A stretch of DNA of 64,000 nt. Origin: Siphonodentalium dalli. Lineage: Eukaryota > Mollusca > Scaphopoda > Gadilida > Siphonodentaliidae. Under the pieces are notes generated by a model that searched no databases, was not told where the DNA came from, and saw nothing but the letters and a program-made list of their open reading frames with translations. The position numbers were made by a program, and so were the translations under genes. The DNA lies in assembly GCA_032622095.1 (NCBI GenBank), contig CP136063.1, forward strand, positions 31,188,987-31,252,986, in the 5' to 3' direction. Positions 1-64,000 of this stretch are shown in pieces; within the stretch, counting starts at the first letter, position 1; every line of letters starts with the position of its first letter.

Positions 1-357
1 ACTGTTAACTATTGCTGAATTGGCGATAAACCAGAAGATGTATCTCCATGTTTTTTCCCCTTCGCGACCGAGGAGATACGTCATCCTCAACTGATCATGT
101 TTTTCAACACCATTCATGTACTTGTTGTACATGAATATGCCCATCGGCTGAATCACTTCGAGAATTGTTTTTCCCTGGCGTCGATTAGAATATGTCGTTG
201 GGTCAGTCGTCGTGTTAAGTGTGAACACTTGTTTCTTGTCCTGTCATACAGTTGCCGTGAGAAATTCGCCATCCTGCCTAGTTTTATAGTCACCTCGATT
301 TCTTAAGTCGCTGCGAATCCTTCGGGAATCCTTTCCTGTTCTGCTTATGAGTTGGTC
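1..357 (-). pseudogene. piggyBac-type transposase, decayed C-terminal fragment (copy 1)
   Basis: Reverse-strand remnant of a piggyBac-type (DDE_Tnp_1_7 family) transposase. It is recognised by near-identity to the better preserved copy at 30,640-31,297: the frame around 244-300 reads NRGDYKTRQD then EFLTATV, the stretch that leads into the VW(K/Q)DKK strand in this family. Small deletions and substitutions break the frame on both sides, for example near 130-240. The window edge cuts the C-terminal part. The fragment stops at about 357, where DNA shared by all the zinc-finger leaders begins, so it is fused antisense and upstream of ZF1. The same junction is present upstream of ZF2, so it predates the duplication. 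Non-functional. Confidence 0.7.
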
Positions 358-597
358 TTGTACACTGACGCATATGTAGGCTATGTAGCCATCTTTCGTC
401 TTGTGAACGGTTCCACTAAACAAAACCACACAATGAGACGTATGTTAATTCGAGAATTGTTCGACTTGAAAATCGATCGTGATCCTTCCGTATCAAGAAT
501 TAAATTATTTACAGTTACGGTGTGGATTTCGGCTATAATTATATCAGATTCCCGCTACCTTTACCAAATATACAGCTGACTAACACAATTCCACACG
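358..597 (+). promoter_or_regulatory. Shared upstream/leader region of ZF1
   Basis: About 240 bp upstream of the ZF1 start that is clearly homologous to the DNA upstream of ZF2 (34,405-34,640) and, on the other strand, of ZF3 (46,832-47,110) and an orphan leader (58,774-59,050). Shared landmarks include TGTAGGCTATGTAGCCATC, TTGTGAACGGTTC, a block around TGTTCGACTTG, and CACAATTCCA just before the ATG. Retention in otherwise rearranged contexts suggests a promoter or 5' untranslated region that travels with each gene copy; that role is inferred. ZF1 lacks the TATATAGAC element seen before ZF3. Confidence 0.5.
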
Positions 598-1950
598 ATG
601 GGAGATGCTAGCCTGAATGCTCATGAGACCGACAACGCAGGGAATAAACGGCACCATTGTGGCGCATGTGGGAAATCGTTTACCCAATCGAGCTACTTGG
701 TGGCACATAAGAGAATCCACACTGGAGATAAGCCTTACGGTTGTGATATATGCGGGAAATCATTTAATCATTCGAGCAACTTAGCGACGCATAAGAGAAT
801 CCACACCGGAGATAAACCTTACTGTTGTGATATATGCAGGAAATCCTTTAAACGATCGAGCGAATTGGTGACACATACGAGAATCCACACCGGAGATAAG
901 CCTCATCTTTGTGATATATGCGGGAAGTCATTTATCCAATCGAGCGCGTTGGTGGTGCATAAGAGAATCCACACCGGAGATAAACCTTACCATTGTGATA
1001 TATGCAGGAAATCCTTTAAACGATCGAGCGAATTGGTGACACATACGAGAATCCACACCGGAGATAAGCCTCATCTTTGTGATATATGCGGGAAATCATT
1101 TATCCAATCGAACGCGCTGGTGGTGCATACGAGAATACACACCGGAGATAAGCCTTACCGTTGTGATATATGCGGAAAATCATTTAGTAGCTCGTGCCAC
1201 ATGGTGAGACATACGAGAATCCACACCGGAGATGAGCCTTACCGTTGTGATATATGCGGGAACTCATTTAGTCGTTCGAGCCATTTGGTGACACATAAGA
1301 GAATCCACACCGGAGATAAGCCTTACGGTTGTGATATATGTGGGAAATCATTTTGTCAATCGAGCAATTTGGTGGCACATAAGAGAATCCACACCGGAGA
1401 TAAACCTTACCATTGTGATATATGCGGGAAATCATTTAATAGATCGAACTGCTTGGTGACACATAGGAGAATCCACACTGGAGATACGCCTTACTGTTGT
1501 GATATATGCGGGAACTCATTTAATACATCGAGCCACTTGGTGAGACATAAGATAATCCACACCGGAGATAAGCCTTACAGTTGTGATATTTGCGGGAAAT
1601 CATTTAATCAATCGAGCGACTTGGTGAGACATAAGAGAATCCACACCGGAGATAAGCCTTACAATTGTGATATTTGCAGGAAATCATTTAATCAATCGAG
1701 CAGCTTGGTGATACATAAGAGAATACACACTGGAGATAAACCTTACCATTGTGATATATGCAGAAAATCATTTACTCAATCGTGCGACTTGGTGAAACAT
1801 AAGAGAATCCACACCGGAGATAAGCCTTACAGTTGTGATATATGCGGGAAATCATTTAGTCAATCGATCAGCTTGGTGACACATAAGAGAATACACACCG
1901 GAGATGAGCCTCACCGTTGTGATATATATGGGAAATCATTTAATCATTAA
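598..1950 (+). CDS. C2H2 zinc-finger protein, 15 intact fingers (ZF1)
   Basis: A 450-residue protein made almost wholly of classical C2H2 fingers, a family that binds nucleic acid in the nucleus. The leader (residues 1-20, MGDASLNAHET) matches the other four genes and fixes the ATG. Finger 1 starts at Cys21 and fingers repeat every 28 residues (84 bp) with scaffold CDICGKSF and linker HTGDKPY; all zinc ligands are present in fingers 1-15. Finger 16 has Cys to Tyr (CDIYGK) and then a TAA stop. Helix positions -1, 3 and 6 vary (Q/Y/A, H/N/T, R/E/T and so on) while the scaffold is almost constant. Fingers 3-4 and 5-6 are a 168-bp tandem duplication. No KRAB, SCAN, BTB or other effector domain is visible. 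Target and function are unknown. An intron or a longer 3' exon cannot be excluded. Confidence 0.88.
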   Translation: MGDASLNAHETDNAGNKRHHCGACGKSFTQSSYLVAHKRIHTGDKPYGCDICGKSFNHSSNLATHKRIHTGDKPYCCDICRKSFKRSSELVTHTRIHTGDKPHLCDICGKSFIQSSALVVHKRIHTGDKPYHCDICRKSFKRSSELVTHTRIHTGDKPHLCDICGKSFIQSNALVVHTRIHTGDKPYRCDICGKSFSSSCHMVRHTRIHTGDEPYRCDICGNSFSRSSHLVTHKRIHTGDKPYGCDICGKSFCQSSNLVAHKRIHTGDKPYHCDICGKSFNRSNCLVTHRRIHTGDTPYCCDICGNSFNTSSHLVRHKIIHTGDKPYSCDICGKSFNQSSDLVRHKRIHTGDKPYNCDICRKSFNQSSSLVIHKRIHTGDKPYHCDICRKSFTQSCDLVKHKRIHTGDKPYSCDICGKSFSQSISLVTHKRIHTGDEPHRCDIYGKSFNH

Positions 1951-3278
<1,328 letters not shown>

Positions 3279-4240
3279 AGTCCAGACGCCAGGAATTTTT
3301 TTTTAGATTCTGTTCAACCGGCCACCAAGAAAATTTCCGCCTATTGCCTGTTGTGGGGAACTACATTGCGGTTCATGTAAGGGTGGATGTAAATTCTGAA
3401 AGTGTTGCAAAATGTTTTTATTCATGGTTTTTGATTGAATAAAGCTTAAAATAACCATAAACTGATATTTCAAACTACAGATGACACTTTATGTCATATT
3501 GGCATTATTTCCCTTTAAAATGTTAGGAATAGAGATACTATTTCACATCGCCACTCAAGATTTTGGAAAATAAATACTATTTTCGAAAAATAATTATTTA
3601 AGTGCGTTTTTTGGGCAAATATTTGCTTTCGTTTCAATTTATTTCTGAAACTGATAGCACACAGCTTGTAATTTCGCTAGTTAAATCCGAATGTTAAAGC
3701 GTAATAATTTTCTACGACAAACTGGGAAGTCAAATTGCCAGAAAAAAACTCTGGATAATGCCTTGAATGACTAATTTTTGTAAAAAAATATAAACCTCCC
3801 CCCTAAAATTAGAAAATTGTCATTTTTGGCAGTTTTGATCATAAGATGCTTGCTATGTAATATCACAATGGAAATACACCAGTACCCGATCTTACCGTTG
3901 TCACAATGTCAACGGAGTGTCAAATTAGTACCGAGTTGTAGCTTTAAGCTAAACCTAGTGATTGCATATAAATATTCAAGACGGCCTCCATCATTCAACA
4001 AGTGAAATAAGACCATACGGATGTGATCATATTATATCTAGTTGCAGGAGATAAAGCTCAAGTTTGAACAACTTCTGAATGTCTAAAAGTTCATACAGCA
4101 ACTGAAAAAGTTAACTGCCATAGTTTTGTAAGGTGATATAATCCTGAGTTGTAAGAATTTACATTCACAACAAGCACTGAAATGGCAATATAATCATTTT
4201 GTTTTTTGGGAAAAATTTAATATTTCGCCACTAAGTAAAA
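3279..4240 (+). repeat. Terminal inverted repeat, left, copy A
   Basis: Inverse of the tract at about 11,900-12,861 over some 0.95 kb with many substitutions. Shared blocks include the AACTGGGAAGTCAAATTGCC region, the AATATTTGCTTTCGTTTCAA region and a C-rich run near 3797. Only about 180 bp between 4,240 and the coding region near 4,510 lies outside it. Confidence 0.75.
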
Positions 4241-6119
4241 TAACATGTGCAAATAGTAATTGGTACGAAATAAAACTAGTTGGGTATGCTATAAACTGTT
4301 CTCATCGCTCACTTCTCCGTCACTCGTACAGTTATTGTCACACAGTTATTGATCGCAGCCACATGCATCGGTGCATTGAACATCCTCTTTCCTACAACGG
4401 CAACGTCATGTACTGCAATCGGACTTGCACTTGCATATGGTGAGTTCGAGAACGGCAGTCGGAGCTGGAGCGAGTGACATCATTTCCGGAACAAGGTGCC
4501 CATTATAATTATTAAGTATCCAGCCATTTGGGTCGTGGTAATGACAGCAACAACATTGGGAAAAGAGCATGAGTCCATATATACGTTCGATAGTTAACGC
4601 ATTTTGGGTGAGAATTGAATGAGTCCATGGTCGGTGGCAGTTTGTCCCTTCTCACGTTCTTCGTAGCGCAAGTCATCCAGGGATATCGAATCACGGTTGG
4701 AATAAACCAAAGAAACAAGAGACCCAAATGTTTCCCTCATATGGTTCGGAATGCGAGTCGGGTCATCCCCCATCTGCGTAAACGCCGGGATCAGTTCTGG
4801 GTGATCTTTCAATGTTCTGAACCATTTCAATTTCCTAATAGAACTGAATGCGTTTGTCGAATCGCATCAGCTAAATTAATGAACTGCTGGAATAATCAGT
4901 GACATGTCCTTGCCCACAACCTTTGCAAATCATGCACTGGGATATATCGACGTCGTTTGCCATTACCAGTTAGGAAGAATAACTCGTATACCCAGTAGTA
5001 CACAAAACATTGGGCACATCGCCAGAACGTCTGATTCACCACTCCAAACAATGAATATTTCAACTTGCAGTTCACTTGCTGCATGCCCCATGTGTACGAA
5101 CATTCTTGAGTCAAGTTTCTTCGCGGTCGGACTCAAGATACCCAGACCAACCGCAACCATCCTTTGATAAAAACATTACTTTCTTTGAATCTGGAAATCC
5201 ACCCGCAAGAAACACTTGCTGGTCATGCGACAGTAACAATGGTATCTTTAGGGACCAATTATTGGATAACAAGTTGACCATGTTTATTTTGTGAAGTTCT
5301 GTTCGAGTCATGCATTCCACTCATTTCCAAAGTTTGCAACGCAACTGAGGATTTTGAATGGGGCGTGATATAGAACCGGTTTAGAGCTGCAGACTGGCAA
5401 CACAAATCCCGATATTTACCACAGTCCATATTTATGGATTGTTTTATGGCCATAACATGCCAAACTTCATGTGTCTTTCGGAAAAACGACAAATGCTATA
5501 TGCAGTTTCTTCTCGAACATTAGTCTCGACTCAGTTACATTGACTATGGCCCCACAGGGCGTAGTTTACATGTTTACACATGAAATCCAGAGGAATAATT
5601 TCTGCTGGTGTCCCAATTTCATACAACACATTATCATGGTCAATTGGATGCGGCGGTTCAATGTGTTCTTCGTTGCAACTAAGCCAGTCTGAAACGACTT
5701 CCACCTCAACTGTCCAAATGTTTTGTTCATCAGCTTATGCAAACGAACTCCACGGTTATACGACTTTCCGCATACAATCCGGTTTAAAGTGGCGCCACCA
5801 TGCACCCAGTTTCTATAACAATGTCTTCGAAGCCCTTTCATAGCTCTGTACACCCCTACCAACGTCGTTATCAAATTCATCAGGGTTCTTCCATTCAATC
5901 ATATGAGCCTTGCAGTATGTTGCTTCGTCGTATGCTACATAAGACCAATTATGTCCTAGAGTCCTGAACAAATTCTGAAATCGTTTCGTCGTTGTATATA
6001 CTGTTTCAAAATCAGTCGCTGAACCAGGAACCATCGGACAACATCCAATGTTAGTCTTCGTCACGTTGATTCGATTAGTGACACTATCATGATATACACT
6101 CCAGCCACACTGTTAAAAC

Positions 6120-6360
6120 ACAACCGTGAATTTCACGGGAAATATGCCGGCAATTTGGGGACCGGTTGGACCGTGAATTTTTCACGGTCAAACCGTGAAC
6201 CAATTTACAGCCAAACCGTGAATTTTCACGGCCTATCCGTTCTTGAATATACAACTGAACCGTGAATATTTTACGGTTTGACCGTGAACCCATTTACAGC
6301 CAAACCGTGAATTTTCACGGTCTGCCCATTTCTCAGTTACAGTCACACCGTAAAATTTTT
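6120..6360. repeat. Cluster of CCGTGAA...TTCACGG palindromes
   Basis: At least five short inverted repeats built on CCGTGAATTTTCACGG and variants, interleaved with CAATTTACAGCC or CCATTTACAGCC, lie within 250 bp of the left end of the nested element. The right end carries a related AATTTACAGC motif. Subterminal palindrome clusters of this kind commonly serve as transposase binding sites; that role is inferred here. Confidence 0.7.
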
Positions 6361-8999
6361 AGTAATTAGTCTGTTCATGTATTGACTTTTGTGGTCATTA
6401 ATATAGGCCTGATGATTGAAAATTGAAAATCTATTCCTTATAATTTCAAAGATATTTAGCAATATTGTAAATTCAACTTCGGACAGACACATGTATTATG
6501 TGAAATGCATATGCACCTGGGGGTGGTTTCATACAACCTTAGTAAAGCTGAAAGTGTATTTGTATGTATTTCATGAATTATCTAACCTGAAAATGCATTA
6601 ACTTCTGAGATAACTTTCTGTGCACTTTACATGTAGCTTAACTGCAACTATGCTAAATCCTGCAGTCCAATTTCACTGCTAATATACATGTACCGGTAGT
6701 CCGGTATTGTATAGTTTGAGTAAGTATAGAGTGTCAATGGAATCTATTAAATAAAATGCACAGACGGTTATCGCATATAGGTTAGCGCGTTTCCAGGATA
6801 GAAAACTCTTTGAAAAAACATACAAAGACAACATCTTTCGCTTAATAGTAAAATGTAAATATTATGTAGACAAATAACATTTATTGAACCTGATAAACTG
6901 ATGAATCAGTGACACAACAGTCAACATATTCCTCTATCCATGTACTTGATTTCTCCATAACAGTATACATGTACATATCCAGAAATTTCCATGTCCGTTT
7001 GGTCAGCCAATGTATTGGCAACAGTATTTCTTCACAAAAATCCAGTTCATTTGAAAGAACATCCGAAATATCATTGAACAACTAAATTAAACACCACTGT
7101 CCTGCAACTGTCAACTTTATATATCAGACAGTGCATCAGTTGCCATCGCATGCTTATAGGAAAGCTGGTTGTCGTCGCTGAGTCTTATATTCGAATCTTG
7201 GAACTGTCTCGTGTATCAGAATATCTCACTTAAATTTCCACAAATCTTGTAACATTATATTCAGTGCATTTCTGTGCCAGTTCCTATTGAACATTCTCGA
7301 TTTATTGGAACCAGCTGACACCAGCAAGACCGGAACAGTCCATAATTCACTAGAATATGTTTGAGATGGTACCGGTACTACATGTATATGTAATAGACCA
7401 TAATTGTAAATACTAGATTTCATTGAACCAATCAAGGAATCTGTTCTTCAGTCACACTCGCGCACACACACCCTAGGCCTAGTACCGGTACTGGTACCGT
7501 ACTTTGGTTATTACACATCAACTTGAGAAGATTGTACCATCCGTATGTTGTGTCCGATGTTTTTTCGCAGATACTCGGTTGATGCTAACCTGTGCAAGCT
7601 CAGTGTAGCTCCTGAAAGAAAGAATAATTTAATATATTAGTGACTCATTGAATTGCATCCTAATTATGATTGTTATTAGGGTGACATCTTACCTGCCTGC
7701 ACTTTTTTCTAAGATTCTCGACTTTAAAATCATATTATGGTATTGTACCAGAGTACATGTAATTTGATTGTAAGAAAAATACCTAACCAATTCAAAGACA
7801 ACAGTCTTCAAAATTATACCACAATGTCACAGTTGGCCTATTGGAAGTATTTCCGTGTTCGGTCAATCAGTGCACATGCATCAATGCGCTTCAAATGAGA
7901 CATGATAGTACGTAATTGAATTACCTTATCATGGAAGATGGACTTATAAACATTTGAGACCAATGTAGATGTGGTTATCAGTGGTTATTGGTTAATATTC
8001 AAGACGTTTGCATCTCAAAATTCACGATATTTTTCATTTCCGTGTTCCATTCGTGAATACTCAAGTACACGGCGAGATGGATAATATATTAAAAATCACG
8101 GATGTGGAAGAGGATATATTTAGAATTTAAGACGGATGCATTGTGATCTGCATGTACTAGACAGACACTCACTTTTAAAACAATTCCTATCTCTTTGATC
8201 AAATTATGTATACATTGGCATTTTTAACAATAATCACGCTAAGCATCTACTTAGTATATATATATGGCACAGGGATGGCACCCGTATTCCACCGACGCAG
8301 GGGCTATAATATCCGTTGGGGGGGGGGGGGGGGGGTGCTATTATACCGTAATGCTATCTGGCTTATCATTGCACATTTCCCCGACGAGGAGGAGGAGATG
8401 ACTAAGCTGTACACCACTAAGTTAGTGATACCCCTGTCATTGAACCAGACCGAACTCCCATGTACATCGAACTGTCGAAGTGTTAGAAATATCTTACCTA
8501 ATATTATGTCAAACTGAAAAATATATGCTGTTGTTGTCTAAAAACAACATTTTCCCACTAATTTCTCAAACAATGAGAACAATTTCAACATATATGTGAC
8601 AGAATATGGTTCTGTTCTCCAAATTTGCAACCGTTGAAAACTTTTACCAAATGTTGGGTAGGGTGAGACATTATTGCCAATCAAATATCAAATCATACCG
8701 GGAATGGAACAATATATAGCGTACTTACCTATGGTAATTCTGTGAAGATCGCCACACAACATGCACGCAGGAGAAATGCTGATCAAATATGTTCGAGAAC
8801 AAAACAAAGCAAAATAAGAAACTGGTACCGTATCTTTGTTGTTGTTGAGTCGTTTCCGGCCGAAGGCCGGGTAGGATGGTCGGACTGCAGTTTGCATGTC
8901 CCTTCACCCTTTCTTGATTTATTCGATGAAGATCGGTAATTTTGGCTGTTGTAGGTGCTGTGGTTGGAGGCAAGGCGGCGAAAGCGTGGTGGGGGAGTC

Positions 9000-10292
9000 C
9001 TAGCGGCGGTTGTTTTGTGTCTTTCTATTTCTCTTTTTTGGCGGTGGTTCGGATGGTGATGTTTGGTAACTTGAAGTCGGACGATTGAAGAGCTTTTCGG
9101 TTTCGGATTGTTTTAACTCGGCTTTTCTTAATGATTCTTGTGCTTTCGCTAAGAGTTCCATTGTGTGCTTTTGTCTTTCTTCGGAATCGGAATCAGATGT
9201 GTCGTCGGAGTCGGAATCAGATGTGTCGTTGGTGTCGGAGTCAGATGTGTCTTCTGAGTCGGATGTTTGTGCTTCTTTTGCTTCTAATTCGTCTAAGATT
9301 GCCTTTGCTTTCATTCTAGTCTCTTCTGCTTTCTTAATTGTTTCGTCTACGCTGGCTCGATATTTAGCTGATTCTTTCATGTAGTTGTAGTTTTCTCTCC
9401 ATTATCTGGTGGCATCTGTTTCTTGTTCGGTTACCGGTGGTATAGGATTGGCAGTTGAAGGCTCCGGCTCAGTGTATTCCGGAGTCTTCGGGTTGAAGTC
9501 CATGTCTGGCCGTGGAGGTGATGGTGGTGGTGATTCCATCTCCTGGACAGACTGGGCCGGGATTTCGACTGCATGGGAGGAGCTGGCTGGTGTAATGTCC
9601 GTCGCCTTCTTCTCTTTCCATGCGGCTAGTCTCTCGGCATCTCTTTTTTTTCTTGATGGTGATTTCTTTTTCTTCTTTTTTATCTTTTGTCGTCGAACTT
9701 TCCGTGTTGATCTGGTATTATCCGGTCCACTCCCGGTAGGGAGCCCTGAAAAGGGCTGTGCCGGGCCGGACTGGAAATCCAGAATCAACTGGTATCCGCC
9801 TTTGTGAGCGTGGAGTGACCAGCTCAGACAAGGCGTGACATGCATGGAGTCCAGCATTGTAGTAACACTAATTGGAATAAGCGGTGGCGTAGTCATCCTG
9901 AGAGGTGGCGATCCAAGCTCTCTGGAGGTCCGACTGCTGTGACTGTGTGCTGATGGTGAATGGTGAATGGTGTGCTGATGTGGTACCGTATCAACAGGCT
10001 GTTTAAAACTATATATCTGAATTCTTAACGATGCACATGTGATGGAATTTAAATCTAACAGCGTGCCTGAGGCACTTCCCCTGTATAATAGTCTACCGGT
10101 ACGTAATTGATACCGCAAACAGGATATGCCAACCCCGATCTCGCCACATAGTCGCAATCCATGTTGATTAGTAGTGACAGCTATATAGCTTTGTCGGTTA
10201 AAACACTGCTTTGAGCTGTAAGCTGGGCGTGAATGGAATCTTTGTGATAACAGGCCGATTTCTACAGCTTTTAGCTGTAAATCGGGGCCCAA
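9000..10292 (-). pseudogene. Element-borne basic/acidic protein, one in-frame stop
   Basis: Two blocks on the same minus-strand frame: 10,292-9,402 (296 codons) and 9,380-9,000 (126 codons), separated by a single TAA at 9,402-9,404 and a few sense codons. The first block has a low-complexity N-terminus, an LILDFQSGPAQPF segment near residue 170, a Lys-rich run and KSPSRKKRDAERLAAW, then a Pro-rich tail. The second has an alanine/lysine helix of coiled-coil type, an acidic DTSDSD repeat (about 9,180-9,265) and a basic C-terminus. The basic motif is familiar from uncharacterised repeat-encoded proteins of aquatic invertebrates; no function can be assigned. The upstream part of the first block may be outside the true gene. 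Confidence 0.45.
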
Positions 10293-11899
10293 TTTACAGC
10301 TCGTTGTATGAGTGCAGGAACATATCCCGATTTACCTCTCTCAAAATGTACATAGCATAACTTAGTCGGTATTGTGAAAGAGAACATAGCTTTTGTCTCA
10401 TGTATGCATGTTCTTTGGAACACACGTTGAACCAACGGATGCGCATTTTCCAGTTAGATGCACTGGGCCCGGTTGCTTCCCTTCCACACACGAATAGTTT
10501 TATCAAATGAAATATGGGTTTCTGGTTGGCGTTCATCCTTCTTTGGAATCACACCGAAGCAAACCTACTGAGATCAGCTGCCTGATATAACACCATATTC
10601 ACCACGTCGTGGTTATATCCACCTACACATGCTGTCGCTGCCCCATATGTCATATTGGTTGGCACTGTCAATCCGTCTCTCTCAATTTGTTCAAAACATG
10701 TGTAGTACTGGACGATAACTGCAGTTCCTTGAGCATAGCCCTGGTGTTTGATGCGACATTGATGGCATTCTGTATATTAAGGGATTTACTGATCGCGAGT
10801 TCAGGTTTAGTCCGTGATTTATCATTAAAACACACTTTGTCAGAGTAATTCAGTTCAATCTTTTCCTTCAGTTTCTGTGAAGTGTAGACCTGGCTACACT
10901 TCGGTTTGCCTATTTGTCGTAATATGTCCAGGAACTTTGATAGTAGATTACCCATATCATATGTGACACCTTTTTCAAAGTTCGAGAGAATACAACCATC
11001 AAATGTTCCAGTGCAACATCGTGTGGGGTAATCGTGTTACTGGAGGTGATGGGCTCCAGCAGATATTTACTATGACACAACCTGTGATGTCTTGCCTCAA
11101 GTGCTATCAACTTCGAAATGTCAAACCCAACACGCCGTTGCATCATGTCATCCTCCTTTTCCTTCGCACATCGTTCGGTAGTTTCGCAAGATGTAAATGT
11201 ACTGACCCGAACTAATGTCTTTACTCCCAGGTGAGACAACTTTGAGCATATAAGACATCTAGTTTTGAAGTCGAAATATTCTCTTGTAACTTGTGGATTT
11301 GTCTGATCAACAGTCGTGGATGTGGGCTGTTTGACTAATCTGAGATCCGAAGAACTTGTGAAACTGGAGATTGGAGAAACAACTCTTATGCAAACTTATG
11401 TTGAGATCTTTAAGGTCAATTCCATATTCTTCATATGATGATCGACGAACACCCAGAGCAACTGAAAACGATTCCAAACAAGAATCGGAAGCTTTTCGCA
11501 GATTCTCGTCTTTTAATTTCTGACATAATAAACACCGTTTGAAATTCAACGAAAGTTTACACTTTTTGGCAACGGGTATTAATTTGAGAGGACTCGTCTC
11601 CATTTCAATTGAATCACTGTAATCTGCAGTTAAATGCAGCAAATTATTAAGGTTTGATACAGGAATTTTCCGGAAAATTACAAAGCGGGCAGTATCAGTT
11701 AGAAAACATTAATGAATCGAACGCTGATTTTAGTCCTAAACATACACTTCATTGAGTATTTTTCGAAATCAGTATAACTATTAGAGCTTGTGTTGTAGCT
11801 ACGACATATGAAATCTTTATTTTAACATAATGATGATTAGTATTGCCATAAAGCAATAACTTGTCATAGCTAGTTCGAGTTTTCGGTTTATGGTTATTT

Positions 11900-12861
11900 T
11901 AAGCGGATAACGATGAATGATGGCGAAAAATAACTTTTTCACACAACAAAATAATATTGCCAGTTAAGAGCTTGTTGTACATGTAAACTCAGGATTATAT
12001 TACTTTACGAAACTATGAAAGTTAACTTTTTTCAGTTGTTGTATGAACTTCTAGACATACAAAAGTTATTCAAACTTGGGTTTTAAGTCCTGCAACTAAA
12101 TATAAATTGATCACATCCGTATGGTCTGATTTCGCTTATTGGATGTAGAAGCCGTCTTTAATATTTATATGCAATCCAAAGGTTTGGTTTAAAGCTACAG
12201 ATCGGTACTAACTTGACCCTCCGGTGACATTGTGAACACGGTAAGATCGGGTACGGGTGTATTTCCATTGTAATATTACAGAACAAGCGTCTTTTTAACG
12301 AAACTGCAAAAATTACAATTTTAAGGGGGAGGGTTATATTTTTTACAAACAATAATCATTAGAGGCACTATCTGAAGTTTGTAGCTGGCAATTTGACATC
12401 CCAGTGTATTGTAGAAATTTATTACGCTTTGACACAAGGAATTCATTAGGGAGATTACAAGCTGTGTGTCATCAGTTTCAGAAATAAATTTAAACGAAAG
12501 CAAATATTTGCCCAAAAAAAACCCTTAAATATTTTTTTTCCTCGAAAATAGTATTTATTTTCCAAAATCTTGTGTAGCGATGTGGAATAATATATCTATT
12601 ACTAAGACTTTGAAGGAAAATAATGCCAAAATGACATAAACTGTCATCTGTAGTTTGAGTTTTCAGTTTATGGTAATTTTAGGCTTAATTCAATTAAAAA
12701 CCATGAATAGAAAAAAAAAGTGAAACACTTTCAGAAATTACATCCACCCTTGCATGGACCGCACTGTAGTCCCCCACAACAGGCAACACGTGGAAATTTT
12801 CTTGGTGATCGGTTGAACTAACTCCTAAAATAGAGCCCTTTTCAGACTTGGCGTCTGTACT
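11900..12861 (-). repeat. Terminal inverted repeat, right, copy A
   Basis: Inverse partner of 3279-4240. It begins next to the 5' end of the transposon gene (first coding block at 11,642) and ends in GGCGTCTGTACT at 12,861. It contains no gene of its own; a short open frame at 12,158-12,515 is a by-product of the repeat. Confidence 0.75.
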
Positions 12862-12867
12862 AATATG

Positions 12868-13216
12868 AAAAGTTGTGGTTGTTTAGCTAATGAACAATAT
12901 TGGTTACTTTTCACAGAGGTCAGAAATTGTATTGTATAATTGCGTCCTAAATAAACGTTAATTAGACTCATTATCGATTATAACTTTGACATGCGGCAGT
13001 CCGGGCACGTAGCTATAGGAACAACCTAATAATCTCTCTCGCTAAACGGTATCATCTGAATTGTCTATTCTAAAAATAGAACAATAAAGTGTCCCAATTA
13101 ATCATCCCATTTCATAATGAAATATTTTAAATAACATTGATAGATGCGTTTCCCGCCAGGGGTCTTCAATTCATATTTATTATTTTACACACACGCAACT
13201 ATTTGAAATTTGTTAT
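12868..13216 (+). mobile_element. M1 MITE, 5'-truncated and diverged
   Basis: Matches the right two-thirds of M1 (GTTTAGCTAATGAACAATA, the CACGCAACTATTTGAAA terminal region) with more substitutions than most copies. It abuts the next M1 copy at the TTAA 13,217-13,220. Confidence 0.65.
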
Positions 13217-13658
13217 TTAAAGGTGGATTATCTCTTTGTAAACATGTATTATATAGTTACCAGGGTATCAAATATTACATTTGAATCGTAGAATCCTGTC
13301 CGGAAATGGTTCTATCGATTAATATTAATTTTATTGCGAATATTTTCTGGTCTAAAAAAGTGTGTTTGTTCAGTTCAGCTAACGAACAATAGTGGTTACT
13401 GTTAACAGAGACCATAAATTTTATTGTACAATATTGTCACAAATAAAAGTTAATTATACTCATTATCGCTTATATCTATGGAATAAAACAATGCAACCAA
13501 TCAATATGCGGCATGTGACGTTCGGTGCGTAGCCACGTGAACAGCCCAGTGCTCTATGTCGCAATATGGTATCATCCGAATGGTATGTTCTAAAAATAGA
13601 AACATAACCGGTCCCGATTTAATATTCGAAATAAAATCAATATTAATTGATAGAAGCA
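13217..13658 (+). mobile_element. M1 MITE, 3'-truncated
   Basis: Begins TTAAAGGTGGATTATCTC, the M1 left end, and follows the family through the CAGCTAACGAACAATAGTGG core to about 13,658, where the right inverted repeat is lost. Confidence 0.75.
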
Positions 13659-13892
13659 CTATGGTGAGGGTAAACATAAAACTATACATTGGAATGGTAG
13701 ATTATTAATTAGAAACGATGTTCAGGTAATAAAATTATAAAACAGGCAGATGAAAAAATAATACAATAAAGTGCTGACATATTCCTATTAATTGATGGAA
13801 ACTGGCATATGTAACTTATTATTGAACATGTCCTTTGGGAAACACTTGCCAATGCGTCAACATTAAATATTGCGTTAGGTAGTATAAGCACC

Positions 13893-14000
13893 TCATTGAG
13901 GACGCTCCGTTGGTAGAGGCATATCAGGAGACATCGGGTCGTCATCTTTGTAGCCCGTCCCATATGGAATCCATACCCCCCTCAGGGTTCCCATATGGGC
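13893..14000 (-). repeat. Short dispersed repeat (also at 21,490-21,660)
   Basis: About 100 bp whose complement matches 21,520-21,640: TGCCTCTACCAACGGAGCG, then the GGGCTACAAAGATGACGACC stretch. The hAT-like element at 14,002 is inserted next to or in it. Function unknown. Confidence 0.6.
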
Positions 14001-14001
14001 G

Positions 14002-16003
14002 CAGGGTTGTGTCAATTACATTGAAATGTAAAATTAATTACAATTACAATTACATTGAAATAGGTCAATTACAATTACATTGGAAATGCAATGTAATTAA
14101 TTACAATTACATTGGTTCAATTACAATTACAATTACTTTTGGTTAATGAAAATCGGGATTCTGGATGAGCTTCAAGGAGGAAAGTCATTTGTGTTTGATG
14201 AACTTTATTGATATACATAAAATATAAAAGCAAATTAATGTAACACAGTGAAACAATGTAAACAAAACAATAAAACAACAACTACATGTAGAGCACAACT
14301 TGTTCATTTGATGTGGTGGTTACACCTGACCATCATCATTCTTTCGAATTGCAGCTAGCAGGCTTAACCCAGGAAAGTTTGTACAATTAAGTCGCCAGTA
14401 TGTGAGTGGACTGGTATCACTGGGCACGCACGGTTCCTGCAGATATTTTGGTAACCTCATCACTGTCAGTTGTGAGGATCGGTGTAGTTGGCACTTCATA
14501 CGTGAAACTGAAAAGGGCGCTCATATTGATCCCTATGTTTCCGCTGAAACAAAAATAATTAACATTAAGATACATCATTATGTATAATTTGCCTACATAC
14601 TAATAGCAGGGATTAAAACAATCAAGCCAGCTAGGGTTGTAAATCACACACAATGACATAATCAGGATTATGAAGTAAAACAGGCCACCTGCCTAAGGCT
14701 GCCTTTGTTAGGGGATTAACGCATTGATAAAATACTGCAGTGGAGTCATATAATTAGGACAGCAAGACAGATTAAGTGCACAAAACTGACCAGATATGGA
14801 GGCGAATACAGTTAAGCTCAAAACAAATAGACTAAATGATGTTTTGTTATGAAGACAAAATGCATTTATTATTAATGTTATAAAACAATTATTGTTTTAA
14901 AATGAATGTATTATTTTTAAAGATATATTCCGGGAATGTTCAGAAACAACAATAATGTTTATGAAGAAAAAAAATATTGTTTTTAATTCAATACATGTAC
15001 TTGTATTAATTATGTACATATTGTCATGATGATATACATATTATTGTAGGTGTATTAAAACATATACATATAATAATAACAATAACATATATAAATAATA
15101 TAAAATAAAATTCAACATGACTTACCTTTAGATGTGTGATGAAATTTGAAGTTGCTTTTGCTGAACCCGAAATCAGTGTTGGACAATGTTTACATGTAGC
15201 TTTGAGTTTGTCAGAAATATCATTGGGCAAGGTAAAATGTTGCCTAATGAATGAAAAACTTTGAGAAGGCATCGCTAATGACTCTAACAGAGGCAAAGAG
15301 ATAATGATTGCTTGATAGTCAGTGATGCAGTTATATACAAACTTGTAACAACAAATGATAAGACCATCTCATTATGGGGGGGGGGGGGGCTACACGAAAG
15401 AGTAATCACGGTATTCACTGAGCGGTCGTCATCTTTGAAGTATAGTATTGAGCTATGACAACAACCCAATATTCATGGTGACAGGTCACCACCAATGATG
15501 CACTATCAAAACATTGTTTATATTAATTCTATTGTGACCCACAACTTGTGAGTTGTTTTAAATCAAACCACAATTAGACTATCAAAACATTGCGTGACTT
15601 CTATAGTGAGAGGGTTTCATGACTCCATCTTTGAAGTTTTAATTTAGAACATGTATCGATGAAACTACTAACATAGAAGGAAAATATGAGGATAATGATC
15701 CCATGTGTATAACACTAGTCAAGTAAGTTAGTAACTAAGTGTTTTACCTGATACTATTAACATATCATAGTCATGTCACATTTCAGATACAAATGCTGAT
15801 GTGTTAACTTGTTATATTGGTCTGTATTTTTGGAATGTAGTTGAAATGTAATTGAAATTACACCCCTTTTCTCAATGTAATTAATTACATTCAATTACAT
15901 GTAATTGAAAAAAACCTACAATTACAAATTACATCCAATTACTTGGGAAAATGTAATTAACTACATTCAATTACAATTACAAATTACAATTACCCCAACC
16001 CTG
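14002..16003 (-). mobile_element. hAT-like DNA transposon, internally deleted
   Basis: Ends CAGGGTTG (14,002) and CAACCCTG (16,003) match the CAGGGTT-type inverted termini of hAT elements. Both ends are followed by arrays of AATTACAATTAC-type subterminal repeats (14,020-14,140 and 15,835-15,990). Flanks ATATGGGC (13,993-14,000, plus one extra G) and ATATGGGG (16,004-16,011) agree at 7 of 8 positions, close to the 8-bp hAT duplication. It encodes a BED-finger relic at 15,024-15,296. At 2.0 kb with no catalytic domain seen, it is a non-autonomous or decayed copy. Confidence 0.7.
15024..15296 (-). pseudogene. BED-type zinc-finger fragment of a hAT transposase
   Basis: A minus-strand frame of 90 codons contains CKHCPTLISG and then THLKVSH, giving C-x2-C ... 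H-x4-H spacing, as in the BED fingers at the N-terminus of hAT transposases. It is preceded by a hydrophobic/aromatic helix (SFSFIRQHFTLP). The remaining codons are low-complexity and no RNase-H-fold or dimerisation domain follows. Confidence 0.55.
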
Positions 16004-16011
16004 ATATGGGG

Positions 16012-16661
16012 TCGATGTCCGCCATTTTGTTTTTCATGGAACTCTGCCGCCTCGGGTATATTTTCGATGTATTTTGGCGCCAAGAAAAGGGATATCTGTC
16101 GGAAATCAATTTCTGTTCATTTAAAGACATGGTATCATATACCAAAACCTGCGTGTGATATATTTGAGAAATTCTAAACACTCATAAATTAACTATCAAA
16201 GTCAAGTTTGTTGTCCTGCTTCTGGTGATTAGCCATTGACTCAATGCGTTGACGTTCAATGCCCATGACGCGTCACTGTGACGTTACATAAGTTAATAGC
16301 CATAGACAACAAATTTACTTACTGGCAGGTAATGAATATCGTAATATGATCGCACGTGACACGTAGTGGAGCAACCACTCAAATACATCAAACTATCACA
16401 ACAATTTCCATCTATATACGTAGTTTCCAACTGTTGCTGTGTCAGTCATGGGATTTCAAAATGTTGAATACTTTCACCAAAGTTGGAGAGGCGGATTCCG
16501 CGGAACACTACCATACAACCACCCTGCCACCACGTATCTCGTTAAAACAACTCATACACATCGATGCCAAGCTAAAGCTAGCAACTTCCCACGTTTATAT
16601 ATGACAAATATAAATGTTTACATGGGCGCTGTATCCCAAAATATCACGGGGGAAATCTTTC
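16012..16661. other. No gene recognised
   Basis: Unique-looking DNA between the hAT-like element and the retrotransposon. Short open frames on both strands overlap one another and show no family resemblance. Confidence 0.5.
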
Positions 16662-16674
16662 GCGCGAACAGTTT

Positions 16675-19600
16675 AGTTTAAACAGTATTTATTTTTCCCT
16701 CTATGGACATTCAGATAAATAATTACAATAGATACAAATTTAGAAGAAAAATGGGATTAGGCAACAAGCCATATGCTTATTTGAAGCCCTCTCCCTTGAC
16801 AATGGCATAGCCCTACTTGACTGCAAGTCAAGTAGGGGTAAATAATAGAGGCATAAAAAAGATCCATAGAAAGAAGAAATATGAGGTGGATGCGAGACAA
16901 AGGGACAGAAGATAATGTCAGAATTTTAGAGAGAAAGTCAGAGTACAGAGTGTGAGGTGTAATTATATATCTGAACATGCATATAATTAATTTCAAATAA
17001 ACCAAAAAGATATATAATAACACATTTCAAGGAAATAAAAAGTATTTATACATAATTTGTGATTGGAAAAATAACCATGTGAACATCTGCAGTGGTCCAT
17101 CGACCCGACGGCCCACGTTGGAGAGACAAATAGCATCTCGGTTTATGATGTACCATGCAAGTTCAATATTGCAATTTTGGAACAGCTTAAGAGAAGAATC
17201 GTTGAAAGCGATTACTGGTTATTATAAATTTCTGAGCTGCCATGAAGATTTTCTTATTAGTTTCATAGGATAATTCATCAGATCCCCATAGTAATAATTC
17301 ACTAGTTATTGTTACATCAGATAGGGTATTAAGAAGTTCTTCTCTGTGTGAGGTATATTGAGCGCATTCCAGAAAAAAATGTCTAGCAGTTTCAATGCAA
17401 CCACACATGCAATAAGGCAAGTCTTTGAGGTGGTTATCTTTTAGATCGCTGTTAAGATTGCTACATCTTAATCTCAGCCTGGTGTGGTAAATTTGAGCTG
17501 TCCTAGAATAGCTGGTAAAGTAGTATTTAGGCTTTAATATATCAGGTTTAAGATTGCGTTTGAAATCGCCTATTGAAGTTGCTTCTTTAACAGAGTCTGG
17601 GAGTAGATTCCACGAACGGACAGACGACGGAAGAAAGGATTGCATATAGTAATCATTATTACTATCAGGGGGGGGGGGGCGTTTTATTGTATTTCTAGTG
17701 TTGTGGTCATGTAGTGAGTTACTTTCTGGGGGTACCATATTACTAATATAAGGTGGTGTCCTACCGGTTTTCATTTTGAAGAATTGGATCAATTTATGCT
17801 GCTTGCGTCTATCGTCAAGATATTCCCACCCGGCCTCATCTATCAACTTGGCATTACTAACACTTCGGGTTGCACCGGTAACTATTCTCGCCATTTCGTA
17901 TTGGATGTCTTCAATATCATCTCGTAAGTAGTCCGGACAATTATCCCAAACGGGGGAGGCATATTCTAAAATTGGTCGAATGAAAGTGAAATAAATTTTT
18001 TCGAGAGACTTTCTGCTCAGCCTATATTTAAAACGTTTGATCATATTTAATTTTTTCCAGGCTTTCTCGGTTATTGAATTAATGTGTGTATTCCAAGTGC
18101 CACGATCGTCAAATGTTAAACCTAAATGTTTATGCGCTTGCACATCAGTGATTATGGAATTTCCCATAAATAAAATGGAGTGAAACGGTTGATCATTCTT
18201 GCGCGAAACTAGTAGTGTTTCAGTCTTGAGAGGATTAAATTTAACAAGCCATTTTACAGACCAACTGACTATCGTTTCAATATCTCGGTTGATTATACCA
18301 GCGGCTATATTAGGATTTTCAATCGTAAGAAAGATAGAGGTGTCATCAGCAAAAAGACGAATGTTGCACACGAGATTTTCAGTTATGTCATTTATATATA
18401 TTAAGAATAACAGGGGTCCTAAAATATACCCCTGAGGGACACCAGCAGTAGTTGCACGCCATGCAGATAGTTCATTGTCAGCTGACACCCTCTGCTTTCT
18501 AAGTTCCAAGTAAGATACGAGAAGATTATACACATTTTCCGTAATGCCAATTTTTTTTAGTTTGAGAAAAAGCCCTTTATGCCACACCTTGTCAAAGGCC
18601 TTGCTCATATCACAAAATACGCAACGAACCTCTTTGCCTTCGTCTAGTGATCTACATATAGAATCATAAACTTCAGTCAACTGGTACACAGTCGAATCAC
18701 CTCTTTTAAAACCAGACTGGTACATAGAAAGTAACCCGTTTTCATCAAGAAACGTCCACAAATGTTTATATATGCATTTCTCGAAAACTTTCGATAAACA
18801 GCTTAACAATGAAATTGGGCGGTAATTCGATAGAATACTTGGGTCTCCACTTTTAAAAACTGGACATACATTAGACAGCTTCCACTCAGAAGGATAATAA
18901 CAGTTTTCACTAAATGCATTGCATAACAGTGTTATATGTTCACAGAGTGATTTGGCACATTGTTTTAGGACCCTAGGATTTATCATATCTGGACCGCACG
19001 CCTTAGATGGTTTCATACCATTTAGAGCATCATAAACGTCAATTGTCGTTATTTTGAGCTCACCCAGCGTAGGGTTGCCCGTTACTAGTAGAGATTGTAT
19101 GGGAAGATCATGTACAGAATCATCTATGCTGGATATATCACAAAAGTATGAATTTAAAGCATTAACTTTATCTACAGTAGAAATAATGTGCTCGCCATTG
19201 AGTTGGAGAGGGGGTAGTGAATTGCGCTTACCATTTGAGATTAATTTCTGAAATTGTTTCCACCATGTTGAATTGTCGGAGTCATTAATAAGTATTGCAT
19301 CAATTTTGTTATCATAATCCAATTTGGCTTTCCGGACTGCGCTAATGACTTCGTTTCGTTTCGCCCGAAATTTACTCCATGTATTAGGTGTGTTTTTGAT
19401 TTTAGCACTTTTATGCAATCTATTTCGTTGTGTCATTAGTTGTCTTAAACCGCAAGTAAGCCATTCTGGAACGTCCCTTCTAATATGTACAACCTTACTT
19501 GGTATAAATTCCTGGCAATCTTGGTGGATTTTATCAGTATAATGAGTCACGAGAGCAGACACGGGAGTGGTGCGGACAATATCCCGGTAATCCCAAGCAG

Positions 19601-20525
19601 AAAACGTATGATTCATTGCCTCGAAGTTAGCTCTATCGAAATTCCATATTCGTCGAGTAATTATTGACGCACGTTCAGTGTGGAAGTTTAGTGTAATTTG
19701 TATGGGGCAATGGTAACGTATCATTTCTGGAAAAAAAGGGGACATAACTTCAGTTTTATCAACAATATCACCATAATTTGTTAAAAACAGATCCAGAGTG
19801 GTTTCTGAAGACTCCGTGAAATGAGTGCATTCATTAACTAACTGGATTAATCCACATCTAGTTTTTAGACCATTTATTTTTGAGGCGCAGCTCGCGGAAT
19901 TGTAATTTTCATTGAAGTCACCTCCAATAATAACCTTATGCACATCATCAATAGCATTTTTAATATTTATTTCGATGCTGTCCCATGATGAGACTGGCGA
20001 GTTTGGTGGTCTGTAAAAACATCCAATTAAAATTTTCTTACCACTAAGACACATTTCCACCCACACAGATTCAATATTTGGATCTATAAGATCAGGCCTC
20101 ATTTTAAACGGTAGAGTATTTCTCAGAAATATACAGACACCACCTCCTGTTGTGTCTAATCCCCTATCGTTACGTATAGGTTCGTGATATCCATGAAGCA
20201 TAATTTCAGAATTAGGAACAGACTGGTCTAGCCAGGTTTCAGTAAAAAGACAAATATCATAATCGGTCAATTCCGCATTTAGGGTGTCCATTTTATGTCG
20301 TATACTCTGAGTATTCAATTGTATTATAGAACATGCGTTATCGGTTGCAGGATATCCTGGTATAGGCCCCGGGTTAGTTTCGATATTTCCGCTTAAGATA
20401 ATCAGCAATATAATAAGGTCTATCAATAATACAACAACTAGAAGGAATATGGGCATCTTTGTATGATAACAAGAAATGCCATCACATTTGTAAGTTCGCT
20501 CAATATTCATTTTCATGAACAGTTT
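16675..20525 (-). mobile_element. APE-type non-LTR retrotransposon, near full length
   Basis: A 3.85-kb minus-strand insertion bounded by a perfect 13-bp target duplication, GCGCGAACAGTTT at 16,662-16,674 and 20,526-20,538. The 5' end lies only 9 bp before the first ATG; the 3' region of about 500 bp (17,186 down to 16,675) is non-coding and has no poly(A) tail. The single reading frame is intact, so the copy is young. The endonuclease-RT order and a C-terminal CxC...H-x4-C motif place it in the Jockey/CR1-like group of LINEs; the exact clade is not determined. A run of G residues at about 17,670 lies in the coding region. Confidence 0.88.
17187..20516 (-). CDS. Non-LTR retrotransposon polyprotein: 2A-like/signal N-terminus, APE endonuclease, reverse transcriptase
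   Basis: 1109 residues without interruption. Residues 22-41 are strongly hydrophobic and run straight into GNIETNPGP (43-51), a 2A-like ribosome-skipping motif in which the usual Asp is Asn. The APE/EEP endonuclease follows (LNTQSIRHK 67-75, TETW 92-95, FYRPPNS 167-173, GGDFN 198-202, a YHCP histidine near 269). The reverse transcriptase has FKSGD...NYRPISLL (554-571), AFDKVW (640-645), GVPQGYILGPLLF (692-704) and the catalytic FADD (722-725). A C-terminal CMCGC...HFFLEC motif sits at 1036-1051. The protein would nick target DNA and copy its RNA into the nick (target-primed reverse transcription). All key RT residues visible are present. The first ATG is chosen because the target duplication leaves only 9 bp before it. 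Confidence 0.9.
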   Translation of the reverse strand: MKMNIERTYKCDGISCYHTKMPIFLLVVVLLIDLIILLIILSGNIETNPGPIPGYPATDNACSIIQLNTQSIRHKMDTLNAELTDYDICLFTETWLDQSVPNSEIMLHGYHEPIRNDRGLDTTGGGVCIFLRNTLPFKMRPDLIDPNIESVWVEMCLSGKKILIGCFYRPPNSPVSSWDSIEINIKNAIDDVHKVIIGGDFNENYNSASCASKINGLKTRCGLIQLVNECTHFTESSETTLDLFLTNYGDIVDKTEVMSPFFPEMIRYHCPIQITLNFHTERASIITRRIWNFDRANFEAMNHTFSAWDYRDIVRTTPVSALVTHYTDKIHQDCQEFIPSKVVHIRRDVPEWLTCGLRQLMTQRNRLHKSAKIKNTPNTWSKFRAKRNEVISAVRKAKLDYDNKIDAILINDSDNSTWWKQFQKLISNGKRNSLPPLQLNGEHIISTVDKVNALNSYFCDISSIDDSVHDLPIQSLLVTGNPTLGELKITTIDVYDALNGMKPSKACGPDMINPRVLKQCAKSLCEHITLLCNAFSENCYYPSEWKLSNVCPVFKSGDPSILSNYRPISLLSCLSKVFEKCIYKHLWTFLDENGLLSMYQSGFKRGDSTVYQLTEVYDSICRSLDEGKEVRCVFCDMSKAFDKVWHKGLFLKLKKIGITENVYNLLVSYLELRKQRVSADNELSAWRATTAGVPQGYILGPLLFLIYINDITENLVCNIRLFADDTSIFLTIENPNIAAGIINRDIETIVSWSVKWLVKFNPLKTETLLVSRKNDQPFHSILFMGNSIITDVQAHKHLGLTFDDRGTWNTHINSITEKAWKKLNMIKRFKYRLSRKSLEKIYFTFIRPILEYASPVWDNCPDYLRDDIEDIQYEMARIVTGATRSVSNAKLIDEAGWEYLDDRRKQHKLIQFFKMKTGRTPPYISNMVPPESNSLHDHNTRNTIKRPPPPDSNNDYYMQSFLPSSVRSWNLLPDSVKEATSIGDFKRNLKPDILKPKYYFTSYSRTAQIYHTRLRLRCSNLNSDLKDNHLKDLPYCMCGCIETARHFFLECAQYTSHREELLNTLSDVTITSELLLWGSDELSYETNKKIFMAAQKFIITSNRFQRFFS

Positions 20526-20538
20526 GCGCGAACAGTTT

Positions 20539-21420
20539 CATGCGCTAGCTAGCTAGCTCTTGTCAATAGAAAACATCTCTCGTTTGAATCCAGTCTGTAT
20601 TGTTCTAGAAAATGGTCTTTAGAGAAGTCTCTTAATTACATTTAAGTGTATATATTGTGGAAGGCAGCTGAATTAGCTCATTGCATGGTCACAAATTCAA
20701 ACTGATAGTCAAAATGACATTTGAAAACATGATGAAGAATATAATCTTATATGCACTCACTAGTTTTAAAAGAAGAACAAACAAAAAAGGAACAATGAAA
20801 ACCAAACAAACAAACAACACGTTTGTAGGGAGGGATCCCATATTTATTGTGTGCATATTGTATATAAAATGTCCTTTGGCCATTTTGTATATATAATTGC
20901 GTTTAGTCTAGTGATGTGACATCGGTGTTTCCGGTAAAGACCAAATGTGTCTGGATTTTGGCCCACAAAACCAACTGACGTAAATGACGTCATGGACCAT
21001 GTCATAACGTCTTCGCTGGTTTTCCGTCAGCTAACCAACGAAAATGGTCAAAATGAAACTAATTCATAAACCTACATAACATAGGAATTGTTCAGAAAAA
21101 CTGAAGTTGCTAATTTCATAACCATCCCACTTGGTCCACTTCCGATTCCGTGATTTCACAATTTGATATTATTGTTCACAGGATGCTATGCAAAAGCGGG
21201 GCGGAAGACACGTGATTTTTAACCCATTTTTCTTGTCCGGATTTTCATCGCGTCGAAATTGTTTCATGGTATTGTAAATATTAATGACGTCATTCACGCC
21301 TAAACTTGAAAAGCAACACAGCGCCTGCGGCGCTGTGGTGGTTGCTATAAGTAATTCAAATTCTCACACGGAAAACATGATATCTGGGTGACATGATAAA
21401 ATCGTTACAGGGCTCGTTTG
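20539..21420. other. No gene recognised
   Basis: AT-rich DNA with a short GCTAGCTAGCTAGC run near 20,548 and a small GCGCCTGCGGCGC hairpin near 21,322. No conserved frame, RNA or repeat match within the window was seen. Confidence 0.5.
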
Positions 21421-21429
21421 TGCCGGCTA

Positions 21430-21690
21430 TGGTGACATATGAGGCTCAGCGAGATTAATCCCACTTCGCCTCATATGACACCGTATCCGGCAACAACTCG
21501 CCCTGTAACTTATAATATGCCTCTACCAACGGAGCGTCCTCATTGGTCGATCCAACCAGGTGACACGATAAGGATTTCATATGGGACGGGCTACAAAGAT
21601 GACGACCCGATGTCTCCTGATATGCCTCTACCAACGGAGCGCCCTCATTGGTCGATCCAACCAGGTCACATGATAATTTGAGATTACATG
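21430..21690 (+). repeat. Dispersed repeat with internal tandem duplication
   Basis: A block CCTCTACCAACGGAGCG followed by CCTCATTGGTCGATCCAACC occurs twice, at about 21,520-21,563 and 21,625-21,668. The interval (GGGCTACAAAGATGACGACC and on) matches the complement of 13,893-14,000. An inverted CATATGAGGC pair flanks 21,436-21,478. Short open frames come from the repeat and are not taken as genes. Confidence 0.6.
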
Positions 21691-22199
21691 CCACTGATGA
21701 TAATGATATGCGGCGTTCGCGTATTTATAGATGCATATGTCTATATGATTTACGCTATACATCGTGTAACCTAGCGCGACCTCTCACAAGCTATTGTTTT
21801 GTTATACTGTCAATGTAATTAGACAGTACGTATTCAGACTACCTTGATATATGTCCATTTTACATGACTTTAACTCTTTACTCCCCATAAGTGTCCCTGG
21901 ACGCTTTGCACTATTTCCCCATAAGCGCCGGTGGCCGCCTCGCATCATATCCCTAGAAACACATAAGCGCCCGTTACCAGATTTCCACACAGGCGCTTTA
22001 GAGCGTCACACTCCAGACGGTACTAATGAGTTCGCTCATATGCCCCCCGCTAGTTTCTAATCGAGACCACCCGGTTATGTCAACTCGTTATTTGCCTATA
22101 TATAATAACAATACACGTGGCACGGTGGGCATCGCGCGCGACACATGCTGTGTTACTTGGGGTTTATATTGGGGACAGACATCGGTGGTACCATGCTAA

Positions 22200-22483
22200 G
22201 TGTTTACGAACAACATGGCTGCAACATTTTCGAAACAGCAAGTGATCGACATGTTAATGGGAGATGATATCGATTTCAGCGGAGATTGCGGTTCCTCGTC
22301 ATCAGAAGAAAAGGTCTCGGGTATGATGTGGTTACGTCATTGTCATCGGATTTGTGTGACAAAACTTACTGTTTGTTCTTTGATAACTATTTTACGAGTG
22401 TGCACCTCACGCAGGACTTACTAAACAATGGGTTTTACTCGTGTGGCTCTGTTAACTCTTTAGTTCCCACAGTGGCTGTATAA
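22200..22483 (+). pseudogene. Internally deleted piggyBac-type transposase
   Basis: Two separate parts of a piggyBac transposase are joined out of frame. The first is an N-terminal start (MAATFSKQQVIDMLMG then an acidic Ser-rich stretch, 22,214-22,312). The second is the central DDE-domain segment in another frame (KGLGYDVVTSLSS, then YCLFFDNYFTSVHLTQDLL and GFYSCGSV, about 22,312-22,450), whose FFDN(Y/F)FTS is a hallmark of the family and includes a catalytic Asp. The segment between, more than 200 codons in related proteins, is missing, and the frame leaves the family at a TTAA (22,452-22,455). It is a non-autonomous derivative or pseudogene. Confidence 0.75.
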
Positions 22484-22499
22484 GCCACCCCTCATCTCC

Positions 22500-23234
22500 C
22501 TGCAGCTATAACATAATACCGACAGCGTATTCCCGGGCATATATCAAGTACCATACGCTATTTCCCCATAAGTTTTGGCTTGTCAGAAAGTATCCCGTTG
22601 CGCCATAAATGGTGGAAAAACATGTTGCTGTGTTGACGCAGTGAGTGTAATATGTTGGAGTGACAGCTCCAACTGGGGATAATGACCGTAAACCGGGACG
22701 TGTGTCGTAATATGAGAAAAATCGACACCTGTGTATAAGAGCCCTGGGCAAACAAGTATCTTCGATATTTCTGTTGGGATAATTTCAATATAAGTATATC
22801 AAACTATATGTATTGTGCGTTTCGTCAGCTCTGAAATGTTGCTTTTAATATTCCATACAAAATGTCATTATTTACTCAGATTACATGAGGTGAAGTGACC
22901 ACGACGTTTATGCACAGGAATGTCACCTTGTGACAATAAAATATGTCTTATATGAATGATCCTTGTTCAGGATTTAGACTCGTTTTATTTGGAGAAAAAA
23001 AAACTAACTCCCAAATGTATTTTGTATACAATTAAAGGCACTTGAGGCCTTAGTTGTCGATATATTTATATTTGTTCCAATCACCGTAAACAGAAAAAAC
23101 ATTAAAACGCATACAGTGCATTTATATATATCATGACCATGGCGTAAACAGCATGCTATCATAAAGACCTATTGAATTGTGCCTAAGCAAGAGCCTGGTT
23201 GTGTTACATAAGACAGCACAGTGTTACTGGCTAA
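22500..23234. other. No gene recognised
   Basis: Probable repeat-derived DNA. A TATTTCCCCATAAG motif at 22,558 also occurs at 21,909, upstream of the piggyBac fragment and in the same orientation, which may mark parts of one element. Nothing else could be assigned. Confidence 0.4.
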
Positions 23235-23540
23235 TCACACACAAATGATATAAACGCTCTTTATTACTTCCATATCAGGAATTTAGCAACAAAGAACGCT
23301 CTTTATGTTTACCGTCATAACAAACACCAGGAAAGTAACTTTTTGTGCTTTTGTTTACATAACAATGGTCAAATATATGACAATAACATACTGTTTATGC
23401 AATATTTCTTATTTGTATATACGGACAAAGTGTGTCAACATTTTAATATTCTTTCTGTTTGTGGCGGTTTTTGACCAGTGGAAATATTTTCACAGCATAT
23501 CCACCGCCAAGGCCACCCGTACCTTTGAAAGAGATATCTA
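23235..23540 (+). repeat. Dispersed repeat, copy 1 (also 30,170-30,475)
   Basis: Aligns along its length with 30,170-30,475: TATAAACGCTCTTTATTA, GCTTTTGTTTACATAACAA, then GACAATAACATACTGTTTAT and a CCACCG...CCCGTA end. No coding function recognised; identity unknown. Confidence 0.6.
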
Positions 23541-24430
23541 TATAATATTTAAAGTGAATACCAGAATTATATCATGATATGGCCCAAGAACTAAATTTCG
23601 CGACCAACCTGTCACCGAATGTATATTGTTTCTGGTGATAATGAGTTTCTGTTACTGCCAGAATGTATTTCCGCTGGCGAAAAGTGCAGCTAGTCGGTCG
23701 CGACAATATTTGAATATATTTGTCCAGTGTCAGTTCAGAATGCTAGATATCCTCTATTTTGTTCAGCCAAAATAACGGGATGTCGCACTAGGAAATTCAA
23801 GTAAGGTTTTTAAATATATTTTCAGAACAGTGATGTTTGCGATTGTTTATAACTATAAACTAACATGCAAATGTAACATTTAACAGCAGTAATAATATAG
23901 TTCAATGTGTTTATTTCCCATTAAACTGTAAAAACAGTGTTTGAGAGTATAATACATAATATAACAGGCGGGGTATACATTGACATAGATAATATATACA
24001 TAAGTGTTACAAGGTTACAAAACGAAAGTGGATTCTCTCTCCTTTAAGTATTAGTATATAACTTCGACTTACAAGTAATTAACAAACACAAATTTGGAGA
24101 TGACCAATTTTCATTTCATCACGACAGAGTTATTGATAATTTCAATAACAAGCATATTGATCCACTTTATTATTGGATATTGTCAACACATTTTGCTGGT
24201 ATAATCATAATATCAAATACAATTTCTGGTATAATGGGAAAACTTCAGATAACTTATTTTTTCCGACTCCATCGTTTTATACTACACATATGCTGCTTTA
24301 TAAAGAACAGGGAGAGAGACCATATTTTTAGAGTAAATTCATCAATATATAATCACACACGTAAACTTTCTATAATTCAGATTTAACAATGAAATATTTA
24401 CCCCGGGTGAAAAATGAATTTGGTAGGGGT
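23541..24430. other. No gene recognised
   Basis: AT-rich sequence without a supported gene, RNA or repeat; short frames only. Confidence 0.45.
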
Positions 24431-24936
24431 CAGTAGTATTGGCGGCCACTCTGGCCCACCCCCTCGCTGCGGGCAACTCTGGCCCGGACCAGAGTGGCCC
24501 GCAGGATTTGGTTTGGATTGTTTCGCTTTTGTTAAAACAATGCACTGGTAAAGTAGCACAATTTACCAACACATCTATTTTTTTCTCGGTATTATTCTAA
24601 GTTCAATGTGTACAGCGAAGGGGAGCGCCCTTCGCTTACCACACTGGCATTAGAATCCGAGAAAAAAATCGATACATTGGTAAATTGTGCTCTTTTCTGT
24701 CAAAAAATCCTTCGAAGCGCTCACCTTACTTTTTATAATGTAACACAACCTATGGACAGACCCTGGGCGGGCCACTCTGGTCCCACCCCCTCGCTGTGGG
24801 CCACTCTGGTCCGGGCCAGAGTGGCCCGCAGCGAGGTGGGTGGGCCAGAAAAAATCCGAAACAAATCATGCGGGCCACTCTTGCCCGGGCCAGAGTGGCC
24901 CGCAGCGAGGGGGGCAGAGTGGCCGCCAATACTACT
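24431..24936. mobile_element. Foldback element with GGCCACTCTGG hairpins
   Basis: A 506-bp imperfect inverted repeat. The outer ends are CAGTAGTATTGGCGGCCACT and its complement. Both arms contain nested copies of GGGCCACTCTGGCCCGG-type palindromes, and the inner arms meet around TTCTCGG...AGAATCCGAGAA near 24,590-24,665. Both arms also share ACAATTTACCAA. No coding capacity is convincing. It is probably a non-autonomous foldback transposon; no clear target duplication was seen. Confidence 0.6.
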
Positions 24937-25018
24937 TGTGTCACTCCCACTAGTGTATATACGGTATGTTTCTGATCGAAAAGGGGCATTGCATGCAATT
25001 GACTTAATTTATCGATGA

Positions 25019-25623
25019 GGGAGGTATCACCATATATAGTAAGTTTAGTTAAAGGGACACCAGGCCATTCGACGTGGATTCAAACAAAATAAAATAAAGT
25101 TTATAAAAGTCTGTGGAATAAGTATTTCCAAGTATACATGTAACACCAGACATCAGCAATTTATCCAAATAACTCTACATACTCTACAGTTCAGTGCCGA
25201 TAGACTTCTATGTTTGTTTGCACCTCATGAACCACTGCGAATGTGTCAAGTCCCTTTAAAATATTTTGTCATGTAGTCAATGGAGTTATCGCTCCTCCTA
25301 CACACCGTGGACTCCTTATTCGTCCGACTTAAAGTTGTGCTCTGTAAATTATGAGGAGGAATGAATTTGTTAATCGAACCAATTAGGGTAGTGACGCACG
25401 TCCCAAATTAGTTGACAATTAGGAGGGGATCGTTCTGCATTTTATACAGAACGGTTTAATTTTTTTCTCACGCTAGAGACAATTAACACATGGTGATATA
25501 CACCATTGTTTGACGGGGGGGGGGGGTCCACTGTTAAGTGGTCTGTTGCTGGATAGCTATGTTCATTAGAACGATAAATTTATATGCGTTATGTAACACT
25601 TGATGTTTCTTATTCCTTAACAG
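25019..25623. other. No gene recognised; short G-run
   Basis: Unassigned sequence after the foldback element. A run of ten or more G at about 25,516 is the only notable feature. It may include the 3' untranslated part of the retrotransposon relic that follows on the minus strand. Confidence 0.4.
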
Positions 25624-28600
25624 TCAAGACGCCTTATGTGCACTCGGCCGTGTATAGTAAAATTTGGCTATGAATTTTTCGCGTACATGTTGAAGAACAG
25701 AACAACCTAGTAATGAATGGATTTCATCTCCCACTTGTTCGTTACACAGTGTACATAGTCGGTCTCTAATTGGAATTTCGGTGTTACTCCATGATTTAGT
25801 TTCGATCGCCAAGTAATGCTTACGCGTTCTAAAGCGCATTATAGTTTGTGCCTCTGCTGTCGTAAGCTTGAAAATGTAAGTCTCAGTTTCAAACACTTCT
25901 TTAATTTCTCTGTGAAATAGGTATTTATTGGACGATGCCATCGTTCTTCGCCAGTGGTTTATATACATATCTTTGAGTCCTGTTTGTGTCGTTTCTCGAA
26001 ACCAGTTGAGGCTTACTATATTATGATAAAGCCAGACATGCATAAGGCCCATTTCATATAGAGTATTTTTGACGAGACTTAACCAACGGTGGGTGTATTC
26101 ATTTCCAGGCCTGTTAAAATCGTTATATATTGTATGATACAAGACGAATGATAATTTAGATTTAGGTCCACTAACAAGCCTCGCCCAGTAATTTAAAATT
26201 CTATGTTTAATTTTAAACCCAATCGGTAGAAGGCCCAACTCACCATATACACAAATAGTCGGTGTCAAACTTTTTAACTTTAAGATATACTTCCAAAACC
26301 ACAGTTCCGTTTTTTCCCATCTGGTCAATATTTTCCGTACCCCAAATTTCACATCCATATATAAGCACTGGTACCACCGTTTTTTTCATATAATTCAATT
26401 ATGGTAGACAGGCTGAGTTTAAGTTTTCGCGTCTTCCATATGAGGGAAAACATTGATCGCTTCGCTTCCTCGCACCTACGTTTAATTTCGGAGTTAAAAG
26501 ATCCAGATTTGCTGAATATTACGCCTAGATATTTGTATTCCTTTGTCGTTTTAATTATTTTACCATCAAGCTTGAAAATCCTACTATGCTTTCTATTATT
26601 TCCGAAAATGACTACGGCGCTCTTTTCGTTATTAATTTTCATCTTCCAACGGGAACAATACCTTGTATATATATTCATAACTTTTTGTAATTTTTTGTTT
26701 GTTTTAGCAAATAAGACTGTATCGTCTGCATACAGGAGGCAAACTAACTTAACTAGCCCGAACACTGCAGTTTCGCTTAAATCGTAAATTGGATTCCATT
26801 TATTTGGTTTTCGGTCATAAAATTTTCAAGGTCGTTCAATTAGATGGAAAAAGGTATCGGGGATAAATTTTCACCCTGTCTCAAGCCAATATCACAGGGG
26901 AAACTTGGAGAATATTGATTATTATTAGTTACTCTAGATTTAATTCCATCCTAAATATTCATAATTACATTTAGCACTTTTCCTGTTATACCAATATCAA
27001 ATAGTTTGGTCCCGAGTCCGACTCACCACACATTATCGTATGCTTTCGATAAATCTATAAAAGCGCAGTATAAACTGTTATCTTTTTTCTGAGTGAGTTC
27101 AATAAGGCATTTCAAGGTAAACATGTGATCGGCTGTTGAATAATTCTTACGAAAACCAGCTTGGTTCTCGGACAAGAGATGATTTTGTTCTAGAAATATA
27201 TTGATTGGGTTACTGAGAATAGATGTAAATAACTTCGCGATACAGCTTACCAACGTGATAGGTCTATAGTTTTCTGGCAGCATAGAATCCTTAGTTTTGT
27301 AAATCGATTGTATTAGGCCTATACCCCACTCGTCGGGGATAATACCACAATTGAGAATAATGTTAAAATATTTTAAATATATAAATTTCATTTTGTGGAA
27401 TGTCGATTTGATATACTCATTGCGAATAGAGTCTACTCCACTGGCCTTCCCATTTTTAAGGTTTCTAACTGCAAGTTCTATTTCATCAGTTGTAATCTCA
27501 ACGTCTAAACAACAAGTTTTCATCGGCGGGTTGAAGTTGTCAATATCTGGTGTATAAGATCTATTTTGATCACTAAAATATTCATGAAACTGTTTTATTG
27601 AAGGACCTTTTTTTTGTCTTGTTTCATTATCAGCATCCCTTAGAAGTCTCCAATACTCACGCGGCGATTTAGTTTTCATTTTAGAAATGTTTTCACGCAT
27701 ATCATAATCATATACTTTTTTTTCATTTCGCAATGACCGCTTATATTTTCTGCGCGCGTCAATCATACGTTGTCGATTATTTTCATTCGGCTGTTCCCTA
27801 TATGTTTTGCAAGTTTTTCGGTAGGATTTTCTAAATTCAACACTCGAACCTTTATACCACGGTTGGCATCTTCGTTTGCAAGATTGATATTTGGGATTTG
27901 ACATTTTTGTGCCCAGTCTCGCGGCTCCACAATAAAGATTTTTTCAATAAGTTATAAGCGTTCGAGATGTCATCATGTGTTATACAATTTCCATCTATTA
28001 AAGCGTTTTCTAATGATATTAGTTTTTCCATAAGATTGGTAGTTTCTGTTGAGCTAAGGCTATCAACAAAGTACCCTGACCTTTCATCGGTCCACCGGTT
28101 GAAATTTACAATACGCGTCTCGTACCCACGTTCGGTATTTCCCCGCATAAATCCCCTAACTGTTCACGTGATTGGGAAAACCCATTGTCAGTACATTCCG
28201 TGACAATACAAAATGCCAGGGGATTATGTGCGTCGCTGAGAAGTTCATTGTAATCACTCACCATGAAGTCCGCTACAAACTCGAAAGCACCAGGAGTAAA
28301 CAACAAGTAATCAATGACACTCACGTCTTTGCATGTCACGTGTCCCAATCCGCAGTCCCAACCCAGACTCCCGTTGCCAATATAAAGGTCAGCACGCCCA
28401 CACAATTAAATCAAACGGTAACCGTAATTATTTGTACGTTTGTCCTGAGATGCACGCGGAGGATTTTGAATGGGCGTCGACTCATCATTTGTTGCATGAT
28501 CAATCAATTTGGTTGTTCTTGAATTAAAGTCACCAATCATAAGAATATTGTCACAAACTGCCCGTATTACTTCAGCCAGCGACATATAAATAATATCAAA

Positions 28601-28980
28601 ACAGTCGCCGGAACTATATCTAGAGCCTTCCGGGGGATGTAAAAATTGCCTAATACGAGTGACCGTTCGGGTCCAAATTTCAACATAAGCCAGGTGACAT
28701 ATTCACATTTAAATTCCATAATTTTGACTAGGCACATCAACTCGGTTTTAATCAAAACACAAATTCCGCCCGATCTATAACCAGTTACTGATTTTCTGTT
28801 CTGAATGATTACGGTTGTGTACCCTGGGATCTCGACTTTGTCGACATCATCAGTTTTATTACATTCGTGAAACAAAAAAATTTCATAAGAACACACATAA
28901 TCAAAAAATTCAGGATCAATCAGTTTGCTTCTTATACCACACACGTTCAATGACAACAAATTTATGGTTGTCAGCTTCAC
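25624..28980 (-). pseudogene. Second non-LTR retrotransposon, frameshifted relic
   Basis: Minus-strand pieces in domain order. 28,980-28,567: APE endonuclease start (TINLLSLNVCGIRSKL, YRSGGICVLIK). 28,405-27,852: rest of the endonuclease and linker (DYLLFT, LSDAHNPLAF, which carries the D-A-H pair). 27,904-27,023: reverse transcriptase (NYRPITLVSCIAKLF, QAGFRKNYSTADH, FIDLSKAYDNVW). 26,765-26,349: catalytic LLYADDTVLFAK and thumb. 26,358-25,624: C-terminal region ending in CTLCNEQVGDEIHSLLGC, a C-x2-C...H-x4-C motif. At least four frameshifts and a gap between 27,023 and 26,765 disable it. It is clearly different from the 16.7-20.5 kb element. No target duplication was identified. Confidence 0.8.
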
Positions 28981-28989
28981 GTCGCCCCC

Positions 28990-30169
28990 TCCGTCCTATG
29001 CATTCCTCTCCCCAAACATCCCTTCAATATATTAATAGGGTGGGGTTTTTATATTTTCAACATAGAACATACACATATAATTCAATTATAATTATTATTC
29101 ATTTGTAATTCGCTGTACATACATATGTATGTTCCGCTTCCAGAGTGAGTAATGCTTATGTGTATATACCGCACAGCTTCTGATTTATTAGCACAAAACA
29201 AATAATGGTAATCTAATCGTCCTATATAATGATGCAGGCTAGAATATAGGTATACGTGTATGTCATTGGTTTATGGCGCGTTTTCTAATTACTCAATATC
29301 AACTTTGCTTTTCGACTTCAAAAACACCTATTATATAACACGTCGTGCTTGGAAGTTCATCTTCGTGCAAACACTGTATGGCATCACCATTTAAAATTCA
29401 TCATTATAGAATATATATGAAATTTGAAACAATACATATACCGGTATATTTAGGTGTGCGAATACACACTGTTCTATCACATACGCCAGAAACACCAGAA
29501 CTGCACAATGTACAAATTGTGCTGATATAGATCTTTCTTTTTACTCAAAATCCAAACATGTTTGAGAAAATAGTTTGTGAACTCTTCGATCAAGCAACAT
29601 ATAACGTCCGACTGAAACATGCACGTAACACCAGCCATTTGATGTTCAGCGGTTTGAAACAATAATACATAGCTGTAGCTGTGCTGTCGTGTGTTCACCC
29701 TGGTCAAGTGGTCACGCTAATATGCTATTATACTGGTGGCCATGTTGAATTGCTATGATGCGGGTAGAGTAAACTGATTCCGTTACGAAAAAGTACCGTT
29801 ATTTTTCTAAAGTTGTAATTTTCACGGTGATTGGATAACTAGAGCGATTTGATAAAAAAAACATTCAAGAACATATATATTTTTGGAAAATATAATAATA
29901 ACTGCACTGGTGTTTCTAAAACGACGCAAATAGCGAACTTGTTTATAGTCGATTTTCAACTATAATGCAACCATTATTAAAGTCACGGGCGGCATCCTAT
30001 TTATATTGTTCAAATCGCCATCAACAGAATGCAAGCCAACCTACATGTGTATACAGTTCCACTCATATGCCGAACATAATCAGAGCGTAAATAGTGTAGT
30101 GTCGTCAAGACGTACAATGGTATACGTAAATGACATAACAGACCGAAATTCTATTGGTTATTCATACAC
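28990..30169. other. No gene recognised
   Basis: Unassigned AT-rich DNA; some of 28,990-29,050 may belong to the 5' end of the retrotransposon relic. No conserved frame or RNA seen. Confidence 0.45.
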
Positions 30170-30475
30170 AAAGTATATAAACGCTCTTTATTAGTTCCAT
30201 ATCAGTAAAACAGTAACAAATAACGCGTTTTATGTTTACCATATCCCGATTTACACAAAAGCCAGAAAACATAACGTTGTTTGCTTTTGTTTACATAACA
30301 AAGGAGAAAAAAATTGACAATAACATACTGTTTATGTTATATTTCTGATTTGTATAAGAACAAGGTCTGTCTATATCTTACTATTCCGTCTGTTTATGGT
30401 GGTTTTTCAAGGAGATGAATATTTTAATACCATACCCACCGCGAACAATGCCCGTATCTTTAAAAATATTTCGCA
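30170..30475 (+). repeat. Dispersed repeat, copy 2 (also 23,235-23,540)
   Basis: Direct-orientation relative of the 23.2-kb repeat with moderate divergence; see there for the shared blocks. It ends about 165 bp before the piggyBac C-terminal fragment. Confidence 0.6.
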
Positions 30476-30639
30476 ATAGATTTGTTTTTGATTGTTATAA
30501 TTTGATACGCATAATGGATTTTCAGATTATCGGAAACCGCGATTGAGACAAATTAAAAAAAAATAACAGTAATTTTTGTTGACAGCAAAAGTTTGCCCTA
30601 TATAACAGCATCATATAAATTCAACAGGACCCAACCGCA

Positions 30640-31297
30640 TTAACATAGCCGCCCTTACATAGATGAACATTGCAGAGATTGCAACCAAATACAGTTTCTT
30701 TTGAGTTCAGATGAAACCGACATCGGTTCTTGCGTCCCATGTGTGTGGACACGTTCCCGTTTGAGGTTTATGGTGATATATTGAGCGCACATGGCTCTTG
30801 TGCTTTGCGTTTTCTAGAAGAATATCCTGCAATCAGTTGATGAGCCAGTTCAATCCTAAAATCCATATGCGTGAACACCTTCTCAGAATTATGTCTCTTT
30901 GACGTTTCTTTGAACAAGATGAAACTGTTAACTATTGCTGAATTGGAGACAAACCAGAAGATGTATATCCATGCTTTTTTCCCTTCGCGACCGAGGAGAT
31001 ACGTCATCCTCAACTGATCAAGTTTGTCAACACCATTCATGTACTTGTTGTACATGAATATGCTCATCGGCTGAATCACTTCGATAATTGTTTTTCCCTG
31101 GCGCCGATTAGCCATAATATCTGTCGTTGGGTCAGTCGTCGTGCCAAGTGTGAACACTTGTTTCTTGTCCTGCCATACAGTTGCCGTGAGAAATTCGCTA
31201 TCCTGCCTAGTTTTATAGTCACCTCGATTCATTTTCTTTAGTCGCTGTAAATCCTTCAGGAATCCTTTCCTGTTCTGCTTAACTGAGTTGGTCTTGT
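30640..31297 (-). pseudogene. piggyBac-type transposase, C-terminal half (copy 2)
   Basis: The minus strand is open from the insertion point at 31,297 to 30,768 and reads KTNSVKQNRKGFLKDLQRLK, NRGDYKTRQD, VWQDKKQVFTL, RRQGKTIIEVIQP, YNKYMNGVDKLDQLR, then GREGKKAWIYIFWFVSNSAI. These are the last catalytic Asp region (GVDxxDQ) and conserved C-terminal helices of piggyBac transposases. After a stop near 30,768 the Cys-rich C-terminal domain continues in a shifted frame (NRCRF...GCNLCNVHLCKGG, about 30,735-30,640). The N-terminal half is absent. This fragment lies antisense and upstream of ZF2, as copy 1 does for ZF1, and is separated from the ZF2 leader by the 3.1-kb composite insertion. Confidence 0.85.
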
Positions 31298-34200
31298 GGT
31301 TACACTGGTGTAAATAAGGTTCGGAGAGACCTCTAGCGGATGCGGGAGGAATATATAGGAGAGAATAAAATAGACACTGGGCCCTGATTGGTCAATAGCC
31401 TTGTGTGCTTTTTGCATAACAAAACCATCACACCTCTTCCCTATGATTTCCCATAGGTAAGATAGCCATTGGCACAGGAATTAACCCTTTGTAGTGAAGT
31501 TTGAATTTGTTGGTGTGGTCTAAAATATGACAGTATTTTTTTATGCGGATCTGACACTAGTTACGAAAACACAAGATTTAAAGGCGAATTCCCTGCTAGA
31601 CAGATATGATTTTTTTGTGTAAAAAGTTTCCCGAAATGTCAATTTTTCAGATTAAAAAAAAAAATTGGACCCATGGTTCATATAGCCAACAGCATACGCT
31701 AAAACGTTAGCACTGAGGCCTATGGAAAACATTTACACCAGTGTAACCTAAAGGGAAAAATTAGCTTTTTGGCATTTTTGATTCCTGGGAGTCACTTTAA
31801 AGTATTTTAATGCATTTTTCACAGCCTGGTCTTTCAGTCCAATGAATCTCCCATGCATGGTGTGGCTATTCTTGCTGCTGATGTCTTCTTTCACTTACAT
31901 CGGCCAAAAAAATGGTATGATTTTTCATAAAAAATGCCAATTTTTCAAGGTATTTTCAAAATATTTTAAGGTGGTAATTGTCACATGATAATGCAAATTA
32001 CCCATAACATGAGCATGTCAATGACACACACACCAATTGTTATAAGAAGCTAATCTAACAAGTATTTTGGATTTTATAGCCAGTGATATACAGATATATA
32101 TAATAAAAGTGTCTCATTTTCACTGGTGGGTATGGCCATTTGAAGGTTAATAGTACTAAAACTTGGACACATTTAAGAAAATGCTTCAGCATTTCAAAGA
32201 AAGCATATCTTTGTTCAACTAATTCAATATACACCCACATCCAGTTATCTTGGATGACCCTTGTAGACCTGAACATGTCATATTTTAGTCTTCCATGTGC
32301 TGATAAAGTCATGTGCTTGATGCTCAGCTGATCAGATCTGGACTCAATGACCTCACATCACCAGAAGTTCTCTCATGGAAAGGATCTTGTACAGTCTTCC
32401 ATAGCTGATCCAAGTTTGCAACACCAGACCCCAAAAACTGTGTGAAAATGGGGCCTGAATATGACTTGTGGTGGAAAAGTGTGCTTTTTGATGAATAATG
32501 TGTTACAGAGAGTGGGGTTAAATTGTGTGTGATAAATAAAGAACCACAGAAGTGATATTATTTTTGAACACATTTTTTTCATTCATGGGCAATTCTGAAA
32601 AAATGTAGGGTGCTACAATTATTCCGCGAAAAAGTGGGCTATCGCTTTGGGTTACACTGGTGTAAATAAGGTTCGGAGAGACCTCTAGCGGATGCGGGAG
32701 GAATATATAGGAGAGAATAAAATAGACACTGGGCCCTGATTGGTCAATAGCCTTGTGTGCTTTTTGCATAACAAAACCATCACACCTCTTCCCTATGATT
32801 TCCCATAGGTCAGATAGCCATTGGCACAGGAATTAACCCTTTGTAGTGAAGTTTGAATTTGTTGGTGTGGTCTAAAATATGACAGTATTTTTTTATGCGG
32901 ATCTGACACTAGTTACGAAAACACAAGATTTAAAGGCGAATTCCCTGCTAGACAGATATGATTTTTTTGTGTAAAAAGTTTCCCGAAATGTCAATTTTTC
33001 TGATTAAAAAAAAAATTGGACCCATGGTTCATATAGCCAACAGCATACGCTAAAACGTTAGCACTGAGGCCTATGGAAAACATTTACACCAGTGTAACCT
33101 AAAGGGAAAAATTAGCTTTTTGGCATTTTTGATTCCTGGGAGTCACTTTAAAGTATTTTAATGCATTTTTCACAGCCTGGTCTTTCAGTCCAATGAATCT
33201 CCCATGCATGGTGTGGCTATTCTTGCTGCTGATGTCTTCTTTCACTTACATCGGCCAAAAAAATGGTATGATTTTTCATAAAAAATGCCAATTTTTCAAG
33301 GTATTTTCAAAATATTTCAAGGTGGTAATTGTCACATGATAATGCAAATTACCCATAACATGAGCATGTCAATGACACACATACCAATTGTTATAAGAAG
33401 CTAATCTAACAAGTATTTTGGATTTTATAGCCAGTGATATACAGATATATATAATAAAAGTGTCTCATTTTCACTGGTGGGTATGGCCATTTGAAGGTTA
33501 ATAGCACTAAAACTTGGACACATTTAAGAAAATGCTTCAGCATTTCAAAGAGAGCATATCTTTGTTCAACTAATTCAATATACACCCACATCCAGTTATC
33601 TTGGATGACCCTTGCAGACCTGAAAATGTCATATTTTAGTCTTCCATGTGCTGATAAAGTCATGTGTTTGATGCTCAGCTGATCAGATCTGGACTCAATG
33701 ACCTCACATCACCAGAAGTTCTCTCATGGAAAGGATCTTGTACAGTCTTCCATAGCTGATCCAAGTTTGCAACACCAGACCCCAAAAACTGTGTGAAAAT
33801 GGGGCCTGAATATGACTTGTGGTGGAAAAATGTGCTTTTTTGATGAATAATGTGTTACAGGGAGTGGGGTTAAATTGTGTGTGATAAATAAATTCTGAAA
33901 AAATGTAGGGTGTTACAATTATTCCGCGAAAAAGTGGGCTATCGCTTTAGGTTACACTGGTGTAAATACGGTTCGGAGAGACCTCTAGCGGATGCGGGAG
34001 GAATATATAGGAGAGAATAAAATAGACACTGGGCCCTGATTGGTCAATAGCCTTGTGTGCTTTTTGCATAACAAAACCATCACACCTCTTCCCTATGATT
34101 TCCCATAGGTAAGATAGCCATTGGCACAGGAATTAACCCTTTGTAGTGAAGTTTGAATTTGTTGGTGTGGTCTAAAATATGACAGTATTTTTTTATGCGG

Positions 34201-34400
34201 ATCTGACACTAGTTACGAAAACACAAGATTTAAAGGCGAATTCCCTGCTAGACAGATATGATTTTTTTGTGTAAAAAGTTTCCCGAAATGTCAATTTTTC
34301 AGATTAAAAAAAAAAATTGGACCCATGGTTCATATAGCCAACAGCATACGCTAAAACGTTAGCACTGAGGCCTATGGAAAACATTTACACCAGTGTAACC
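31298..34400. mobile_element. A-B-A-B-A composite insertion with perfect 18-bp TIRs and TTGT duplication
   Basis: The boundaries are exact because copy 1 of the duplication keeps the empty site at 346-366. Here TTGT (31,294-31,297) is repeated at 34,401-34,404. The termini are GGTTACACTGGTGTAAAT and its perfect complement. Inside are three near-identical A units of about 450 bp (31,298-31,748; 32,650-33,099; 33,950-34,400), each bearing both 18-bp ends, separated by B units (31,749-32,649; 33,100-33,949; the second lacks about 50 bp). Both B units keep an 85-codon minus-strand frame (32,055-32,312 and 33,406-33,663; LKYD(M/I)FRS, WMWVYIELVEQR, LLTFKWPYPP) of unknown family. Near-identity of the repeats shows recent tandem amplification. 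Confidence 0.85.
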
Positions 34401-34404
34401 TTGT

Positions 34405-34640
34405 ACACTGACGCATGTGTAGGCTATGTAGCCATCTTTCGTCTTGTGAACGGTTCCACTAAACAAAACCACATAATGAGACCCATGTTAATTCGTTCTT
34501 TGTTCGACTTGAAAATCGATCGTGATCCTTCCGTATCAAGAACTAAATAATTTACAGTTACGGTGTGGATTTCGGCTATAATTAGATCAGATTCCCGCTA
34601 CCTTTACCAGATATACATCTGACTAACACAATTCCACACG
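34405..34640 (+). promoter_or_regulatory. Shared upstream/leader region of ZF2
   Basis: Nearly identical to 358-597 upstream of ZF1, including TGTAGGCTATGTAGCCATC and CTAACACAATTCCACACG directly before the ATG. The composite element now lies immediately upstream, so any control DNA further 5' has been displaced by 3.1 kb. Confidence 0.5.
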
Positions 34641-35714
34641 ATGGGAGATGCTAGACTGAATTCTCATGAGACCGACAACGCAGGGAATAAACGGCACCAT
34701 TGTGGCGTGTGTGGGAAATCGTTTACCCAATCGAGCTACTTGGTGGCACATAAGAGAATCCATACCGGAGATAAGCCTTACAGTTGTGATATATGCGGGA
34801 AATCATTTAATCATTCGAGCAACTTGGTGACACATACGAGAATCCACACCGGAGACAAGCCTCACAGTTGTGATATATGCGGGAAATCATTTAATCGATC
34901 GGACCACTTGGCGATACATAAGAGAATCCACACCGGAGATAAACCTTACCGTTGTGATATGTGCGGGAAATCATTTATCCAATCGAGCGCGTTGGTGGTG
35001 CATAAGAGAATCCACACCGGAGATAAACCTTACCATTGTGATATATGCAGGAAATCCTTTAAACGATCGAGCGAATTGGTGGCACATAAGAGAATACACA
35101 CCGGAGATAAGCCTCACAGTTGTGATATATGTGGGAAATCGTTTAATCATTCGAGCAACTTGGTGGCGCATAAGAGAATCCACACCGGAGATAAACCTTA
35201 CCATTGTGATATATGCGGTAAATCATTTAATACATCGAACCGCTTGGTGACACATAGGAGAATCCACACTGGAGATACGCCTTACTGTTGTGATATATGC
35301 GGGAACTCATTTAATACATCGAGCCACTTGGTGACACATAAAATAATCCACACTGGAGATAAGCCTTACGGTTGTGATATATGCGGCAAATCATTTAATT
35401 ATCCAAGCGCCTTGGTGACACACAAGAGAATCCACACCGGGGATAAGCCTCAACGTTGTGATATATGTGGGAAATCATTTAATCATTCGAGCAGCTTAGT
35501 GACACATACGAGAATCCACACAGGAGATAAGCCTTACCGTTGTAATATATGTGGGAAATCATTTAGTCAATCGAGCAACTTGGACAAACATGAGACAATT
35601 CATACTGGAGATAAGCCTTACAGTTGTGGTATATGCGGGAAATCATTCAGTCAATCGATATCTTTGGTGAAACATCAGATAATCCACACAGGAGATAAAA
35701 CCTTACCGTTATGA
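34641..35714 (+). CDS. C2H2 zinc-finger protein, 12 fingers (ZF2)
   Basis: 357 residues: leader MGDARLNSHET, then 12 complete fingers at 28-residue spacing with linker HTGDKPY. It is paralogous to ZF1 through the segmental duplication; the leader and finger 1 (TQSSYLVA) match. ZF2 carries fingers absent from intact ZF1 (NRSDHLAI, NYPSALVT) and only one copy of the IQSSALVV-KRSSELV pair, so fingers have been gained and lost since the split. The frame ends DKTLPL-stop because of a one-base gain in an A-run near 35,697; the finger pattern continues beyond it in another frame. No effector domain. Expected to be a nuclear nucleic-acid-binding protein; target unknown. Confidence 0.87.
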   Translation: MGDARLNSHETDNAGNKRHHCGVCGKSFTQSSYLVAHKRIHTGDKPYSCDICGKSFNHSSNLVTHTRIHTGDKPHSCDICGKSFNRSDHLAIHKRIHTGDKPYRCDMCGKSFIQSSALVVHKRIHTGDKPYHCDICRKSFKRSSELVAHKRIHTGDKPHSCDICGKSFNHSSNLVAHKRIHTGDKPYHCDICGKSFNTSNRLVTHRRIHTGDTPYCCDICGNSFNTSSHLVTHKIIHTGDKPYGCDICGKSFNYPSALVTHKRIHTGDKPQRCDICGKSFNHSSSLVTHTRIHTGDKPYRCNICGKSFSQSSNLDKHETIHTGDKPYSCGICGKSFSQSISLVKHQIIHTGDKTLPL

Positions 35715-37005
<1,291 letters not shown>

Positions 37006-37764
37006 AAAATTAAAGAGAGTGATTCTACCACAACAAGATTGTCTCCCCAAAATTGTACTTGAGACCAGGAACATTCAGCGTTAGTATATTCAGCACTTAA
37101 TAAACTTCTGGTTACAATGCACCAAATGATTTACATAGGCCTCAGTGATAACAAATCCCGCTGGCCTATATTCGCTGCAAAGCTTTGACCCTGCACGAGT
37201 ATTTGAAATTAAAGAACGTCCTTTTAGACACACAGAAATGTGCAAAAAAGTACTTGTTAACATGGTAGATCACACTGGAGCTTGACAAACGTCACACTAC
37301 CCTTAAAATTGTGAAAAAAATGACATCGAAAAAAACACAAACACCTCCCATAAATTATTCGCCACTTGCACAGCCATAACCATTTACCATGTGGTTATAT
37401 TTGATGTTTCTCGACGGGAAACACATCTGTGCATTTTTTCATCCATGTATCATTGACCATTTAGCTGCCAGAATTTTTTTTATGCTGATCCTAGCTTGGT
37501 AGTGCCAGGGGAAATCACTCTACTAATTTGTATTTGGTGTATTGTAACCTTCTACCTTTCTCAAAAGATATAACATCTGCTAATAACATTCTGTGAAAAG
37601 TTTTTATGTGTAACCAACTTTTGGTAAGGGTGTGTATAACAGGTAACACGTTGTCCAAACGAAGTGAACACCAAACCTGTCACAAAACGAGTCAAAGTGA
37701 GATGCCGGCAGGTCGACCAGAGGCCTTTTAGAAAAGTCAAATGAGGAGAAGAGCAAAAAACGGC
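37006..37764. other. No gene recognised
   Basis: Unassigned sequence with no long frame and no repeat match noticed in the window. Confidence 0.45.
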
Positions 37765-38509
37765 TTAAAGATGGATTATCTCTTTAAATAACAAATTTTA
37801 AATAGTTGCGTGGGTATAAAATAATAGATATGAACTGAATACCCCTGTCCGGAAAAGCTTCTATCAATTAATATTGATTTTATTGTGAATATTAAATCGG
37901 GACCGTTCATGTTACTATTTTTAGAACAGACCATTCGGATGATATCATATTTTGATATAGAGCACTGAGGCTAATGGGGTCGTTGTCGTAACGTTTTATA
38001 CATAAATCCACACCAGTCTCAGTCGGCGCGAGATTGAAACGGTACCGTAAATAATTGCCGTCTACTTCAATTCATAACTATTTTTCTTCCTAAGTTCTGA
38101 TAAAGGCATTCTTTTATCACAATTATCGAAACTGCAATTTATAAGATTGGTCATCAGTCGCATATTTTTCTTAGTATTAAACAGGGACGGAAAGAACTGC
38201 ATGGTAGTTTGGTCAATGAACGGAAGAAAATGAACTTGCAAAAAATATCAAAACGTGTGCATTTATGTAGAAAACACTACGACAATGACCCCTTTCACAT
38301 GACACTACGCGTGACTGGTGTGCATTTATGTATAAAACATCACGACAACGACCCCATTAGCAGCACTGAGCTGTTCCTACGGCTACGCAACGAAAGTCAA
38401 ATGTCACAAATTGGTTGTCTGTATTGTTTTGTTCCAGAGATATAAGCGATAATAAGTATAATTAACGTTTACTTGTGACAAAATAGTACAATAAAATGTC
38501 TGGTCTCTG
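37765..38509 (-). mobile_element. M1 MITE interrupted by two later elements
   Basis: Starts at TTAA 37,765 with the ATGGATTATCTCTTTAAATA end. It is interrupted by a 393-bp element at 37,970-38,362, resumes at 38,363, and stops at the central GTTAAC, where another M1 (38,510) has entered the TTAA. Confidence 0.75.
37970..38362. mobile_element. 393-bp hAT-like MITE with 8-bp duplication GCACTGAG
   Basis: Inserted in M1: GCACTGAG at 37,962-37,969 and 38,363-38,370, where intact M1 copies have a single AGCACTGGG. Its ends are CTAATGGGGTCGTTGTCGT and the inverse. A second, diverged copy of the right end lies just inside it (about 38,255-38,300). The 8-bp duplication suggests hAT-type mobilisation. 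Confidence 0.75.
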
Positions 38510-38951
38510 TTAAAGATGGATTATCTCTTTAAATAACAAATTTTAAATAGTTGCGTGGGTATAAAATAATAGATATGAACTGAAGACCCCTGTCCGGAAA
38601 AGCTTCTATCAATTAATATTGATTTTATTTCGAATATTAAATCGGGACCGTTTATGTTACTATTTTTAGAACCGACCATTCGGATGAGACCGTATTGCGA
38701 TATAGAGCACTGGGCTGTTCCTACGGCTACGCAACGAATGTCAAATGTCACAGATTGGTTGCTTGTATTGTTTTGTTCCACAGATATAAGCGATAAAAAA
38801 AAGAGTATAATTAACGTTTATTTGTGACAAAATTGCACAATATAATTTCTGGTCTCTGTTAACAGTAACCACTATTGTTCGTTAGCTGAACAATCACACC
38901 TTTTTAGACCAGAAAATATTCGAAATAAAATTAATATTAATCGATAGAAGC
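38510..38951 (-). mobile_element. M1 MITE, truncated at one end
   Basis: Begins at the TTAA 38,510-38,513 inside the preceding M1 and follows the family to TCGATAGAAGCAT near 38,951, losing the last 75 bp or so. Confidence 0.75.
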
Positions 38952-39012
38952 ATACTATGTTCACGTCAATTCCATTTCTCAATGAAATATGGTTGTATGC
39001 CAATTTTTTTTA

Positions 39013-39226
39013 TCACAACTTTTTGACAATTTTCACACTTTTTGACAATTTTCACCCTTTTGACATTTTCACACTAACTCGACAATTTCCATACTAATTT
39101 GACATTCTCACACTAATATGACAAATTTACATTAGTAATATGACAATCATTACTAATATGACAATTCTCACACTAATATAACATTTCTGAATAATATGAC
39201 AATCCTCACTAATATGACAATGTTAT
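39013..39226. repeat. Degenerate tandem repeat, unit about 20 bp
   Basis: Roughly ten imperfect repeats of ACTAATATGACAATTCTCAC and variants (earlier units CACTTTTTGACAATTTT). It is a minisatellite-like array with no coding meaning. Confidence 0.7.
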
Positions 39227-39803
39227 AAAACTAAAGCTACAAGATTGAATTACAGGAACAAATTACATTGGGCTAACTATGTGTAATTTTGGAATAAAAG
39301 TAGGCGACTTGTCAGGAGACACATTACAGTAAAAATACGCATAAGACAAATTCTGTGTCTGTCAATCTGGATATTCTGAAATATATGACTTGTGTATTAT
39401 GGGTTTATATATACATTGTATATTATATGTGTGTTATTTTGGTGAGATGTGGATACTGGCTCATTTATTTTCATTTCAGGTTGCTTGTTGTCACGTCTTC
39501 AGGGTCCATCGTCCCTCTGGGACGCGGTTTGCAGTTAGGGGCCTCAGTTCCTATACCTCCGGCTTTTACTCGGCAAGCAACTTGACATAGAAATATGGCT
39601 CCATCTTATCCGAATCTTCTGTCTTGGCGGCCTGTGGCTTGGCGGGCATTCCATAGTTTTGACTCACGGATGCCGACAGCCACTTCCTTTTTCACAACAC
39701 ACATTGCTGTGCCACACTCTGCAGGGAAAATTTTGTTTCACCTATAGAAGGTGGCATATAATTGGTAGGTGGCTGTCGGTGCCCGTATACATGTTGTATA
39801 TTA

Positions 39804-45392
<5,589 letters not shown>

Positions 45393-45404
45393 AATGTACT
45401 CCAT

Positions 45405-45600
45405 TGACATGTGGTATGGTATCACGCGAATGGTCTGTTCTAAAAATAGACACACAAAATGTCCCAATAAATCATCTCATTACATACATTTTGTAAAATA
45501 TTGGAAATAAATTCAATATTAGTTTAAGCTTTTCCGGGCAGGGTTCGTCAATTAATTATTAGCATTTGATACACGCAACTATTTCAATTGTTTTATTTAT
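45405..45600 (+). mobile_element. M1 MITE fragment
   Basis: Right-hand part of M1 (GGTATCACGCGAATGGTCTG, TAAGCTTTTCCGGGCAGG, ACACGCAACTATTTC) lying between transposon B and zinc-finger debris. Confidence 0.65.
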
Positions 45601-45781
45601 TAGATAATCGTCACCAAGTCCCTCGAATGATTACATGATTTCTCGCATATATCACAATTATAAGGCTTATCTCCAGTGTTGATTTTCTTATGGCTCGCTA
45701 ACGAATTCGATCGATTATATGATTTATCGCACATATCAAGATACTAGAATGATTAAATGGTTCACGGTAGTAAGGTTTACC
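45600..45781 (-). pseudogene. Decayed finger tail of ZF3
   Basis: Two to three damaged fingers (ICEKS-like and ICDKSYNRSN-like pieces, linkers HTGDKPYN) follow the ZF3 stop with indels and lost Cys residues. The first base after the HT of ZF3 is the T of a TGA where a linker GGA is expected. Confidence 0.7.
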
Positions 45782-47110
<1,329 letters not shown>

Positions 47111-47282
47111 GTATATATCATATCACATGTGACTTTCTCGTGGCATTCTGATTGGCTGCACACTGCTATACTATTTAACGATAGTACCCTAGCAGGATTC
47201 CTACATGCCTACTATTCTTTTTCTATTTATAGTACAAAATACATTTCGCAAAATCGGTTTGCCGCATGAGGACACGCTTATC

Positions 47283-47809
47283 TTAAAGGTGCATTATCTC
47301 TTTGTAAACATGTATTATATAGTTATCGGGGTATAAAATATTAGATTTGAATCGAAGACTCCTGTCCGGAAATGCTTCTATCGATTAATATTAATTTTAT
47401 TTCGAATATTTTCTGGTCTAAAAAGGTGTGTTTGTTCAGCTAACGAACAATAGTGGTTACTGTTAACAGAGACCAGAAATTATATTGTGCAATTTTGTCG
47501 CAAATAAACGTTAATTATACTCATTTTCGCTTATATCTGTGGAACAAAACAATACAAACAACCAATTTGTGACATTTGACATTCGTTGCGTAGCCGTAGG
47601 AACAGCCCAGTGCTCTATATGCAATATGGTCTCACCCGAATGGTCGGTTCTAAAAATAGTAACATAAACGGGCCCGATTTAATATTCGAAATAAAATCAA
47701 TATTAATTGATAGAAGCTTTTCCGGACATAGGTCTTCAGTTCATATCTATTATTTTATACCCACGCAACTATTTAAAATTTGTTATTTAAAGAGATAATC
47801 CATCTTTAA
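47283..47809 (+). mobile_element. M1 MITE, complete
   Basis: Bounded by TTAA at 47,283-47,286 and 47,806-47,809; 527 bp with both inverted ends (AGGTGCATTATCTCTTT and AAAGAGATAATCCATCT). Confidence 0.88.
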
Positions 47810-47903
47810 ACTATGCCCTGTGCGATACTTGTTGCAATATCGGCATACCATTAGATTTATTGTGATGATCTTTTAAATATATGGTCATAGCTACCCAATG
47901 TAT

Positions 47904-48173
47904 TTAAAGGTGGATCATCTCGTTGTGAACATGTTTTATATAGTTACCGGGGTATAAAATATTATATTTGAATCGAAGACTCTGGTCCAGAATTGCTGAT
48001 ATCCATTGATACTAATTTTATTTCGAATATTTCCTAGTCTAAAGAGGTGTAGTTGTTTAGCTAAAGAACAATAGTGGTTACTGTTAACAGAGACCAGATT
48101 TTTTATTGTACAATTTTGTCACAAATAAACGTTTATTATACACATTATCGCTTATAACCCAATGCTCTATTAT
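47904..48173 (+). mobile_element. M1 MITE, 3'-truncated at a hairpin
   Basis: Left half of M1 from TTAA 47,904. The family sequence stops just after CCAATGCTCTAT, where a long hairpin begins. Confidence 0.7.
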
Positions 48174-48316
48174 ATAAATATTGCACGGCTTGGAGGTGAC
48201 TATGCCAAAATAGTGGTCCTCGGGGGGGAATAGTCCCCGAGCCAGAGGCGAGGGGACTATTCCTCCACCGAGGACCACTATTTTGGCATAGTCACCGACA
48301 AGCCGTGCAATATTTA
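48174..48316. repeat. Long near-perfect hairpin (143 bp)
   Basis: The outer arms are ATAAATATTGCACGGCTTG and its complement. The inner arms run from GGTGACTATGCCAAAATAG through TGGTCCTCGG and AATAGTCCCC, closing on a short loop around GAGCCAGAGGCGAG. It sits at the broken end of an M1 copy. It is probably a foldback-type mobile sequence. Confidence 0.75.
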
Positions 48317-48319
48317 TGT

Positions 48320-50071
48320 GGTAGAGTGAATGTTGCACTTAATATGTGGCAGAATTAACGTAGCACCTTTAAAAGTTATATTTAGAAAAAGCACATGGAA
48401 ATTGTTTACATTTATTCACTATTAAGTATTAACAAATAAAAACTACACACCTAACCAAATTTAGTAAACCGCTTTTCAATTGGTCCGTTTTCCCGCGTTT
48501 TGTTGTTACGTCACAACCTCGTTATCGGAGTTCGATCTCGTTCTCAAATTTCCCTCGTAGCAAAAGGGTCGCAAATATATTTGGCTTGTTTAGTCATCAA
48601 TTTTATTCATTAATGTCTTAAGTAATAATGGAAGGCCAATACAGATAGTTGGGAGTGTCTTTTGTCTCAACGGCAAGGTAAATACAACTCTTATACATCG
48701 TATGTTATTACAGATATTACAAGTGTTTTCATGAGATAATATTTCACTTTCAGGATATTTACTCCTTTTGGTCAAAGGTCAAACCTAAACCTTGAGGGTT
48801 TGAATTATTCATATCAATTCCGATGGCGGCATATATTTATAGTCAAATACTTTTTAAGTCATTATATTTACACTTTTAATTATCATTTGAACATTTTTAT
48901 GGGGAGGGGGAAGTTTTTATATTTCAAGTGCATGAAGCACAGTAATCACTGTCAGTTATAAAGTAATCACAAGTCAGTAATAGATGAAATAAATAACAAA
49001 GTATCTAGCAAATGTTCAGTTCATTTACTATTGTTGTATTTTGGTTATTGCAGAGAAATTCCGAAGATCTGTAGAAGCTAGACACATGTATACCTGTAGC
49101 ACGACATTTGTACAGCGCTGTATACCAATATCATCCAATATATATATATATATATAAAGACATTTTGAGGTGAGACCTTTCCATTATTAACCTCCAACCC
49201 TCATGGCGAAGAAATTAGATATATAAACATGTTTCTCGGACTCATACAATTACTTGACTGTCGTGTATACACATGCATACCAAACATATATATGCATATA
49301 ACGATTTCCCTGAGAAAGGAATCCCTGCGACATTTATTATATTTTATCGAACGTTTTTCTTTCTGTCCCAGGACCCATAATGTCAAACAATTCACAATCA
49401 TCTATATTCCCATGTATTTCCTTTTCATTGCAGAACGATTTCAATATTTTCAATGCAAAGTTTTGTTGTTTCTTTTTTTATTTTGCTTGTAAAATTTTCT
49501 TCAATAAATTGCCGGGCTTCTAGTTGGGCAAATCTAAAATTTTCTTCCTCAGGAATGATTAACAATGGAAAGCAGACGTCGTTGTTGTTGTTGTTGTTAT
49601 TAAACAATGACATCAGTTCAAAACATTACTTTTTTTTATCGAAAACAACTGAAGATTCGTTCAGAAAATTTAGTAGCACGAACTAAGGAAATAGACAAAA
49701 ATATCAAAGCGATATTGTGATCAGCGGAGAAAGGAACATGATAAATCGCCACACCAAACATGGATAAAACATCACAAATAACATAAAGAAATTGCTTACG
49801 ATCATTTATTGTGCTCGAGTTGTCGATTACAAAGACATTTCGGATAAAAAAGTGTTGAACTTTTGCAGCGAGGTGGAGATGACTTTCAAATTACCTCCCC
49901 GGAATAGTGGGCATGTTAAAAATAGATTTCTGGATTTTCCAAGCGATAGTGGGTGTGCTAAAATTAGGAGGCCCACTATGGCTTCGTGGACAACACTATC
50001 GATAATAGTGAATGTCAATCAACCAATCACAAGCGTGGATAAGGCTTAGATAGTCACGTGAGATAAAAATA
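48320..50071. other. No gene recognised; simple repeats
   Basis: AT-rich sequence with an (AT)n tract near 49,138-49,156 and a (GTT)n tract near 49,580-49,596. Open frames of 60-87 codons on both strands overlap and look random. Confidence 0.45.
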
Positions 50072-50132
50072 TATCGCAATATGGTATCATCCGAATGGTC
50101 TGTTCTAAAAATAGACACATAAACGGTCCCAA
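50072..50132 (+). mobile_element. M1 fragment, host of the next M1
   Basis: Matches ATCGCAATATGGTATCATCC to the AAACGGTCCC part of M1 and ends where M1 copies have ATTTAATATT; the next M1 sits in that TTAA. Confidence 0.6.
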
Positions 50133-50660
50133 TTAAAGATGGATTATCTCTTTAAATAATTTTTTTTAAATAGTTGCGTGGCTATAAAATAATAGATATG
50201 AACTGAATACCCCTGTCCGGAAAAGCTTCTAGCAATTAATATTGATTTTATTTCGAATATTAAATCGGGACCGTTCATGTTACTATTTTTAGAACAGACC
50301 ATTCGGATGTTGCCATATTGCGATATAGAGTACTGGGCTGTTCCTGTGGCTACGCAACGAAAGTTAAATATCAAAGATTGGTTGTTTGTATTGTTTTGTT
50401 CCACATATATAAGCGCTAATAAGTATAACTAACGTTTATTTGTGACAAAATTGTATAATAAAATTTATGGTCTCTGTTAACGGTAACCACTATTGTTCGT
50501 TAGCTGAACAAACACACCTTTTTAGACCAGAAAATATTCGAAATAAAATCAATATTAATCGATACAAGCATTTCCGGACATTAGTCTTCAATTCAAATCT
50601 AATATTTTATACCCCGGTAACTATATAATACACGTTTACAAAGAGATTATCCACCTTTAA
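50133..50660 (-). mobile_element. M1 MITE, complete, inside another M1
   Basis: 528 bp between TTAA 50,133-50,136 and 50,657-50,660, opposite in orientation to the fragment it interrupts. Confidence 0.85.
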
Positions 50661-50793
50661 ACGATTTCATATGACAGTTTGAAAATTAAGAGGTATCCGT
50701 TCATTGTTGAATATTTATTACATGTATGTACATACGGCTATACCGGTTTCGGCACATCTTTCAATAGCTTGGAGTCACTGATGAAATTGTATA

Positions 50794-51360
50794 TCTCATA
50801 TATATTTTGAAGACCTCTGTTTGTCTGTCTGTATGTCCTTTATAGAATCGAAAACGGGTTGAACGATCGAGACCAAACTTCCTATCCAAAGGTAAAATCC
50901 CACGGACACCGTCGGCGTCGCGTTTTGGAGAAGCTCAGACCACCCGTTCTCCACTCTCAGTCACAAAAAACGGCACTGCGGTGGTTAATCAAGTGATAAT
51001 TTAATGAGCGGTTGTTTTTGACGTATCGCTATAAAGAGCGTTTGTTTACCATTCAACGTTATTAGCATCTGCAGAGAGATATACGGGAACAATACTGCAG
51101 ACGAGATCTCGGAAACGGGTGGACCTATCGACTTGAAATTTGGTATGTGAATGTATCTTGCCCCGGATACGAATTTTATCGGGTCGCCGAGCCCGTGCGA
51201 CGTCAGCTTCGCGTATGCGCAGACCAGATCTCGGAAACGGGTGGAGCTATCGACTTGAAATTTGGTTTTTGAATAGCCCGGACAACTTCGGACTGGGTAG
51301 AGCTATCGACTTGAAATTTGGTTTTTGAATAGCCCGGATAACGTCGGGCTCATCGGCTAG
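50794..51360 (+). mobile_element. Helitron-like element 1 (non-autonomous)
   Basis: The 5' end is TCTCATATATATTTTGAAGA after an A. The 3' end has hairpin GCCCGGATAACGTCGGGCT, then CATCGGCTAG, followed by T. A TC start, a 3' hairpin close to a terminal CTAG, and an A/T host site without target duplication are Helitron hallmarks. It contains a unit of about 115 bp (GATCTCGGAAACGGGTGGA...) in two to three copies. It has no Rep or helicase gene. Confidence 0.78.
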
Positions 51361-52247
51361 TCTCATATATATATATAGAAGACCTCTGTCTGTTTGTCTG
51401 TTGACCGATCGAGACCAAACTTCCTATCCAAAGGTAAAATCCCACGGGAATCGTCGACATCGCATTTTGGAGAAGCCCAGAGCACCCATTCTCCACTCTC
51501 ATTCACGCAAAAAACGGCACTGCGGTGGTTAATCAAGTGATAATTTAATGAGCGTTTGTTTTTGATGCATCGCTATAAAGAGCGTTTGTTTACCATTCAA
51601 CGTTATTAGCATCTGCGGAGACATATACGGGCCATAGTACTCTTACAACATTTCTGCAATATAATTGCCTCAAATTGTTCAGCATCATTGTTATAGTATG
51701 TATGACACTTAGGTCAGGGCTTAGGGGGGGGGGGTAGTTAGTGTGGATATAGGCATAATGCTTCTCAGAAATCCCGGTTACAAACCAACACTCACAATTT
51801 CGTCTTTTGCATCAGATACCAACGCCACGATTCTCGACCGATCGGGACGAAACTTGGTACGTGTGTGTAGTTTGACCAGGCGGTCGTATCGGCGAGTCCG
51901 TGCGACGCCCGTGCAGCGCATGCGCAGACGAGATCTCGGAAACGAGTGGAGCTATCGACTTGAAATTTGCTATGTGAATGTATCTTGCCCCGGATACGAA
52001 TTGTATCGGGTCACCGAGCCCGTGCGACGCCAGCTTCGCGCATGCGCAGACCAGATCTCGGAAACGGGTGGAGCTATCGACTTGGAATTTGCTATGTGAA
52101 TGTATCTTGCCCCGGATACGAATTTTATCGGGTCACCGAGCCCGTGCGACACCAGCTTCGCGCAGACCAGATCTCGGAAACGGGTGGAGCTATCGTCTTG
52201 TAATTTGTTTTTTGAATAGCCCGGACAACATCGGGCTCATCGGCTAG
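51361..52247 (+). mobile_element. Helitron-like element 2 (non-autonomous)
   Basis: Starts TCTCATATATATATATAGAA directly after the CTAG of element 1 and ends with hairpin GCCCGGACAACATCGGGCT and CATCGGCTAG. It shares most of its left 270 bp and the 115-bp GATCTCGGAAACGG unit (here three to four copies, 51,925-52,200) with element 1. A G-run lies at 51,724. Open frames here (for example 51,743-52,099) come from the tandem unit. Confidence 0.78.
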
Positions 52248-52941
52248 TCTAATATATATTTTGGAACTTGTCTGTCTGTGTGATAGCTATGGCCGGGAAA
52301 ACTGTCAGACGGATTTTGACGAAATTTGATACCTAGGGTTAATTATGTCCAAGGAGTGTTTTTGGACGGGTGAAATCGTTACCCCGAGCTGACATCGACC
52401 TTCAAAAAGGTCAATTCAAGTTCAAATTGGGTAAAACGGGACGGATTTCAACGAAATTTGATACCTAGAGGTACTTTTTTCCGGGGAGTCTTTTGGACGG
52501 GTCAAATCGTTACCCCAACTCGGCCCTTCAAAAAGGTCAAATCGGGTAAAACGGACTGATTTCGACGAAATCTGATACCTAGTAGTACTTTTGCCCAGGG
52601 AGTGTTTTGGACCTGTCAAATCGTGACCCCGACCTGCCTTGACCTTCAAAATTGTCAATTCAATGTCAAATCGCGAATTTTGACGGGCTTTCGACAAAAT
52701 TTGATACCTAGGGTTACTTTTGTCCGAGGAGTGTTTTGGATGGGTCAAATCGTGACCCCAACCTGACATTGACCTTCAAAATGGTCAATTCAAGTCAAAT
52801 AGGACGAATTTCGACGGGTACTTTTGTCCAGGTCAAATCGTGACCCGGACCTGACCTTGACCTTCAAAAGGGTCAATTCATGGTCAAATCACCGAAAAGC
52901 AGAGGGGAAACAGGCCGGACGAAGTCGGGTCCTCCAGCTAG
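52248..52941 (+). mobile_element. Helitron-like element 3 (different family)
   Basis: Starts TCTAATATATATTTTGGAAC directly after the CTAG of element 2 and ends CCGGACGAAGTCGGGTCCTC, then CAGCTAG and T. The interior differs from elements 1 and 2: about six degenerate repeats around TTTGATACCTAG and TGACCTTCAAAA spaced roughly 100-110 bp. No protein gene. Confidence 0.75.
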
Positions 52942-52954
52942 TATATACATATAT

Positions 52955-53180
52955 ATAAAGCTTATGTGTCGTGTGGATACTCTTATGTTTCACCAAGATG
53001 CCTGAGTAAGTAAATGATTTCACCAAGTCGCTCGATCGATTACATAATTTCCCGCATATATCACAAAGGCAAGACTTATCTCCGGTGTGGTCAAGTCTCT
53101 TGTGTTAACAAGTTACAAGATGATTAAATGATTCACGATGGTAAGGTTTACCTCATGTGTGGATTATCGTGTGTGTCATA
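52955..53180 (-). pseudogene. Zinc-finger debris
   Basis: Minus-strand linker and finger pieces (complement reads CACACCGGAGATAAGTC, then GTGATATATGCGGGAAATTA) with indels; part of the decayed array downstream of ZF4. Confidence 0.65.
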
Positions 53181-53221
53181 GATAGAACCGCATGAGTGCC
53201 TGGATTTTGACGAAATTATCG

Positions 53222-53313
53222 CACAAGATTTGTTGGCGGAGCGATACCTCTAGTGCGGGAAGCAGTCACGCACGAGATATATCGTGTTCCGCCAACAAAT
53301 TTGACTCACAATC
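53222..53313. repeat. Inverted repeat, 92 bp
   Basis: Arms around AGATTTGTTGGCGGAGCGAT and ATATCGTGTTCCGCCAACAA, lying between two stretches of zinc-finger debris. Confidence 0.6.
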
Positions 53314-53639
53314 GTACATCTCCGGTACAGAAAATGTTAATTTAATTGAGTTTTAACGGCATTTTAGGGTTAACGCAACAATCATACAGGGAGCCCGTCT
53401 ATCCGCGAGTGACCTTGACCCATATTATGCGTTTGAAATTAAAATCTGTGTCTCGACAAACATATTCTTGAAATGAAACTACTTGAATGAATCATCTCAT
53501 CGATTGATCGCTTATTGTTTCGTTATAGTCGTGATTGAAAAAAGTTAAAATAGTAACGGCGAAAATCAGTCTAACAACACTGAATGAAATAGTTCCGTCG
53601 ACAGTTTGCACTAGAGCTATTCTGAGAATTATACCAAGT

Positions 53640-54436
53640 TGCTCGATTGAATTATCACATGTATCACAATGGTAAGGCTTATCTCTGTGTGGATTCTCTT
53701 ATGTCTCGCCAAGCTGCTCAATGTATTAACCATTTCAGTGCCAGGGGCCGATCTAATCAGCCCTAATTTACGGTATGTGGAGCCCTAAACAAATACAAAA
53801 TAACAAAAATTTGGATTTGAATTTTTTTTGGGTATGCTTAAGCATGCTATAGCGAATTTTAAAAACAAACTGGATAAAACCTTAGAGGCATGTTATAACT
53901 CAAAACTTTCACCAAGTGTTCATATTAATAATTTTGATGCCCATGAAAAACGTAAGATTCCCTGGCGCTAAACCTACAAAATAAATCTGCTAAAGAATAT
54001 AAGAAAAAATTAATTAAAATTGAAAAAAATTGTAAAAAATAATAATAAATGATAAAAAATTGTCAGGCCAATGCATTCTCTTATATATAAGAGAATGCAT
54101 TGGCACAGGGTATATGGGCTGATACAAAAATCGGACCTGGCACTCAAAGGGTTAAACGAATTCACGAATATATCACAACGGTAGGGCTTGTCGCCCGGTG
54201 TGGATTCTCTTATGTTTCACAAAGTCGTTCGGTGGATTAAATTATTTTCCGCATATGTCACAACGTTAAAGCTCATCTCCGATGGGATTCTCTTATTTTT
54301 CACCAAGTCTTTCGATTGATTAAACTATTTCCTGCATATAAGGCTTATATCCAGTGTGGATTCGCTTGTGTCACAACACAAACTTGCTGGATCGTTTAAA
54401 TGATTTCCGACATATATCACTATGGTAAGGCTTATC
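53640..54436 (-). pseudogene. Decayed finger array downstream of ZF4, split by a MITE
   Basis: Damaged fingers at 53,640-53,725 and 54,156-54,436. Removing the MITE at 53,726-54,155 rejoins a recognisable finger: the helix side TGCTCAATGTATTAAACGAA continues into ATATATCACAACGG. Several frameshifts and a missing Cys pair show that the array was already dead or has died since. Confidence 0.75.
53726..54155. mobile_element. piggyBac-like MITE in a zinc-finger codon
   Basis: 430 bp flanked by TTAA (53,726-53,729 and 54,152-54,155). The ends are CCATTTCAGTGCCAGG and CCTGGCACTCAAAGGG, a TTAA(C/A)C...CAGTGCCAGG type of terminus seen in piggyBac-like elements. It contains a 36-bp perfect palindrome at 54,068-54,103. 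The interior is AT-rich with no gene. Confidence 0.87.
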
Positions 54437-55282
<846 letters not shown>

Positions 55283-55287
55283 CAGGT

Positions 55288-55685
55288 CAGGGAGAACCCA
55301 AAATCGATGTACTAAACATCGATTTGTGTAAAAAACCTAGATCGAGGTTCTTCGAGACCATGTGACCACTGGTCAAGACATACACCCATGATATAAGGGG
55401 AAACACTCTAAACCATAATATGAAACTAATGGAAGTAATATAGTGTAAGTGGTATAATGTGGAGTATTTCATTTTACACCTATGGGAGGGCAAGTTCACA
55501 TTTAATAATTAATTGTGCTTAAGCGCAATCAAGCACAATTAATTATTAAATGTGAATTTCGCCTCCCATAAGTGTAAGATGAAATACTCCACACTATATC
55601 ACCAGTGGCCATATGGTCTTGAAAAACCTCGATCTAGGTTTTTTACACAAATAGAGGTTTAGTACATCAATTTTGGGTTCTCCCT
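55288..55685. repeat. Foldback at the left end of the 3.5-kb element
   Basis: Arms AGGGAGAACCCAAAATCGAT (55,288 on) and the inverse ending TTTTGGGTTCTCCCT (55,685). The centre is a 26-bp perfect stem (55,495-55,520 and 55,531-55,556, TTCACATTTAATAATTAATT...) with a 10-nt loop. The right end of the parent element lacks it. Confidence 0.75.
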
Positions 55686-57802
55686 AGACACGATGGCACT
55701 AGAAATGTATTTCATCATTTCTAGTGCCGCACGGCCCCCCATACCATACGTTGAGCTATCTATTTCACAACATTTTTCAACTAAACAATGAATGCTGGCC
55801 TTATTATCTCACCATATATTTTCAGTCGGTACTCCCCACCACAAGTTGACGCCAAAAGTTCCCTGTGTCGGCGTATCTAAATGCTTTAATCGGACATTTC
55901 TAAACTGTTTAATGTTGGTGACCCGGATAAGTCGTCCATCTTCACGTTCTTGTTGACATTTTACACAAGGCCGTGTGATCGGAAGAACTACTGGGTAATT
56001 TACTACGTCCGGTTTGGCCTATAGTCCGTTTCACGAATAACCGTTAACTGATTTCAAGATTTTATTGTTAGCAAACCATTACAACGGTGTGAGTGTGTAA
56101 TATAGTGAAACATCTATAGTTGAACCAAGCGAACAATTTAACTTCTGTCTTGTGTATATACTATTACAGCATAGTGTAAAATGTTAGTAATTGTGGAGGC
56201 CTTGAAGATTTACCTGTATATAGCTAGGAATGCCTACATACAAAATCTCATTTTATGATATGTGGCTTTGTAGATGTTCGTCAATCGCCATGGCTGCATG
56301 CATGTGTCATAGACATGATGTCTATAAGTATTCAACGTATTTTGTTCTTTTTATTGGCTTGGTATGCAAACTGACATTAAATTGGACATTTTCGACAAAT
56401 TTGTTGTTAGATCGGACAGTGGAATATTAAAGTCATCAATTGGCCGGCTATATGGACGAAGGAATGATCACTAGATCTTATTGAACCATGCACGATGCCC
56501 AGCGACTTTGATAAGTTTACACCGACTGACATGCCCGCAGCAGTTTTTGTCTCAAATAAATTGTTATCAAAAGTTCAAAACACTTATTTCTGGCCGAGAA
56601 ATAAGCGGAGTAAGTGTGATCATCATTTATCCACGCACTTGACAAATGTGGACCTGGTTTCTATTCGACACAAGCATGGGACATTGATATAAATCTATAA
56701 GTTTCATTTTCGTCTAACAAACCGACAACTTTAATAGCTTCAAATTTTCGCGGGACGGTAATGACGGGGTACAGGGATGTCGATTTTTTATATTTTGAAC
56801 CAGCAAAACAAAAATTACATATATCATTGGAACATGCATCTCCTGAATATACGTGGTATGAAGATCACTCCGTTTTATCCGGAAATGTATTTGCTAACCG
56901 ATAAAACAATCTCACTTCTTATAATTTAACTTTTAACAAATCGTGTGCTGGGTGAGAGACATCTCATTTGAGCGATTATGGGGTATAAAAGGACGTAACA
57001 AAATCTCAATAGAACTATGTTCATCGAGCGTTAGCTCATAACGCAAAACATAGACTGGTCAGCGTGGTTTTCTGACATTTACGACAATTTTGTCGCATAA
57101 AATAAATAAAAATACGATGAGAAACTGGAAATGTTTATGCACATTCCGGACGGGATATATGTCCCTGGCACATGTTTGAAAGTTCACGCAAAATATGAAA
57201 GATAACAAAGTTATAGCCTAATTAGCTGTATAGACCCGTTCTAAATATCCCATATAGTAAATGCATGCCGGCGATAAGCAGGGGTGTGTATAAATACCAA
57301 GCAGAACCAAGCTGGAGAAAACTAGGCGGAAAATGACACTTAAAGCATGTTTTGTGCTGTATAATGGAGAATTAAACCATAATAATGCAACATGACGTGA
57401 TGTTATTTGAGTTTTGATGACATACATGTATAGCGAGCGTAAAACTAAAAAAAAAACAGTGCGGCGATCGCGAAAACTTTTCAGCTTGGTATTTCGTCTT
57501 TTACAGATCGCTGTGATCCCAGAACGCAACATAAGCTCCATTCTGAGTTCAGTCTCCTACACGGGACTTACCCTGCCAGCACCTACATGGAATGTGAAAC
57601 AATGTCGTATTTATTTATTTTAGAAGCAAATTTGATACCTTTTAGATTTTTGTAGGTTTACAGCTAATTCTGCATTATTCTGAGAAACAGAAATGTCCAT
57701 ATTCGTTTGAAAATGGTCTAGGTCAAGCCAGAATGAATTGTAACTGACAAAACACTTCTATAAAATAATATTTTATTTAAAAAAATACACGTGCCTGCAG
57801 CG

Positions 57803-58330
57803 TTAAAGATGGATTATCTCTTTAAATAACAAATTTTTAATAGTTGCGTGGGTATAAAATAATAGATATGAACTGAAGACCTATGTCCGGAAAAGCTTCT
57901 ATCAATTAATATTGATTTTATTTCGAATATTAAATTGGGCCCATTTATGTTACTATTTTTAGAACCGACCATTCGGATGAGACCGTATTGCGATATAGAG
58001 CACTGGGCTGTTTCTACGGCTACGCAACGAATGTCAAATGTCACAGATTGGTTGTTTGTACTGTTTTGTTCCACAGATATAAGAGAAAATGAGTATAATT
58101 AACGTTTATTTGTGACAAAATTGCACAATATAATTTCTGGTCTCCGTTAACAGTAACCACTATTGTTCGTTAGCTGAACAAACACACCTTTTTAGACCAG
58201 AAAATATTCGAAATAAAATTAATATTAATCGATAGAAGCATTTCCGGACAGGAGTCTTCGATTCAAATCTAATATTTTATACCCCGGTAACTATATAATA
58301 CATGTTTACAAAGAGATAATCCACCTTTAA
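57803..58330 (-). mobile_element. M1 MITE, complete, nested in the 3.5-kb element
   Basis: 528 bp between TTAA 57,803-57,806 and 58,327-58,330, with both inverted ends. Confidence 0.87.
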
Positions 58331-58773
58331 GACATCTCTTGGCGCGAAGACTAAACTCTGTCTGCAGCTTGAACGCAACAGTCAAAAATAGTTATCTGTA
58401 AAACGGACTATAGGCCAAACCGGACGTAGTAAATTACCCAGTAGTTCTTCCGATCACATGGCCTTGTGTAAAATGTCAACAAGAACGTTAAGATGGACGA
58501 CTTATCCGGGTCACCAACATTCAACAGTTTAGAAATGTCCGATTAAAGCATTTAGATACGCCGACACAGGAAACTTTTGGCGTCAACTTGTGGCGGGGAG
58601 TACCGACTGAAAATATATGGTGAGATAATAAGGCCAGCATTCATTGTTTAGTTGAAAAATGTTGTGAAATAGATAGCTCAACGCAGGGTATGGGGGACCA
58701 CCAGCCGCCCTAATGGGCAGTTTGAGCTGATCATTAGGGCGGCGTAGTGTCTAGTTCTCCCTGACCTGTATGA

Positions 58774-59050
58774 TCTAACTATAATGGAATTCCAGTGTAT
58801 ATTATTTTGTTCGTGATACAGAGGAATCACGTATCAATATGCCGATTTATTCCTTGTGTGCGTGGTTTCATGAAAATTCCGGTTAGAATCTCTCATCTCT
58901 CATCGACCGATTTTCAAGTCGAACAAAGGACGATGGAATTACCGTATTCTGTTGAATTAACATGCGCAGCATTATGTGGTTTTGTTTACTAGAACCGTTC
59001 ACAAAACGATAGATGGCTACACAGCCTACATAGTGTACAAGACCGACCGG
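58774..59050 (-). pseudogene. Orphan zinc-finger leader and upstream region
   Basis: The minus strand contains a leader relic at about 58,848-58,895 with ATGAGAGATTCTAACCGG and HETTHT codons, close to the ZF4 leader ([14 protein letters not shown]) but with Gly2 changed to Arg, followed by promoter-type DNA instead of fingers. Its own upstream region (TTGTTCGACTTGAAAATCGG to TAGGCTGTGTAGCCATC, to 59,037) matches the other genes. It was separated from the ZF4 region by the 3.5-kb insertion. Confidence 0.65.
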
Positions 59051-59443
59051 TTTAGTGTTACAAACTGGACAGTAATTTCGTCGTATAACTTTTCCCGCGA
59101 TGAGTCGACTTTGGTGGTGGACTGGGGTGACATCCTTTTTAGTTTTATTTCTATTTCTGTGCTACTTGTAGCAGATATATATTGGGGTTGACGCATTCTC
59201 GTTTGTGGCTTAGTGGTGTGCTGGGTCATCTCACTAGTGTCTGACTGGGCGACGGTATCAACGCGGTGCTCGATAGATCAGATGATAAAATGTACACTAA
59301 ATCACCAACATCAATTGAGTCAGCTCCGGCTCGCATTTTCTTCGGCCTTATTCGTTCATTTAATCTTACAGCGGATAAGTTGAGCTTGACTTGGTGCCGA
59401 TTTCTCCTGATGATGTCCGCCGCGAACGAAATACCGAACTTGT
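59051..59443. other. No gene recognised
   Basis: Unassigned sequence between the orphan leader and an M1 fragment. Confidence 0.45.
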
Positions 59444-59664
59444 GAAAGATGGATTATCTCTTTAAATAACAAATTTGAAATAGTTGCGTGGATATAAAAT
59501 AATAAATATGAACCGAAGACCCGTTTCCGGAAAGGCTTCATTTAATTAATATTCATTTTATTTAGAATATTTTATTGGGACCGTTTATTTGTCTATTTGC
59601 CAAATGTCCCAGATTGGTTGGTTGTATTGTTTTATCACATAGTTATAAGCGATAATGAGTATAA
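59444..59664 (-). mobile_element. M1 fragment
   Basis: AAAGATGGATTATCTCTTTA end without an intact TTAA, an internal deletion, and a break at the TTAA of the ATAATTAACG region, where the next M1 starts. Confidence 0.65.
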
Positions 59665-60598
59665 TTAAAGGTTGATTATCTCTTTGTAAACATGTATTAT
59701 ATAGTTACCGGGGTATAAAATATTAGATTTAAATCGAAGACTCTTGTCCAAAAGTGCTTTTATCGATTAATATTAAATTTATTTCGAATATTTTCTGGTC
59801 TAAAAAGGTGTGTTTGTTCAGCTAATGAACAATAGTGGTTACTGTTAACAGAGACCAGAAATTGTATGTAACAATTTTGTCACAAATAAACGTTCATTAT
59901 ACATATTAGCGCTTCTATCTGTGGAACAAAACAATACAAACAACCAATCTGTGACATTTGACTTTCGTTGCGTAGCCATAGGAACAGCCCAGTGCTATAT
60001 ATCGCAATATTGTATCTCACGTGACTTTGTTATTGAAATCAAGCTTTCCGATTGGTTGGCTACTCGACTCTATTAGTCGTAGTTGTATACTACGCCTTCA
60101 AGTCTCTCCCATCGTGCACTATGCATATGTAGTTTTGACTACTAAAAATAGTAACGAACACTACATCAAACTTTGTTCTGAAACTACTTGTTATTTCGCC
60201 GCTGATCCAAATTAAAGCTTCAGTAAGGCGAACATCAATTGTCTGAACTTAGTAAAAGTTGAAAATTTCTGCATTTGTTCGATACAATATAATAATTAGA
60301 GCATGACTTGTCGTGAAATACGCCGATATAGTGCATAGTGCGGTTGTGTAGTTCACGACGCGAAGCGGAGTGAACTACACAACCTCACTATGCACTATAT
60401 CGGCGTATTTCACTCCAAGCCATGCTCTATTTATTAAATATGGTATCATCCGAATGGTCTGTTCTAAAAATAGTAACATGAATGGTCCCGATTTGATATT
60501 CGAAATAAAATCAATATTAATTGATAGAAGCTTTTCCGGACATGGGGTCTTTAGTTCATATCTATTATTTTATACCTACGAAACTATTTAAAATTTGT
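59665..60598 (+). mobile_element. M1 MITE split by a 0.43-kb insertion
   Basis: Left part 59,665-60,011 (from TTAA to ATATCGCAATAT) and right part 60,437-60,598 (ATATGGTATCATCCGAATGG to CGAAACTATTTAAAATTTG). The insertion between them ends in the hairpin at 60,298-60,428. The last 20 bp of M1 are missing. Confidence 0.7.
60298..60428. repeat. Long hairpin (131 bp) inside M1
   Basis: Arms start AGAGCATGACTTG and its near-complement, with inner arms AAATACGCCGATATAGTGCA then TAGTG(C/A)GGTTGTGTAGTTCA and a small loop around CGACGCGAAGCGGAG. It is analogous in size and layout to 48,174-48,316. Confidence 0.75.
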
Positions 60599-60599
60599 G

Positions 60600-61670
60600 G
60601 GTGTGAGTGGCGGCTGGTATGTTTATACGCGCATGCGTAGATCCAATTTGTAAACCATAGCGTAGCCGAAGATATCCCAGTTCAAACGACGTATCTGTCA
60701 GCTCCGTACGTTGTGGCATTGGGGAGATAGAGCCGCCTGAATATAGGTGGTGAAAAATTGTGTGTTTTGTAGGCGTGACTAAAGTCTTGCAGAGTTCCAA
60801 CTCTCTAAGAGGTCAACGTATACAGCGTCCATATCTGTTAATTGGAGACCGATTTTGATTGCGTAAAAGGCGATTACTATCAAGTCGGGTATGTCCTAAT
60901 CCATAGAACATTTGGTTTATCGCCAAACGATCGAGGAACACCGATTTTGACAACGCGCACACTACGTCAATCAAAATATGTACCTTAAGGGGTTCGCCAA
61001 ATTACAATGATAAATTACTACAGGAAACATTGTCAATATATTGCTCTTACATGTTTTAAGATATCGAACGGACATTTGGTAGTCAGGGGTTTTTCGATGT
61101 GCTGATTTCGATTGAATTGTTACCGAGTTACTCTGATTGCCCAAATTTGTGTCATTGACGTCATACATGTAGCTACGTGTACCGCACGAACGGGGAACTA
61201 TAGTATACGCCGCACAGCGAAAGTACGATTGTTGTAGGCCTTTAGAACGGACACAATTGATTTTCAAATTATTTTCAGTTTTGCCATTTGCTTTTCTAGG
61301 AAATCGGTTATTGTAAACGTCATCCCATTTAGAAAATTCGTTAGGTTTCACTAATCACCCCTCCCATTCCGATCTTTGCCATAACATAATGCTATGTTAT
61401 TCCACCAGCAAAATTAATGCCTAAAACTACACAGAATATATTAGTTAGATGGCCACATAAAACAACACATTTGCAATTTCATACAATCGGTGTTAATATG
61501 AAGTATTCGTTGCCATGGCAACGTGAAAGTTTGGAGCTGTGATGAACCTGTATTACCGGAATTGGACTTTTAAAGAACTTCTTGAGTAGGGCCTATACTA
61601 TCAGTGTTTGCTGTCAATTCAATTCTTTCCAATATTGAATAATCAAAGTAAATATCTAGTTAGTGTAAAT
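60600..61670. other. No gene recognised
   Basis: A 126-codon minus-strand frame (60,971-61,351) has no domain, no family resemblance and no homologous copy in the window; it is not called. Confidence 0.45.
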
Positions 61671-61674
61671 TATA

Positions 61675-61746
61675 GCTTTTTCCCCAGGAAACCTGACACG
61701 CAGCCATCCGTTTCCCCCAGGAAACCTGGCACTGAATGAGTTAACT
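61675..61746 (-). mobile_element. Solo piggyBac-like terminus
   Basis: The complement reads TTAACTCATTCAGTGCCAGG, then TTTCCTGGGGG, ending at TTAA 61,742-61,745. It resembles the TTAACCATTTCAGTGCCAGG end of the MITE at 53,726. CCCCAGGAAACCTG(A/G)CAC occurs twice in direct repeat. The partner end was not found nearby. Confidence 0.5.
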
Positions 61747-62039
61747 TTGGTTATCACACAAAGCGTCTAACGACCGTGACCAAGAGATCTAAAGCTCTCG
61801 ATCAGCTAAGTAATCAGCCTTCTATAGTTACAACGCGACCGCTACAGTAGTAATATAAATAACCCATTCGAACTTCGCTACAGTATTGAAATATTATGAC
61901 TGCATTTAAAATGAGCGTGCTTTGTGAGTTTCTGATATGTGTGACCAGTTTTATATTTCAGATCATGCGCAATATGGTTTTAGTCGCGAAATTACGCTGT
62001 CCAGACTTTATGTGTTTTCTACCGCGCTATATAACCTAT

Positions 62040-62143
62040 AGTTATTCTGTGTTAATGGATTTCGATTCTTATTAAATGAGATTTCGACTATTTATAGACT
62101 GCTGTTTCCCGAGGTCAGCTGATCTATAGGACAATTCTACGCG
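62040..62143 (+). promoter_or_regulatory. Upstream region of ZF5
   Basis: TTTATAGACTGCTGTTTCCC, GAGGTCAGCTGATC and ACAATTCTACGCG precede the ATG. They align with the corresponding blocks of ZF3 (TATATAGACTGTCGCTTCCC, GAGG...AGCCGACT, ACAATTCCATAACG). Further upstream similarity is weak. Confidence 0.45.
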
Positions 62144-63216
62144 ATGGGTGATGCTAACATGACTGTTCACGAGACCGTCCAGACGGGAAATATATACGTC
62201 ACAGTTGTGAAGTATGCGGAAAATCGTTTACTCGATCAGACAGCTTGGCGAGACATAAGATCATCCACACTGGAGATAAGCCTTACCATTGTGATATATG
62301 CGGGAAATCATTTAGTTATTCGAGTGTCTTGGTGACACATACGAGAATCCACACAGGAGATAAGCCTTACCGTTGTGATATATGCGAGAAATCGTTTAAT
62401 CAATCAAGATACTTGCTGAAACACAAGAAAATCCACATACATGTAGGTGACAAGCCTTATCATTGTGATATATGCGGGAAAGCGTTCACCCAGTCGAGTA
62501 ACTTTGAGACACATAAGAGAATCCACACAGGAGAGAAGCCTTACCATTGTGATATCTGCGGGAAATCATTTAATGATTCGAGCACCTTGGTAAAACACAA
62601 GAGAATCCACACCGGAGATAAGCCTTACCATTGTGGTATATGTGGGAAATCATTTAGTCATTCAAGTGTCTTGGTGACACATACGAGAATCCACACAGGA
62701 GATAAGCCTTACCATTGTGATATATGCGGGAAATCGTTCACTCAATTGACCAACTTGGTGAATCATAAGATAATCCACACCGGAGATAAGCCTTACCATT
62801 GTGATATATGCGGGAAATCGTTCACACAGTCGAGTAACTTTGAGACACATAAGAGAATCCACACAGGAGATAAGCCTTACGATTGTGTTATATGCGGAAA
62901 ATCATTTATTCAATCGAGGGGTTTGTTGACGCACAAGAGAATACACACTGGAGTTAAGCCTTACCGATGTGATATATGCGGGAAATCATTTGATCAGTCA
63001 CAAGGTTTGGCGACACATACGCGAATCCACACCGGAGATAAGCCTTACCATTGTGATATATGCGGGAAATCATTTATTCAATCAAGCGCCTTGGCGAGAC
63101 ATAATAGAATTCATACAGGTGATAAGCCCTACCATTGTGATATATGCGGGAAATCATTTAATCGATCGGACATCATGGTGACACATAAGATAATCCACGC
63201 TGGAGATAAGCCTTAA
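62144..63216 (+). CDS. C2H2 zinc-finger gene, 12 fingers, leader out of frame (ZF5)
   Basis: The leader ATG at 62,144 (MGDANMTVHETVQTGN) is clearly that of the family, but the fingers are in another frame: the finger frame reads RHSCEVCGKSFTRSDSLARH from about 62,196 and stays open to the TAA at 63,214. A single-base indel near 62,190 would explain it, so this copy is either a recent pseudogene, starts internally, or is misread in the assembly. It has twelve fingers; one linker has two extra residues (KIHIHVGDKPY). Two fingers have identical helices (TQSSNFET, fingers 4 and 8) and neighbouring fingers also recur, suggesting block duplication. The final linker reads AGDKP-stop. No other domain. 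Confidence 0.75.
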
Positions 63217-63540
63217 CGTTGTGATATATGCCCGAATGTATGTAGTCAGTCCGGCCCCTTGACTGTATACAAAACAATTCATACCGGAGATCGCCCGTAT
63301 CAATGCGATACATGTATGTCCGGGGAATCCATTCTCTTGCATCGCTAACTTGATCGAACATAAGATAATTCACACCGGAAATTATGACTGTGATATGTGC
63401 GGGAAATAAGTTAATCGGTGAGATTACTTTATATAAAACAATTCACCGGAGATTGCCCGTCCGACATGTCCTGGGAATCCATTCTCTTGCAGCGATAACT
63501 TAATCGAACAGAAGATAATTCACACCGGAAATCGCCGATA
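63217..63540 (+). pseudogene. Decayed finger tail of ZF5
   Basis: After the stop the frame continues RCDICPNVCSQSGPL, then TIHTGDRPYQCDTC, with further damaged repeats to about 63,540 (TAATTCACACCGGAAAT occurs twice). Ligands and spacing are lost. Confidence 0.7.
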
Positions 63541-64000
63541 ATTATTATTATTACCACTTTATAGGGCGTTCTCTAGGCCATTGATAATGTTTTTGGTGGC
63601 GTTCCAAATAGCGTATTGTTACCAAAACAGCGGGCCGCGGGCCGATAATGAGAAGCCTAGTTCAATATCGGCCCGCCGCCCGGAAACTATAGATCTCGTT
63701 TATTATCGCGAGAGTTACGTCCCTTCAACTTCCGATGTGGCGTGTTTATTTCAAGAAAATAATGGGAAGATGTATCCGATTTCCTCGACACTATAGTGGT
63801 TTTATGATTGGAATTCACGCTATATGATTGAATTATTGTATCAAGCGTAAGTATGCATTGATAATTTTAGCTGTCAACCTCTCATTGGTTGTTACTCGTC
63901 TCCAATGCTGGGTTTTCCCCTGTCCTATTTTCGAGACTATGTCAGTCCGTGTCAGCTGACAAGTCAAATGGTATCAAATTTAAATGTTCTTGAATATATT
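63541..64000. other. No gene recognised; GC-rich hairpin
   Basis: Contains an inverted repeat at about 63,635-63,682 (GCGGGCCGATAAT and complement-like ATATCGGCCCGC). No supported gene. Confidence 0.45.

Follow-up and report, generated by a model that had tools for sequence, protein, structure and literature searches.

The three-element array and its surroundings

The window analysed here, a 64,000-nucleotide stretch of the Siphonodentalium dalli genome (C3:31188987-31252986 of a 2.23-Gb assembly in 9 contigs), contains three Helitron-like elements of 567, 887 and 694 bp that adjoin without a gap at positions 50794-52941 of the plus strand. The array reads A(50793)/TCTCATATATATTTTG...CATCGGCTAG(51360)/TCTCATATATAT...CATCGGCTAG(52247)/TCTAATATATATTTTGG...CCTCCAGCTAG(52941)/T, and both joins are exactly CTAG/TC, so that the boundaries given in the initial annotation (51,360/51,361 and 52,247/52,248) are exact. 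All three elements start with TCTMATATATAT and end with CTAG. As had been proposed, elements 1 and 2 belong to one family (A) and element 3 to another (B).

Element 1 (50794-51360, family A, 567 bp) runs from TCTCATATATATTTTG to CATCGGCTAG and has relatives elsewhere in the genome at up to 97%. Its right end contains a hairpin (51331-51350, z -2.13) with a 6-bp stem that stops 10 nt from the 3' end. The first junction, CTAG/TCTCATATATAT (51357-51372), leads into element 2 (51361-52247, family A, 887 bp), which contains a 122-bp internal tandem repeat (51893-52207) and a right-end hairpin (52218-52237, z -2.76), again with a 6-bp stem that stops 10 nt from the end. The second junction, CTAG/TCTAATATATAT (52244-52259), marks the change from family A to family B. 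Element 3 (52248-52941, family B, 694 bp) runs from TCTAATATATATTTTGG to CCTCCAGCTAG. A hairpin had been annotated before each CTAG; this description holds for elements 1 and 2, whereas in this copy of element 3 the structure at 52912-52933 is weak (z 0.23) and no better than in shuffled sequences. The host A at position 50793, the last base of a left flank ending in GAAATTGTATA, is the left half of the insertion dinucleotide, and the right flank (52942-52960, TATATACATATATATAAAG) retains the right half of the target that was hit first. This right flank is AT-rich, with TATA, judged by eye, at +1 and +9 and none within +4 to +10. When the two flanks of the array were joined and compared with the window and the sampled loci, nothing bridging the insertion point was found.

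By end sequence and insertion dinucleotide, the three elements are classified as probable canonical, non-autonomous Helitrons. The canonical (Helitron1) ends, a 5' TC and a 3' CTRR (here CTAG), are present in all three, and a hairpin in the canonical place, about 10-15 nt from the 3' end, is present in elements 1 and 2. A and T border the array, and A or CTAG precedes 98 of the first 100 A-type starts listed in the genome. According to the available text of PMC5148889, Helentrons (Helitron2) insert either in TT or after TTTT and before T or C, which does not agree with the A/T insertion seen here. A search of Rfam returned no match at gathering scores.

Several other repeats lie in the window. 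Directly to the left of the array, at 50070-50628, there are inverted repeats of 96 nt (83%) and 71 nt (89%), and the right flank of the array resembles a decayed C2H2 zinc-finger cluster. Clusters of an 84-bp C2H2 zinc-finger unit are present in both orientations at 580-2746, 34623-35812, 45770-46876, 54339-55072 and 62158-63231. A LINE with an uninterrupted frame of 1116 amino acids, comprising endonuclease and reverse transcriptase domains, occupies 17190-20537 (minus strand), and a fragment of a piggyBac-type transposase (DDE_Tnp_1_7) is found at 30771-31391 (minus strand). The reading frames at 11310-11708 (minus strand) and 41176-41544 (plus strand) have almost the same sequence, face opposite ways and are copies of an unnamed repeat or gene; they had no match in Pfam, and further matching frames lie beside them at 10668-11395 and 41459-42186.

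Genome-wide number, orientation and exactness of the junctions

The 16-mer CTAGTCTMATATATAT has two exact matches in the window, which are the two junctions. With up to 3 mismatches there are three window matches, a count that is also reached by 31 of 100 shuffles, and only the exact window count is therefore informative. The genome-wide junction count that the initial annotation had put forward yields 11,341 exact matches (5460 + 5881), compared with 14 (3 + 11) for the reversed pattern used as a control. The array in the window is unremarkable among the many in this genome. As Helitrons, the elements are ordinary too; what stands out is the scale of the arrays and the likely rule behind them.

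The joins are exact and polar with few exceptions. The pattern used for A-type starts matches 14,396 sites in the genome, and of the first 100 listed, 58 follow A, 40 follow CTAG and 2 follow neither. Because the start pattern left out contexts with G four bases upstream, 40 of 100 overstates the share preceded by CTAG, which is put at about a third once corrected for the bias of the pattern. A run of the A-preceded starts among these 100 derives from one cluster at C1:13.75-13.79 Mb. In this region (C1:13.748-13.787 Mb), many A-type starts on one strand are preceded by TATA in place of CTAG, and a Rep frame of 1614 codons is situated beside the cluster at C1 13.744 Mb; the region may hold a different sort of array or an A-type copy that is autonomous.

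Of the 116 starts of A or B type in the window and the sampled loci, 89 lie directly after CTAG, 26 after A and 1 after neither. Three of the 26 A-preceded starts are CTA/TC joins in which the right end is without its G (L012, minus strand, 1898; L016, plus strand, 4610; L018, plus strand, 8686), which would reflect either a lost base or an imprecise cut at the right end. No CTAG occurs in the 40 bases before any of these 26 starts. The one start that follows neither, an A-type start at L037 (minus strand, 3738), is located six bases past a G-less A right end (CGGCTA TATATT/TCTC), possibly as a near-miss landing. Head-to-head joins of ends starting TCTM are found at 3 places genome-wide, with a 20-base pattern that is slightly stricter than the 16-base pattern used for head-to-tail joins. 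One of the three, an exact join at L032 (1014-1033; C1:256827513-256827532), connects a B element with an element of another family that starts TCTAATATATATTTGAGGAAAG. At L012, from 5392 on the plus strand, the right ends of two elements lie tail to tail around a short (TA)n run. Insertions inside the left end are rare: within the A left end, to which this count applies, there are at most six matches, and no more than one or two of these look real.

Loci for examination of individual units were picked by similarity to the window block (L009-L028) or by junction clusters on C1 (L029-L031 and L033-L042); the unit-level tests below thus describe a chosen sample of loci, whereas the pattern counts are free of that choice. 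An exact CTAG/TC junction is present in 17 of the 20 loci L009-L028; L023 and L026 each have a junction with a changed base, and L027 is a single unit only. When typed by their ends, the 80 units of the window and these 20 loci comprise 42 Aa, 20 Bb, 2 Cc, 2 Ca, 2 Db and 1 Ba, and the remaining 11 have one or both ends untyped.

These counts bear on the reason first offered for the array, namely that the A/TC edge of a resident Helitron recreates the bare A/T target. If any A/T sufficed and the edge simply supplied one, A or CTAG would precede nearly every start, in agreement with the 98 of 100 noted above. However, A/T is palindromic, and head-to-head joins would consequently be expected about as often as head-to-tail joins, whereas 3 and 11,341 are observed; the inner A/T steps of the left end would also be expected to be in use, and they hardly are. 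This reason therefore fails. Loss of long palindromes in vivo could hide head-to-head joins between two A elements, but hardly those between A and B elements, which have only a short stretch in common. Recreation of a bare A/T target is accordingly considered very improbable.

Relationship between neighbouring units

If they were copies of one circle, neighbouring units would be expected to be closest relatives. In total, 78 A units in 33 arrays were compared, of which 67 have an array-mate. The nearest relative lies in the same array for 12 of these 67, which is more than chance (a null distribution of 1000 has a mean of 2.3 and a maximum of 10). A unit of L042 that was counted twice makes up one of these 12 cases, and 7 of the 12 sit in the block repeats of L013 and L021. 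In adjacent A-to-A pairs, the neighbour is the closest relative of the 5' unit by BLAST score in 1 of 34 (units of 250-1000 bp without an inner junction), and the two lengths differ by more than 30 bp in 27 of the 34. Since the BLAST score favours partners of equal length, the test was rerun with distances over the last 190 bp and with no double-counted units; the neighbour is then strictly closest in 2 of 45 pairs. At 14 A-to-B loci, distances between the A halves and between the B halves are uncorrelated (Mantel r 0.03, P 0.42), although this test of common ancestry is weak in that a burst would look alike. Because neighbours are rarely closest and the A and B halves are uncorrelated, most of the sampled arrays are not copies of one circle, and their units are mostly independent copies.

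Exceptions exist in the form of higher-order repeats. L013 contains two 485-bp units that are 100% identical, and L021 (C2:170.61-170.64 Mb) contains an A-B-B repeat. At C9:184.66-184.70 Mb, the spacing of successive B-to-A junctions alternates between about 1133 and 1662-1786 bp, apart from one longer interval, and the steps mostly total about 2.8-2.9 kb. Owing to these repeats at L013, L021 and C9:184.66 Mb, part of the junctions is attributed to later amplification of blocks. The repeated unit at L021 and at C9:184.66 Mb is a block of several joined Helitrons. Clusters of B-to-A junctions are seen at C2:170.61-170.64 Mb (L021), C9:172.63-172.65 Mb and C9:184.66-184.74 Mb. As before-and-after pairs of one site, L011, L013 and L019 were rejected; they are local duplications and unclean.

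The first alternative to repeated targeting is the rolling-circle concatemer, a multimer that arises when one element is copied repeatedly on a circle or when its right end is read through, and that is then inserted. For Helraiser, circles whose ends meet in an exact CTAG/TC junction are described in the available text of PMC4778049, and tandem arrays are cited as support for rolling circles in that of PMC5876387. The identical blocks of L013 and L021, the periodic steps at C9:184.66-184.70 Mb and the excess of same-array closest relatives would be explained as well. In contrast, the rarity of closest neighbours, the unequal lengths within pairs and the lack of common ancestry of the A and B halves lean against concatemers for most arrays of the present sample, and a circle of one element cannot yield mixed families. 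In rolling-circle tandem amplification of the CentHel kind, neighbours would be closest relatives, a pattern found here at L013 and L021 as exceptions. Concatemers are thus judged improbable as the general explanation. Repeated targeting of the 5' edge, which the initial annotation had preferred to read-through of a single element, fits the data better: neighbours are rarely closest, families are mixed, and the two families occur in a preferred order.

Order and age of units

Genome-wide, the 31-mer of the A-to-B junction is found 364 times and the B-to-A junction 81 times. When the first 100 listed of the 364 A-to-B places and all 81 B-to-A places were trimmed to the same range (C1, and C2 to 217.1 Mb), 73 A-to-B loci were obtained versus 9 B-to-A loci (P 1.4e-13). 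The right end of family B has diverged further from its consensus (4.5%, n 15) than that of family A (2.0%, n 59; P 0.002), whereas there is little difference over the first 200 bp (5.1%, n 16, and 4.1%, n 49, respectively); at most 2 units per locus, with divergence below 0.25, entered this comparison. The A-before-B bias fits newcomers of a younger family, whose landing on the left edge of an older family would give this order. Alternatively, a stronger terminator in B would produce the same bias.

A terminator effect forms part of a second alternative, a composite Helitron, in which a block of several elements is mobile as one and ends at the B right end, most A-B pairs then descending from a few fusions. 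Strong B terminators together with weak A terminators would yield the observed order, and bypass of an end is documented in the available text of PMC4778049. Among the 40 of 19,192 candidates that were scored, A followed by B occurs at 8 places with 82-86% identity. The complete three-element unit, whose recurrence everywhere as one mobile block would, according to the initial annotation, have refuted repeated targeting, was found in the same set at one place only; A followed by B recurs widely in the genome beyond that single block. The A units directly before B range from 404 to 887 bp, which argues against a few fusions, as do the uncorrelated distances of the A and B halves at the 14 loci, weakly, for a star-like burst could hide a correlation. 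A composite is regarded as distinctly improbable.

The initial annotation had also proposed that element 1 is the youngest of the three. This proposal is plausible, but an age gradient is not observed in 45 adjacent A-to-A pairs: divergence of the 5' unit is the lower of the two in 15, the higher in 26 and the same in 4 (P 0.12). With some units counted twice, the corresponding numbers are 18, 29 and 4 of 51. The missing gradient agrees with a third alternative, in which, away from the chromosome, Rep connects circles or displaced strands, the CTAG end of one with the TC end of the next, and the mixed array is inserted once. Such joining would use the same chemistry as the closure of a circle, would create exact, oriented and mixed junctions without any target, and would not be expected to leave an age gradient within an array. 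However, it predicts A-to-B and B-to-A joins in equal numbers, contrary to the 73 and 9 loci, and it leaves the match between the target motif and the left end, described below, without a reason. Joining off the chromosome is rather unlikely.

A one-sided target motif that matches the left end

When a Helitron inserts, the right half of its target is left untouched and becomes the right flank. Of 75 distinct right flanks of A ends from the genome, 68 have TATA at +4 to +10, compared with 481 of 12,719 A/T sites (3.8%) in the window, which alone served as background. The flanks are the first 100 listed of 3747, of which 77 are distinct, minus 2 that resemble mutated left ends; the search pattern left out flanks starting TC and those with C as the last letter. 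In the sampled loci, TATA is found in 13 of 13 right flanks and in 3 of 22 mirrored left flanks (P 4e-7), one of the 22 (L032) being the left end of another element. The preference is therefore one-sided. The left end, A/TCTMATATATATTTTG, has TATA in the position of this motif and likewise on one side only. Since the left end TCTMATATATAT carries the one-sided motif in register, the left edge of a resident element is an oriented landing site.

A first-order model of the A right flanks, trained on 74 flanks after a pure (AT)n flank was also dropped, gives a score of +6.7 to the A left edge (top 0.42% of A/T sites) and of +9.8 to the B left edge (top 0.09%). In contrast, scores of -5 to -16 are obtained for the inner A/T steps of the A and B left ends, and when 22 left edges are read in the mirrored, head-to-head sense, the median is -6.6. 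One one-sided motif therefore accounts for both the register and the orientation of the joins. The match has limits: real insertion sites have a median of +8.5 (leave-one-out), higher than the A edge, and left ends of type C come no further than the top 5%. In element 2, which has a longer AT tract, inner steps outscore the element's own edge, and the right flank of the window array departs from the +4 to +10 rule. With an assumed 40,000 left edges, the model predicts that about 0.2% of landings would occur there, versus the observed share of about a third; something beyond the motif is thus needed.

Rep and helicase genes

Genes of the Helitron transposition machinery are present in the genome, including one in an array. 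At least 151 matches to Helitron_like_N (PF14214) are found with 150 of 457 candidates scored, and several lie in open frames of at least 1600 codons; the same domain has no match in 14 control genomes. On the minus strand of L024 and L047, frames for Rep and for the PIF1 helicase, split into several pieces, lie at the 5' side of an array and upstream of the right end CCCCGTCATGACGGGTACCTAGCTAG, which is taken to belong to the Rep/PIF1 element. A 700-bp unit starting TCTACGATATATTTGAGG adjoins this right end exactly and is followed by an A unit (again an exact join) and then by a B unit. Because CCCCGTCATGACGGGTACCTAGCTAG adjoins the chain of units exactly, an element of the RepHel kind seems to join such arrays. 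The Rep-associated right end has CTAG in common with families A and B, and its subterminal sequence differs from both. A second Rep match is seen upstream of the Rep/PIF1 frames at L024/L047. In L043-L046, 3.5 kb of sequence contained no element end of the types looked for. A 3591-bp B unit at L017 was considered as an autonomous copy and rejected, for its 612-amino-acid frame, judged by eye, is a LINE reverse transcriptase and not a Helitron gene.

Comparison with known systems

Tandem Helitrons are already known, and the behaviour described here differs in variant. Xiong, Dooner and Du (2016) reportedly described tandem arrays in plants, bats and Drosophila, among them CentHel of rice. To judge from the title of that work and the passages that cite it, its arrays resemble the present ones in being tandem, head to tail and often built of truncated or non-autonomous units, and were explained by rolling-circle amplification; the neighbours here are in contrast mostly independent, and families are mixed. 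Helraiser/Helibat1 has the same TC...CTAG ends, A/T target and exact circle junction, whereas self-targeting is not mentioned in the available portions of its reports (PMC4778049, PMC5876387). In the available portion of PMC4778049, a preference of Helraiser for AT-rich targets is described that is strongest next to its 3' end, and the AT-rich stretch near the left cleavage site is remarked on as well; new Helraiser insertions, as far as this account goes, do not cluster round donor sites.

For FoHeli of Metarhizium acridum, three tandem copies are described in the available text of PMC5148889, which leaves the choice open between two successive insertions into the 5' end and rolling-circle replication and also cites tandem Helitron insertions in Drosophila; the Fusarium and Metarhizium FoHeli elements differ from the present families in having non-canonical ends and targets and in being single cases. 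In maize, Helitrons reportedly favour sites close to other Helitrons (Yang and Bennetzen 2009, as cited in PMC12477314) and are likewise attracted to their own kind, but the relation as cited there is one of nearness, compared with an exact, oriented edge here. In wheat, circles with joined ends are reported for the active Helitrons Xuan-Feng, and inverse PCR gave no genomic tandem repeats of Xuan1, according to the accessible part of PMC13286980. Some silkworm Helitrons are stated in the accessible part of PMC3789558 to have formed by combination of others. In the literature surveyed at the level of titles and the beginnings of abstracts, with subscription papers outside its scope, exact polar arrays were never tied to a match between left end and target.

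Proposed mechanism and implications

The arrays are probably best explained by serial landing of non-autonomous canonical Helitrons, each on the left edge of a resident copy, with the left end serving as an oriented target. The transposase would cut at those A/T steps that have a TATA-rich stretch some 4-10 bases to their right, and the left end A/TCTMATATATATTTTG would offer such a stretch in register and on one side only. The CTAG of the newcomer would then be joined to the TC of the resident, head to tail and exactly at the edge. The left end of the newcomer would in turn become the next landing site, so that arrays would extend at the 5' side, and any family with such a left end could enter. 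The Rep protein would bind and nick left ends to start transposition, and this activity may make left ends far better acceptors than motif-like host sites, in which case the frequent use of left ends would follow from it.

A broader form of this proposal, to which slightly less than even odds are given, is that the donor cleavage site is itself the preferred target motif. The left end would then be an oriented landing pad at which several families dock in a polar, self-renewing manner and from which satellite-like higher-order repeats are seeded. As the attraction exceeds that of the motif by about two orders of magnitude, the acceptors might be left ends that are bound or nicked by Rep. The rule predicts one surface of Rep that reads the left end and the target alike.

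Tandem Helitrons are cited as evidence for rolling-circle replication. If the arrays of this genome are mostly serial landings on left ends, each genome needs its own test: whether neighbours are closest relatives, and whether orientation is fixed. Should growth at the 5' side be confirmed, position within an array would give the relative age of its units without a clock. The rule also offers a path by which dispersed transposons may become satellites.
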